Of a stretch of DNA of 64,000 bases, positions 1 to 64,000 are shown piece by piece. This DNA is from Sweltsa coloradensis. Lineage: Eukaryota > Arthropoda > Insecta > Plecoptera > Chloroperlidae. The notes beneath the pieces were generated by a model that saw only the letters and a program-made list of their open reading frames with translations, did not search any database and had not been told where the DNA came from. The translations under genes were made by a program, and so were the position numbers. The stretch covers positions 124,001 through 188,000 of the forward strand of contig JAMZAV010002036.1 of the NCBI GenBank assembly GCA_024449915.1. The letters run 5' to 3'. The first letter of the stretch is position 1. The number at the start of each line of letters is the position of its first letter.

Positions 1-457
1 TTTTATGTACTTTGAGGACTCGCGCGAAAAATTGTGGGAAAAAGACGATGTACGAGAAACAAGTATTTACTTATCTGTCGGCAGGGTGAAAACTGAACAA
101 GAAATGTTGATTTTCCATCATGTAGTCCGAAAAGTACGAAAGTGCTGCACTTCAGATGCTGAGCGTCCGCACACAAGCCTATTGGCTCTCGAGTACAGTA
201 CATTCATAATTTTGTAATTAATTAGATAGGATAATCAACATTTTGAGTTCTGTTTTCAACTTATAATAGATAGCTAAATACTTACTTTAACTACATACCC
301 ATTTTCATTACATTTTTTCCCTGACTCTGTTCAAAGTCCATATAAACTTTATTTTTGTCGATGCATACATTTTTTTGACCAAAAGTGAAAATAATTTTAG
401 AAACAAATCATTCACGAGGACAGGGAACTGTTATTTTGAGGAGTGTCTATAATTCAG
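1..457. other. unassigned AT-rich sequence
   Basis: I see no coding exon, RNA gene or recognisable repeat. The open frames at the left edge are under 75 codons on both strands and look like chance frames. Confidence 0.5.
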
Positions 458-718
458 TTAAGGCTATTCCACCGCGTTTTTCTATTTTCCAAAATATGCT
501 ACTAAGTTAAAATATAGTGAATGGCTTTGAAACATGGCTATTTTAGAAAATCAAAAATATTTTTTCCAAATTTTTCTGATCCGGTACACGGCCAATATAG
601 CCACCTCAAAATAATTTCAAACTTCAATTCGCCAGGGCACACCATTCAACGTAGGGTGTTGTGCTTTTGTGACATTAATTTTCAACTGTTTTTCTTTGGA
701 CTGACTGAGAGAAAACAG

Positions 719-829
719 ATTTATTTTAACAATTGTCTTTCCAGCGAATTTTTTCGTTTGGCGGTATTTTTTACCGATTTGTACCGCCAAACGAAAAAAT
801 TCGCGGGAAAGACAATTGTTAAAATAAAT
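719..829. repeat. Central hairpin of the TTAA MITE
   Basis: A near-perfect 111-bp palindrome with arms of about 48 bp, one mismatch and a loop of about 15 bp. It contains TTTGGCGGTA and its inverse. The second copy of the MITE (10742-11321) has a decayed version of the same hairpin, so it belongs to the family and is not a later insertion. Confidence 0.85.
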
Positions 830-1414
830 GTGATGCGGAATAGGAAAGGGACCTTAGGGTTAAAAAGTTTTTTTGCCTAGAAAAGAGCAAAACGTGATTA
901 AATGTGTAAATTGCTGATTTTTTGTTTGTTTAGCCTTTTACATAATTTTCACTTAATAATGGTAAATTATGCTTTGGAATTAAAATAATGCTATCCAAAT
1001 ACTGTTTTTTAATAAAAAAAAAAAAAAAAAAAAAAATAGGCCTAATTTGTGTTTTTTTATAAAATTTGTGTTTTTTTGGTAGGATGGTGGGTAATTATTT
1101 AAAATTGTGTCTAAAATAAAAAAAGTTCCTTTAAATCGGTTAAAATTGATAGAAAATAGGAAAATACAAGGAAAAGTTCCTTTAAATTGGTCAAAATTGA
1201 TAGAAAATAGCAATAGATAGAAACTTACACCTGTTTTTCTCGCAAAGTTGATTTTTAATCAAGTCAGACAGAAAAGTGCATAGCTCACTCAATTTTGAAG
1301 TTTTTTGTATAATTTTTTTTGCAAAATGATCAGCATCCTGTTCTTATTCTAAAAATATAAAAAACATGTTTTGAAAATGTTAACCCTAAGGTCCCTTTTC
1401 CTATTCCGCATCAC
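830..1414. mobile_element. Nested TIR element inside the TTAA MITE
   Basis: The ends are inverted repeats of about 35 bp starting GTGATGCGGAATAGG, and the flanks carry a 4-bp duplication AAAT (826-829 and 1415-1418). The uninterrupted copy at 10742-11321 lacks this block, which confirms an insertion. The interior is AT-rich and includes two roughly 43-bp direct repeats at 1117-1159 and 1167-1210 sharing AAAGTTCCTTTAAAT. No transposase is encoded. Superfamily unknown. Confidence 0.82.
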
Positions 1415-1679
1415 AAATCTGTTTTCTCTCAGTCAGTCCAAAGAAAAACAGTTGAAAATTAATGTCACAAAAGCACAACACCGTACATTGAATGGTGTGC
1501 CCTGGCGAATTGAAGTTTGAAATTATTTTGAGGTGGCTATATTGGCCGTGTACCGGATCAGAAAAATTTGGAAAAAATATTTTTGATTTTCTAAAATAGC
1601 CATGTTTCAAAGCCATTCACTATATTTTGACTTAGTAGCATATTTTGGAAAATAGAAAAACGCGGTGGAATAGCCTTAA

Positions 1680-2414
1680 AGCACACACAGTCATGTAAAC
1701 TCAGTCAAACAACTGTATCATAAAATACATTCTTGGTTTGTACGAGTGAAATGTCAGTTGGGCCTTTGTAACCATCCGATTGGTCAACGCATTCAACTCA
1801 ACGCCTCTAATGTTTTACTGTACTGTCACACTCGCTCGTATAAAGAGATACATTACCCCCCCCCCCCCCCCCCCCCATGACAGACGGCCATGCGCCCCGC
1901 GTAGCAACTTCACTTGGACGATTCGAACAAAAAGAATATCAATTTCAAAAAAAAAATGTGTGACAGTGAGAAAGTGGGGATTTACATGTTTTCAGTGTTT
2001 AGGGGATAAGAGATGGAAATACATTCCCGGGGTAGGAGAGACAGACAGTTTTAATGGCGGTGGACGAAGCTCTTGTGCCGCGCGAGAATGATTAATGCTG
2101 GATCTAAGGGCAGGACGCAACGAGGAGGATCTAGAAGACGAGTGTTGAAGTGAGAGGCGGTTTGTGGTATCTGGAGTTTCGTATTAATATTAATGTTGAC
2201 TTAACGTGCTAGTCAAAACTGGATTTGATTTTCAGACGGTCCGATTTTGCCACTGGGAAGAGGGAGCGAAGCTACTTAGTCAACAGATGAAAAAGAATAA
2301 AATAAAATAAAACGTTTCTTTCAAGCTTTCGAATCTCGTTGTTGGTGCCGTTGGTGTTGTAGTTGGTGCCGCGAAAAGGAGGGCTAGAACTACCAAACAA
2401 ATTAGAGGGTTCAA
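1680..2414. other. Unassigned intergenic DNA with a poly-C run
   Basis: A run of 21 C lies at 1856-1876. The roughly 100-codon open frame across this run is compositional. I see no gene or known repeat in the rest. Confidence 0.45.
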
Positions 2415-2760
2415 CACCTTTGACAGTTATAATAGGCGGTTTGCTCGGCCAAAAAGCATCCTCGTATATACAATTTTGCAAACTTGTCAATACAGCATAC
2501 ATGGACGTTCTTACAGTCTAGATTTTCAAAATTTTGACTTGATCAGCCAGAAAAAATTCAGAATATAGTCAATTTTGGACTTTTAACAAAATTGAAATTC
2601 GTGAATCTAATTTATTCTTTATTATTATTTCAAAACAATTTTAGGAATGTGTTACTATAGAAACCTTTATTTCCGCTTTCTTGAGATTGTTCAAATTTCT
2701 AACACTGTGATGTCATTCGCCGACGAAAAGAGAATGCCTGAAACCAGTGGTGAACGTATT
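2415..2760 (+). mobile_element. CTCGGCC foldback MITE, copy 1
   Basis: This family of about 380 bp has imperfect inverted ends that both contain GCTCGGCC. One end reads GGACACATTTGGCAG followed by a GCTCGGCC-AGGAAGC block. The other reads inward through GCTCGGCCGACTGACACCAC. The middle holds AT-rich blocks such as GAATATAGTCAATTTTGGAC. This copy is diverged and its outer edges are approximate. Confidence 0.65.
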
Positions 2761-2971
2761 AATGATCTTCGCTTCATGAATCCTTCAATACGTCCCCCAA
2801 CCCAATATTAACAAAAACACGCTAATTGGATTGGATTTAGTTCTCACATCAAAAAGTATACAAAGTATAACTTATTTGTATTTCACTTTTTCCTACATTG
2901 TAGTGACACTGTTTCTAATACGACTTACTGAGTGTAAGGTTTTTACTCGTAGTCGTAACCATTCGCATTAC

Positions 2972-3312
2972 GGGGGAATATTGGAGACATTTTACAGTTG
3001 GCAATTAGTTTGGCCCAGGAAGCATTCGACGTATATGAAACATTGTTAAGTTATCAAGAAATGATACACGGACAGCCCCACAGTCGAAATACATTATTTT
3101 TGTTAATCACCCAAATACAATTCACGAAAAGTGATTTTTTTTTTACTTTTTCAGAAATTATTTTTGTCTTTTAAATTTTAAAAAATATATTAAAATGTGA
3201 CAGTAGAGCCCTTCATTTCTGCTTCCGTGACAACTGAAAAATTGTATAGTGTGTGTGGTGTCATTCAGCCGAGCAAAGAAGAATTTGCCTAAAACGCATT
3301 TCCTGTACCCTC
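2972..3312 (+). mobile_element. CTCGGCC foldback MITE, copy 2
   Basis: Diverged copy of the family at 17117-17490, recognised by the AGGAAGCATTCGACGTATATG block, the ACGGACAGCCCCACAGTC block and the far end with GTGTCATTCAGCCGAGC. Edges are approximate. Confidence 0.6.
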
Positions 3313-3705
3313 TTATCACACACCTTCCATGCAGGCTCTCGTCAGATCGTTGCTGTACTCTCAATCCTTCAAGTAGGCTCAAGGGGATAAAGGGGGGTTT
3401 GTCTCCCCCCCCCCTCACGGTGTTGACCATCACCCTCTCTCACAGGAGACAGATAAAATCAATGGTATCAGAGGGGTGAAAGTGACTGGGTGCAAAGCTG
3501 GTGTCTAAGACGTAGGTTAAACCCGGGTTGGAGTTTTACTCAGCTCAATCCGTCAAACGTGGGGAGAATATAAATCGAAAGAAAAAACGACTTATGTGTT
3601 TTGGGCGTCTTTTCGGGGAAAATAGTGAACTGTGTCATCTATCCCATAGAGTGTGCACGGTGTGACTTAAAAGTAAAACAATCAAAAAAATTACGAGGTT
3701 ACTCA

Positions 3706-3935
3706 ATAGAAAAGTGGGAATGGGACACATTTTGACAGTTTGACAATAGCTATTCGTTTGGCCAGGAAGCATCAGACGTATTTATGGAACTGTGCATATA
3801 TCTATATGGACAACCCTGCAGTAGCAGATTATCAATATTTTGTGATAACTAAGTTCAACCAGAAACAATTTACGAAAATGTCAATAACCAACTGAGGTGT
3901 CAGTCAGCCGAGCGAACAAGAACTGGCCTAAAACA
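3706..3935 (+). mobile_element. CTCGGCC foldback MITE, copy 3 (internally deleted)
   Basis: Starts GGGAATGGGACACATTTTGACAG and runs through the AGGAAGCATCAGACGTAT and GGACAACCCTGCAGT blocks. It then jumps to the far end with GTCAGTCAGCCGAGCG. At about 230 bp it lacks most of the AT-rich middle. Confidence 0.6.
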
Positions 3936-4669
3936 CAAGTCATAAAATATCCTCTTAGGGAATTCGCATAAGTTCCCGATATTGATAAAAGTATGTGCAA
4001 TGTATACGTTGTCGTCAAAAAATGATATAAACGTAATTTGAGGTTTTAAGTTAAATAGTTTAATATCTATTGAGGGTCAAAGTTCGACATTTTAAAGTTC
4101 CCGCACATTTATTTTGAAACGGCTGCCTACGTCACCGGCCTTCATGACGAACACGGCCGCCTAGATAAACCACGAAATTCCCTCCTTTTACCAAAGTCTT
4201 TGGTTCTTACAACAATAGCCAACAATAAACAACAGTTGATGTTCTTTTCCAAATATTATAATCAACATTGTGTTTTTACTTATTATCAATTAAAATACAG
4301 TTAAAAGCTTACATTGTGATATACTAATGTATAAAATAAAATATTTAGCATATTAGAACAAACTAGATGTCAAAATGAGCTTCTACAGCCAAAATAATCA
4401 CCAAAAGCGAGAAACTTGATGTATCGTTACGTGATTGGTTGATTGGCATCATGAAGGCTGGTGATGTATGACCCGTTTTTTCCCGCCAAAATATGTAGGA
4501 AACTTTCACCCTTATTTTATAAATGAAAATATACTCAAAATCAAGAGAATAATATATTTTTGTGTAAAGGAAGGTGGCCTTAACCCAGTAAAACCATAAA
4601 ATAATGTTATGCAAATTCCCTATTGTAAGTTTTCATCCTTTACCGAACGTGAAAAAATATACAGCAACA
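3936..4669. other. Unassigned AT-rich intergenic DNA
   Basis: Nothing recognisable. An open frame of 83 codons on the minus strand (4363-4614) has no coding character that I can see. Confidence 0.45.
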
Positions 4670-4828
4670 TATAGTTGCTCCGAAGCAAGTAAGCAGATGC
4701 GCGCGGTTTCAGCGGACCAATGAGAGATCAGTATTTTAAATCGGGGACCGCTGATTGGCTGCAATCCACCCGCCGATGACAACGGTGACGCGGTGTCAGC
4801 ATCAGTCACTTGCTTCAGAACAGCTATA
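4670..4828. mobile_element. Short TIR element with CCAAT boxes
   Basis: About 159 bp with imperfect inverted ends of about 22 bp (TATAGTTGCTCCGAAGCAAG against its inverse at 4806-4828). The interior is GC-richer than its surroundings and contains two CCAAT-type motifs in opposite orientations (GGACCAATGAG and GATTGGCTGC). It could be a MITE or a relic promoter. The inverted ends favour a MITE. Confidence 0.45.
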
Positions 4829-4984
4829 ACACATACGTTTTTAATTAAAAATAAATTCGTATTTATAGTCTACACCCACTCAGCCATTCTTTACATTCGT
4901 GACCATTGAATAGGACAAACGCTCAAATCAAAATGGCGGACACAGAAATGTTAGAATCACCTCGCGAATCACAATTGTACAATA

Positions 4985-5158
4985 CAAGATGGCGCTCCGG
5001 TGCATCCAAGATGGCCCCGCAGCGCACGCCTTGTGACACGACACGATACGGCAAGATGGCGGTGCATCCAAGATGGCCACGCAGCGCACGCCTTGTGACA
5101 CGACACGATACGGCAAGATGGCGGTGCATCCAAGATGGCCCCGCAGCGCACGCCTTGT
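4985..5158. repeat. 62-bp minisatellite rich in CAAGATGGC motifs
   Basis: Nearly three copies of a 62-bp unit (the word TGCATCCAAGATGG starts at 5001, 5063 and 5125). Each unit contains two AAGATGGC words, which match the core of the metazoan YY1 site, and a GACACGACACGATACGG stretch. A further AAATGGCGGAC occurs just upstream at 4930. The 182-codon frame running through the array is a by-product of the repeat. Confidence 0.85.
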
Positions 5159-7420
5159 TCTTCTCTAGACTGACAGCAGCACGACACGATACGACACAAA
5201 ATCAATCGCTCCAGAGACTGAGTGATGGGAAATACGTTCAATTCCTCCGAGGCAAGGATTTGGTTTTCTTATCTACCGCCCCGGCAACACTGTACGTCAC
5301 AATCATCTGTCTGGAGGGAATCAGGGAGTCTCCTCTTCCGTGTTCACCCAGTAACACGCGCTACTGTACGAGGTGGGCTTACACACTAGGCTCAGGTGGT
5401 GACGTCACGGTTCTGAGGCGGGAGGCCGGGGGCTTAAATCTGTTGGATGGCTGACATTACAAGATATCATAGTATGTAGGCCTACTAGGCTAGTGTAGTA
5501 TTGCATAACATTGATGACATGTCTACTACATTAAAGTGTATTATATCTTTAGTTTATATTTTATAGTTTTATGTCTCTAAATAAGTAATGTTATTTCTAT
5601 GTATATGGCTAAGGTGGAAAAACAATCATCAAGCTGGATTGAACCTTGCCTTTTGGTTGTTCTTTTACATGTTTCTTATTTAAGTATGTACATCAAACAA
5701 CAAATAAAGAACTACTCTCTTTATACAGTGTTATATGTCCATTTAATTCGCACGGGCGTCAAATCTAGCGAATTTCCAATTACATTGTGGACGACATTTT
5801 ACCTCAATTCCCCCCCCCCCCCCACTCCAATATAAAACTTCGGGAGGTTGTTTATAAAGGATATTTGCGAGTTGATAACAAAGAACATTTCACAATTGAT
5901 ATAATTGTCTTTACTCAATTTATTTAAAAAAAGAAACTCAATGGTGGTTTATCTCTGGTAAACCGTTACTTACAAAAAAAAAAAAAAATGTGCTGCGATA
6001 GCGACAGACACAGATTCGAGCTTGGCACATGTTGGTGCAAACCACATAAACATAAAACGATCGTTAGAACTTCAAAGTGATCCAGAATAAACATCTGCAT
6101 TCTGCAATTAAACCTGGTGGGTTTGAGCTCATTAAACACCTATCATTCAGGCAACACTGCTCATGCTACATTCCCTCCAAAGTCTCCTCATGTTATTCCT
6201 ACACCTACAAGGCAACTATGACACTCCACAACAATGAAACAAATAAAGTGAAAGCCATAGGATATTAACAAACTTTAACATGGCAAATGCCTGGAATTAA
6301 AAAGTGTTGACCATGAAAACGGCCTAACAGTCCGAATATCGAGTCTCAAAATTGAACTGATAGTTTCCATGGTCACAACTTTTTAAGAATTCCCCTTCAT
6401 TTCACTTTATTTGTGTCGTTGTCGAAGAATGTTGCTAGTTTTACCTCGTTTTTAAACAATAGGTACAAGTACAACACCGTTCAAATTAAAATACTCCCGC
6501 GAGAGTGGTAAATTCCGGCATGTCGCACAAGAGAAGGTGTAATGGTGATATCATGTCCTCCCTGAAGAGGGGTTGGGGGGGGGCTGTTCGTCCAGCACAA
6601 AGCCTCTATATCCGCGCTTTTGTGTAGGGTTGACGAAATTAAAAACTCTGATCGATATTACCGGTACAGAGAAAGTTGCCTTTGGGTTATACTACATGGA
6701 ATTATCTGTGACCAGGGAAAACTCTTAGAGCGCATCAGCTCTGGACAGGAGTGGGAAACTGCGATCTACTAGGAACAAGAAGGAAGGTTTGAAAGGACAG
6801 TAACAATTGTGCGGGAAAATTTAAATAATCAATACCAACTAGAGAAAACAATTGTTGAAGTGCATGTATAACACATTTATTTTAATATATTTTAGTCATT
6901 GACTGCAAATATGTCTTTCTTCATCTTTTGATAACAGCTTTGAACATAAAACCACATAATAAGGTAACACGATGAGTTATTATTGTATCTGTGCATTTTT
7001 TCAAAGTTGGCATACTTGCTCGCAGTTCCTACATCATGTGTCATTCCTAGAACTTTTACTCGTATGCCTACTATACGTATGTGTGAGTATACTAACTATA
7101 GGGACGTATGAAGGTGAAGGTTTTTTGTAGGTACGCACTTACAAAACCAGTTTTATTTTTAAACCAGGATTATTTCTTTATAAATTATTATTTTATGTTC
7201 ACCAACGACATAAGTTACTTGGCAAAAGCTCGCGATTTAGCATTCATTTTCATTCTGTTTCGAATCTGTTATTATTTTATAATAATAACAAAATAAGGCT
7301 GTTTTCTCACTTTTGAATATAATAGCTTTCGGTTCGTTTATAATTCAATCCGTACATCATGCATTAAAAAACAATACATAAATAGGCTATAAAACAATAA
7401 TCCTGTCAATAGATCGTATA
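5159..7420. other. Intergenic DNA with a poly-C run and an old repeat
   Basis: There is a poly-C run at about 5811-5823. At about 6024-6110 lies a stretch resembling the sequence around the hAT insertion at 34436-35970 (GTGCAAACCACA and ATCCAGAATAAAC words), so both derive from one older repeat. I see no gene. Confidence 0.4.
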
Positions 7421-7424
7421 TTGG

Positions 7425-8215
7425 TTTGGAGAAAATTGCGATGTCCTGAATTTTTGCAGAGACCTTCCTTATATAATATAATCAACATACTAAAACTCCC
7501 TACAATCGGACTGGGCTTCATCATCAAGTGAATTATGTAACAAAAGAGTGTAAAAGAGGACGAAAACAGTATTCATATTGTGAATATAGGAATTAGCAGC
7601 CAATGGATTTAAACTTTGGTTGTAATCGGATCATTATTAAATAATTCAATGTGCGTATGAGATTTTCCTCGAAAGCTATATTCAGTGCTAATAATGGACA
7701 GTCAAAAAGGGTTTTTTGAGGAAATGCCAACAATGGGAAAACTAAATCATCACGGGTAAATCAAAAGCCGATTTAAAGACCTGATTTTTAAAATTACGTA
7801 ATGGAACTTTCTATGAACCTCGTACAAAAGTCCTTTAGTAAGATTTAAATCGGGATTTCATTACGGATTCTACCGTGCATTTGTTTATGATGCTGACGTG
7901 AAATGTTCGAAATTAGCTGGTACTCCAATAAGCAACATTATAAACCAGTTTGTGACGTAACCTTTTGTCCTTACCAAAACTATTAAAAATACACCTAGTT
8001 TTGTAGGGAATTTAATGAGAATATTTTTTGCATTGAACATTTTGTCTATCTCAAACCAATTTGGAGATATTCGATAACAAACACTTTTTGGTCGTCATTT
8101 TCCAAATTATGGCGGCCGAAGCTCCAGTCTGATTGTAGGGGAGTTTAGTATGTTGATAAATCATTTAAAGGAAGGTCTCGCAAAAATTCAGGACATCGCA
8201 ATTTTTTCCTCCAAA
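7425..8215. mobile_element. MITE with ~105-bp terminal inverted repeats
   Basis: The left end (from about 7425) and right end (to about 8215) match in inverse orientation for about 105 bp. The matching part includes ATTGCGATGTCCTGAATTTT, then ATCAACATACTAAA and CCCTACAATCGGACTGG. The interior of about 580 bp has no open frame of note, so the element is non-autonomous. No clear target duplication was found. Confidence 0.8.
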
Positions 8216-8267
8216 ATTCTTATTTGAACAGGATTCATATAAGTTATGTCAGAACAAAAAATTTGAG

Positions 8268-8640
8268 TGGCTCGTTGAGTAGTGGTTAGCCTACTAGTCG
8301 CTGGTTTTAATCCCGGTTCAGGTGGAAGGCACTTCTTGTAATAATCAAACGGTGACTTTAGAGCAGTCCTAGCAACGAAGCACTTTACACATTCAAAGTT
8401 GTTCTGAATCGGCCTTGTTGATTCTGGCGTTGATCCGCGGGTATTCGCACTGTCCATACCACTGATTGCTATATTTCCTATTAGTAAATATCGATCTTTG
8501 GTTGGTTATCGCTCACTCGTCGATTGCGTCAGGGCCTACAGGTTTGGCTTGGTCGTTTCGGTTTAAAGTCCCCCGCTGAAAATCAGTTATATGACTGAGT
8601 GATTAGACTATAAATACGAATTTATTTATTTTATTTATTT
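8268..8640 (+). mobile_element. tRNA-derived SINE (family 1)
   Basis: The head starts GTGGCTCGTTGAGTAGTGGTT, an A-box-like sequence, followed by a degenerate B box. The body contains GGCCTTGTTGATTCTGGCG and ATCGATCTTTGGTTGG. The tail reads CCGCTGAAAATCAGTTATA, then GACTATAAATACG and ATTTATT repeats. A better preserved copy lies on the minus strand at 15645-16076, and tails occur at 34138, 62240 and 62597. Confidence 0.75.
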
Positions 8641-10741
8641 AGGCCAAGGAACCTGAAAAATGTATAAATATACGCGTAACATAAGATCGTATACACCCTT
8701 TACACGGGGTTTGCCTAACCGCACCCCATTCTGCAAACTCGTCAATCGAGAACATGGAGAGATGTTGGCCACGTCGTTTCTCATCGTATAAAACCTATAC
8801 GTCGGTTGCGAACATTGAACCGCCAGTAATAAAAGTGTAACGTGACTTATTTCTTGTACACACAAACACCACCCCGCCCATGTCTAGCCTTCGAATGAGA
8901 TTGGTTCCACTTGATAAACATTGCAACGTCACTTTTCATGTTTATACAGACATCGTCTTGAAACGTCGGATAGCCGTTATAAAACCTACGAGAAGACGTT
9001 TTTAATACATTTTTAATACCATTTTTAATAACGCCCTATCCACTTTATGTTTCTCTATCTTGGCCACGTTATTTTAAATAATTACTACTCTCAAACAAAT
9101 GAAAATTTCAGTAAGAAAGATGGGAGTTTGTGTATATATAATGTACCATTTTCTCTCGTTTTGATTTGTTTTTAAGTTTTTTCTTATTTATTTCCACAAA
9201 AATATTTATGTGTTTTTTGTCTATCCACTAAATACAAAAACTGATTTCCAGTGGGAGGTATTTGATTTCGTTGCTAGAGCAAGGACATATATATTTTTTT
9301 AGGTAAGATCTTACATCTATCTATATCTATACATCTATACATATCTATCTATATCATATTAATGGCGTTCATAATCAATGTCATAAAATAACAATAAAGG
9401 TCTTAAAGATGCTAAATTGCTATTTAATTCCCCTATCTATCCCAATTCACATCTAATGATATTTTATAAACGTATTTTTTTAAGCAAAGCAATTGTTGTG
9501 TTGTTCACTATTGAATATAATTTGTCAATATTTTTACTACTATTTTTTTCCACTATATAATAATGGTATTATATGGCAACGCAAATCTACAGCTTTTCCA
9601 TGTGTTAGCCCTACATGATGTTTTGAATGTAGGTATTAATTTCGTGTTAACAAATTAAAATTAACTAGAAGTTACCTGAACCTGAACCAGGATTCGGATC
9701 TTACTCCAAAACACAAAAGGAATAGCCTACAACGAACCACACAACACACTCATGTAGCCATAAAACATCTGATTAATATAAAACTTTGCAAAGTTGTCAA
9801 GTAAAAATATTTACAGCGGCTATACTCTAGTGAGTGCCTCTATATATTTATACTTTGTTATATAACTAAATAGAAGTAAAAAGTTGGAACCCCAACTCTT
9901 TGAAAGTCCACTGATGAAGAAAGTTAAGCGCATAATAAATAACAACGTCAGCCCCTGTGGTGAAGCGCCCGTAGCCACTTTGAAGTAAATTTGAATTTAG
10001 ATGTGGGTGGTTAATGTGTCCGTGTTCTCGCCGTGTAGTCGAGCGTCCACGGTTGTCATTCAAGATAATTGTTATTGTGTAGGTGTGTGTGTGAGGCTCG
10101 GTTTAGAGCTAATGATTGTGAGAGGTGAGTGGTCAGACCGCGGGGAAATATCGTCTGGAGCTCAAGAGAATGAGAGATGACTACGTAATTTGTTCGACTG
10201 TCCACTGCACTTGATAAATGAAAATACTTGGATGGCGTATCAGCCATCTTCTGTTTTGACAAGTTGGCAATACAACAATTTAAGATGTGTTTATTAAATA
10301 TATGGATGGGAAGTGTTTATTCTCACCCATAATTTGACATCAATTACTAAAATGGTTTTGTTAGATGGTAAGCGCGAATGATAGTCAATAAGTATGGTGT
10401 AATATTTTTTTTTATAATTAATTTGTCTTATTGTTGTTTTGTCGATTTGTCACTAAAATAAGGCTTTATCACTGTAATATCCTAGATAAATGAGGTTAAC
10501 AAATTTTATAGAAATTTCATAATTTAACTAGGCTTATAACAAATTTCAATTAAAACATTTTCCGATAAAGTTAATCTGACCATAGAGATTAATACTCTAT
10601 GATCTGACTTACGTGTGAAGTGTATTGTGTAAATAATTTTAAAAAAATGAAACTGCTGTTATTTTTACAAGATGTTTAAATGTTGTCAAATTTGGCAAGG
10701 GAAATTTTCCTACATTTTAAGGATGTCGAAAAGCAATTTAT
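8641..10741. other. Intergenic DNA with an ATCT microsatellite
   Basis: Imperfect ATCT/ATAC repeats lie at about 9311-9356. Two minus-strand frames near 9866-10262 are short and unrecognised. I see no gene. Confidence 0.4.
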
Positions 10742-11321
10742 TTAAGGCTATCCACGCGTTTTTCATTTTCCAAATATGTACTAAGTTAAAATATAGTGAA
10801 TGGCTTTGAAACATGGCTATTTTAGAAAATCAAAAATATTTTTTCCAAATTTTTTGATCCGGTACACGGCCAATATAGCCTACCTCAACATAATTTCAAA
10901 CTTCAATCGCCAGGGAACACCATTCAACGTACGGTGTGTGCTTGTGACATAATTTTAATGTTTTTCTATGGAGATGAGAAAAATTTTCTTAACAATTGTC
11001 TTTTTCCAGCGAATTTTTCGTTTCAGCGGTATTTTTACCGTTTGTACCAAACGAAAAATGCAGGAACAGAATTGTTAAAATAATTCTGTTTTACTCAGTC
11101 AGTCAAAGAAAAACAGTTGAAAATTATTCACAAAAGCACACACCTACGTGAATGGTGTACCTGGCGATGAGTTGACATTATTTGAGGTGGCTATATTGGC
11201 GTGTACGAATCAGAAAAAATGAAAAAATTTTTGATTTTCTAAATAGCATGTTTCAAAGCCATTCATATATTTTGACTTAGTGCATATTTTGAATATAGAA
11301 ACGGTGTGAATAGCCATTTAA
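10742..11321. mobile_element. Foldback MITE with TTAA target site, copy 2
   Basis: Same family as 458-1679: TTAA at both edges, ends GGCTATCC and its inverse, and the same order of blocks (GGCTTTGAAACATGGC, TGATCCGGTACACGGCC). It has many small deletions, mostly single bases, and a decayed central hairpin near 10990-11090. It lacks the element nested in copy 1. Confidence 0.85.
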
Positions 11322-13690
11322 CTGAAATGAATGCGAAATAAGCCACTTCTGTTTCAATTTGACCAGGATCGAAAGTGTATTCTCTGAATTCGTGTGCGGT
11401 TGGCGTAAGAATACAACACAAATACCCCTAACACCAACAACGCCCCCTCAATTTGCCCGTGTACCATAGTCTTTATCGACAGGTATATAAATGTTATCGT
11501 TAGGAGAAAATAAGTCGTTGGCGTTAAAGGAATTGACGTCCGGGGACGACTTCGTTTCATCGGTGCATGGACCACTAACAAGTCGAAGAGAATGGGCGGA
11601 TTTTTTGCTGAAATTGGTTTTAAATTGTTCGACAGAAGCTTTCTAGATTCGGAGGGTTGTAAATTTCTTTTTTTGAACCTAGACGGAGAACAATCTTTAA
11701 AACGACATCAAAAATAGAATTTTGAGTATATGCATTGAGGAAAATAAGACATGTTTACAATTGGCTACGTTTAATAATAGACAAAGCAAAGGAAACTAAA
11801 CCTACATATTTGTGATTTAATTAAATTAAAATTAAAAATCAAATTTATGTAAAAAGCACGTCTTATATTTTTTTTATTTAAACATCTTTATTAGCGTATT
11901 ATTTTTTTTGTTGCTCTGCAAAATGTGTAAAAAGGTAGACATGTCCAATCCAATTGATTTATACATCATTACCAAATACGTAAAATAGCAACGTGAATTT
12001 AAAAAAATACAAAATTGTGCAACAACGACTTTTGCTATGCGACGAAAATAAGGACAATAATTTTGAATATCTCACAAACCCAATACAAAATACATTTTAT
12101 TCGTGGTTCTCTGCTATTTTAGCTCCTGACATTGGAAAAGAGTAATTGTTAGTACTCCTAGAAATCACAACATCGTTGCTTACAATGTAATGCGAATGAA
12201 TTCGCCTATCAATCAATGTTACACTCGGGTTTGTAAAAAAGCAATTTCCCCTTACTTTTCCGAGTTCAAAAGTAGTTGGAACTTGGATTGGATAATACAT
12301 CTTTGATACCACCGAGGTGGAATCGATATCGTCTGCCCTAGATTGAAGTTAGTTATTGTAGTTTGTGGTTCGCAGAGCAATGCTCTTTCCCTCTGTGGAA
12401 GCGAATGATATAACATACCCAGGTACTCTATGCTGCCCGGTCCACGATGTTGTAAAAATAAATTTTGTTATTTTCTTTATCAGGAGATCCCACACTGAAT
12501 GTGGCCCGTACCTCATACCAAAATATCTGGCACGGTGTATATATTAAATATTTGTTCTAGACTACAATCCTATATACATGTTTTGGATTTCATTTGTATG
12601 CTTACCTTCGTTAATATATATATATCATTTTATGTCCTTATAAAAATAAGTTTGAAGATGCCGTTGTGTACCTGAAGTTTTCAGTATTAGAAAACAAAAG
12701 TTTATATTGTACTTTTAGAAATATATTGTAGACTAGAAAGAGAATAACATTCTAAATGGATTTACACATCATAAAACTCAAAAAAGTAATTGTTACCATG
12801 GCAATATTTTACATTCAAGCAAACCAATGGAGCATTTAGATCAAAATTGTTTCAAATTATTAAGATTTGAAGTTTAATTTTATCATTAACGTAGAATTAT
12901 TTTACATTAATGCTCAATGATAACTGTTGTTAAAATATTAATGCTACTGTATCTTCGTCAAACTAATAACTTCGAGGTCAAAGAAAGATGGCTGATAAGT
13001 GGACTGATCGAGAGGAATAGGATATAAGGAACTTGAATATAAAAGCACATTTTTTAAAGGTGAGGGGAGGCATAACCTTATACCAACCATTAGGTATATT
13101 GTTATACAATTTTGGGGGAATAGTGTACCAAACAAGCCAGCGGTAAAATTGAACTACGAGCAACGATTTTTAAATTGTCTTTCAACACCCCTAGCTCTAG
13201 CTGTCTTCAACGATTTCTGACATAACGTATGATGAACGATATTTTTTGGCAGACAGTACAAATATGAGTAAAAAATTGTACCGGCGGACGAAAAAATGTT
13301 TCTCCACTTTTTTGGCAAAGTGTCGTTTAACATTTTCTAGGTGAAATATTCTGGTCACATTAAACAAATATCTTACCTTTGTTCGGTTGGAAACCCTGAA
13401 CACCCTACCCAAGTATTAAGCCACCTGGCGCCTACATTTTCCAAACGACCCTTAATGACAGCGGCGCAAAAAAGAAAATCTCATTTTCTCGTCTCGGTGA
13501 TGCGGGCAGAGGCTTTTCATCCAATCATCGCCAGGGGTGATTCCTCACATTACGCGTGGTATACGAACAATGGCGTCGCTTTCTTCTTCTTCGCGGACAC
13601 ATCATTTGTCACCGAGACTTGAGGATAAGAAACAAACTACGTCTGTCAGATGTACGCCAGACGGATGGACAGACGAGTTTCTTATCTGTA
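11322..13690. other. Unassigned AT-rich intergenic DNA
   Basis: Only short chance frames are visible on both strands, and no recognisable repeat. The stretch at 13480-13640 is somewhat more GC-balanced but shows no splice-bounded coding exon that I can defend. Confidence 0.4.
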
Positions 13691-13795
13691 CACGAGGTTA
13701 CACGAGAGTGCACGAGGGAGCACGGAAGTACACGAGGGTACACGAGAGTACACGAGGGAGCACGGAAGTACACGAGGGTACACGAGAATGCACGA
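13691..13795. repeat. 10-bp minisatellite with a 40-bp higher-order unit
   Basis: About ten and a half tandem 10-mers of the form CACGARRGTA. Four variant 10-mers form a 40-bp block that is repeated: the block from 13701 recurs from 13741 with one difference. The overlapping open frames in all three forward frames are a consequence of the repeat. Confidence 0.9.
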
Positions 13796-13869
13796 CTCCC
13801 TGGTAATGGAGGTTCCTATACATAATGTAGGTGGGAAACACGAGAGAGGTACTTTTTTCGAACGGATGC

Positions 13870-14310
13870 TCGCTGTAGGGTACCCATACTTAAGGAAGTT
13901 CCTTTTGAAAGGAAAAACTTTTAAAAGATTCAGTTCATCAATTTAAAATAGAACTTTTATAAAGTTCAAGTTTTTTTTTACATCCTTACCTATAAAAAGT
14001 TCAAGTTCCTCATAAAAAGGAACTAAAATTCCTTTAAAAGTTGCCTTTTAATTTTAAGTTTGTTTAATGCTGTCAAAGAGCACGGTGAGCAGCAGGGTCA
14101 TGAATCATGATGATACATATGATATGAAAATTATAAATGATACGTAACGCAGGTTGTTTGCTAAAATCTAACTAAAAGTGGATGCTAAGTTCCAAAAAGG
14201 ACTACGTTAGTTGTAAATGAGGACCTTGAAAAATATGACTTGATACTTAAAAGTTCCTCAACACTAAAAGATCAAGTCCGGAAAATGGAACTCGTCTTTA
14301 AAGTTCCTTA
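13870..14310. repeat. Cluster of AAGTTCC/GGAACTT words
   Basis: An AT-rich stretch with many scattered copies of AAGTTCC, GGAACT and GAAAGGAA in both orientations, not in strict tandem. It may be a decayed foldback or microsatellite-derived repeat. No gene. Confidence 0.4.
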
Positions 14311-14506
14311 AAAAAAGTATGAGGCACACATACCGTAACCCCCCAATCACCAGTCAGCAAGATATATTGGAACTCCTCTACTAATATAGGAATTCGGTTT
14401 TTCTCACTCCTTTTACCCCTATATAGGTTAAAAATGTATAACAATCCGGGCATCCGGCCCCCCTGAACCGGACTGTTGACCAACTACAACAAGTTATTAG
14501 GTTATT

Positions 14507-14850
14507 GGTTTATTTGCACCACTCTAACCTAGGGGAGGGGGAGTGGGGCCCATGCTGGTCGGAACCAGCCACGGGTAAGGGGAGGAAAGGGGGTTCTCAC
14601 GTCGCGGTCGTCATTGTCTTCGTCATCGTTCGTGGTGTCATTGTCGTCATCGTCGTCGAGGGGTCGTCAAAGGAAGGGAGCAAGGTCCCCGACGACGATT
14701 GCTAGAGCGTGCCTCTAGTTTCGGGGAGTAAAATACTTCCCTCTTACTAGCTGATGTTTGCAAGATGGACTTTTTCTCTAAAATCGCCTTTTACGATTAG
14801 CAGAGCCATGCTCTGGGCCAATTCTACCCCGGGCCCAGACGGGGCCGTGA
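14507..14850 (+). repeat. GC-rich dispersed repeat, copy 1
   Basis: One of four copies of a family of about 370 bp. It has GCACCACTCTAACCTAGG, a G-rich run, CCATGCTGGTCGGAACCAGC, a GTC/GTCATC-rich stretch, CCCGACGACGATTGC, CTTTTACGATTAGCAGAGCC and GGGCCCAGACGGGG at the end. This copy lacks the GGATTAAGNNCGCGTCAACC start seen in the others. Class unknown; there is no coding potential. Confidence 0.75.
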
Positions 14851-14884
14851 TGCTAATTGCGAAGGGAATGTCAGAGGGCTATCC

Positions 14885-15010
14885 AAGAGAAATCAATCTG
14901 AAGAAATCCTCGTAAACTTTCAGTCAGGATTGCCGATGACGAGATTCGAACCTGTGACCTCCCAAATCAGAGTCTCGCTAGCGTATGAGCCAGCTCTGTC
15001 GGTGAACGAG
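14885..15010 (-). mobile_element. tRNA-derived SINE fragment (family 2)
   Basis: Minus-strand head with a B-box-like GGTTCGAATC-type sequence (plus strand GAGATTCGAACCTGTGACC), followed by the family word GGCAATCCTGACTGAA (plus strand TTCAGTCAGGATTGCC). Similar fragments occur at 47395, 48010, 50385 and 55385. Confidence 0.65.
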
Positions 15011-15169
15011 GTGTATCCAACATTTTGCGGAGCTACCCATTTTTAAAGGGGGCATTTTGTGGACTCGGCACCTCCACCAAAAATGTCAATGTGGGGCGAG
15101 ATTCTATTTTCGTCATCGACATTCTTTTGCAAAAATAGCTTCGCTCCCTATTTTGGGTACTCCCGCACA

Positions 15170-15567
15170 CAGTGTCGTAGGAACCGGGGGGGGGGAGGGG
15201 GGCAAAACTACGTGAGTTAAATATTAATCCCAGAATTTCCTTAGTAAATATGCACATACACTTACACAATTCGACAGTCACCATGGGAATACGAATTTGT
15301 TTGCATGTGTGCTTCGTCATTAGATAAAAATTTAGGCTGAAATTTAAATGGGCCACTTCACGTTCATTTTTTTTCGTTTTTAGATCGCAGATAGTTGCTG
15401 TACAACATTGTTTGCATAGTCCGAAATAATTTGAAGTATGATGAAAAACGGCAAAAGGGCCTCCGGCAGCTGGGGCTTTGCCCCAGTCCCCAGCTTCCGC
15501 CCACAAAATCTGGTAAAAGGTTTGCTCCCCCCCCCCCCCAAACTTTCGAAACGTTCCTACGCGCCTG
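15170..15567. mobile_element. hAT-like MITE (CAGTGTCGTAGGAACC)
   Basis: The ends are inverted (CAGTGTCGTAGGAACC against the inverse of CGTTCCTACGCGCCTG), each followed by a G-rich run. The flanks CCCGCACA (15162-15169) and CCCACACA (15568-15575) are an 8-bp duplication with one mismatch, as expected for hAT. The 398-bp interior is non-coding; the 179-codon minus frame across it is chance. An interrupted relative lies at 21613-22439. Confidence 0.78.
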
Positions 15568-15644
15568 CCCACACACCCATGCTTGCTCTAAGTCTACCCC
15601 CATGTATGATCGTGCTATTGACATGGATATTGGTACCTGTACGT

Positions 15645-16076
15645 TATAAATAAATAATAAATAAATTGTATTTAGAGTCTACCCACTCAGTTATATAACT
15701 GATTTTCAGTGGGGGACTTTAAATCAAAGCGACCAAGCTAATTCGTGTAGGCCCAGACGCAATCGACGAGTGAGCGATAACCAACCAAAGATCGATATTT
15801 TTAATAGGAAATATAGCAATCAGTGGTATGGACAGTGCGAACACCCGCGGATCAACGCCAGAATCAACAAGGCCGATTCAGCACAACTCTGAATTTATTA
15901 TGTGCTTCGTTGCTAGGAAGGCTCCAAAGTCACCGTTTACAAACTCCTTAGACAAGAACTGGCGGACTTAAGTCCAAATCAGAAGTTAAAAAACTTCTAA
16001 CTTTATTTAGCGGGAATCGAGCCCTGGACCTTCTGCATTGGAAGCAGATACGCTAACCACAAGACCAACGAGCCAC
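15645..16076 (-). mobile_element. tRNA-derived SINE (family 1), fuller copy
   Basis: Read on the minus strand it begins TGGCTCGTTGGTCTTGTGG (A-box region). An anticodon-like stem CTGC-loop-GCAG follows, then B box GGGCTCGATTCCCGCT. The body contains TTCTGATTTGGACTTAAGTC and GTTTGTAAACGGTGACTTTG, and the tail is CCACTGAAAATCAGTTATAT and ATTTATT repeats. It is about 430 bp. Pol III internal promoter boxes are intact enough to identify the head as tRNA-derived. Confidence 0.82.
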
Positions 16077-16971
16077 ACTAGTTTTTTACGTTACTTTACT
16101 TCCCTTTATAGGGCAATAGACTGGGACCAAGAACTTTGCTTTCATGATTTTGTAAAAGAAATTTTAGAATTCTTTTAGATTTTTCCCCATGTATGATCGT
16201 GCTATTGACATGGACATTTGTAGCAGTACGTTACTTTACTTCCCTTTATAGGGCAGGACCCAAAGCTTTAAATTCATGATTTTTTAAAGGAATTTTAGAG
16301 TTTTTTTAGATTTTTTTCCTTGATACTTTTTGAATACAATGCTGATTTTGGATTCCAAATTGACATCAAAGTTGAAAAAAAATCCAAAAATGTTATTTTA
16401 GTTTCAAAAATCAGTTTTTTTTCAAAATCTTTTTTTTCCATTTTTTCATGTTTAAATTGAATTTTCTAATCGTCTCTCTAAAAAAATCCGGGACAACCCA
16501 GAAATTTGTGTTTTAAAGTGTTTTTATACACAATTGATTTTTGTTACCATTCCTAAAATCCTTCTAATCGTTAGAATTTAAAGGAAAAATTCTACCAATT
16601 CCGAACAAAACAAAGCATCTTTTTACCCGGGTTAAAAGTATGATAAACTGGCACACTTAATTGTGTAGGTTTTGAAAAGTGGTGGTAAACTATTATACAG
16701 GGTTTTAATTAACATGTTTCTGGATTGTGTGCATTGAAAGTGAGGGGAGCAACAATGTTTCTGTGTCTCTGGTTTGGTTTTAGTTTTAATACAGGATTCT
16801 GGATGCCTGACATGTGGGATAGACAGACAGAGCAGACATTTTATCAATACTCTAGTCGACTTGGTTACCATGGTAATGTATACGTCTCTATTCGAATTAA
16901 GCGGGCTAAGTTTTACATGTAGCACGTCAAGTAGCTCTCGAAAATAACTAATAGATGATTTCATAACCAGC
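16077..16971. other. Unassigned AT-rich intergenic DNA
   Basis: A short phrase (TACGTTACTTTACTTCCCTTTATAGGGCA) occurs twice, near 16088 and 16230, so there is a local duplication of about 145 bp spacing. Otherwise nothing is recognisable. Confidence 0.4.
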
Positions 16972-17100
16972 GCCATCTCCATTCACGCAAAACATTATGG
17001 GTGATAAAATGACATGTGCTTGGGTGTGTGGTGAACTGCGTGACTGTGGGACTGTGGGAGACGAAGTCTGCAACACACCCAACTCAACCATATGAAAGAC
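16972..17100. mobile_element. MITE fragment (ATTATGGG family)
   Basis: Shares CATTATGGG and GGTGAACTGCGTGACTGTGG with the element at 22448-22616. The far inverted end is not preserved here. Confidence 0.5.
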
Positions 17101-17116
17101 AGTGTTTATATCCCTA

Positions 17117-17490
17117 ATAGGAATAGGACACATTTGGCAGTTGGCAAATAGCTATGCTCGGCCAGGTAGCAACCGACGTATGTGAAACTTTGCAAAGTTG
17201 GCAATAAAGCATACATGGACAGCCCTACAGTCATAGATTTTTCAAAATTTGTCATAGTCAGGCAGGAAAAAAGTCACGAATATAGTCAATTATGGACTTT
17301 TTTTAACAAAATCGAAAATCGTGAAAACTAATTTATTTTTTATAAATTATTTAAAAACAAATTTTAGAAATGTGTTACTGCAGAGCCCTATATTTCCACT
17401 TTCATTACATAAGTTCAAAATTTCAAACACCTGTGGTGTCAGTCGGCCGAGCGAACAGCAATTTGCCTTACACGCATGTCCTATACTCTC
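17117..17490 (+). mobile_element. CTCGGCC foldback MITE, copy 4
   Basis: Well-preserved plus-strand copy. It starts GGAATAGGACACATTTGGCAG, includes GCTCGGCCAGG and ACATGGACAGCCCTACAGTC, and ends through GGTGTCAGTCGGCCGAGCG. Both ends carry the GCTCGGCC word in inverse orientation. A minus-strand copy begins about 220 bp downstream, so the two form a larger foldback. Confidence 0.78.
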
Positions 17491-17707
17491 ACTTGGGTAA
17501 TTAGCGTAGCAATATATTACAACGTAATTAGTTTCTACGTGTCTGGAAAATAAGTGAAGAACGTTACAGCTATATTTATTGAAACAACGTGACTTTTCTG
17601 AAGCAACTTCTAGATACAGAGACAAGTGTTGTACAGTACATCACAAAGCGAGCGTTGAAATGCATTTTACGAGTACTCAAGACTCTTTACAGCCCTTCGG
17701 AGAGTAG

Positions 17708-18072
17708 GCCTATAGGACATGCGTTTGCAAATTGCTGTTCGCTCGGCCAACTGACACCACAGAGGTGTTTTAAAATTTTAAACATATGTCACGAATGTGG
17801 AAATATAGGGTCTAGGCAGTAACACATTTCCAAATTTTGTTTTAAAATAAATTATAACGAATAAATTAGTTTTCACGAATTTTGATTTTGTTCAAAACTC
17901 CAAAATTGTCTATATTCGTGTTTTTTTCTGGCTGATTAAGACAATTTAAAAAATCTATGACCGCAGGGCTGTCCATGTATACTTTATGGACGACTTTGCA
18001 AAGTTTCATATACGCCGGATGCATCTTGGCCGAGCGACTTTGCTAACTGCCAGATGTGTCCCATTCTCTCTT
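17708..18072 (-). mobile_element. CTCGGCC foldback MITE, copy 5
   Basis: Inverted relative to copy 4. It runs from TTGCTGTTCGCTCGGCC to CCAGATGTGTCCCATTC. Its middle contains CTGGCTGATTAAGACAA, the uninterrupted version of the sequence into which a Helentron-like element has inserted in the copy at 31655-32816. Confidence 0.78.
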
Positions 18073-19751
18073 CAGAGGAATCACCAGGATACATTAAAAA
18101 GAATTCGAGCGTTCGTAGCTTTTAATGTAGATTTCCTCAGTTCAAATATTACAACTATGGAAAATATATTATTAATATTACAAGTACATAGATCAACGAA
18201 AGTTTTGCTTTTTTAACGGCCCAAAATGTAAATGAAAACATCAAAACATTTGCCTGATTTTCCCTGCCAGATGTTTGTTATACTTTTAATGTTCATATAG
18301 CCTAACACCCACATCTCAATAAGTAATGTTTTGTAATATATAGTAAAATGTGGAATAGGGAAATCTAAACGACGCCTAGCACTCGATACCCTTAGACGTG
18401 CACGTTGCAATTCTCTTGAGCAAAGAAGTGACACCTTACTTCAAAAGTAATCGTCAACTCACTGGTAATTATTATACTGGGCAGACATCGATCAGATAAT
18501 AATATGTGGACATGACAGTGCTTGATTGATCTACCGGTATAATAGTATGTTATTATCGAATTATCAACAATTACCTATAATCATCATCGTCGACCTTTCC
18601 AACATCATTATCATCAACAATTCGAGCAACTGAGTGGATAAAGCTAAATGCTTTAATTCACTATGTAATTGAGTAATTGAACTTGTTAGAACTTCTGCTA
18701 ATCACATGACCGATCAATCGAGATACAAAACAAAAAATAACACATTATGAAATGAACTATTTTAAATTTTTAATAAAACCAAATAATTGTTGTGGCGTAT
18801 AAGTATAAAACATCTTGACATATCGTTATGTTTTGTCTAGTTGTTCATCTAAAGAGCATTATTTAAAAAAAAACGGATTTATTTTAGGTATTACCATAAG
18901 GCCCATGGAACTAAAATTAGCAATGTTTGCAGAAAAGCAAAATTATAGTAAGTGTGCTTAGTAATTTTACTTCCTAAAAATGGTTCATCATGAACGTCTC
19001 TCGATGAAATATTTATAGCAAAATGGTGAATAAATCCAAATAAAAGACACAAAATCGGTTCTAGAATGTTGATTGTTGGAACCTTGTGTTTCTTCTCGTA
19101 GTTTACTGTTCATCTGAAATGTGAATTTAATATTGTATTTCGCAGTGGTTACACGCGCTAATGACAACGAAAAGGACGAAAGTACAGAATACAGATACAA
19201 ATAAACCCTTCCACCCATAAGTATTTATTGACCTACTTTTCACATGGCCTCTTGACCAAAGGCAATGTCCACATCGGAGTCATAATTCAGCTAGGAGATT
19301 CAAAGGGCCTTGTCTCTAGCTAGGGATTCAAAGCATTTAGTGCTCGAGAAAGGGGGTTTGCCACACTTACTGCCCAGTCGTAGTTCTAAATAGTGTATTC
19401 TCGAAATGCTTGCTTTCTGCACAGATAATAGAGGAAGCTTCCCACGAAGTATAGTATTGTAGTGTAGTGTAGTATTGCATGACCATTACGTTAAAATTAA
19501 TTAGAAAAAAAAGAATTTGGATGAACTATTACGATAAAATTAATAGTTGCAAATTCTATTTTGCCAAGCTTTTCAAGGATGTTGTTACGGGACACTGCAC
19601 GTTTATGAATTAAGAATGCGCAAATGTGGAAGGGTAGATGAGCTTGGCCCTTTTTTTAGATCTCATTTCTTTTGAGTGTGTAAGGTTTGGCTGTATTTTT
19701 ACAAGTTTTTGTTTTGTGTGGGATCTCATTTTTGGTTTATTTGGATTAAGG
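18073..19751. other. Unassigned intergenic DNA
   Basis: Only frames under 80 codons. A short TAGTGTAGTGTAGTATTG run occurs near 19453. I see no gene or recognisable repeat. Confidence 0.4.
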
Positions 19752-20112
19752 ACGCGTCAACCGTTAGGTCATAATGCACCACTCTAGCCTAAGGGGGGGG
19801 GGGGAGGAGGGGCCCATGCTGGTCAGAACCAGCCACGGGTAAGGGGAGGAAGGGGGGTTTCTCACGTCGCGGTCGTCATTGTCTTTGTCATCGTTCGTGT
19901 GTGTGTCATTGTCATCGTCGCCGGGGGTCGTCAAGGGAAGGGGACAAGGTCCCCGGCGACGATTGCCAGAGCTCGCCTCTAGTTTCGGGGAGTAAGATAC
20001 TCCGCTCTTTCTAGCTGATGTTTGCGAGGTGGACTTTTTCTCTTGAATCGCCTTTTACGATTAGCAGAGCCATGCTCTGGGCCAATTCTACCCCGGGCCC
20101 AGACGGGGTCTC
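19752..20112 (+). repeat. GC-rich dispersed repeat, copy 2
   Basis: The fullest copy of the family at 14507. It starts with GGATTAAGGACGCGTCAACC and ATAATGCACCACTCTAGCC, then a G run, GCTGGTCAGAACCAGCC, GTC/ATC-rich DNA and CCCCGGCGACGATTGCC. It ends GGGCCCAGACGGGG. Confidence 0.8.
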
Positions 20113-20329
20113 ATTACTTTTTCAAGTCCCATTGCAAAATTATTTGTTTAAAATATAATATTTTATCAAAGTCGATTTAATTGCTATGGTATTACCAATT
20201 AACAATAGAATGAAAAAATATAGTGGTCTAAAGACTTGCTTTTTGTAAACAATGTAGGCGATTATTGTCACGTAACTATAGTTACTTGTTGATTGTATGC
20301 CTGTATAAGGCTTATTTTAAAACCTTTAT

Positions 20330-20460
20330 TTGGAAGCCTTCCAGCATTTTTTTTTACTTTTTCTTTCAAAAGGAATAACATCACTATTACCTTAATGTCC
20401 ATGTAAAATATGAACGTTGTAGCCCCACCCGTTTGGTCAGAATCGCTGAGCAATTGAAAC
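20330..20460 (-). repeat. Solo fragment of the Helentron-associated satellite
   Basis: Matches, on the minus strand, one internal repeat unit of the Helentron-like elements (plus strand CATTACCTTAATGTCCATG-like and AACGTTGTAGCCCCACCCG). It abuts the TAG microsatellite at 20474-20512. No element ends are present. Confidence 0.7.
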
Positions 20461-20472
20461 TGACGAATTAGA

Positions 20473-20473
<1 letters not shown>

Positions 20474-20511
<38 letters not shown>

Positions 20512-20512
20512 C
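20474..20512. repeat. (TAG)n microsatellite
   Basis: About 13 tandem TAG units. Confidence 0.95.
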
Positions 20513-21612
20513 CAGTAGTAACTAACATCCTTAAAGTGATCTTGAGCATGTTTCAAGTCATTTTTTTACCAAGAAGGAATGCTCGTACCCCAACCAAATT
20601 TGGCATGTGTTGTCAGATACCTAAATCCCCTCGATTTTGATAGTTTTCAAGTTCACATCACGATTCATGACGGCTGGGTGACACCTCGAAATCACCCCAA
20701 CTCTGCTTGCTGTATAAGATGCCCGAGTGTGTAGCGCACCGCGGCTTGGCTGCGGCGCCCTAACGGGCACCTAGATTATCAGTAAACTTCCCACGTAGTG
20801 TACTCTATTATGAGTGCATAGGCCTACGTAACAGTGAAAGAATTTCAGTATTGTAAATTGTTTTGCTCTTTGTACAGAATATTAAAGATGGCACTTCAGC
20901 TAGATTATAATAAAAATATGAAGTTGTAGAAAAGATCCACCCCATATAAATAGATAACATTTATACCATGAGTATTTTTCCCACTTTGCACAAACCTTTC
21001 CAATTTCCACAAAGTAATAATACCATCCCTATGTCTGCATGAGAGAGACTTTACTCGTCATTCACATATACCATGTGTTTCCACGCAAAACACAAACCAT
21101 GACCGCAAGTGTATTATTTATTTCATCTCATCTCCCTTGGCAAAGAGAACCAACCCTCCACTTCTCCTTTTTCCCAACAACTCCAGACCATCCACCGTAT
21201 TTCTTTTTCTCGTTTTGACAAAATCGATTTTGGACCCGTCCCAAGCGGCTGGCAGAGGCGATCTCAAATATATGCCGAGACTGACAACATTTCCAATGTC
21301 TTCGGCGTTGTGCGAACCACGGCCGGCCCTGCGAATGACTGCGGTCGTTCTGTCTGTTTCGGACGGATTCTATTCCAACAGGCGGTGAAATAGAATCTGG
21401 ACTAGGCAGCTGTCACATGCGGTAATTTCCAACTGATTATTGGATTTCTATGCAAATGAAGTACGATAATTATTAGTGGTCATGTTTCAAATGCGATTTC
21501 AAAAGTTACAGGTGGGATATACAACACAATAATGGTTTCGGACTGGATTCGATCAATTGTTTGAAAACGATAGAGAGCTTTGAATGTTTGCGTTCAGTTT
21601 ATAGACGGGTTT
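20513..21612. other. Unassigned intergenic DNA
   Basis: Contains a GC-rich phrase (GCGGCTTGGCTGCGGCGCCC, near 20740) echoed near 22325. Open frames near 21109-21393 overlap in two phases and show no recognisable domain. Confidence 0.4.
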
Positions 21613-22439
21613 CAGTACCACAAGGGTAGGAACGTTTTGAAAGTTGGTGGGGGGAAAATCCATTAGAAGATTTTGTGAGCGTCAGATGGGGTCTGGGGTG
21701 TAGCCCCAGCCGCCGGAGGCCCTTTCGCCGTAGGCGAAAAAAATTTCACCATACTACAGTTATTTCGCCATGTTTTAACTGCACTCGGACTCTGTAAACG
21801 ATGTTTATTGCAACTATTTGCGATCTAAAAACTCAAAAGATGAACGTGAAGTTGCCCATTTTAGTAAATTTCAACCTATTTTTTTATGTAATGACGAAGC
21901 ATAGAGGCAAACATATTCGTTTTACCAAGGTGACTGTCGAATTGTATAAGTGTAAGTACATATCCCCCCCAAAAACAATTTTTAAAAAAAAAAAAAAAAA
22001 ACGGCAGCCAAGCTCTCATTCAAAAGTCTTCGGCTGTGAATGTTGTGAGATATAGAAGTTGAGCCAAGCTTTTCATTCTTCCTCCCTAGTTTCTCACTGG
22101 AAAGAAGTAAGATCATTTCGCCTGTTATGACTAGCGCCAAGCCAACCATTTTCGTGGTAAAAAAAGTAAAAATTTTAAACTCAAAATCATTTTTAAAAAA
22201 ACTTGGCCATTGAATTTGGTTCATTACGAGAACTTTAAAAAGTGTGCAAGTGTGCAGAGAGCTGAAACCCCCCAACTCGGGTAGGAGTATACAGGTCGAG
22301 TTAGTCGTTACGCAGTCGCGTGCGCTTGGCTGCGGGCGAACGACCGTCGCCCTAGATTTACTACAGAAATTCTGGGATTGATATAACTCACGTTTTTTTT
22401 GCCCCCCCCCCCCCCCCCCCCCCGGTTCCTACGCCACTG
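21613..22439. mobile_element. Interrupted hAT-like MITE, second copy
   Basis: The left part (21613-21985) and right part (about 22365-22439) match the 15170-15567 element in inverse orientation, down to TTGCGATCTAAAAAC, GACTGTCGAATTGTATAAG and the terminal GGTTCCTACGCCACTG. About 370 bp of unrelated DNA starting with a C run and A run splits it. A 24-bp C run lies near the right end. No 8-bp duplication is preserved. Confidence 0.65.
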
Positions 22440-22447
22440 CCCTACAT

Positions 22448-22616
22448 CATGTGCAAAGCATTATGGGAGAGAAGGGGTTTAACACCCTATGCTAGGCTAT
22501 AATCGGGTGTGTGGCGAACTGCGTGACTGTATAAGGGAGACATAGTAGACCACACACCCGAGCATATGGCATTTAACGTTGGAAATCACCTAATTCTCCC
22601 ATAATGCTTTTCACGC
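22448..22616. mobile_element. Short MITE with ATTATGGGAGA ends
   Basis: About 169 bp with imperfect inverted ends (GCAAAGCATTATGGGAGA and its inverse at 22594-22611). An inner inverted repeat GGGTGTGTGG/CCACACACCC lies around GAACTGCGTGACTGT. Related fragment at 16972-17100. Confidence 0.7.
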
Positions 22617-23468
22617 GATATAAATAGCACTTGGGATTCTATCGACTGTCTATTGAAAATGATAAAAGATTTAATATTAAGATTTTCATTTATAAAAGGG
22701 TAGCATGAGATGAATCGGATGATAACTGGTGGATGAGAATTTAATGAACCGGCATTCCAAACCATTTCAATCCGTCTTAGATTATAAAAATTTAAAGAAA
22801 TAAAATTGGTAATAATAAAAAGTTAGGTATTTAACTTTTTTTTATATTGATGACCTGAAGACCGAAACGGCTAAAGCTTCCGAAACGTTATTGTTTTTAC
22901 CCACTTAATTGTTTTAAATAATAACAATAAAGCGTTATAATACCATTAATTTTGGCCACTTAAAAGGTTGAAAAACAACGCTAAAACACTCATAGATGTG
23001 GGAAAACCTCATATTCAGCAAATTTAACATTTTGTAGCGATTTCTAAAATATACTCAATCTAATTAAGCATCTCTAACCAAAACGCTGAATTTCCTTAGC
23101 AGAGAGAGAGAGAATGAAGAATACGAAGAATATTTCGTCTGTCCCACTGAGCCCAGTGTAAGCCTCTCGTCTCACCTGATATATCCTGAGGGACCGAAGC
23201 TGTTCCCGGCCCAGAGAGACGGGATAGGACGCCCAACTTCACCCCCGGCTTAGCGCACGTACGGTGAGAGATAATCCACACCCAGCACCGTTCAATGCTC
23301 AACCTTATCGACCGAAAGCACGCAAGACATTATCGGCTACATTAACCTCTCTGCATGCAGGGTGTGTCAACGTAAGCGTCAGCGTCAGCGTAATTCTAGT
23401 TTGATTTTAGGAGGTTCATTTGATGCGGTTTTAAATTTCTCAACCAATTTCAGTCACATCCATTTGTA
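22617..23468. other. Unassigned intergenic DNA
   Basis: The stretch at 23100-23400 is GC-richer, starts with a GA microsatellite and includes a short GCGTCAGCGTCAGCGTAA run. I see no splice-bounded exon or known repeat. Confidence 0.4.
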
Positions 23469-23476
23469 AATTTACA

Positions 23477-25310
23477 CAGTGGCGCGCTGACCATATAAAA
23501 ACCAGGAGCAATTGCTCCTGGTCCTAAAGGGGTGGGTGGGTCCCCGGGAGGGGGGGACCCACCCACCCCATTTGATTTTGTATTTATTATTTTATTTCAT
23601 ACTTTATTTACCTCATCATATTTAGGACATTGTAAACAATTAATAATAAACTATATCTACACAGTTGTTTTCCAAAGGGTTTTCCAAAAACTTGTGAATG
23701 AGTTATAAGTTCTAGAAATCGTAAAATCGCGATTTTCATGAGAAATAATTTTAAGATTGCGCTCAAAAACGTGGCAGTTCTAAGTTCAGAGATTTCGAAG
23801 GCCTCCAGAAAATTTCATCGCAATTGGAGTATCGGTTTAGCCGGAACACACAAAAATACAAACAGAAAAAAAACATTCCCGGATTTTCTTTCTCCAGTGT
23901 AGTGAAATGGAATCTTCGCTTCAGCCTACGCAACGCTCATCAATCAATGAAACCCCCTTTTTTTAGGTAACATATAAAACCTATATTTAAAAAATATATA
24001 TTGAGAACAAAAGTTTAAACTTTTTAGAGAGTTCACTTCGAAGTTCCTTCAGTGGGGGATCCCGTGGATGTTGTGTCACCTCGCATTGTCGACGTGTCGT
24101 CCAAAATCAACAAGGTTCTGCCTGTTTGCATTATGTTAATTTATGGACTATTTTATCCTTTGTTTTCAAATAAACAGTAAGTTATTTTGATTAGTTTTAA
24201 TGAAGGGAATCAGGGCATTCTTGCTCATATGGGGCTATGCCCTCTCTAAAGCTCTTCAACATGTAAGTGTACTTGTAGCTTGATTTGTTGAAATAAATAA
24301 TATTAAATAAATGTGTTCTTTATTTTGTGTTTCATGTTTTATCGATGTCATCTAAAATATTAAAAGATTGGGTGAGTTCTGATCGTGTAGTTAGATTCAA
24401 TTTGACTTGATATTGCCACATGATTTATTCAATTAAAAAATATTTCATTCCCTATGTGGAGGAGTAAACATTACTGAATGTTATCTTCTACCATACCAAG
24501 TACCCAACAATTACACAGTCTGATAAAGTTTATTAGTCATTATATAAAACAGCTGTTAAATAAATCAAATAAAAACGACCATGGTTAGGCCAAAGGGTTC
24601 GTTGGCTCTTTAAATCTTTTATATGATTGTTTTCTTGTATTTTGTTCATCATATAACGATGTATCTTAAATGTAAGAGGTTGGATATGATTGATTTTGCA
24701 CAAGGAATTAATTTGACTTGATATTTTATATTAGCCTACGTTCTTCAATTTAAATAATTTCATTTATCTATGTTGGAGGGTAATGTTACTGAATTGTTAT
24801 CTTCTAGACTTATACCTTTCCATATTAATAATCTGGAATTCAGCACCTGTCCTGCTGTCCCTAGAAAAAACACCCGGAACGGGTAATTGTCCAGTTTTTC
24901 TTTGAGGACGTTTTCATAATATAATCTGTTTAAACAAATCAATGAAATCAAACCTATCTATCGATCAAAGTTCTAAGTGCAAAACGGGGACCAGACCAGC
25001 CAGGGCGGCGTCGAAATTAAGAATCAATGAAACGTCTGGAGGACTGAGGGAATTTTCGTTTTTCTTGCATGTATGGCCTAATGGGGTTTGTATTAATGTT
25101 CCAAAAAGGTATTTTCTAGTGCCTTAAAAACTCGTTAAAACGCACCAAACACACCCTAGAATTGAAAATTTTTCCGGTGCTATGGCGCCCGGACCCGCAT
25201 GTTACCTGGGGGGCTGCCCCCCAGCCCCCCATTCATGTGTTTATTTGTGAGGGTGGGTGGGTCTGTAAGAGGGGCTTGCTCCTGTTTGATTCAGGGTTCA
25301 GCGCGCCACT
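23477..25310. mobile_element. hAT-like element (CAGTGGCGCGCTGA), 1.8 kb, non-coding
   Basis: The ends are CAGTGGCGCGCTGA and its exact inverse, and the flanks are a perfect 8-bp duplication AATTTACA (23469-23476 and 25311-25318). Subterminal CCACCCACCC/GGGTGGGTGG tracts are also inverted. The 1834-bp body has no open frame resembling a hAT transposase, so it is non-autonomous or decayed. A decayed Helentron-like fragment lies inside at about 23730-23955. The right interior (CGCACCAAACACACCCTA) resembles the interior of the element at 34478-35900, so the two are related. Confidence 0.88.
23730..23955 (-). mobile_element. Decayed Helentron-like 5' portion
   Basis: On the minus strand it follows the start of the Helentron-like family: GATGAGCG-like start, GAAGATTCCATTTCAC-like segment, poly-T remnant, then the GAAATCTCTGAACTTAG block. 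It is much more diverged than the other copies and lacks the 3' end. Confidence 0.6.
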
Positions 25311-25318
25311 GAATTTAC

Positions 25319-25753
25319 ATCATGTGCAATAATGAATCTATGAAGCCAATTAGATCATAACACTTTCCTACTGTACGTTGATTAAAGTAAAAAGAATTTT
25401 TTCAATTTTCTAGAATTTAGAATAGCAAATATGCGTCAAAAATATCCAAATAAATACGCATTTCTGATTGTTCTAAGGATAAATTTTGAAAATCTGATAT
25501 GATAGGATGAAGAGCACAGAGTCCTCATACCACTATGTCAAGTAGATAAGGAATGTTTCGAATTTTGTACGTTTCGGGGTTACATGAAGGGAATTCGAAA
25601 TTTTCTTGGTCGGACAAACGCTGGGTTTTCTTGAACCCCGGAACGCAAAGATTCGAAAAAATGGACGACATTGTGGCGGCGGCGCGACAACGGCGGTTAT
25701 GTATCAAGTTCGTCCGCTGTAAAAAATACATTCGGCCGATTGTTTTTTGGGGA
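25319..25753. other. Unassigned intergenic DNA
   Basis: Two frames of 67 and 83 codons overlap on opposite strands and have no recognisable domain. Nothing else seen. Confidence 0.4.
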
Positions 25754-26130
25754 TAATTTGGATTAAGAACGCTCAACAGTTAGGTCATAATGCACCACTC
25801 TCAGCTTAAGGAGGGGGGGGGGGAGAGGAGGGGCCCATGCTGGTCAGAACCAGCCACGGGTAGAGGAGGAAGGGGGGGGTTCTCACGTCGCGGGTATCGT
25901 CTTTGTCATCGTTCGTTGTGTCATTGTCATCTGTCGCCGGCGGGGCGTCAAGGGAAAAGAGGGCAAGGTCCCGACGACGATTGCCAGAGCTCGCCTCTAG
26001 TTCGAGGAGTAATTATACTCAGCTCTACTAGCTGGATGTTTGCGAGGTGGACTCTTTCCTCTTGAATCGCCTTTTACGATTAGCAGAAGCCATGCTCTGC
26101 CGAATTTAACCCCCAGCCCACAAGTCTCGT
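25754..26130 (+). repeat. GC-rich dispersed repeat, copy 3
   Basis: Diverged copy of the family at 19752 with the start GGATTAAGAACGCTCAACAG and the blocks GCTGGTCAGAACCAGCC, GACGACGATTGCCAG and CTTTTACGATTAGCAGAAGCC. It has several small indels. Confidence 0.75.
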
Positions 26131-26498
26131 GGATCGACTCGTCGCAAAACATGAGTTCACGCCAAGAAACCCAACCCCTCTACACTCTGTAGACTTACCT
26201 CCCCCCTCCCCCACCAATTCAACACTTCCCCTGCTTTATTTCTTATTAACACCGGAAAGAAAAGAAATAGCGGAAACTACAGATTCCTCCTAGGAGCTGT
26301 ACAATGGAGAGCAGATCATTTGCCTGGGCGGGGTCCAGCCAGACGGAGACATTTTATAATGGTTTTCAAGTTACTATTTGGCTGCATTTGTCGAGAACGA
26401 AACTGATGTAACAAACTGGAACTTTTAAAAACTTCTAAAGTAAAGGAATAGACTTGCTCCAAGCACCAACATGAATCAATACACACACCGTTTGCCAC

Positions 26499-26500
26499 GT

Positions 26501-26537
<37 letters not shown>
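26499..26537. repeat. (CT)n microsatellite
   Basis: About 19 CT units. GA-rich tracts follow at 26546-26582 and 26660-26693. Confidence 0.95.
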
Positions 26538-26541
<4 letters not shown>

Positions 26542-26582
26542 GAAGAGAGAGAAAGATAGACATGGGGGTGGGGAGAGAGAGA

Positions 26583-26645
26583 TTGATTGATTATTGTCTT
26601 TATTTGGCGGGATTAAGGCCTGTGAGGCCTTATCTTCCATCCAAC
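26583..26645 (-). mobile_element. Short retroelement 3' tail
   Basis: Minus strand: GGATGGAAGATAAGGCCTCA, then GGCCTTAATCCCGCCAAATA, then a short A/T repeat. The same tail occurs at 52638-52698, where a paralogue lacking it shows that it was inserted. It looks like the 3' end of a severely truncated non-LTR element or SINE. The parent family is not identified. Confidence 0.6.
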
Positions 26646-26699
26646 CATGAGTGAGAGAGGGGTGTTGGAGAGAGGGAGAGAGGGAGAGAGAGACAGTCA

Positions 26700-27200
26700 A
26701 CATATGACAATAACAGGACGCAACAAAAGAGATATCAACCAAATACTGCAAGGAAAGCCAACTCGGAAGATGAACGAGTGAAATGGTTTTGTTTTCGGGC
26801 GAATTTCGATTTTGAAATTGTAGATTGTAAAAATCGCGTTTCAGCAGTTTCATACTTATTTATTTTCCCAAACGGTATTAGGTGTCTTCGTCTGAGCCAT
26901 TATAAATGTGAATATGCTACCCCCTACTTTTTCCGTTTCACAACTGTGCAATATTTGAGTGGGTTATCAAGTGAAGCGAAGCTGGGACCTCAGAAAAGTC
27001 TGACAATGCTAAATATTTACTCATTCGCCTGAGCTTCTTGACGTAAGTGCCACGATTTTCTCATTACGTTTGTCATAGGTATTGGATTTTACAGTGTTTG
27101 AAAACCGCATTAGATGGGAAATATGTTAAGTTTTGTAATTACAATAAAAACTGTAATTTTGCGAGGGTTTAACATTGGCGATCTATAGTCGTTGGCTGGC
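26700..27200. other. Unassigned intergenic DNA
   Basis: A plus-strand frame of about 84 codons (26778-27032) has no recognisable domain. Nothing else seen. Confidence 0.35.
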
Positions 27201-27204
27201 GCAG

Positions 27205-28075
27205 AGACGAGTTTAGGCGCTCAGCTTTCTGTTGTTTGTTTTTCGGGTAAACGGTTAATAACACCGTTATCAAATTTCACACTAACGTTAATAAAGAATA
27301 TGTTATCCAGTACGAAGATTCCTAAAGTAATTCATTGACTTTGAATTACAAAATAGTGAAATCACCGTAATTTACTCAATTTTGGTCAACTTCGGGAATT
27401 TATTCCATGTATAGATTTTACTAACACAAATTTGTATAGGCCTACTGGATATCCACGTCAATGTGAACGCGCAGGTTAATTTGGTTTTATCATTAGATAA
27501 ACAGTTTGGTGGGAATTTCCAGAATTGAAATGCATGTTTTGCATTTCCCATTTTTCACGTTTTGGACTCATGTCTCGCAATGGATCTTTGCAACCAAGTG
27601 TGGATATCAATATAAAAGTACTTGATTAACATTGATGCAAAATTTGGTAATGATATAACTAACCGTTCAGCAGAAAAATCATCAACACCTGAGCGAGCGC
27701 ATTTGAGTCCGTTATCATATTTCACGTGAACGTTGATAAAGAAAAAAGTCATCAATGAGATCCAGTACGCGAATTCCTCAATTAATTAATCTATTTCGAA
27801 TTAAAAATTCTCGAAATCTCCGTAATGTACTGAATTTTTGTCTTCGGGAATTTATTCCACCAGTACAGATTTGTTGGGCATTTTCATAATGGGAATTTAA
27901 GTGAAATCCATCTTTTGTATTTGCAATTTTTTTAAATTTCTTCTTCTTAACATTTGAACGCTAATTCTTTGCAACCAAGTATGGATAATTAACATTCATG
28001 CAAAATTTCGTAAATATATTACTGCCTAACCGTTCAGCTGCAATCATCAATATCTGAGCGCGTGCATTTTAGTAG
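27205..28075. repeat. Diverged tandem repeat, ~380-450 bp unit
   Basis: Blocks recur in the same order. CCGTTATCAAATTTCAC near 27263 returns as CCGTTATCATATTTCAC near 27709. CTTTGCAACCAAGTGTGGAT near 27588 returns near 27968. AACCGTTCAGC recurs near 27660 and 28029. Roughly two units, well diverged. No gene. Confidence 0.65.
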
Positions 28076-29297
28076 GGTCGACCTCAGTGACTCCTCTTAG
28101 CTTCGAGACGTTTGTGGTAGAGAAGAAAAGAAAGAATAAAACACCCCCTCGTCCTCTTAATTAATCGGTCTCCAATGAACTCAAACAAGTAGTTTCCACG
28201 CTCTTTTGACCACCCTCGTCGTCGTCGTCGTCGGATACGTCGCCTCGTCTAAAACTAATCCGACAATGATGTGCCTTGCTTTTCAAGAAGACCACACTTT
28301 TCTGCCCCGAGAAGTTGCGAAGTTCCAAACAACTTAGTTGGAGATAGGAAAGTTTCGACTCGATGTGCTTTTATGGATCTCCAGCCTCTTGGTCCTGCCT
28401 TCCTCCCCCCCCTCCCCCCCAGAAACTTTCCGTTCAAAGAGACTTCTCTGTTTGTACCACCAGAGAGACGTATTTTATGGAAAGTTATTCCAAAAACGAC
28501 AAAAACTAAAACTGCTAAATATTTGCAAGGATACCATTGCATTGAAAAAGAAGTTTCTGAAGAAATACGAAATTGTACCTATTTTCGATTACATAGCCTC
28601 AAAAGCTCGCTAGTAGAGAAGATTCATGTAAACTTTGTAGCACTTAAAAAAATTAAACGCTTTATAGTCCTACTATCAATACTTTTTATTCCCTGACCAA
28701 AAGACGACGCTTACAAGATTTCCTGCACTTTTGGCTTTGAGTGAGAAAACATATATAATCGATGACCTAAAAATTTACATCGTACCGAAGACTATTTTGC
28801 AACAAATTTAACATTCCTAATGTTATTATTCTGTTTTGTGATTTTGTTGACAAAATCAAAATATCACAGTACTGTGTACGACGGGATTAAGTTCGAAATC
28901 ACAATCAGACAATCGCGAGACCGCCGACAATGTGCGTTCGTACTTTTTTAACTAGTAGGCTACGTCTCAATTTTTAATGAAGATGATTTTTTGTCACAAA
29001 AATTTGCCCATTTTTGTACGTGAAATTTTGGTAACATTTGATCACACAACATAATGCAAACATCGACCAAAAATCTAAAAGTTTATAGACTGTGAGGTTT
29101 CAAGGAAAAACTGTGAATTTAAAAGAGGCACGAGAAACAATCTTGGACTCAAATCTCCAGTGTCTACACTTTACACTGGATTTTGGGCTAGTGTAATGAG
29201 AGTGAGTTTTAGAGAACGACGGTCCAAAGTGGCTGATTTAACAAAAGTGTCGAAACTATATATCGAAGGGTGGAAACAGGACCAAACCCCAAAATAA
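28076..29297. other. Unassigned intergenic DNA with a (GTC)n run
   Basis: A short GTC microsatellite lies at 28206-28232. An open frame at 28271-28696 opens at a GTG and has no recognisable domain. The segment near 28925-29060 shares GTGCGTTCGTACTTTT and AAATTTTGGTA words with 47714-47860, so an old unclassified repeat is present. Confidence 0.4.
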
Positions 29298-29594
29298 TTG
29301 GATGAGCGAAGCGAAGACTTCCATTTCACCGACCCCCCAAAAAAATTAGCTCGGGTGTTTTATTTTTCTTTTTTCTATCTGTTCGAGCTCTATACCGGGC
29401 AAACGTCATATGCGATCTTGATAAAAATTTGAAGGGACCTTCGAAATCTCTGAATTTAGACCACGTTTATGGGGACAATCGATAAAATATTTCTTATGAA
29501 TATCGTACTTTTAACAATTTTTTCCACGATTTTTAATACGATATTTTCGTGATATTTGTCAACCATAAAAGTGCATCCATCAACGGACTTGAAA
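29298..29594 (+). mobile_element. Helentron-like element, degraded copy
   Basis: Starts TTGGATGAGCGAAGCGAAGA after an A, with the family's GCTCGGGTGTTTTA block and GAAATCTCTGAATTTAGA. It is cut short, skipping the internal satellite and reaching a decayed CATCCATCAACGGACTT end. The terminal CTAG is lost. Confidence 0.7.
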
Positions 29595-31237
29595 AGGAGT
29601 AGGCCGCTTCGGCCTAGTACTTTGAAATTGTCTGATTCTTCGTCAAGTACGAATTAGTACTGCACTCGAGAGGGCAAAGCCGTTCTTCACCAGACCAATC
29701 CCTGCTCTCAACTACCTTCACCACAATACAAAGACAGACAAACGCCGCCGAGCGCCAATTTTTTGCATTGACCTCGAATGTCGGCTGCTGCATAACAGTC
29801 AACAATGAAAAAACGACAACAAACGCTACTATCACGACAAAAAACATTCACCTCGCTTGAAGGGACATTTCAGTGGTGGGTATATTCGCAGGGCATGCAT
29901 AATGTATTTGGCTGTGGGAAAACACCAGATTCGTATCGCGAATACAAATAAAACCAAGACAGCAATACACTCAACAATAACGTTAAAATTTGATTCCTTC
30001 AATGTCCAGTTAAAGAAGGAGTAAATTAACTGCCCGGTAAATTTTTATCACTATAGGCAAGGCAACCACCAATCAGATGTTTTAAAAATTATTTTAAAAG
30101 CTAACTGAAAGATAAATTTTAACTATGCGAACTCAGCCCCTTGGAGAGACAGTCAAAACCCAAAATAAGCCCCATTCACACTGTGTGTTTTTTGATAAAA
30201 AACCCGGATGGATTTTTTTTTAATTGAAAAAAAGCTAAATTTTGTGCGTCCGTATTTTGAGTGTTCACGTCTCAAGAAAAAAAAGCCCCTGCCTTCGATT
30301 GAATGCATTTGTTGCCCTTCAACAAGGATTGCAATGCATAAACAAGTTTTTGATGACACCTGGGTTTAGGGCTAGCCCCTAAGCTAAAGGGAATTTTTCA
30401 TATTTAGGCACCTCCACCAAAGGATTGAACGTAGAGCAAAGCAAAGTTACGAAAAGAAACGATCCAAAAAACACGCCGATTGAAATACGTTTTTGTAAGC
30501 ATTGCCTTTTCATTTCAATAAATTGATCCGAATGGTTTGGGGGACCATGTGAAAAAGGGGGAGGTACCCCCCCAGAAATTTTTGAAAATTTGATGAACAA
30601 GCGACTCGCATTTATGTTTAGCCTCCCCGGCCCCACCCCAAAAATGTTTGTTTGAAAATGATGTTTGAACGGCGAATTTTTCATTTTTGTATCCTTAGTT
30701 GACGTTTGTTGATTTTTTTTGCTTTGCTCCCGTGTTTTCCAAAGTTCAACTAAAAAAACTACCAATTTTAAATGGATATTTTGAATAAAATTCCAATGGA
30801 TTTAATTTTGCCCCTCTTCCCCAAAACTGATTTCATCGCTTACAAAGTCCCCCTGACGTGATTGTTTCGATACGTAGTAAGGTAAGGGAATACCTTGGCC
30901 ATAGAGATGGTGAAAGTAGATGCCGATGGGTACAGCGATACTCTGGGCCCCCTTGTTTTAAATATGCCCAAAAAATGTAATTTTTAAAATTGAAGGAGAA
31001 GTTGAAAACACCAACACAAACTTGTTTTTCTTCATAACAAAAACCCCGATATCGCCGAAGGCCCAAGAGTGGGGAGAGGAAGATGTCAAAAATGGAGAAG
31101 GTAGGCTATCAGGATCAGGCGGACAGGGGATGCAGGGGTGCTTTAGCCTCCGGGAGATTCATGGTATTTTTTCCCCAGGGGCAACGATATTTTCCGCATC
31201 CAAAGAAACGGTTTGTGTGCCCGGTTAGGTTTTATTC
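29595..31237. other. Unassigned intergenic DNA
   Basis: An AGGCCGCTTCGGCCT hairpin lies near 29600. Minus-strand frames at 29614-29847 and 30379-30765 have no recognisable domain. No gene called. Confidence 0.35.
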
Positions 31238-31543
31238 AGGGGGGTATCCCGGACCTTTTTAGGGGGGCGACCCAGTTTGGAAAAACGAAACCCGGGGGGT
31301 CGGGGGAAGGACCCCATCTCAGCCCCCCCAGGGGGATTTTGAAAGGAATTTATTTAAAAAAAGTGTTTTTAAAAAGGCTTAGAGATTTGGGAATTTTAGT
31401 TTTATTAGATTTATCAAAAATACGTTTTGTATGTTATCAAAGTTCAAAGATTAATGTAATCTTTTAGAATAAAAAGTAAAATCTTCAATCAAGGAGGGGG
31501 GGGGGGGGGGTCGCCCCTTATCCCCCCCCGGATCCCCCATGGG
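31238..31543. mobile_element. Possible MITE with G-rich inverted ends
   Basis: The left end CAGGGGGGTATCCCGG and the inverse of the right end CATGGGGGATCCGGGG are similar, and both are followed by GGGGCGACCC. The flanks GTTTTATT and GGTTGATT agree at six of eight positions. This is suggestive of a hAT-type MITE but not firm. A G run lies near 31497-31510. Confidence 0.4.
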
Positions 31544-31654
31544 TTGATTGGGTTTTTTTTGTTGGGAGAAAGAAGGAAGCAAGTTGGTTTAATTTTCAAA
31601 AGTCAAAAAATGAATGATCGAGGGATTGAGGTGATTTGATGAAGCCTTGATAAA

Positions 31655-32816
31655 AGAGTGTAGGAAATGCGTTTTAGGTAAATTGCTGTTCGCTCGGCCG
31701 ACTGACACCACCGGTGTATGAAATTTTGTGCATATGTCACGAATGTGGAAATATAGGGCTCTGCAGTAACACATTTCCAAATTTTGTTTTAAAATAATTT
31801 ATAAAAAATAAATAAGTTTTCACGAGTATTGATTTTGTTAAAAACTCTAAAATTTACTATATTCGTGAATTTTATGGCTGATTGGATGAGCGAAGCGAAG
31901 ACTTCAATTTCACCGACCCCCCAAAAAATTTAGCTCGGGTGTTTTTTTGTTTTTTTTTTTTGTTTTTTTTTGTTTTTTGTTTGTTTTCGTCTGTTTGTTC
32001 GCTCTCTACCGGGCAAACGGCATATGCGATCTGCATGAAAATTTGACAGGACCTTAGAAATCTCTGAACTTAGACTTGCCACGTTTTTGGGTACAATCGA
32101 AGAAATATTCTCATGAATATCGTACTTTTATGATTTTTTTCGATTTTTTGGGCGATATTTTCGTGCCATTTGGGCAATTCTGACCAAACGGGTGAAGCTT
32201 AAAACGTTCATATTATACATGGACATTAAGGTTATGGTGATTTAGTACATTTTGAAAGAAAAAAGTTGAAAAGTTAGCCAGAATCTATAGAAATAAAGCT
32301 TTTAATATAATTTTTTTGATTTTTTGTGCGATATTTTCGTGCCATTTGGGTCAATTCTGACCAAACGGGTGGGGCTTCAACGTTCATATTATACATGGAC
32401 ATTAAGGTTATGGTGATGTAGTACCTTTTGAAAGAAAAAGTTGAAAAAGTTAGCCAGAATCCATAGAAATAAAGCTTTTAATATAAGTTTTTTACGGTAA
32501 ATAATACCAATTGACAAGAAAGAAAAGAAACTTGACAACATTCACCTACAATGCGTAGGCAGCAAAACAAAGCACTTGCAAAAGTAAAGATATCCCAAGC
32601 AAACTTAAAACTTTAAAAAGTCATCCATCAACGCGGCGGGACTTTAGCGTTTTCCTAGTTAAGACAAAATTTTGAAAATCTATGACTGCAGGGCTGTCCA
32701 TGTATGCTTTATTGGCAACTTTGCAAAGTTTCATATACCGGTACGTCGGATGCTTCCTGGCCGAGCGAATAGCTATTTGCTTAGGCCTCTGCCAAATGTG
32801 TCCCATTCCCTCTTTT
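31655..32816 (-). mobile_element. CTCGGCC foldback MITE, copy 6, split by a Helentron
   Basis: The outer parts (31655-31881 and 32659-32816) are one minus-strand copy of the MITE. They rejoin at GGCTGA/TTAAGACA exactly as in the uninterrupted copy at 17708-18072. The intervening 777 bp is the Helentron-like element described separately. Confidence 0.85.
31882..32658 (+). mobile_element. Non-autonomous Helentron-like element, copy b
   Basis: Starts TTGGATGAGCGAAGCGAAGA and ends GCGTTTTCCTAG. Comparison with the empty site at about 17933 shows insertion with no target duplication; because of shared Ts the cut is either A^T or T^T. Order of parts: GATGAGC start, AGCTCGGGTG, poly-T microsatellite, TACCGGGCAAACGGCATATG, two or more satellite units of about 180 bp containing GACCAAACGGGTGGGGCTTC, then CATCCATCAACGCGGCGGGA. 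The start word is repeated inverted just inside the 3' tail. Asymmetric inverted repeats, a microsatellite and satellite core are features of Helentron-associated elements. No Rep/helicase is encoded. Confidence 0.82.
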
Positions 32817-33689
32817 ACAATACGTCTCGTCGTCTCCATTCACATTTAAAAACATTTTATAGTTGTTGAAAATGAAGGCTCGTACAAATGATGATGAACG
32901 TTAAAAATTTCAGAAAATGTTAAAACTGTCAAATTTGTGACGTTTCAATAGTTGGACTCTTACTTTTTTGTTTACAATGTGAAATGTGAATGTTTCTAAT
33001 ATATTTCTGCAATGACAAAGTTTGAGGCAGTCATGGCAAAGCAGAGATGCTCACTCGAACAACAAACGCCGGCTGTGATCATAAAAACCTTGCACTTAGG
33101 CTAGATTTTTGACAATAAAAACAATTCTTTCAGTGGTCTTTCCCGAAGAAACTGTACAGTAAGTGCCTTAGTTGCAGGCTTCATTGCGTTCCCATTGGTT
33201 GGTCTTAGATTTGTAATTATCATGCTTAACGGTAGGATGAGCTCGGGCCAACCGTTTTTACAATGTTTAATGTCCGTTGAAAAATCATCACTTGATCGAC
33301 AAATCGAGCAAACTACCTGACACATTCAGAACTAATTTTTGACTTCCAATTTTCATTCAAATATTTTGAAACGTTGGAAGGCTGTTTACAAAGGAAACAC
33401 AGTAAAATACAACAAAAAAAATTATATAAACGCAAAACTTTTTAAATTACTCCAAAAAAACTTCTTTTGTGGTCTATCCGTCTATATAAGGTATAGTTTA
33501 CGAAAAAAATTAAACCAAATTTTGTAATGTGTTCTAAGCGACGAGCACACACTCAGGGACCGTGTACCGCCGTACGGCGGCACTTGGACGGGTTGGATAC
33601 TCTAAGTTAGGGGCTGGGGCTATATTCGAAAGACATGACTTTAAAAAATTAATAGATTAGTTGTCGTCAAGTGTCAATCATTCCCCATT
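32817..33689. other. Unassigned intergenic DNA
   Basis: A small hairpin (ACCGCCGTACGGCGGC) lies near 33565. Frames are under 75 codons. Nothing else is recognisable. Confidence 0.4.
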
Positions 33690-33990
33690 TTTTATAAATA
33701 AATTGGTATATTTTAGAATCTACCCGCTCAGTTAAAAAACTGATTTACAACAGGGAACATTATATTTCAAGCAGTACCGACCCTGTCAGCTCCGTCATCG
33801 TCGACGCGCGAACAATGACCAACTAGAAACAGGTACTTTGAATGGGAAACACCGTCCCAACAAGGTTGTACTCGATTTCACCCGCGGCCGGCGCTAGAAC
33901 CAACAAGCTGCTAATTCGGAACAATCTTAGAATTAATTATGTGCCTCGTTTGCTAGGACGGCTCAGTCTATGTTGTTTTATTTACACGAG
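33690..33990 (-). mobile_element. tRNA-derived SINE (family 1), decayed copy
   Basis: Minus-strand match to the body and tail of the SINE at 15645-16076 (plus strand TCTACCCGCTCAGTTAAAAA, CCAACAAG-type and GCCTCGTTTGCTAGGACGGC blocks). It is diverged, and the tRNA head is missing. Confidence 0.55.
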
Positions 33991-34137
33991 TAGAGTAGGA
34001 TGTGTGTTTTCTTTGATTTAATTCAACTAAAGTGCATAACCGAGCACATTCCCCTTTAGGCCTATAACTATAGTTGTTACCTACCTGAATTAGGGCATGA
34101 ATTATTTATCCCTTGGCATGTTTTCTACTGGAAATTA

Positions 34138-34206
34138 GGCCCCCACTGAAAATCAGTTATACGACTTGAGTGGGTAGACTCTAAATACGAATTTATTTAT
34201 TCATAC
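34138..34206 (+). mobile_element. SINE family 1 tail fragment
   Basis: CCCCCACTGAAAATCAGTTA, GAGTGGGTAGACTCTAAATA and ATTTATT; only the last ~70 bp of the SINE. Confidence 0.7.
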
Positions 34207-34477
34207 AAAAATTAGGTTGAACTTCATTGATATCTTATCTTGAAATAGGCCTAGGCCTGATGTGATTTTCAAGAAGCTACCTCAGACGGAAAATATGATA
34301 TATAAAACGCATGGAATCGCTTTAAAAAATTACCTTGATGAAAAAGTTTCCCAAACCCCCAATTATTCGTCCCTAGAAATTATATTATATAGGCGACATT
34401 TTCATTTTCCGCGTAGGCCTACACTAGATATTTCTGCACACAAATTAGTGCAAACCACAAACGAATGGGACAATCGG

Positions 34478-35900
34478 CAGTGGCGGATACAGAGGGGCGG
34501 TGGGGCGATCGCCCCCCCCCCCCCATGATGATTTAAAAATTAAAAATAAATGATTTTATTAATTTATTGTGCACGCACCAAATGCACTCTAAAAACCTGA
34601 TTTTCAACATTTTCGCCTGCGGCGCTATTTATTTAAAACTCCCAGTAAAAGTCAACTTTCCTTCATGTTGTCAGAAATAATCAGTTTGCCTCTGAAATGT
34701 GTCTGCATCAGAGTACTTCGATTTATTAAGTTGTCCTCCTATGTAAATCGCTTTTTTAACTGAATAGGATAGACGTTTAATAAATAAATAAATAAAATGC
34801 TGAATTGAAAATAAGCTATCAAACGTTTATAACTAGGAAAACGCTTAAGTCCCGCCGCGTTGATGGATGAGCTTTTTGAAGTTTTTAATTTGCGTGGGAT
34901 ATCTTTACTTTTGCAAGTGCTTTGTTTTGCTGCCTACGCATTGTAGGTGATTGTTGTCAAGTTTCTATTGTTTCTTGTCAATTGGTATTATTTACCGTAA
35001 AAAACTTATATAAAAAGCTTTCTTTCTATGGATTCTGGCTTACTTTTTCAACTTTTTATTTCAAAAGATACTTCATCACCATAACCTAAATGTCCATGTA
35101 TAATATGAACGTTGTAGCCCAACCCGTTTGGTCAGAATCGGCCCAAATGGCACGAAAATATCGCACAAAAAATAAAAAAAAACTTATATTAAAAGCTTTA
35201 TTTCTATGGATTCTGGCTAACTTTTTCAACTTTTTATTTCAAAAGATACTACATCACCATAACCTTAATGTACATGTGAAATATGAACGTTGTAGCCCCA
35301 CCCGTTTGGTCAGAATCGGCCCAAATGTCACGAAAATATCGCACTAAAAATCGAAAAAAAATCGTAAAAGTACGATATTCATTAGAAATATTTCTTCGAT
35401 TGTACCCAAAAACGTAGCAAGTCTAAGTTCAGAGATTTCGAAGGTCCTGTCAAATTTTCATCAAGATCGCATATGCCGTTTGCCCGGTAGAGAGCGAACA
35501 AACAGACAAAAATACAAAAAAAAAAAAAAAAAACACACGAGCTAAATTTTTTGGGGGGTCAGTGAAATTGAAGTCTTCGCTCGCTAAGCTCATCCAATAA
35601 TGTTGCAATGTAGGCCAATGCTGTAAATTGTAAGCTCGACATGACGACAAAACAAATTGGTGCACCACAAACTACATTGTTTCGGTATTGCATTCCGCCA
35701 CCATTTTTTTCTAAAACGCACCAAATGCACTCTAAAAACCTGATTTTCAAACTTTTCGCCTGCGGCGCAATTAATGGGGGGCTGGGGGGCGCCCCCCATA
35801 CCCCCCGTGCGTCCGCGCTTAGTCCCTTTCCCACGACTGTACAGTGTACATCCACACGCAAATCGCCCCCCCCCATGATTATGTCCTAGATCCGCCACTG
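34478..35900. mobile_element. hAT-like element (CAGTGGCGGAT) with nested Helentron
   Basis: The ends CAGTGGCGGAT and ATCCGCCACTG are inverted, and the flanks are a perfect 8-bp duplication ACAATCGG (34470-34477 and 35901-35908). The subterminal parts carry G/C runs and CATGATGATT/AATCATG-like words. The block GCACCAAATGCACTCTAAAA with CGCCTGCGGCGC occurs on both sides of the nested element in the same orientation (34576 and 35718), showing internal duplication. No transposase frame. A Helentron-like copy (34833-35597) sits inside. Confidence 0.9.
34833..35597 (-). mobile_element. Non-autonomous Helentron-like element, copy c (nested)
   Basis: Minus-strand copy. The plus strand begins CTAGGAAAACGCTTAAGTCC and ends GCTCATCCAA. 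It contains two satellite units with CCCGTTTGGTCAGAATCGGC, an A/T microsatellite at about 35517-35532 and the AGCTAAATTTTTTGGGGGG block. It lies wholly inside the hAT-like element at 34478-35900, so it inserted later. Confidence 0.85.
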
Positions 35901-36132
35901 ACAATCGGTAGGCTGGCCTATGCTTCAATTTGATCCAGAATAAACTTCTGCATTCTGCATTAAAAACAGATTTTTCTGAGCTCACCAGCGCTAAATTGAG
36001 CAATAATCTGGCTCACAGTGAATTAAATAATGTTACTTTCACAGTGAAATCAATTCGTACTTATAGAATAGGTCAATCAATAATGAACGGCATAGGTAAG
36101 TAGACCTGCCTCAGAACGTACGACAATATTTA

Positions 36133-36138
36133 TACAAG
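36133..36138. repeat. Target-site duplication, left (TACAAG)
   Basis: Six bases identical to 47013-47018. The giant palindromic element begins at the next base (AGTAGAGTGTAC) and ends (GTACACTCTACT) just before the right copy. Confidence 0.9.
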
Positions 36139-36345
36139 AGTAGAGTGTACGCCACTGGGCAGTCAAAGGGATGCCGCCTAATTAATTATGCAAATTTTTA
36201 ATTACCCCTAATTAATTAATCACGCAAAATTTTTTAATTATGCAAATTTTAATTATGCAAATTTTTAATTAATCATATATTTTTTAATTATGAATTTTTA
36301 ATTTTTTAATTATGCAAATTTTTAATTGATCATATTTTAATTTTA
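36139..36345. promoter_or_regulatory. Left terminal region with four ATGCAAAT octamers
   Basis: After the conserved 40-bp end the DNA is almost pure A/T apart from the octamers, with ATGCAAAT at 36188-36195, 36240-36247, 36255-36262 and 36312-36319. Their spacing is irregular. The octamer is the classic Oct-1/POU site. In adenovirus terminal repeats an Oct-1 site helps start protein-primed replication. A replication role here is an inference from position and repetition. Confidence 0.6.
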
Positions 36346-36620
36346 AAGATGGCGGATGCTACACTAGAGTGTGACTGCTTTAACCTAACTTTTTTATGTA
36401 TTCAAGATGGCGGACACTACACAAAAGGGTGACCATTTTAACCTAACTTAACCTAACATGATGACGTCATGCAAACCTGTCAAGACTTGTCAAGTTTGGT
36501 TGCAAACATGACAAGACTTGTCAAGACAGGCATTGAGTGACGCCACCATACACAGACTAGTCAGGACATGCATCGAGTGTGTGAAGATGAAGGACTGGGA
36601 ATCATGGTATACCTAGGGTG
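36346..36620. promoter_or_regulatory. Left subterminal motifs: AAGATGGCGG pair and GACAAGACTTGTC dyads
   Basis: AAGATGGCGGATGCTACAC (near 36347) and AAGATGGCGGACACTACAC (near 36404) each lead into TTTAACCTAACTT. A TGATGACGTCAT word follows near 36458, and then paired CAAGACTTGTCAAG dyads from about 36480 to 36520. The same set is present inverted at about 46560-46790. YY1-like identity of the AAGATGGC core is established knowledge; function here is unknown. Confidence 0.5.
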
Positions 36621-36716
36621 AATAAATTTAAAAAGTCAAGACTTATTCATGTGTATAACAAATCTTATTTATTTAACAAACACATTAGTACATGAAACCA
36701 ATTTTTACATTACATA

Positions 36717-37430
36717 TCATGCAGTCGCATTAATCAACTCCACTTCACTGTAGATAAATTCAGCACCAAGTTCGTACACAATTCTTTCCATATTCACAGT
36801 AATGTACTTCTCCTCATGACCTAAACGTTCAGTATAGGTCTTCACAAAGTCATGTAGGCTAACACACGTAGAACCTGACATTTTTGCTACTAATGCCAGT
36901 TCATCATATTTGTTTTTAATTCTCATAAGAAAATTAAAGTACCACTTGTTTATATCGCGATAGCTCAGTTCAAGATCACTTAACATATGCGAAACACTTT
37001 GAGAATATTTTACTAGATTACGGCACGACACTTCGCCAAGGTATACACGACCATTTGTGGATTTAAGTCCCAACACAATAGTACCGTGATGATTATACAC
37101 AAACAAGGTAAAAGAACCAACCTCCGTTTCTGGTACACTGGCTGCATCTTCACCCATGTTGAAGACGTAATCATTGAGTAGTTCCATTTCACGAACAAGT
37201 TGACTCCATTCGTGAAGATTGAGCCTGAGTCCTCTTCCTTTTGCACATTGGATTTGTACATATGGTTTGAAGCAGTCTTGCATATGACACCCGACCACCA
37301 GCATTTTCGTACATGATCCATTTAAAAAGAAAACACTTTTACAAAGAACAAGTTCGTACTTTTTAAGATGGTCCACATAAGCAGGCGTAGGCTCAGCAAC
37401 AGTGGTAGTGAAGTCTGCTTGAAAATTCAT
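36717..37430 (-). CDS. PC4-like ssDNA-binding protein, left-arm copy
   Basis: Intronless, 237 residues, oriented toward the left end of the element. I start at the ATG at 37428-37430 because its context CACCATGA is a good initiation context; the frame stays open 35 codons further upstream but without another ATG. Residues about 31-90 resemble the PC4 (p15) C-terminal domain, a dimeric ssDNA-binding fold of transcription coactivators. Residues 64-78 read KGRGLRLNLHEWSQL, matching the family's conserved KGxxL...WxxL helix region. Residues 105-150 may be a second, weaker repeat of the fold. The C-terminal third is unassigned. The product is identical to the right-arm copy. A poly(A) signal lies at 36668-36673. 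Expected role: binding single strands during replication, or transcription of the element. The PC4 call is by motif only. Confidence 0.72.
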   Translation of the reverse strand: MNFQADFTTTVAEPTPAYVDHLKKYELVLCKSVFFLNGSCTKMLVVGCHMQDCFKPYVQIQCAKGRGLRLNLHEWSQLVREMELLNDYVFNMGEDAASVPETEVGSFTLFVYNHHGTIVLGLKSTNGRVYLGEVSCRNLVKYSQSVSHMLSDLELSYRDINKWYFNFLMRIKNKYDELALVAKMSGSTCVSLHDFVKTYTERLGHEEKYITVNMERIVYELGAEFIYSEVELINATA

Positions 37431-37439
37431 GGTGATGCA

Positions 37440-37960
37440 GTTGAAGACACGGACCAGTATGCGACTGTCCTCGACAAATCTCAGACGCTGACTGACTGAA
37501 GCTCTAGACTCCTCGCGCTCTTGAAGGAGCCCCAAGCGGCAGCTTCGTGAAGCTCCGCCCCTTTCTCTTCCATTCGTGTTGAAACTTGCAAGTCATGACG
37601 TCATACAGACATGTCCAGACTTGCACACATACAGACCTGACCAAACATGATGCTTTACAATATAATGAAGGATATTAAGTAATGTACAATAAATAAATAA
37701 AAAAATCAAGACAATTTTTAAATACACGTCCTTCCTCGACGAAGACTGGACTGAGACTGAAGATTTTGAGCTCGTCTTGTCTAAGACCTACCCCCACCAT
37801 GACGTTGTCGGTGCGCAGAGATAGATGCGCAGTGGTTTTATTTTTATTTTTATTTTGGGAATCTTCGGAAATCTTCGTGAAGCTCCGTTGCGATTCGTGT
37901 ATCTTCGGGAATCTTCGGAAATCTTCGTGAAGCTCCGCCCTTTATCTTCCCATCACCAAC
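37440..37960 (-). promoter_or_regulatory. Upstream region of the left PC4-like gene
   Basis: Contains a perfect CRE TGACGTCA (37596-37603), a GC box (plus strand CCGCCCC, 37555-37561), and repeated CTTCGTGAAGCTCCG cassettes near 37546, 37874 and 37926 with CTTCGGAAATCTTCG between the last two. The AAATACACGTCC and TATAATGAAGGATATT stretches also recur in the right arm. Motifs are seen; promoter activity is inferred. Confidence 0.5.
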
Positions 37961-38732
37961 TTTGTGAAACTGTCTGGAGTTGCAATCTTAGATTACATGA
38001 TTTCAATTTACTTTTAAAAAATTACTTCTTCAGTCCTATTATTTCCACTGCAGACAGACGTCTAGACATCCCAATTATTTTTTAAACTTGAATAGTCTAT
38101 TCATGAAGAAGTGAATGACATCCAATTATAGGAATTCAAAAGCCTATTCACAAGGAGTGCATTGTATGTTGCAAAACGAATGGCTTACAACAATTTTCAT
38201 GTTCAGATTTGTTGTTCAGACTTACACCTATTATTAAAACTTTTAGATTTTAAAAGAGCGCCGTCATCCAATGTTGGTACAGTATAAGTATTGTATAGAA
38301 GATTTGTTCACATGACCCTGACCTGATTTTCGTCCAAACCTGATGGTTTGTCGGAAAGTGCCCTTGGGCAAAGTAAAGCACATTGTTCAAACAATATTGG
38401 CGGTTTACGACCCCCCAGGCATAGCATCATATTTCAAATAGCTTGGCGGTTGATGCCCTGAGGACAAATCTCAGAGGAAGGGAGGGCATTGTGACCCTAA
38501 AGCCAAAAGTTTTATCAAGTTATTAAACTCTAGAAGAAAAGGTGTAAACTTTTCCTTGCAAAGTTTCAAGTTCTTACTATGCTGTAGTGAAAATGTGTGA
38601 AAATAAGTTTTCACATTACAAACTTTTAAAGTTGTTATAATACCATGTAAAGAAAATGTGTGCAAAAAAAGATAGTTTTTCTGCATGTGTACGTATTTCA
38701 TTATATTATTGTTGGCAATTCAGAAAAATGTT

Positions 38733-40170
38733 AAAGTATTTTACAAAGTTCTTATACTCTGTAAAGAAAATGTGAAAAACTGACACAGCACTATACATAC
38801 ATACACAACACAGCTTCTCACACAACAATTCACCACATCACACATAGTACACACTGTAAACTACTTCCCACATTACACCATAAAGTACGCAACGTACACT
38901 ACTTCTCCTCACACTACACTGCACTATACATACTTACACTATACTTCTCCTCACACTACATCATACAAAGTACACACTGTACACAACACTACACACATAA
39001 CCTTCCCATGCAAAGTAAAAATTCTTACTACTTTGTAAATAAAACGAGTGCAAATAACTTGTGTTTTACATGTATACATATTTCTTTGCTGCAAGAAAGT
39101 AAAGTGTTAAAAGTTTTACACACTCATTAAGAAAATGCATGAAAATAATATCTTTTACTTGCAAAGTTTTCAAAGTTCTTACTTCTTTGGACGCATTTCA
39201 TTATATTATTGTTGGCAATTAAGGAAAATGTTAAAGTATTTTACAAAGTTCTTATACTCTGTAAAGAAAATGTGAAAAACTGACACAGCACTATACATAC
39301 ATACACAACACAGCTTCTCACACAACAATTCACCACATCACACATAGTACACACTGTAAACTACTTCCCACACTACACCATAAAGTACGCACCGTACACT
39401 ACTTCTCCTCACACTACACTGCACTATACATACTTACACTATACTTCTCCTCACACTACACCATACAAAGTACACACTGTACACAACACTACACACATAA
39501 CCTTTCCATGCAAAGTAAAAATTCTTACTACTCTGTTAATAAAATGAGTGCAAATAACTTGTGTTTTACATGTATACATATTTCTTTGTTGCAATAAATT
39601 AAAGTGTTAAAAGTTTTACACACTCATTGAGAAAATGCATGAAAATAATATCTTTTACTTGCAAAGTTTTCAAAGTTCTTACTTCTTTGGACGTATTTCA
39701 TTATATTATTGTTGTCAATTAAGGAAAATGTTAAAGTATTTTACAAAGTTCTTATACTCTGTAAAGAAAATGTGAAAAACTGACACAGCACTATACATAC
39801 ATACACAACACAGCTTCTCACACAACAATTCACCACATCACACATAGTACACACTGTAAACTACTTCCCACACTACACCATAAAGTACGCACCGTACACT
39901 ACTTCTCCTCACACTACACTGCACTATACATACTTACACTATACTTCTCCTCACACTACACCATACAAAGTACACACTGTACACAACACTACACACATAA
40001 CCTTTCCATGCAAAGTAAAAATTCTTACTACTCTGTTAATAAAATGAGTGCAAATAACTTGTGTTAAAAGTTTTTTTTTTTTAAGTTTTACACTCATTGA
40101 GAAAATGCATGAAAATAATATCTTTTACTTGCAAAGTTTTCAAAGTTCTTACTTCTTTGGAAAGAAAATG
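38733..40170. repeat. Left-arm 500-bp tandem repeats
   Basis: The word TGTGAAAAACTGACACAGCA begins at 38771, 39271 and 39771, giving an exact 500-bp period. Within each unit a CACAC/ACACT-rich stretch of about 230 bp alternates with AT-rich monomers of about 60 bp carrying TTCTTATACTCTGTAAAG-type words. The array is inverted in the right arm. Confidence 0.92.
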
Positions 40171-40336
40171 TGTGCAAATAAGATAAGAAACTTACAAACT
40201 TTTTAGTTCTACTAGTTTTCTCACTATTCAGTAAGAAAATGCGTGCAAGAAAGTTAAGTTTTCCTTTAAAAACTAACCAGTACTAGTTTACAAACTTACA
40301 AGTTCAGATAGTCTGGAAAGAAATTGCGTGTACATA

Positions 40337-42763
40337 AAATTACTTTTGCTAACTAAACAAGTTCTTATACTCTGTAAACAAAACGTGTGAAAATAAGTTA
40401 ACACTCTCACAAGATCTTATTCTCTGTAGTAAAAATGCGTGACAATAAGTATACAAACTTGCAGTTATTTAAAAGTATTAAGAACATGTGGTTTGTTAGG
40501 TAAAAGTTATCTGATGTGTAGGTACATTTATTCTTCACAAAGTATAAGAACTTGTAGGTTTGTAAGTTAAGGTTTTCTGATGTGTACATTTATTCTTTAC
40601 AAAGTATTAGAACTTGTTAGTTTGTAAGTTTGTAAACTAATTTTCACACAATTCATTTAAAAAGTATTAAGAACCTGAAGTTTTGTTAGATAAAAGTTAT
40701 CTGATGTATACATTTATTCTTTACAAAGTATAATAACTTGTAAGTTATCTAATGTGTACATTTATTCTTTACAAAGTATAAGAACTTGTTAGTTTGTAAG
40801 TTTGTAAACGAATTTTCACAACCTAAAGGTTTGATGAGAAAAAAGTTGTCTTATGTACACACAGTATCATTACAGAGTATATAAACTTGTAGGTTTGTTA
40901 AGTTAAAGTTATCTGATGTGTACATTTTTTCTGATGTGTACATTTTTTCTTTACGGAGTATAAGAACTTGTAGGTTTGTTAAGTAAAAGTTATATTATGT
41001 GCACACAGTATCTTTACAGAGTAGAAGAACTTGTAGGTTTGTTAGGTAAAAGTTATCTGATGTGTACATTTAATCTTCACAAAGTATAAGAACTTGTTAG
41101 TTTGTAAGTTTGTAAACTAATTTTCACACAATTTATTTACGAAGTATTAAGAACCTAAAGGTTTGATGAGAAAAAGTTGTCTTATGTACACACAGTATCA
41201 TTACAGAGTATATAAACTTGTAGGTTTGTTAAGTTAAAGTTATCTGATGTGTACATTTTTTCTGATGTGTACATTTTTTTCTTTACAAAGGTATAAGAAC
41301 ATGTTAGTTTGTAAGTTTGCAAACTAATTTTCAAACAATTACTTTACAAAGTGTTAAGAACCAGTAGGTTTGTTAACAAAAGTTGTATTTTGTGCACGCA
41401 ATAACTTTACAGAGTATATAAACTTGTAGGTTTGTTAAGTTAAAGTTATCTATGTGTACATTTTTTTCTTTACAAAGGTATAAGAACATGTTAGTTTGTA
41501 AGTTTGCAAACTAATTTTCATACAATTTATTTACAAAGTGTTAAGAACCTGTAGGTTTGTTAAGAAAAGTTGTATTTTGTGCACGCAATAACTTTACAGA
41601 GTAAAATAACTTGTAGGTTTGTTAAGTAAAAGTTATCTGATGTGTACATTTTTTCTTTACGGAGTATAAGAACTTGTTAGTTTGTAAGTTTGTAAACTAA
41701 TTTTCACACAATTTATTTACGAAGTATTAAGAACCTAAAGGTTTGATGAGAAAAAGTTGTCTTATGTACACACAGTATCATTACAGAGTATATAAACTTG
41801 TAGGTTTGTTAAGTTAAAGTTATCTGATGTGTACATTTTTTCTGATGTGTACATTTTTTTCTTTACAAAGGTATAAGAACATGTTAGTTTGTAAGTTTGC
41901 AAACTAATTTTCATACAATTTATTTACAAAGTGTTAAGAACCTGTAGGTTTGTTAAGAAAAAGTTGTCTTATGTACACACAGTATCATTACAGAGTATAT
42001 AAACTTGTAGGTTTGTTAAGTTAAAGTTATCTGATGTGTACATTTTTTCTGATGTGTACATTTTTTCTTTACAAAGGTATAAGAACATGTTAGTTTGTAA
42101 GTTTGCAAACTAATTTTCATACAATTTATTTACAAAGTGTTAAGAACCTGTAGGTTTGTTAAGAAAAGTTGTATTTTGTGCACGCAATAACTTTACAGAG
42201 TAAAAGAACTTGTAGGTTTGTTAAGTAAAAGTTATCTGATGTGTACATTTTTTCTTTACAAAGTATAAGAACTTGTTAGATTCTTAGTTTGTAAACTAAT
42301 TTTCACATAATTTATTTACAAAGTATTAAGAACTTGTAGGTTTGTTAGGTCGATAAGTAAAAGTTATCAGATGTGTGCATTTTTTCTAATGTGTACATTT
42401 TTTTTTCTTTACAAAAGAATAAGAACTTGTTAGTTTCTTAGTTTGTAAACTAATTGTCACACAATTTATTTACAAAGTATTAAGAACTGTTTGTTGAGAA
42501 AAAATTGTCTTATGTACACACAGTATCATAACAGAGTATATGAACTTGTAGGTTTGTTAAGTAAAAGCTATATTATGTGCACACAGTATCTTTACAGAGT
42601 AAGAGAACATGTAGGTTTGTTAGGTAAAAGTTATCTAATGTATACATTCATTCTTTACAAAGTATTAGAACTTGTTAGTTTGTAAGTTTGTAAACGTAAT
42701 TTTCACACAATTTATTTACGAAGTATTAAGAACCTAAAGGTTTGATGAGAAAAAGTTGTCTTA
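40337..42763 (+). repeat. One-directional tandem-repeat core of the giant palindrome
   Basis: Monomers of about 60 bp (consensus parts TTTACAGAGTATAAGAACTTG, GTAGGTTTGTTAAG, AAAGTTATCTGATGTGTACA) form higher-order blocks near 190-205 bp. One marker word recurs at about 41303, 41489, 41882 and 42086. From about 40455 onward all monomers point the same way as those of the right arm, so this is the only non-palindromic part of the element. Confidence 0.85.
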
Positions 42764-42929
42764 TATACACGCAATTTCTTTCCAGACAATCTGAACTTGT
42801 AAGTTTGTAAACTAGTACTGGTTAGTTTCTAAAGGAAAACTTAACTTTCTTGCACGCATTTCTTACTGAATAGTGAGAAAACTAGTAGAACTAAAAAGTT
42901 TGTACGTTTCTTATCTTATTTGCACACAT

Positions 42930-44410
42930 TTTCTTTCCAAAGAAGTAAGAACTTTGAAAACTTTGCAAGTAAAAGATATTATTTTCATGCATTTTCTCAA
43001 TGAGTGTAAAACTTTTAACACTTTAATTTATTGCAACAAAGAAATATGTATACATGTAAAACACAAGTTATTTGCACTCATTTTATTAACAGAGTAGTAA
43101 GAATTTTTACTTTGCATGGAAAGGTTATGTGTGTAGTGTTGTGTACAGTGTGTACTTTGTATGGTGTAGTGTGAGGAGAAGTATAGTGTAAGTATGTATA
43201 GTGCAGTGTAGTGTGAGGAGAAGTAGTGTACGGTGCGTACTTTATGGTGTAGTGTGGGAAGTAGTTTACAGTGTGTACTATGTGTGATGTGGTGAATTGT
43301 TGTGTGAGAAGCTGTGTTGTGTATGTATGTATAGTGCTGTGTCAGTTTTTCACATTTTCTTTACAGAGTATAAGAACTTTGTAAAATACTTTAACATTTT
43401 CCTTAATTGACAACAATAATATAATGAAATACGTCCAAAGAAGTAAGAACTTTGAAAACTTTGCAAGTAAAAGATATTATTTTCATGCATTTTCTCAATG
43501 AGTGTGTAAAACTTTTAACACTTTAATTTATTGCAACAAAGAAATATGTATACATGTAAAACACAAGTTATTTGCACTCATTTTATTAACAGAGTAGTAA
43601 GAATTTTTACTTTGCATGGAAAGGTTATGTGTGTAGTGTTGTGTACAGTGTGTACTTTGTATGGTGTAGTGTGAGGAGAAGTATAGTGTAAGTATGTATA
43701 GTGCAGTGAAGTGTGTGGAGAAATAGTGTACGGTGCGAACTTTATGGTGTAGTGTGGGAAGTAGTTACAGTGTGTACTATGTGTGATGTGGTGAATTGTT
43801 GTGTGAGAAGCTGTGTTGTGTATGTATGTATAGTGCTGTGACAGTTTTTCACATTTTCTTTACAGAGTATAAGAACTTTGTAAAATACTTTAACATTTTC
43901 CTTAATTGCCAACAATAATATAATGAAATGCGTCCAAAGAAGTAAGAACTTTGAAAACTTTGCAAGTAAAAGATATTATTTTCATGCATTTTCTTAATGA
44001 GTGTGTAAAACTTTTAACACTTTACTTTCTTGCAGCAAAGAAATATGTATACATGTAAAACACAAGTTATTTGCACTCGTTTTATTTACAAAGTAGTAAG
44101 AATTTTTACTTTGCATGGAAAGGTTATGTGTGTAGTGTTGTGTACAGTGTGTACTTTGTATGTTGTAGTGTGAGGAGAAGTATAGTGTAAGTATGTATAG
44201 TGCAGTGAAGTGTGAGGAGAAGTAGTGTACGTTGCGTACTTTATGGTGTAATGTGGGAAGTAGTTTACAGTGTGTACTATGTGTGATGTGGTGAATTGTT
44301 GTGTGAGAAGCTGTGTTGTGTATGTATGTATAGTGCTGTGTCAGTTTTTCACATTTTCTTTACAGAGTATAAGAACTTTGTAAAATACTTTAACATTTTT
44401 CTGAATTGCC
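42930..44410. repeat. Right-arm 500-bp tandem repeats
   Basis: Mirror image of 38733-40170. The word CACATTTTCTTTACAGAGTA begins at 43351, 43850 and 44350, a 499-500 bp period. Units differ from each other by scattered substitutions. Confidence 0.92.
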
Positions 44411-45159
44411 AACAATAATATAATGAAATACGTACACATGCAGAAAAAACTATCTTTTTTTGCACACATTTCTTTACATGGTATTATAACAACTTTAAAA
44501 GTTTGTAATGTGAAAACTTATTTTCACACATTTTCACTACAGCATAGTAAGAACTTGAAACTTTGCAAGGAAAAGTTCACACCTTTTCTTCTAGAGTTTA
44601 ATAACTTGATAAAACTTTTGGCTTTTAGGGTCACAATGCCCTCCCTTCCTCTGAGATTTGTCCTCAGGGCATCAACCGCCAAGCTATTTGAAATATGATG
44701 CTATGCCTGGGGTCGTAAACCGCCAATATTTTTGAACAATGTGCTTTACTTTGCCCAAGGGCACTTTCCGACAAACCAACAGGTTTGGACGAAAATCAGG
44801 TCAGGGTCATGTGAACAAAGCTTCTATACAATACTTATACTGTACCAACATTGAATGACGGCGCTCCATTTTTTAAAATCTAAAAGTTTTAATAATAGGT
44901 GTAAGTCTGAACAACAAATCTGAACATGAAAATTGTTGTACGCCATTCGTTTTGCAACATACAATGCACTCCTTGTGAATAGGCTTTTGAATTCCTATAA
45001 TTGGATGTCATTCACTTCTTCATGAATAGACTATTCAAGTTTAAAAAATAATTGGGATGTCTAGACGTCTGTCTGCAGTGGAAATAATAGGACTGAAGAA
45101 GTAATTTTTTAAAAGTAAATTGAAATCATGTAATCTTAGATTGCAACTCCAGACAGTTT

Positions 45160-45697
45160 TACAAAGTTGGTGATGGGAAGATAAAGGGGCGGAGCTTCAC
45201 GAAGATTTCCGAAGAGTTCGCGAAGATACACGAATCGCAAAAATTTAACCACTGCGCAGCTAACTCTGCAAAAAATAAAAATATAAAAATAAACCACTGC
45301 GCAGCTTACTCTGCGCACCGACAACGTCATGGTGGGGGTAGGTCTTAGACAAGACGAGCTCAAAATCTTCAGTCTCAGTCCAGTCTTCGTCGAGGAAGGA
45401 CGTGTATTTAAAAATTGTCTTGATTTTTTTTTTTTTTATTGTACATTACTTAATATCCTTCATTATATTGTAAAGCATCATGTTTGGTCAGGTCTGTATG
45501 TGTGCAAGTCTGGACATGTCTGTATGACGTCATGACTTGCAAGTTTCAACACGAATGGAAGAGAAAGGGGCGGAGCTTCACGAAGCTGCCGCTTGGGGCT
45601 CCTTCAAGAGCGCGAGGAGTCTAGAGCTTCAGTCAGTCAGCGTCTGAGATTTGTCGAGGACAGTCGCATACTGGTCCGTGTCTTCAACTGCATCACC
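45160..45697 (+). promoter_or_regulatory. Upstream region of the right PC4-like gene
   Basis: GGGGCGGAGCTTCACGAAG occurs twice (from 45186 and from 45567). A perfect CRE TGACGTCA lies at 45525-45532, and a GGACATGTCT palindrome-like half-site at 45512-45521. CCACTGCGCAGCTNACTCTGC is duplicated near 45250 and 45295. The arm differs here from the left arm by rearrangement, unlike the coding sequence. Confidence 0.5.
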
Positions 45698-46411
45698 ATG
45701 AATTTTCAAGCAGACTTCACTACCACTGTTGCTGAGCCTACGCCTGCTTATGTGGACCATCTCAAAAAGTACGAACTTGTTCTTTGTAAAAGTGTTTTCT
45801 TTTTAAATGGATCATGTACGAAAATGCTGGTGGTCGGGTGTCATATGCAAGACTGCTTCAAACCATATGTACAAATCCAATGTGCAAAAGGAAGAGGACT
45901 CAGGCTCAATCTTCACGAATGGAGTCAACTTGTTCGTGAAATGGAACTACTCAATGATTACGTCTTCAACATGGGTGAAGATGCAGCCAGTGTACCAGAA
46001 ACGGAGGTTGGTTCTTTTACCTTGTTTGTGTATAATCATCACGGTACTATTGTGTTGGGACTTAAATCCACAAATGGTCGTGTATACCTTGGCGAAGTGT
46101 CGTGCCGTAATCTAGTAAAATATTCTCAAAGTGTTTCGCATATGTTAAGTGATCTTGAACTGAGCTATCGCGATATAAACAAGTGGTACTTTAATTTTCT
46201 TATGAGAATTAAAAACAAATATGATGAACTGGCATTAGTAGCAAAAATGTCAGGTTCTACGTGTGTTAGCCTACATGACTTTGTGAAGACCTATACTGAA
46301 CGTTTAGGTCATGAGGAGAAGTACATTACTGTGAATATGGAAAGAATTGTGTACGAACTTGGTGCTGAATTTATCTACAGTGAAGTGGAGTTGATTAATG
46401 CGACTGCATGA
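45698..46411 (+). CDS. PC4-like ssDNA-binding protein, right-arm copy
   Basis: Mirror copy of the left-arm gene: intronless, 237 residues, oriented toward the right end. Start ATG at 45698-45700 in context CACCATGA; stop TGA at 46409-46411; poly(A) signal AATAAA at 46457-46462. The same PC4-type motif (KGRGLRLNLHEWSQL, residues 64-78) lies in the region of residues 31-90. The parts I compared by eye (about 350 bp of the 3' half) are identical in DNA, and the full translation is identical. The non-coding parts of the arms carry indels and a rearrangement. This suggests recent conversion between arms or strong constraint. No transmembrane or signal segment is seen. Nuclear action is inferred from the PC4-like fold. 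Confidence 0.72.
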   Translation: MNFQADFTTTVAEPTPAYVDHLKKYELVLCKSVFFLNGSCTKMLVVGCHMQDCFKPYVQIQCAKGRGLRLNLHEWSQLVREMELLNDYVFNMGEDAASVPETEVGSFTLFVYNHHGTIVLGLKSTNGRVYLGEVSCRNLVKYSQSVSHMLSDLELSYRDINKWYFNFLMRIKNKYDELALVAKMSGSTCVSLHDFVKTYTERLGHEEKYITVNMERIVYELGAEFIYSEVELINATA

Positions 46412-46789
46412 TATGTAATGTAAAAATTGTGGTTTCATGTACTAATGTGTTTGTTAAATAAATAAGATTTGTTATACACATGAATAAGTCTTGACTTTTT
46501 AAATTTATTCACCCTAGGTATACCATGATTCCCAGTCCTTCATCTTCACACACTCGATGCATGTCCTGACTAGTCTGTGTATGGTGGCGTCACTCAATGC
46601 CTGTCTTGACAAGTCTTGTCATGTTTGCAACCAAACTTGACAAGTCTTGACAGGTTTGCATGACGTCATCATGTTAGGTTAAGTTAGGTTTAAAATGGTC
46701 ACCCTCTTGTGTAGTGTCCGCCATCTTGAAAAAGTTAGTTTAAAGCAGTCACACTCTAGTGTAGCATCCGCCATCTTTAAAATTAAAAT

Positions 46790-47012
46790 ATGATCAATTA
46801 AAAATTTGCATAATTAAAAAATTAAAAATTCACAATTAAAAAATATGAATAATTAAAATATGAATAATTAAAAATATGATTAATTAAAAATTTGCATAAT
46901 TAAAATTTGCATAATTAAAAAATTTGCGCGATTAATTAATTAGGGGTAATTAAAAATTTGCATAATTAATTAGGCGGCATCCCTTTGACTGCCCAGTGGC
47001 GTACACTCTACT
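46790..47012. promoter_or_regulatory. Right terminal region with four octamers
   Basis: ATTTGCAT (inverse of ATGCAAAT) at 46804-46811, 46890-46897, 46905-46912 and 46956-46963, in DNA that is otherwise almost all A/T. Four octamers are kept in each end although the two ends differ by several indels. Confidence 0.6.
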
Positions 47013-47018
47013 TACAAG
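47013..47018. repeat. Target-site duplication, right (TACAAG)
   Basis: Exact copy of 36133-36138. Confidence 0.9.
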
Positions 47019-47394
47019 GTAACAAGATAAGGAGTAAATTACTATTGTATTCAATAGGTTTGTGTATCTTCAGAGGTCGGCCATGATAAAACACACAGAT
47101 TAATAATAGCAAGATTGCATGCACGCATTTCCACACCATCCATCACAACAAATGGTCTTTCGAGGTTTTTAATCAGAAGTTGTTGTTGTTTTTCATCCCT
47201 AAGAAAAGAATGGAGTGATGCGATTCAAGAAACAAGATGATGGATGCTGGAGAAATACAATTATGAAAGAAGGGTGCGTGATTTGCTTGGAGTTTGAACC
47301 GATCTCCCTTGGATAAAATTTTTGTAGGATGCCCGCTGTATAGGGTACACATACACATCAGATTTAACCGGTGTGACCCTCTTCGGGTGACTAA
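47019..47394. other. Unassigned intergenic DNA
   Basis: A GGATGCCCGCTGTATAGGGT phrase near 47328 echoes one near 13863. Nothing else seen. Confidence 0.4.
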
Positions 47395-47545
47395 CTATAT
47401 TGCGGATAGGACAATTATTGTGAAGAGATGTCCGAGGGAGGCTGTGTAAGAGGACACAATCCCACCTAGGAAGAAACCTTCAGTCAGGATTGCCGGTCTC
47501 GACGGGATTCGAACACGAGACCTCCCGAATCAGAGTCGAGCGAAC
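47395..47545 (-). mobile_element. tRNA-derived SINE (family 2)
   Basis: Plus strand GCGGATAGGACAATT, then TTCAGTCAGGATTGCCGG and ACGGGATTCGAACACGAGAC. On the minus strand this gives B box GTGTTCGAATCCCGT. The A-box region is decayed. Confidence 0.68.
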
Positions 47546-47564
47546 ACTAGATAATTGGTTCTGC

Positions 47565-47650
47565 TTGCAAGATCCGTCCTAACCATACCAGTATATGCAA
47601 CGCAGAAGGTCCCGGGTTCGATTCCCGCTGCAGAGAGGAGGTTTTTAACA
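47565..47650 (+). mobile_element. tRNA-like SINE head (family 1 type)
   Basis: CGCAGAAGGTCCCGGGTTCG followed by ATTCCCGCT: a good B box GGGTTCGATTCCC preceded by a degenerate anticodon arm. No preserved A box, so it is a fragment. Downstream DNA to about 47860 resembles 28925-29060. Confidence 0.5.
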
Positions 47651-48009
47651 GCAATGTGTACAAGTAAAGGATGCTCGAAATCGCAACAAATGAACGCCAA
47701 CAATTTAACCGAAAATGTGCGTTCGTACTTTTCCAACTGAGAATTTTTCCTTTGATAAAGATTTAGGCCTAATTTGTTGTGCATAATCTGAAAAGTCATG
47801 CCCATTTTCGCATACCGGTAGGCCTATGATTTGTTTATCAAATTTTGGTACGTTCGGCCACTTAAAATAGTCATGTAAATATCGGCAAAAAATTTAATTG
47901 ACATTCTGTTGACTTTGAAGACTCACAAAATTTACTGACCTGTCGGACAATCCTCACTCCTCATTGAAATACTTTACAGGGGAGGGTTAATTTAATTTTA
48001 GAACTGGGT

Positions 48010-48185
48010 ATGTTGCGGATAGGACAATTGTACGGGACTCAATCCCTTGCATTCGCATTAACGAGAGTGATTAACTTAGGAAGAAAACTTCAGTCAGGAT
48101 TGCCGATTACGACGGGATTCGAATATCCGCGACCTCCCGAATCAGATTCAACGCTTAGCGCTCGAGCCAACATTGCTGTCGATAC
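48010..48185 (-). mobile_element. tRNA-derived SINE (family 2)
   Basis: Plus strand GCGGATAGGACAATTGTACG, AGTCAGGATTGCCGATTACG, GGATTCGAATATCCGCGACC. Minus-strand head ends near the GGCTCGAGCGCTAAGC A-box-like word. Confidence 0.7.
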
Positions 48186-48270
48186 CCGTCAATACGAATG
48201 GAGCCTCTGAGTGGACATTCCAGCTACTTACTCCGAAACAAACACCTATTTATATAGGTAGGCACTGAAG

Positions 48271-49841
48271 CAGGGTTGAGAAAAACACGGGTTTTTCTGA
48301 GAAAAAAAAAACAACCCGGGCGGGTTTTTTCAGGGTTTTTGGGGTTTTTGGCGGTTTTTTGGGGGCTTTGGAAATTTCACGCTAAATATGTGTAAAATGT
48401 CTATTTTGCACTTTTGCCCTATTATTGGTTAATTTTTCAAAGTAGGCCTATGCCTACACACAAAAATATTAGGTAGGCCTAGTAGGAAATAAAATAAGTT
48501 TTGTTTTAATTAGCAGTGACCTAGTGATGCATTTTTTTTAGAGGTTAAGGCATCTCGGTTAAAGCGCTTAAATTTGAATTTGCATAATGAATAGCCTAAG
48601 ATGTTCATTGTTCAGTTTCAATTTCATTATCATTATCTTGAAATATTTCATTAGTCCTATGTAGGCCTACTAGAGAGAGAAATTTTTTATTTTTCAAGGA
48701 AAACAAAACTCTGTTCCACAAATACAACGGCCACAAGGACACAGAATAAAAACAACATTGATTAGCAACAATAAAAAAAAAGTTTTAAATTTAAATACAA
48801 ATACAAGAAATGAGTACCAATTAGCAATTCTTAGACCTATGCATTGATTATTATTTGGAATTTGTGTAGTGTACTTACACTTATACTTTGACTTTGTTTC
48901 AGTTTATTGGATGAGCGAAGCGAAGACTTCAATTTCACTGACCCCCAAAAAATTTAGCTCGGGTGTTTTTTTTTTGTTTTTTTTGTTTTTTTGTTTTTTT
49001 GGTTTGTTTTTTTGTCTGTTTGTTAACTCTCTACCAGGCAAACGGCATATCCGATCTTGATGAAAAATTTGACAGGACCTTCGAAATCTCTGAACTTAGA
49101 GGTGTATTTTTTTGGGTACAATCGAAGAAATATTTCTCATGAATATCGTACTTTTACGATTTTTTTTCGATTTTTAGTGCGATATTTTTCGTGACATTTG
49201 GGTTAATTCTGACCAAACGGGTGGGGCTACAACGTTCATATTATACATGGACATTAAGGTTATGGTGATGTAGTACCTTTTGAAAGAAAAAGTTGAAAAA
49301 GTTAGCCAGAATCCATAGAAATAAAGCTTTTAATATAAGGTTTTTGATTTTTTGTGCGATATTTTCGTGCACATTTGGGCCAATTCTGACCAAACTGGTG
49401 GGGCGACAACGTTTCATATTATACATGGACATTAAGGTTATGGTGATGTAGTACCTTTTAAAAGAAAAAGTTTAAATAGTTAGCCAAAATCTATAGAAAT
49501 AAAGCTTTTAATATAAGTTTTTTACGGAAAATAATACCAATTGACAGGTAACAAAAGAAACTTGACAACAATCAGCTACAATGCGTATTGCGTAGGCAGC
49601 AAAACAAAGAACTTGCAAAAGTAAAGATATCCCATGCAAACTAAAACATTTTTAAAAGCTCATCCATCAACGCGGCGGGACTTTAGCGTTTTCCTAGTTG
49701 TAATAAATAGTTAATATGAATCTATTAGTGTGTTTTACTCAAAAACCCCAAAAACCCACTTTGTACTGGTTTTTTTCAAGTGGGTTTTTGGTTGAAAAAC
49801 CCGCCGGGTTTTTTCGGTCTGGGCAAAATTTCTCAACCCTG
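48271..49841. mobile_element. hAT-like element (CAGGGTTGAGAAA) with nested Helentron
   Basis: The ends CAGGGTTGAGAAA and TTTCTCAACCCTG are inverted, and the flanks are a perfect 8-bp duplication CACTGAAG (48263-48270 and 49842-49849). Subterminal AACCCGGGCGGGTTTTTT and its counterpart AAAACCCGCCGGGTTTTTT are also inverted. The interior has no transposase frame. A Helentron-like element (48907-49697) lies inside. Without it the hAT is about 780 bp. Confidence 0.9.
48907..49697 (+). mobile_element. Non-autonomous Helentron-like element, copy d (nested)
   Basis: TTGGATGAGCGAAGCGAAGA start, T-rich microsatellite near 48966-49015, two satellite units with GACCAAACGGGTGGGGCTAC, CATCCATCAACGCGGCGGGA near the end, and final CTAG followed by T. 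It lies inside the hAT-like element at 48271-49841. Confidence 0.87.
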
Positions 49842-49849
49842 CACTGAAG

Positions 49850-50288
49850 AAGGGCATACAATTGTTCCTTGGAGAATTTGTATAGAGGGAGAATTACTGA
49901 TTGTAGGCCTATAGCATTACCTTGCACCCTTTTGCCTTGCACTGTACCAGTCTGTGACTGAACCTTCGCTTTGCGCGAGGTATGAATTGCCAATAATGCA
50001 GTCTAGATAAATAGACATTAACATCATCAAGACTTCAATCTGGATTGCGCCCTTAACCCCCGTGGCGGCCAGTCGGCCACTATAGAACGGGTTTACATTC
50101 TTTACAATCTATGCTTGAAAAGAATGAACGACAATGCACATTTCCTCCATTTCACACTTTCAACAATCGACTCCACTACACCTGCAAATGCCATAGAACT
50201 TGTGCAGCGTAGCCTATTCAGATTGTACACAAATCGTCGGGAGCGACCACTTGGCTGCCAGTGAAGCGGGCTGTGGTGTATTTTACTC
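49850..50288. other. Unassigned intergenic DNA
   Basis: Minus-strand frames under 85 codons only, and no recognisable repeat or gene. Confidence 0.4.
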
Positions 50289-50756
50289 CAGTGGCGTATT
50301 ATACAAGACAAGGTGTGCAGTGATAGAAAGAAAAACTGTTTTTCGTAGGCTTATAAGCTAGTGCGCAAGTGGTAAGTCGTAGCGTGTGATAGTGTGAGAC
50401 TCGAGATTCGGGAGGGAGGTTACAGGTCGAATCCCGCCACCGGCAATCCTGACTGAAAGTTTTGCCTGAAGTTTTCTTCAGTCTGGGATTGAAACCCTCA
50501 AACATTCCATTTCAAATTATCCTAAAGTTACCTAGTCCGTCACCTAAAGAGTCACACCAGATGACTCTGAGGTAGCCTAAGTAAGCCCTACCTTATTTTT
50601 TCCCGACAAAAATGGTGTCATAATAATAGGGAAAAAAAGCCTTCGACCATAATCCGTTATAATCCATTATAAATCCATAATATACGTAGCCTATTTCCAT
50701 TCTCACCGGGCCTCGAAAAAGCCCTCAGTACAACAGTACCCTTACCTACGCCACTG
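50289..50756. mobile_element. Possible hAT-like MITE (CAGTGGCGTA ... TACGCCACTG)
   Basis: The ends CAGTGGCGTA and TACGCCACTG are inverted and match the termini at 22439 and 60474. No convincing 8-bp duplication (TTTTACTC against TTTCATCT). A SINE family 2 fragment lies inside. It may be a decayed element or a chance pairing of two ends. Confidence 0.45.
50385..50530 (+). mobile_element. tRNA-derived SINE fragment (family 2)
   Basis: Plus strand CGAGATTCGGGAGGGAGG, a B-box-like GGTCGAATCCCGCC, then CCGGCAATCCTGACTGAAAG. Opposite orientation to the other copies. Confidence 0.6.
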
Positions 50757-52017
50757 TTTCATCTACCAATAAATACTTCCAAGATGTAGGCTTAGGCCCA
50801 GGGCCTTCTAAACCAGTTTGACACCTGTTTGGGACACGAGAGCTCAGCAAGGACGTTGAAAAAACAGTCTACGTACAATCTGAAAATGCATTAGCTATAA
50901 AACTCATTTTATATCCGATACGGAATTGATAAGTAAAATCAAAGGCTAACTAAATAATAAAATACCCGGTATGCACAAAATCGGTGTATAAAATTGTCAC
51001 TCGACGTTCAACTAGGCATAATTATATAAAAAGTTAAGATTGTCTTTAAAAATTGCAGTAAAATTAGTGAAATGAAAAATTTAATGACACTGACAACAAT
51101 AGCCCATTATTGTCAAGAATTTAGTATTCTGGGGATGGGATGTCATATTCAATAGCATTCCAAAATTGACAGTCCAAGCTCTCTCGGTCTGCTCCAACCA
51201 CACATCTTGTCTTGACAATATCGAGGATCAAATTGAAAACGCGAACAAACCAACAGCACAATGGAAAGTGAACAATAACATAAATTACATTACATTCCAT
51301 TCATAAGGTCGATATTATTCAAATTTGAGTATAGGACATCTACGTTGTTTATTGATTATGCGGCGATTATTCAAATGTGTGCTTGAATCTCAATTGGATG
51401 GAAACTATTGATTGGCATATCGGGCCTATCTCTCCATTGAGATCTTTTCAAGCCTTGATAATTTGACAACAAAGAACTACTACATACATTCATCCAACAA
51501 TTGGGAGGCACTAGGCAGGCAGCCTACTGTAGCTACACTTGTCACTGTTGCAATAAGTGTTGGGTGTTTTTCACAGTACAAAAACTTATCTAGACCTACT
51601 CTATTTATATTATTTATAAACTAAGTCTGATCACAAATGGTCACAAGTCACAACAATAACATTAGTCAGTTTGAAGTTTGAAATATCATTGGAGAAATTG
51701 CTACAAAACGTAGCCTGATAAAAAAATTTAAAAAAAAAGTGATTGTTATGACATGAGATAGGCCCCACTATTGGCCCTATACTGCCAGACTATTTTAGAA
51801 TTTGAGTAAATATTAAATACCTTTTGTTTATATTGTAGGTCTGCATGCTTCGGACTAGAAAGTTCATTGTTGTCAAAGAAGAAAAATCAATACATTTGCG
51901 CCCATAAAAGGGTAGGCTCCCATCATTGTTAGGTAAGTTGGGGTCAAGTAAAGGGCAATTTTAAAGGGGGGGAACCACCTTTTTCGTGCGGGATGACAAT
52001 AATAATGGCGTACATAC
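50757..52017. other. Intergenic or intronic DNA downstream of the 52.1 kb exon
   Basis: If the exon at 52018-52119 is real, its first intron (donor GTATGT on the minus strand) runs into this stretch. I could not find a convincing second exon here. Confidence 0.4.
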
Positions 52018-52119
52018 CTCCTCAGCAAACTCGAAATCTCCTTCGAATTTCCTTTTTCGTTTGGCCTCCCCAACCGCGGCCAAAATTCCCACCAACACGA
52101 TAATCCAAAGGACCTTCAT
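52018..52119 (-). CDS. First coding exon of a secreted protein (partial gene)
   Basis: Minus-strand ATG at 52117-52119 opens a 34-codon reading frame that ends exactly at a consensus splice donor GTATGT (from 52017 downward), phase 0. Residues 1-19, MKVLWIIVLVGILAAVGEA, form a textbook signal peptide: a positive start, a hydrophobic core and a small-residue cleavage site. A basic KRKRK stretch and then an acidic FEGDFEFAEE segment follow. A TATAAA box lies at 52170-52175 on the same strand, about 50 bp upstream of the ATG, giving a plausible short 5' UTR. Later exons were not located, so the family is not recognised. A chance signal-like frame plus donor is possible but the combination is good. 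Confidence 0.55.
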
Positions 52120-52169
52120 TGTTTTGACAACAATGAATTCAGCCGATGACGTTTATCTGAAGATGTTTG

Positions 52170-52175
52170 TTTATA
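52170..52175 (-). promoter_or_regulatory. TATA box for the 52.1 kb exon
   Basis: TATAAA on the minus strand (within AATATAAACAAAC). It would place the start site near 52140-52145 and leave a 5' UTR of about 20-25 nt before the ATG. Confidence 0.45.
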
Positions 52176-52459
52176 TTCTTATCGAATGAGAAGTATCCTT
52201 GTATTAGTAAACAGTCGAGCACACTGGAGGAATTCTCACGGCAATGCGAGAAGAACCACACACGGCACTGAACTGACAGCAGAGAGTGTTGAAGAGTCGA
52301 CGCAGTGCAAGAGCTTGGCAAGGTTCTCAATAGGGCGCAGCACCTACCGTGATAGCAGAGGGGAAAACGGTTTCGACTACCAAAAATCAATGAATTTAAG
52401 TTTTGTACGCGATAGGTGGAGAATGATACTAAAAGCCATTTCTCCCTGTGTTTATTATT

Positions 52460-53020
52460 AAAACCATTTGACAAGACATGCGAAAGGAAATTCAAATCGT
52501 GGAAGATGAGACTGAGACTTGAAAATTGTACCCATTCTTTGCGAAGTTTGACAGGTGAAGATGATATTAATAATTAGCATATTTTGATGAGAGTGTTTCT
52601 CAAGGATTGTTTCTACTTGTTTACAGCTGTAGCACGGATGGAAGATAAGGCCTCACGGGCCTTAATCCCGCCAAATAAAGAGATAATAAATCAATAAATC
52701 TTCAAAACAAATAACTTGTCTTTTATTTCTTGTCCTAACCTTTGTTTAAATTTTAATTCCAAAATAATAATAATCAACAGATAAACATTGTAAACACACA
52801 TACATTAGACGCAGAATGGCGAAAAAGTAGTTATGCTTTATAAATAACACGAAATTAAATTTAAAAAAATTAAAAAAATAATAAATAATAATAATAAAAT
52901 AAATAAATTAAATAGGAAAATAACACAAATTAACAAAATATATTTTTGTTCAGGTGCGGCAATTTATTCTTATTATGTATGTGCTTATCAAAAGTAACTG
53001 TCTGTAAATCTGAATATTTA
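52460..53020 (+). repeat. Dispersed repeat shared with 61376-61790
   Basis: Words in the same order in both places: GAAATTCAAATCGTG, GAAGATGAGACT, TTAGCATATTTT, GATTGTTTCTACTTG, TACAGCTGT, CTTTATTTCTTGTC, CCAAAATAATAATAA and GTGCTTATCAAAAGT. The copy here contains a 61-bp retroelement tail absent from the other. Confidence 0.72.
52638..52698 (+). mobile_element. Inserted short retroelement 3' tail
   Basis: GGATGGAAGATAAGGCCTCA, GGGCCTTAATCCCGCCAAAT and a short AATAAAT repeat. The paralogue near 61503-61525 lacks it, so it is an insertion. Same tail as 26583-26645. Confidence 0.7.
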
Positions 53021-54428
53021 TTAAATTGTAATGTTTCATTAATAATCATAACAGTAGAGTTTAAACTCAATGGACAATGGTAGTATAAGCAGGCTGCAGA
53101 TTGTGATGAGAATCGTAATACGCTAAGTTTTTCAAGGACATTAAAAACTGTTTAAACTCAACCGGTTTCCGTAATAGGTAACTGTCCTTCATCTCACAAT
53201 TCGAATATTTTACTAAAAATAACTTCAGCTGTTGTTTGTTTTTTTAGTCAGGTTCTTATTAGCGACAGAATTTAATCTTTCTTCCCGACGGAAACAACAT
53301 TTGTGACAACATCGGGTCCCGGATCCAAAAAAGGGGAGTTAACCGAAAACGGAGATAAAAGTTAAACTAAATTTTGGTTGTTAGACAGAAGTAAATAATA
53401 GGAATTAAATGGATTTAACTCCGAAAATTAATTCCTCTGTGGATCTGGGCCCAGGTGACGCTGGACAAAACCAAAACCCAACAGGCAACAGTTATTTTGA
53501 ACACCCATAGACACCACGTCGGAGAAGTCAGCGTAGGGGGAAGAAACATGGCCGGTTAGTAGAGGTTCGTGAAAATGGTTTTATTTTTTCCAAAATGTTG
53601 TTCTTAAAAATTTAAAAAGTGAAGTGGTGGTGGTTTATATTCGCATTTCTCGCATGACAAAACACTAAACAGTGATTTAGTAAAAAAATATTACTTAATA
53701 TGCATAGGCCTAAAGAATTCTAATATGCACACAAACCAAAATCACTCCCATTTCTAGTCTTTCATTAAAAAATGAATAATTTATGCAAGTCGTTTTCGTT
53801 TCAGCTTGTATTCAAACTACGAAAGACTCAAGTTATCAGCAAAACAAGATTGAAATTAGTGAATAGTGGAGATAATGTTGATGATAATGTACAACCCCTC
53901 AAGTTTCCACTAAGGGACCAGAAATGTATAAAACTTCATATTACATAGCAAGCCCAATATGTCACTTCCATCTCTACCGCTACATTGTTGTTACTGTAAC
54001 TGAAAGGAAACTGAAACCGTCTTTGGCAAATAAAAATTTATAATATCGTACATGAAATTGAAAATGTGAAATTGAATGTGAACTCAAAGACAAGCTTGCA
54101 TCGAACATAAAATACTGTACATAAACAAATAAAATTAATGCATTTTATAAGAAAATTTGTAACGAATTTGGAAAATGTATTCGATTTCAATGATGGATTA
54201 CCTAACCAGAGATAGAACGCAGATTATATAAAGGCAACGTTTATAGGAGCATTTCATGTATTTTATTTTGTTATTATATTATATAAAAAGCAAAATGTGT
54301 GGTTGATGTCAATTTCTGTATCAATGTCTTATAATTTGTTGTAGGTATCTTGAATTTGGTTGACAGAGGAAAATTTAAAAACATCAATACAAAAATATAT
54401 AAATCATCATTAGGGTTGCCAACCATAC
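53021..54428. other. Unassigned AT-rich intergenic DNA
   Basis: No frame of note and no recognisable repeat. AT-rich A/T repeats lie just before it at 52860-52920. Confidence 0.4.
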
Positions 54429-54536
54429 TGATTTCATCAGGACTCAGGACAGTGCTAAATTCAACAGGGCAGTACTGATTTCAACAGGGCAGTACTGATT
54501 TCATCAAGACAGTAATGATTTCATCAGGACATTGAT
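54429..54536. repeat. ~22-bp minisatellite (CTGATTTCATCAGGACAGTA)
   Basis: Four to five imperfect units of ACTGATTTCAWCAGGRCAGT, immediately right of a GGTTGCCAACC palindrome. Confidence 0.8.
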
Positions 54537-54572
54537 TGATTTTGAGACCTTGGGCCTGATGGCGGAATTACC

Positions 54573-54709
54573 TCATTTAGAACATAATGATGTCCTGAAC
54601 TTGGTATTTTTAGTGAAGTCGACACGAGGGGCGTCTATTAGCATGTTGCAGTTCCCCGGATGCTGTCTGGTCGGCCAAAAGCAATGCGCTGCGACACCCG
54701 CGTACATAC
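54573..54709 (-). other. Candidate terminal exon B (weak)
   Basis: Minus strand: a pyrimidine-rich acceptor (TTTTGTTTTGATTTTACAG) followed by an open frame of 44 codons in phase 2, closed by TGA. Length alone is not significant. The acceptor is good, and a second candidate with the same phase lies at 55178-55272. No family recognised; upstream exons were not found. Confidence 0.22.
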
Positions 54710-54780
54710 CTGTAAAATCAAAACAAAATAACACTCTAATCTCCTAGAACTTCCTACTACTAATTTAATTTTTAATTTTT

Positions 54781-55177
54781 AAATTTTATTTAAAAAAAAA
54801 TAATAAATAAATAAATAAATACTACTAATATACTATCAAGCGGCAACAAGACGCAGCCTAGTCTAGGCGCATAAGTTTCATAATGAAAAAATGTGCTAGA
54901 CTTGTCCTCTTACAGGAAGTAGATACCGTACGATGCCTCAGCTAGAGACCTCACAGCACGATACCTTCGAAACCATGGAGACCACAGCTTCGAAACCATG
55001 GAGACCACATACGCGTTGAATACCACTTGAATAACTACACACAAATACGACACAAGCCTTCACCATTAATTTTATACTAAATCATTTTAAACTCTAAACT
55101 GTAAACTCTCTACTATAAGAACATCTGATTATTTGTTTATAGTTTGTGTTAGTGAGGTAAAAATTCCTCGAGTTCTT
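54781..55177. other. Unassigned DNA with short duplications
   Basis: A 21-bp word GCTTCGAAACCATGGAGACC-like is duplicated near 54965 and 54990. No gene seen. Confidence 0.4.
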
Positions 55178-55272
55178 TCAAACATCAATGGATTCCTCGA
55201 GTTCTTTCAAACATCTGTACACCATGCTCGTGTAACGATTCCGGTCATTCATTCTTTTCAATCCATGGGTAC
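55178..55272 (-). other. Candidate terminal exon A (weak)
   Basis: Minus strand: acceptor TTTGATTTGATTTTCAG followed by about 30 open codons with mixed, protein-like composition and a TGA stop. Phase matches candidate exon B. A 23-bp direct repeat (TTCCTCGAGTTCTTTCAAAC plus ATC, at 55160 and 55193) overlaps its end. Confidence 0.25.
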
Positions 55273-55384
55273 CTGAAAATCAAATCAAATAATTGTGAAC
55301 AATAATACAACATCCATTTAGATGCGCAACACTGAAAGGATACTGTTTGGGTTTATAAATGTTCAGGAAGGAACAGGAGTCCTA

Positions 55385-55530
55385 TCTTGACTGGGGTAAC
55401 GACTGAGGAAAAACTCGGAAAAAAACCTTCAGTCAGGATTGCCGGTCTCGACGGGATTCGAGCCCGGGACCTCCCGAATCAGAGTCGAGTGCTTAGCGCT
55501 CAAGCCAACACCGTCGGTGATGACATAGAT
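55385..55530 (-). mobile_element. tRNA-derived SINE (family 2), best head
   Basis: Plus strand CTTCAGTCAGGATTGCCGGT, ACGGGATTCGAGCCCGGGAC, GAATCAGAGTCGAGTGCTTA. On the minus strand this gives an A-box-like GGCTTGAGCGCTAAGC and a B box GGGCTCGAATCCC. It is the clearest tRNA-like head of the family. Confidence 0.75.
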
Positions 55531-55571
55531 ATGTCAATGTGCGCACAAGTATCTACACTTTGCAAGAGATC

Positions 55572-55890
55572 AGGCTTGTTGGTCTTGTGGTTAGTTAGCC
55601 TACCTGCTTACAATGCAGATGGTTCAGGGTTCGATTCCCGCTAAAGCCAGGAGTTTTTAGTAGTTTGTGTTTTTTTTAAGTATGTTTTGTGTTTTATTGG
55701 TCTTTACTTTGTTAGGATGAAAAAAGGATTGTAGCACTTTAGCTTCTGATTTGGACTTAAGTCCCTCAGTTCTTGTCTTAGGAATTTGTAAACGGTGACT
55801 TTTGAGCCATCCTAGCAAAAAAAAAGGCACATGATAAATTTAAAGTTGTTCTGAATCGGCCTTCATAAGCGTTGGTTGTGTTTGGATTAG
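55572..55890 (+). mobile_element. tRNA-derived SINE (family 1), 3' truncated
   Basis: GGCTTGTTGGTCTTGTGGTT (A-box region), anticodon-like CTGCTTACAATGCAG, B box GGGTTCGATTCCC, and AAAGCC pairing with the 5' GGCTT. The body with TTCTGATTTGGACTTAAGTC and GTAAACGGTGACTTTTGAGC follows, breaking off after GAATCGGCCTT. Confidence 0.8.
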
Positions 55891-55958
55891 TCAGTGACGA
55901 CAACAAAGTTACAAATACATCGACCAAGCTTTTACTTTTGAATGACGTACTGTGTTAA

Positions 55959-56035
55959 TTGGATGAGCGAGCGAGCGTAGCGAGCGGAAGCGAAGACTTC
56001 AATTTCACTGACCCCCCAAAAAATTTAGCTCGGGT

Positions 56036-56083
<48 letters not shown>

Positions 56084-56752
56084 CCGTCTGTTTGTTCGCT
56101 CGATTCCGGGCAAACGGCATACGCGATCTTGATGAAAATTTGACCGGACCTTCGTTTTCTCTGAACTTAGAGGTGTATTGTTTTTGGGTACAATCGAAGA
56201 AATATTTCTCATAAATATCGTACTTTTACGATTTTTTTCGATTTTTAGTGCGATATTTTCGTGACATTTGGGCGCATTCTGACCAAACTGGTGGGGCTAG
56301 AACGTTCATATTTCACATGGACATTAAGATTATGGTGATGTAGTACCTTTTGAAAGAAAAAGTTGAAAAAGTTAGCTAGAATCTATAGAAATAAAGGTTT
56401 TAATATTAGTTTTTCAATTTTTAGTGCGATATTTTCGTCACATTTGGGCCGATTCTGACCAAACGGGTAGGGCTACAACGTTCAGATTTCACATGGACAT
56501 TAAGGTTATGGTGATGTAGTACCTTTTGAAAGAAAAAGTTGAAAAAATTAGTCAGAATCTACAGAAATAAAGGTTTTAATATGAGTTTTTTGAAGTTTAT
56601 AATACCAATTAACAAATAACAATAGAAACTTGACAACAATCACCTCCACAATGCATTCAAAAAGCACTTGCAAAGGAAAAGTGCAAACAAACGCACAAAA
56701 CGCAAAAAAAACGCTCATCCATCAACGCGGCGGGACTTTAGCGTTTTCCTAG
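55959..56752 (+). mobile_element. Non-autonomous Helentron-like element, copy e
   Basis: TTGGATGAGCGAGCGAGCGT start, a 47-bp T run (56037-56083), TTCCGGGCAAACGGCATACG, two satellite units, CATCCATCAACGCGGCGGGA, and final CTAG followed by T. It belongs to a GAGCGTAGCGAG subfamily with copy f. Confidence 0.87.
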
Positions 56753-57044
56753 TTTAGCTATTTCCACATGAAAATGTTTCAATAACAAAATAGTGGGCTT
56801 GGCCACACTTTTAGATATCACCACTTTATGCAGTTGAGCCACTTGTATCTTCCTCATTTTTGGCTTAACCCCTTTTTTTTTTTGCAAGTTTTTGCATTTT
56901 TGTATGGTATAAAGATTTACTACTATACTACCATATCAGAAGTTATAAAACTTCTGCCTCAAGCTTAAATGACTCCTTTACACACGTATTTCATAAACCA
57001 AGGCCTAATAATAACCTTTTATAACATCATCTTGACACATTTTT
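56753..57044. other. Unassigned DNA between two Helentron copies
   Basis: 292 bp of AT-rich sequence with no gene or repeat that I recognise. Confidence 0.4.
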
Positions 57045-57844
57045 TTGGATGAGCGTAGCGAGCGTAGCGAGTGGAGCGAAGACTTCAATTTCACTGACCC
57101 CCCAAAATATTTAGCTCGGGTGTTTTTTTTTTTTTTTGTTTTTTGTTTTTTTTTTTTTGTTTTTCCGTCTGTTTGTTCGCTCGATTCCGGGCAAACGGCA
57201 TATGCGATCTTGATGAAAATTGTAAGGGACCTTCGTTTTCTCTGAACTTAGAGGTGTATTGTTTTTGGGTACAATCGAAAAAATATTTCTCATGAATATC
57301 GTACTTTTACGATTTTTTTCGATTTTTAGTGCGATATTTTCGTGACATTTGGTCCGATTCTGACCAAACGGGTGGGGCTACAACGTTCATATTTCACATG
57401 TACATTAAGGTTATGGTAATGTAGTACCTTTTGAAAGAAAAAGTTGAAAAAGTTAGCCAGAATTCATAGAAATAAAGGTTTTAATATAAGTTTTTCAATT
57501 TTTAGAGCGATATTTTCGTCCCATTCGGGCCGATTCTGACCAAACGGGTGGGGCTAAAACGTTCAGATTTCACATGGACATTAAGGTTATGGTAATGTAG
57601 TACCTTTTGAAAGAAAAAGTTGAGAAAGTTAGCCAGAATCCACAGAAATAAAGGTTTTAATATGAGTTTATTGAGGTTTATAATACCAATTAACACGTAA
57701 CAATAGAAACTCTGTTCAACAATCACCTACAATGCATTCAAAAAGCACTTGCAAAGGAAAAGTGCAAAAAAACGCAAAAAACGCAAACAAAAAATTACAA
57801 AAACGCTCATCCATCAACGCGGCGGGACTTTAGCGTTTTCCTAG
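57045..57844 (+). mobile_element. Non-autonomous Helentron-like element, copy f
   Basis: Same subfamily as copy e, 292 bp downstream and in the same orientation. Interrupted T run near 57122-57164, two satellite units, CATCCATCAACGCGGCGGGA and terminal CTAG. Confidence 0.87.
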
Positions 57845-57852
57845 TAAAAATT

Positions 57853-58100
57853 AATTGGATTAAGAGCGCGTCAACCGTTACGTCATAATGCACCAATCTA
57901 GCCTAAGTAAATATAGGGAGGAAAATCCCATGCTGGTTAGAACCATGTTCTAAGGTTAGAATCAGTTATGGGTATTAGTAGTGGGGAGGGGGTGGGGGAT
58001 TCTTACGTCGTGGTCGTCATTGTCTTTGTCATCGTTTGTGTTTTCACGGTCGTCGTAGTCGTCAAGGGAAGTGAGAGAGGTCCCCGACGACGACTTGACA
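57853..58100 (+). repeat. GC-rich dispersed repeat, copy 4 (truncated)
   Basis: Starts GGATTAAGAGCGCGTCAACC nine bases after Helentron copy f and runs to GTCCCCGACGACGACTTG, lacking the last third of the family. Confidence 0.72.
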
Positions 58101-58204
58101 CATTAAAAAGAATATGTTGAGTTTAATTTGATTAACGTCTCATATTAATGCTATTCGAGACAATGAGTGGTGATAGGTGAGGATAAAGTATGAATAGAAG
58201 GGAG

Positions 58205-58450
58205 AATGGAAAACCCGGTACCGGCACGTAACCTACTCCTTTCGAAAAGTACCAAGAGGACCAACGGCTTTACGTCCCATCCGAAAGGACGGTGTAACCT
58301 TGACAGTCATATATGTTCCTCCAATAACCCGGACTGCCGAGCAGACGTCGAGGAGAACGAAGCCGCTAAACTAGCTCTCGAACCCTCCAAACTGCTCTAG
58401 ACCAGCGGTATACGAGTGTCTTAGGGCAGAGCGTTCACCCACTCGTGTTG
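58205..58450 (-). mobile_element. 5S rRNA-derived SINE, copy A (partial head)
   Basis: On the minus strand the leading part carries GAGTGGGTGAACGCTC, matching the 3' part of 5S rRNA. The body with GGCTTCGTTCTCCTCGACGT, CTGCTCGGCAGTCCGGGTTA and CCGTCCTTTCGGATGGGACG follows. The head is fuller in copy B. The uninterrupted GCAGACGTCGAGGAGAACG here is the empty-site reference for the insertion in copy B. Confidence 0.72.
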
Positions 58451-58857
58451 AGAAATAAATAATAAATAACCTATGTAACTTGAAAAGTATTTTTATGTAA
58501 TGCAAAATTTTGAGTCAATGCAAAATTTTGAGTCTTACCTTTAAGGCTAATCATCAGTCAAATTAACCACGTATCATAGCATACAGCTAAATATGGTTCT
58601 TGTTTATCTTTGAAGTATTTCTGATAAAGCTTAGCTGTAGGGCCTACAAACACAAAGGGTAAAATAAGAAATAAAAATTGATGATGTAACCATCACCATC
58701 TCGATCTATTCTGCAATGGGTAGCATGTTACCATGGAAATAAGGAAATGGGAATAAATGTATTCACTCCATTATTGAGTAAACAGCTTGCCTGTCACCAT
58801 TGTTGATTTGATCATAGTGCTACATTATAACATGCTTTTTCATTGATATGTTTTTAA
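58451..58857. other. Unassigned AT-rich intergenic DNA
   Basis: TGCAAAATTTTGAGTC is tandemly duplicated near 58501-58533. Nothing else seen. Confidence 0.4.
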
Positions 58858-58893
58858 CTAGGAAAACGTCAAAGTCGTTGCTAGATGAGGCAG
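58858..58893 (-). mobile_element. Helentron-like 3' end remnant
   Basis: CTAGGAAAACGTCAAAGTCG on the plus strand mirrors the family's 3' end but with a different GTTGCTAGATGAG continuation. It is a remnant or the end of a related subfamily. Confidence 0.5.
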
Positions 58894-58980
58894 CGTGCCA
58901 AGTGTAGTTCTCGATTTGGTTTGTCGGGAAACACTCCCATAGGTGTAATTGTTTTTATTTACTATTTAGAAATTAAAAAA

Positions 58981-59056
58981 GTCCGCTCCAACCGGGAATC
59001 GAACCACGGATCTCCCGCATTCCAGGCAGGCGTCTTAACCACTAGACCATCAGGAC
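58981..59056 (-). tRNA. Degenerate tRNA-like sequence (GGA anticodon), probably SINE-derived
   Basis: Minus strand, 76 nt: A box TGGTCTAGTGG, anticodon stem CCTGC/GCGGG with loop CTGGAAT (anticodon GGA, Ser by code), B box GGTTCGATTCC, and a run of T directly after. The acceptor stem pairs for only four bases and the T stem has two mismatches, so it is likely a tRNA pseudogene or SINE head. The overall sequence resembles tRNA-Glu more than tRNA-Ser (no long variable arm). Confidence 0.4.
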
Positions 59057-59227
59057 GGTACATTTTAATCTCTGAATTGTAGTTGCATTATACATCTGAA
59101 TGGATGGAACAGTACTGCAACGAATATCTGTTGCCTTTGAACTGACCACCAAACATTAATTATAATGTCATTACCTTTACGCAGGTATGGGGAGTGTCGA
59201 AAATCTTCGTTAGGCCCTACAATGTAA

Positions 59228-60970
59228 ATCCTATTACCAATTATTAATCGTTGGCAAGCATTGTCCGATGCTGGAAGTTCTACACATGTATTCACAGCAC
59301 AGGACTTTGATGATCACCAAGCAGTGGCACGTAGCTAGAAATCCACGGGCCCCCGGGCTACAGCGAGCTGGAGGGCCCCTGTCATTGACGCCTATAAATG
59401 TTATTTGGTATTAGGAAATTTTTTTCAAATTTAAGTATTGTTGATACCAACTCACCGAGTCTCGGTACTCTCATTCGCCTTTTTTTTAAGTTTTGAAAAG
59501 GACCGTTCTGAACTAGAAACAGTAACTGGTATTGTTAGGAACAACATCAATGCCGTGCAACTACAAACATCAGGAAAACTAGTGGACAATGCCGCGTTTT
59601 CAACAATTGAAGTTTGCAACTTCTTTTACAGGCGTAAGATTAGCAATCTCGCTTTTTAAACAGCTAGCTACGTCGCGAAAGTTTTTTGTAACTTTTTTCT
59701 GCTTCTTGCATGATTACGTCATCGTCATTCTGTTGCCGTAACAAGTGTTTGGGACTGTAGAATAATGAACTTGTCAACGATTTCGTTGTAAGTTTTTGGT
59801 TAATAATGTCAAAAGAGGCATAAAAACGGTAATCCTGAATCACGATTCACCATTTGAACAAGCCGTGTAGAACCCCAGCGCCCGTCTCGTCATCCAATGT
59901 CACGACGAAGTGTTACTTTTGAGTAAAAAGCTAGTTATTTTAGGAATTTTTCGTTGTTTTTCTATTTCCTCGATTTTCTTTTTACGCTTTTTAACATTAT
60001 TAAAATATAAAATTGGAGCTTTTGCGACGACCATGATTAGCAAGAGAGAATCACAAACTGACTAAAAATATGGACATGTCGTATTCTAAAGGGGGTTGGA
60101 GTGTGGGGACTGCGGACTGTGCAGTCGTGAACAATAAGGTTTCCTAAAAAAATAGGCAAATTCTGTCAACAGCGGATTATTGACAGGATGTAGTCATCAA
60201 CATCAAGGAATGACTGTTGGCCGCCAGGGCGACGGCAAGGGAGGGCCCCATGTAAAACAAGGTAAAGATAACTCGCAATTTTTCATAATTTTCACAATTT
60301 TCATAATTCCCTTATACTTTTTCTAAAAAAAAATTAATTGTTTTGTAATTTTTTTACTCAGTATCCGGGGCCCGGTTCCAATACTCAGGTCATACTCAGG
60401 TTTTTCGAATTCAAGCTTATCTCAAAACCGGGGCCCTCTAGACACCGGGCCCCCGGGCTATTCCTACGCCACTGTCACCAAGGCGTTATGGCACAAGAAC
60501 GAGGGCCAGTCTTTAAAAATTTACTAGAGTTTTAAGTGGGTTGTTGGCTCATATAGACAAGACTGGGAAATGATCTTGCAATGTCTGAATGATGCAAAGA
60601 AACTCAAGTCACTTGAACTTTTGTGGTATGATGACATTGAAGGGACTGACCGATACACAGTACACACCAGCCTTCCTACGCTTGCTTGATGTTAATCCAA
60701 ATGGCGGAACTAGAGAATTTGTTAATTAACTACGGAGATACGTCGATCGAATTGTTAACTCGGTTGTTTAACCTACGAAAACTTCGAAGCATGAATATAT
60801 ATTTCTGTAACGAAGAATTGCGTGAAAGTGAGAATTTCTTGAATAAAGCGAGTTCGTCGAATATGTCGATGAATCTCGATCTGACTATAACAATCCACAG
60901 ATCTCGCACTGAAACTCTACCACTTATCTCGCCGTTACAGAAAAAAATAGAAAGAAAAAAAAATAATTGA
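59228..60970 (+). pseudogene. Degenerate leucine-rich-repeat gene remnant, split by a hAT element
   Basis: Coding-like segments lie at 59228-59321 and 60483-60970, and they are in register once the hAT-like element between them (59322-60474) is disregarded. The second part has regularly spaced Leu/Ile residues (KKLKSLELLWYDDIEG, then LENLLINYG and LRKLRSMNIYF), as in leucine-rich repeats of NLR-type receptors, which are greatly expanded in echinoderms and amphioxus. Stops and at least two frame changes (near 60533 and near 60690) break it. The last frame ends at TGA 60968-60970. No NACHT motif is visible in the window. NLR identity is a guess; LRR character is moderate. Confidence 0.4.
59322..60474. 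mobile_element. hAT-like element (CAGTGGCGTAG) in the LRR remnant
   Basis: The ends CAGTGGCACGTAG and CCTACGCCACTG are inverted, with matching subterminal GGGCCCCCGGGCTA palindromes. The flanks are a perfect 8-bp duplication TCACCAAG (59314-59321 and 60475-60482). 1153 bp, no transposase. The termini match those at 22439 and probably 50756, so it is one family. Confidence 0.9.
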
Positions 60971-61375
60971 GTAACGTATGCAGTATGCACTCAATGTAAT
61001 TATTATAGAATAATTTAGACACAATTTGTTGGCAATAAATTGATGTGTATTTGTAGGTGTACTTGTTTGCCTAACTTCATGCAGGAAGGGATATTAAATA
61101 CACAAAGATGCAGGAGCGCTCTAGCGGATGAAGTGCAAATGAGAGGCGTACAATATGACGGATGTTCACTATGACAGTAGTAGCATTATTTAAATTAAAT
61201 TTCAATCAAGATTATGGCAGTCGTATAGAATTATTTAAAAAATAAATTAATTGTATAAGTCTTTTCGAAATATCAGACTTGTTTATTATTATAATTAAAC
61301 TAGAATTTAATGAGCTCACTCCAGCATACATCATTAGTCATTACAGTATACTAGTCCTCGTATTAGGGTGTGCCA
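60971..61375. other. Unassigned AT-rich intergenic DNA
   Basis: Nothing recognisable. Confidence 0.4.
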
Positions 61376-61790
61376 GACATGCAAAAGGTAATTCAAATCG
61401 TGTGAAGATGAGACTTGAAGATTGTACCCTTATTTGAAGGTCATATTAATTATTAGCATATTTTCATGGGAGTGTTAATCAAGTATTGTTTCTACTTAAA
61501 TACAGCTGTTGCACTCTACTTCAAAACAAATTACACGTCCTTTATTTCTTGTCTTAACCTTTGTTTTAATTTTCCAAAATAATAATAAACTTATGTGTTT
61601 ATTGCAGAATAGCAAAAGAGTAATAATCAGCTTTTTAAATTAGGCTTCTGTACCCTAAGATTATTATCAACAAAATAACACACACATTAGCAATGTTCAC
61701 CAAGTAATAAGATATTTTTCATTGGGTGACAGAATTTATTTCTATTATTATTTATATGTGCTCCTCAAAAGTTTTTGTACTTTCCCATAA
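61376..61790 (+). repeat. Dispersed repeat shared with 52460-53020
   Basis: Same ordered words as the 52.5 kb copy, without the retroelement tail at TACAGCTGT-TGCAC. Provides the empty site for 52638-52698. Confidence 0.7.
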
Positions 61791-62049
61791 ATATGACAGA
61801 AAAGAGACAATTTGAAGTTATTTACTGAGCTTATGTTGAATATATATATTTATTTATTTATTTAGTCTCTATACGGTTGTTTTTGTTGGCGCCATGAAGG
61901 TGCTGCGCTAACATGTGCTACATGGTGGAAACGAGTTTCTAGCAGCACTTCCGTGACGTCACATCCAAGATGGCAGCGCCCACAAATCTCTACTAAAACT
62001 ACTGTATTTGCAACAGATAATGTAATCCACTAGTGCAAATTTAATAGAG
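61791..62049. other. AT-rich DNA with a short GC-rich motif cluster
   Basis: A TTTATTTATTTAT run lies near 61848. At 61950-61985 occur CGTGACGTCACATC (CRE core) and CCAAGATGGCAGCGCCC (YY1-like core). No transcript can be inferred. Confidence 0.4.
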
Positions 62050-62526
62050 AAGGGAAAAGGGGAAACCCGGTACCGGCACGTAGCCTACTCCTTTCGAAAA
62101 GTACCAAGGGGACCAACTGCTTCACGTCCCATTCAAAAGGACGGTGTAACCTTGACAGTCATATAGGTTCCTCCACTGACCCGGACTGCCGAGCAGACGC
62201 CAATTGCGATATATATATATATACACACAGATAATTGCGTCGGGGCCTACAAGGTTGGCTTGGTCGCTTTGATTTAAATTTTAAAGTCCTCCACTGGAAA
62301 ACACCTACACTGGAAATCAGTTATATAACTGAGTGGATAGACTCTAAATACAATTTATTTATTTAAGGAGAACGAAGCCGTCACACAAAGCTTTCGAACC
62401 CTAGTCTGCTCTAGCCAGCGGTATACGCGTGTTTCAGGGCCGAGCGGTTACCCACTCAACCCCTGACCACGCACGATGTTGCTTAACTTCGGTGTTCGAG
62501 TGAGAACCGGTTAAACGACCAAAGGG
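62050..62526 (-). mobile_element. 5S rRNA-derived SINE, copy B, split by a SINE tail
   Basis: On the minus strand the head matches 5S rRNA clearly: AACCGGTTCTCAC, ACACCGAAGTTAAGCA and GAGTGGGTAACCGCTC in the right order and spacing. This contains the 5S internal promoter region. The body continues as in copy A. Between GAGCAGACG and AGGAGAACG, about 160 bp are inserted (62203-62365): a short AT/AC repeat plus the tail of SINE family 1 in the opposite orientation. Confidence 0.8.
62203..62365 (+). mobile_element. SINE family 1 tail inserted in the 5S SINE
   Basis: AATTGCGTCGGGGCCTACAA, GGCTTGGTCGCTTTGATTTA, GGAAATCAGTTATATAACTG and ATTTATT. Copy A at 58345 lacks it. Confidence 0.75.
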
Positions 62527-62896
62527 AATATGCATATCTTTCCTTAACAACCTCCGTCAATAAGTGGTCCAGAATGTCTGTGAATTTCCCTATATAAATT
62601 TTAAAGTCCTCCACTGGAAATCAGTTATATAACTGAGTGGGTAGACTCTAAATACAATTTATTTATTTAAGGAGAACGAAGCCGTCACACAAAGCTTTCG
62701 AACCCTAGTCTGCTCTAGCCAGCGGTATACGCGCGTTTCAGGGCCGAGCGGTTACCCACTCAACCCCTGACCACGCACGATGTTGCTTAACTTCGGTGTT
62801 CGAGTGAGAACCGGTTAAACGACCAAAGGGAATATGCATATCTTTCCTTAACAACCTCCGTCAATAAGTGGTCCAGAATGTCTGTGAATTTCCCTA
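62276..62896. repeat. Near-perfect tandem duplication, ~304-320 bp
   Basis: The block from TTTAAAGTCCTCCACTGG (62280) to GTCTGTGAATTTCCCTA (about 62592) recurs from about 62600 to 62896. The duplicate contains the SINE tail, the GGAGAACGAAGCCGTCACAC body and the 5S head. The first copy has about 16 extra bases (a repeat of ACACTGGAAA-type words). Other differences are very few, so it is recent. Confidence 0.92.
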
Positions 62897-64000
62897 GATT
62901 TGTCAATAAGGCGGTTTTTGAATAGTCATTTCCAGGGGTCAAGACCATAATCACAGGGGAACTAGGCCTAGCTCGGTAAGTTCTCAATTAGTTATACTTT
63001 ATATTATGTTATTAACATTGTAAAAAATTGACCTTAGCTCATCAAACCATTTTAAATGTAAGGAAATAATTTTTTTAGTTTCATTAATTGTAATTGATCT
63101 AGACTACAGAGAGCACAAGAAATTTGTTTTTACAATACATCTCATATTTCTGTACATTGGAGGGAAAAGAATATACTGGAGTAAGGGTTAATCTACATTT
63201 ATGAAAGCGAGTCTCGCTTTCATAGAAGAAAAATCGAATGAAGGAAATAGGACATAGGCAAAAGATTTAAAAAAAAAACATAATCAAAGGGTAGAAAATG
63301 AATTAACAAACAATTTTTTTTAACAACTTTTAATATCAATTAATCGGTTTGTGAATTAACAACTTCCCGACACATAAATAATTCCCATTTAAATTATGAT
63401 TCCAGTTCAACCCAATTCTTCTTAAAGCTCAGCACTGGAGTGATATTGTAATTGCCACAGTTTTACTTCAGATGAATGAAATGCCATTTGTCAACTGAAA
63501 ATAACATCAGAGAACACAATAATAAAACAATTGCATCAATCAGTTAGTATACTGAAACATTTGGTTTATAAAATGTTGAGACTACTATTAGAACATTATG
63601 ATAATGTTAACATTTAAGACTGTTCACTATCGGGTCTTCTTTATGTTTTCTTTGGAAATTAAAATTTACATTTATATTGTAAATAATTGGGCAAGATTGA
63701 CTAGAAGAATAATGGAATTGGATGAATTCCAGGTAGGAGCTAAGGGGCAGACTACGACAACGATGGCAGGATAGTGAGGAAATATGTGGAACAGCAATGA
63801 GACTGGAATGTTGTGGGAAGGGAAGAGTGGTGGCAGGACAGAAGATGGAGTTGCCTATCTTCAATGCCGATCCAACGCAGAGTTGGACGTGGCAACGGAT
63901 AATGTTGAAGTTACATTTCATATCACACAGAAACATGTTGCACCATAGAATACCACACACCAATTACAGATTAACACATAGGGTCTATCAACATTTTCCA
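62897..64000. other. Unassigned AT-rich intergenic DNA
   Basis: A small GAAAGCGAGTCTCGCTTTC hairpin lies near 63204. The minus-strand frame of 118 codons at 63607-63963 has no recognisable domain and opens at the window edge. No gene called. Confidence 0.35.

What the first reader, a model, noticed from the sequence alone, without database searches (positions are those of the whole stretch)
36139..47012. A 10.9 kb palindromic mobile element with gene-bearing arms and a 6-bp target duplication
Seen directly: exact inverted ends (AGTAGAGTGTACGCCACTGG), arms of 4.2 kb each, a 2.4 kb directional core and a perfect TACAAG duplication. Most known foldback elements have short non-coding arms. Here each arm holds an intact gene and an ordered set of terminal, promoter and satellite modules. 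That architecture would suit replication through a hairpin-ended or dimeric intermediate followed by integrase-type insertion. This is my best candidate for an undescribed system.
Basis: partly seen in the sequence, partly recalled or inferred. Interest (0 to 1): 0.95.

Follow-up and report, generated by a model that had tools for sequence, protein, structure and literature searches.

The report
Palindromic gene-bearing Polinton satellite
This is a real mobile DNA element, a shortened mirror-image relative of the virus-like Polinton transposons that has lost the copying and insertion enzymes but keeps, in each arm, a gene that probably makes a single-stranded-DNA-binding protein.

Summary
Arms of 4,274 and 4,333 bp (96.1% identical) flank a 2,267-bp tandem-repeat core, with exact ends and a TACAAG duplication. 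Another contig holds the empty site with TACAAG once.

The end was found at 40 scored places in this 1.45-Gb genome. A 15.3-kb relative with the same ends, C931, carries Polinton genes and the arm gene once, at its right end. So the window element is a non-autonomous Polinton/Maverick derivative. Arm 1-1588 is Polinton right end; beyond it lies Polinton left end. The joint is shared by all 12 arms aligned.

The arm gene is intact in both arms. Weak models resemble PUR/PC4 single-stranded-DNA-binding proteins and insect-adintovirus MOSUB; 129 related places were tallied in this genome.

Arms evolve together: 44 sites separate two element lineages in both arms, none separates left from right.

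Most likely: a helper-dependent satellite, copied by protein-primed replication as a self-complementary linear molecule and inserted by a full Polinton's integrase. The replication step is inferred.

The parts
36133..36138 (.). left copy of the 6-bp target duplication TACAAG
   Evidence: single copy in the empty site on C11155
36139..40412 (+). left arm (4,274 bp)
   Evidence: self-comparison, 96.1% identical to the right arm
36139..36158 (+). exact terminal inverted end AGTAGAGTGTACGCCACTGG, left
   Evidence: 40 places scored in the genome with the 122-bp end, the window's two included
36182..36327 (+). A+T-rich short tandem repeats just inside the left end (mirror copy 46796-46969)
36139..37726 (+). 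part of the arm derived from the RIGHT end of the full Polinton (arm 1-1588, 88% identical to C931 right end)
36717..37430 (-). arm gene, left copy: 237-aa PUR/PC4-like (MOSUB-like) protein including stop codon; CACCATG start context; AATAAA after the stop
37727..38891 (+). part of the arm derived from the LEFT end of the full Polinton, with gaps (arm 1588-2753 against C931 left end 425-2480); the joint is shared by all 12 arms aligned
38691..40065 (+). 500-bp tandem array, 2.8 copies, left arm
40413..42679 (+). core: one-directional array of degenerate ~62/187/207-bp repeats, no ORF of 80 aa or more listed
42680..47012 (-). right arm (4,333 bp)
42936..44433 (-). 499-bp tandem array, 3.0 copies, right arm
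45698..46411 (+). arm gene, right copy: same 237-aa protein (1 synonymous difference in the reading frame)
46993..47012 (-). exact terminal inverted end, right
47013..47018 (.). right copy of the target duplication TACAAG

Best explanation
The element is a non-autonomous, palindromic derivative of an arthropod-type Polinton/Maverick (adintovirus-like element), in effect a helper-dependent satellite. SHOWN: it shares its ends and 6-bp target duplication with a full-length element of this genome (C931) that has PolB and rve-integrase matches, weaker ATPase and adenain-like protease matches and a capsid-type protein; its arms are a joined piece of that Polinton's right end (with its terminal gene) and left end; the same joint is in all gene-bearing copies examined; it inserted at a known empty site; the gene is open in most copies and its differences lean to silent ones. 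STRONGLY INDICATED: the two arms are made alike again before insertion, more than once in the family's history, and then diverge separately in the chromosome. INFERRED: the element is copied in trans by a full Polinton's protein-primed polymerase starting at the AGT-type ends; the displaced strand folds back on its own arms, which makes the arms identical and keeps the palindrome; the product is inserted by the helper's integrase. The arm gene encodes a PUR/PC4-like (MOSUB-like) protein that probably binds the single-stranded DNA exposed in this replication; having it in the arm doubles its dose and ties it to the replication unit.
Against: No mobilisation, replication intermediate or expression was observed. 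C4768 shows arms that are NOT alike in the gene: at arm 600-1100 its left arm is window-type at 69 of 69 informative sites and its right arm C931-type at 66 of 69, so homogenisation is not obligatory each cycle. Patches of lower identity inside otherwise near-identical arms (C119, C2036, C1468) mean that some exchange between copies, perhaps in the chromosome, also happens. The protein models are weak (mean pLDDT 45 and 47); Foldseek had no PDB match at E <= 0.001 (best 0.0036, Pur-alpha), the MOSUB match has 21% identity and rmsd 10.7, and no sequence search matched PC4, PUR or MOSUB. The selection test was run on four of the 14 pairs computed: p 0.022 for one palindrome pair, 0.088 for the other (C119_L/C52_L), 0.0002 and 0.0016 against C931; pairs with few changes give dN/dS from 0 to 2.1. 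C931 itself looks broken: PolB runs through three frames; C3750 is more decayed.
Confidence: 0.85

Rival explanations
1. The arms are kept alike by ordinary gene conversion between the two arms after insertion, as in chromosomal palindromes, not by replication of a self-complementary intermediate.
For: Patchy identity: long stretches at 100% beside patches at 72-94% within the same arms. Long inverted repeats in chromosomes are known to convert (recalled).
Against: Frequent conversion after insertion should give many element-private changes carried by both arms; there are 13 against 218 carried by one arm, and 25 against 290 with eight elements (13 of the 25 are in C4768). The old copy C3044 has outer arms 89.9% or 93.5% alike with only 2 shared private changes.
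Confidence: 0.2
2. It is simply a Polinton with very long terminal repeats that lost its middle by deletion; the palindrome has no role in replication.
For: Larger relatives C1651 (25,983 bp, repeats of about 1.5 kb at 98.7%) and C529 (repeats 89.4% alike) already carry the gene in both terminal repeats and an integrase match inside. Concerted ends are expected of any protein-primed linear genome.
Against: The arms are mosaics of right and left ends, so a single internal deletion does not make them; gene-less palindromes exist as well (C16867, C556). This rival differs from the best explanation only in how much weight the palindrome carries.
Confidence: 0.35
3. A foldback-type (FB/Galileo-like) cut-and-paste transposon moved by its own transposase family.
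For: Shape: long, internally repetitive inverted arms.
Against: 6-bp duplications, Polinton-type ends, and a full relative with PolB and rve matches; the ORFs of 80 aa or more listed in the element include no transposase candidate beyond the arm gene.
Confidence: 0.02
4. Assembly artefact (mirror-image contig).
For: Mirror repeats are a known assembly failure (recalled).
Against: Arms differ at 66 positions with 26 gap openings, host flanks differ, the target duplication is perfect, an empty site exists, and seven further gene-bearing palindromes of this family were examined on other contigs.
Confidence: 0.01

Closest known systems
Polinton/Maverick elements (self-synthesising transposons; polintoviruses)
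   Same: 6-bp target duplications, AGT-type ends, terminal sequence shared with a full copy here that has PolB, rve integrase, weak ATPase and protease matches and a capsid-type protein. PMC8097293 (passages read) reports 6-bp duplications and (AGT)2 or (AG)3 ends for vertebrate Mavericks.
   Different: The window element has none of those enzymes; its inverted repeats are 4.3 kb, against 46-1,447 bp in the intact vertebrate elements of PMC8097293; it carries one terminal gene twice.
Adintoviruses, insect-associated, with the MOSUB gene
   Same: The arm protein's model best matches MOSUB of Bos-associated insect adintovirus in BFVD (E 6.2e-5) and, at rank 4, a protein of Drosophila-associated adintovirus 2 (E 0.006).
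   Different: Only 21% and 16% identity; the word MOSUB does not occur in the main texts of PMC11071296 and PMC8363768, and the passages shown do not mention a gene doubled in terminal repeats.
Adenovirus defective genomes with inverted end duplications and panhandle repair (recalled; one search did not turn up a paper that I could cite for it)
   Same: Palindromic, helper-dependent genomes of a protein-primed replicating virus; ends corrected through self-annealing.
   Different: Here the palindromes are inserted in a host genome, form diverged lineages and keep a gene under some constraint.
Foldback and Galileo elements
   Same: Long, internally repetitive inverted arms (PMC3573991, abstract start in search listing).
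   Different: Different relatives and enzyme class; duplication length of those families is recalled.

Membership tests
Polinton/Maverick (as a non-autonomous derivative) | 6-bp target-site duplication | tested here: met
   TACAAG at the window element with an empty site; 11 of 14 elements flush and perfect
Polinton/Maverick (as a non-autonomous derivative) | Terminal sequence shared with full elements that encode the machinery | tested here: met
   C931 and C3750 ends 82.6-88.7% identical to the arm terminus; C931 has Polinton gene matches; C3750 was not put through Pfam and has an integrase match with stops
Polinton/Maverick | End motif (AGT)2 or (AG)3 as in vertebrates | tested here: inconclusive
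   Ends read AGTAGAGT; C1651 and C1346 AGTAGGT; C3709 has one extra AGT. Similar, not identical to the motifs of PMC8097293
Polinton/Maverick (autonomous member) | Protein-primed PolB encoded in the element | tested here: not met
   No such ORF in 36139-47012; present, broken into three frames, in C931
Polinton/Maverick (autonomous member) | rve integrase encoded in the element | tested here: not met
   None in the window element (no C2036 row); 149 integrase matches elsewhere in the genome
Adintovirus | PolB with OTU-like domain and hexon in the element | tested here: not met
   Absent from the window element; the OTU-like domain was not tested in the full relatives
MOSUB-like / PUR-PC4 single-stranded-DNA-binding proteins (arm gene) | PUR/PC4 fold | tested here: inconclusive
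MOSUB-like / PUR-PC4 single-stranded-DNA-binding proteins (arm gene) | Binds single-stranded DNA | not testable with these tools
   needs a binding assay
Foldback (FB/Galileo) | Own transposase class and longer duplications (recalled) | tested here: not met
   6-bp duplications; C931 has an rve integrase match

The most novel reading that the evidence does not exclude
A lineage of fold-back satellites of Polintons: defective-interfering-like genomes that replicate as self-annealing palindromes on a helper Polinton, re-copying one arm from the other, and that retain a single-stranded-DNA-binding gene in both arms because the fold-back replication depends on it. Separate palindrome families with related genes (C1346 with other ends; possibly C230) would make this a recurrent life style.
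Probability: 0.45. Interest if true: 0.8.

Novelty: new variant of a known kind. Interest (0 to 1): 0.62.

Why it matters
Polintons are seen as a root of many animal DNA viruses, yet how they replicate is inferred largely from sequence (recalled). Gene-bearing palindromic derivatives, in which the two arms record rounds of copying, make protein-primed, fold-back replication of Polintons testable from genome data. They also suggest that Polintons have helper-dependent satellites that keep one viral gene, which points to that gene's importance in replication. In five literature searches I saw no description of gene-bearing palindromic Polintons (mostly titles and abstract starts, and only the listed part of each result).

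Tried and rejected
Pfam, NCBIfam, PHROGs and PDB sequence searches gave no credible family for the arm protein. Two searches of 5.8 billion proteins found only P0001 (70% identity) and P0002 (51%), both unnamed 'lgn' contigs. IMG/VR held no relative of the arm protein or of the C931 401-aa protein confirmed by tblastn. The phage collection had no similar DNA in 'near' mode. Foldseek against the PDB gave no match at E <= 0.001.

The 269-aa C931 protein had no convincing family match. Its reading as penton or minor capsid would rest on position and recalled sequence style, so I lean on it for nothing. The 401-aa protein is called capsid-type because of its F54H12.2-like relatives (only the 7,983 candidates sharing most words were scored and 120 listed) and recalled knowledge of that name. 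The meaning of the name MOSUB (after MoSub1) is recalled.

The HUH-like reading of an ORF in C1346 is weak (Replitron_HUH E 0.078, below cut-off).

I considered parvovirus-like hairpin ends: no terminal hairpin was folded or tested, and the 2.3-kb core argues against a simple head-to-head dimer for the window element. C1346, by contrast, has almost no core. The inverted matches of C2715 did not lead to its ends. The bacterial promoter scan was of no use here.

The paper search for MOSUB found nothing relevant. Kapitonov and Jurka 2006 and the adintovirus paper of Starrett et al. are not held, so a prior description there is not excluded.
Full report
OBSERVATION. The palindrome is real. The ends AGTAGAGTGTACGCCACTGG stand at 36139 (+) and 47012 (-), exact, with no other match in the window at up to 3 mismatches and none in 100 shuffles. 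The arms are 36139-40412 and 42680-47012 and agree at 96.1% over 4,355 columns; the core is 40413-42679. TACAAG flanks both ends. The left flank (301 bp) has one other long match among the 40 candidates scored of 1,190, on C11155 (97%). That contig reads left flank, one TACAAG, right flank: the right flank is 99.5% identical over 1,000 bp and the two matches overlap by exactly the six bases. This is an empty site, either the other haplotype or a duplicated locus.

ANATOMY. From each end inward: A+T-rich short repeats, the gene (transcribed outward, toward the end), an upstream non-coding region, and a ~500-bp tandem array of about 3 copies; between the arms lies a one-directional core of degenerate ~62/187/207-bp repeats. 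Both gene copies encode the same 237-aa protein from an ATG in a good context (CACCATG) with AATAAA after the stop (context and AATAAA were read in the left copy).

OTHER COPIES. The 122-bp end matches 40 scored places, the window's two included (177 candidates), in a genome of 1.449 Gb and 16,871 contigs. I read both ends of 14 elements: the window's, nine pairs, and four reached through the gene search. Eleven have a flush perfect 6-bp duplication; C3709 has TTCTAC with three extra bases AGT at its left end; C3044 and C1346 match at 5 of 6. The window family falls into three kinds among those examined: long elements with repeats of a few hundred bases and the gene once (C931 15,259 bp; C3750 14,988 bp); gene-bearing palindromes (C2036 = window, C1468, C52, C119, C1673, C3044, C4768, C3709); and palindromes without the gene (C16867 9,673 bp; C556 5,750 bp).

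WHAT THE FULL ELEMENTS ARE. C931 has Pfam matches to DNA_pol_B_2 in three consecutive frames (so this copy looks broken), to the rve integrase core (1.1e-6, slightly below the curated cut-off), to adenovirus endoprotease (0.0015, below cut-off), weak P-loop matches (RNA_helicase just above its cut-off; Pox_A32 and Adeno_IVa2 below theirs), and a clear BIR domain (9.5e-21). Its 401-aa protein has 2,285 relatives at E <= 0.001; among the 120 listed, those that carry a species name are insects, several called F54H12.2-like, a name that I recall as a usual label of Polinton major capsid proteins. C3750 was not put through Pfam; its integrase match holds stops and its arm gene is broken. With 6-bp duplications and AGT-type ends this is a Polinton/Maverick. 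The passages read in PMC8097293 give 6-bp duplications, (AGT)2 or (AG)3 end motifs, repeats of 46-1,447 bp and sizes of 12.7-24.6 kb for intact vertebrate Mavericks, and link the end repeats to the 'jumping-back' of protein-primed replication. The extra AGT of C3709 is what such slippage would leave; this is one case only.

ORIGIN OF THE PALINDROME. Arm 1-1588 matches the C931 right end continuously (88.2%). From 1588 on the matches switch to the C931 left end from its position 425. All 12 arms of six elements have this joint, and the matched arms of C4768 and C3709 run through it without a break. So the gene-bearing palindromes examined most simply share one origin, and differences among them arose in the palindromic lineage. 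Gene-less palindromes matched only left-end-like parts, so the simplest history is a left-end palindrome that later took up the right-end segment with the gene; the order is inferred.

THE ARMS EVOLVE TOGETHER. In 2,225 columns of the outer arms of six elements, 44 columns separate lineage A (C2036, C1468, C119) from lineage B (C52, C1673, C3044) in both arms of every element, while no column separates one arm from the other in all six, under any of 32 orientations. Changes private to one arm number 218; changes private to one element and present in both arms number 13. With eight elements the numbers are 290 and 25 over 1,965 columns, 13 of the 25 in C4768. Hence arms were made alike repeatedly during the spread of the family and mostly diverge on their own after insertion. 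Against a strict rule stands C4768: at arm 600-1100 its left arm is window-type at 69 of 69 informative sites and its right arm C931-type at 66 of 69; outside arm 100-300, 600-1100 and 1300-1400, its 100-bp windows agree at 96-100%. I read it as recombination with a full Polinton caught before homogenisation, or as a later exchange. Patchy identity in C119, C2036 and C1468 also points to exchanges. In the eight-element tree the two arms group together for C1468 (93), C119 (100), C3044 (81) and C3709 (100), and C2036 is compatible at the unrooted base; they do not for C52, C1673 and C4768.

THE GENE. Seven of eight gene-bearing palindromes keep at least one full reading frame; three of eight (C2036, C119, C4768) keep both. 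dN/dS is 0.38 between C2036 and C52 (10 silent, 15 replacement; p 0.022), 0.51 between C119 and C52 (p 0.088), and 0.38-0.43 against C931 (p 0.0002 and 0.0016 for the two pairs tested); other pairs, with few changes, range from 0 to 2.1. A protein search found 147 matches in this genome (564 candidates, 142 scored); I kept 129 as distinct places on 103 contigs. Among them are 21 divergent pairs within 30 kb (one, C2499, only 248 bp apart and hardly an element); an integrase match lies inside only two (C1651, C529), also when I look through all 149 rows, so 19 of 21 look non-autonomous within the limits of the two capped searches. On full elements the gene follows the integrase on the same strand: 27 pairs on 26 contigs, 21 of them 4.4-5.7 kb apart. 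In C1651 (25,983 bp, TSD GATGAG, integrase- and ATPase-like frames inside by eye and an integrase match) the gene lies in both 1.5-kb terminal repeats; C529 is similar, with repeats 89.4% alike, though its right end was not checked for a duplication.

MECHANISM. The element has no polymerase or integrase, so other elements, most likely full Polintons, must supply them. Ends, duplications and the empty site fit integrase insertion. Protein-primed copying of a linear molecule displaces a single strand; with 4.3-kb complementary arms this strand can fold into a stem, and synthesis on it would make the arms identical. That explains the concerted arms and the survival of the palindrome, and gives a reason to keep a single-stranded-DNA-binding gene. 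Panhandle repair of ends in adenoviruses is recalled knowledge; the one passage on a panhandle that I read concerns AAV (PMC11575299).

NOVELTY. Searches for Polinton with non-autonomous, nonautonomous, palindrom, foldback, inverted duplication, defective interfering or MITE and a broader Maverick search showed no description of gene-bearing palindromic Polintons. I saw mainly titles and abstract starts of the listed papers, plus passages of PMC6431247, PMC8097293, PMC4642659, PMC9341512, PMC11071296 and PMC8363768. Two key papers are not held and no Repbase search was possible. I rate it a new variant of a known kind.

Noticed in passing
L044-L046 (C1346:68099-79365): An 11.27-kb near-perfect palindrome with almost no core, other ends (AGTAGGTAGTGAGGCAC), a 5-of-6 target duplication, convergent copies of a related gene (57-59%) and divergent copies of an ORF with a weak HUH-endonuclease-like match (Pfam Replitron_HUH E 0.078). 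Three more convergent pairs of this gene group exist: C2715, C56, C1186.
   Followed up: partly
L040, L041 (C230:303196-313570): A divergent pair of distant arm-gene relatives (41% and 38% identity to the window protein) about 9 kb apart near a 238-bp inverted repeat 99% identical; ends not located.
   Followed up: partly
L042, L043, L047 (C1651:28453-54435): A 26-kb Polinton-like element with the arm gene inside both 1.5-kb terminal repeats and ATPase- and integrase-like frames.
   Followed up: partly
L028 4816-5550 (C931): The full Polinton encodes a protein with a BIR (inhibitor of apoptosis) domain, E 9.5e-21.
   Followed up: no
window 32129-32493, 34999-35361, 49164-49523, 56234-56590, 57315-57669: Five ~360-bp blocks, each two head-to-tail copies of a 176-178-bp unit; the block at 34999 is on the strand opposite to the other four, 90-92% identical to them.
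   Followed up: partly
window 62304-62896: A tandem pair of 304-bp units about 98% identical.
   Followed up: no
window 35845-35909 (query 8-72): A ~60-bp stretch 0.25 kb left of the insertion matches 38 further scored places in the genome, so the element lies next to an interspersed repeat.
   Followed up: no
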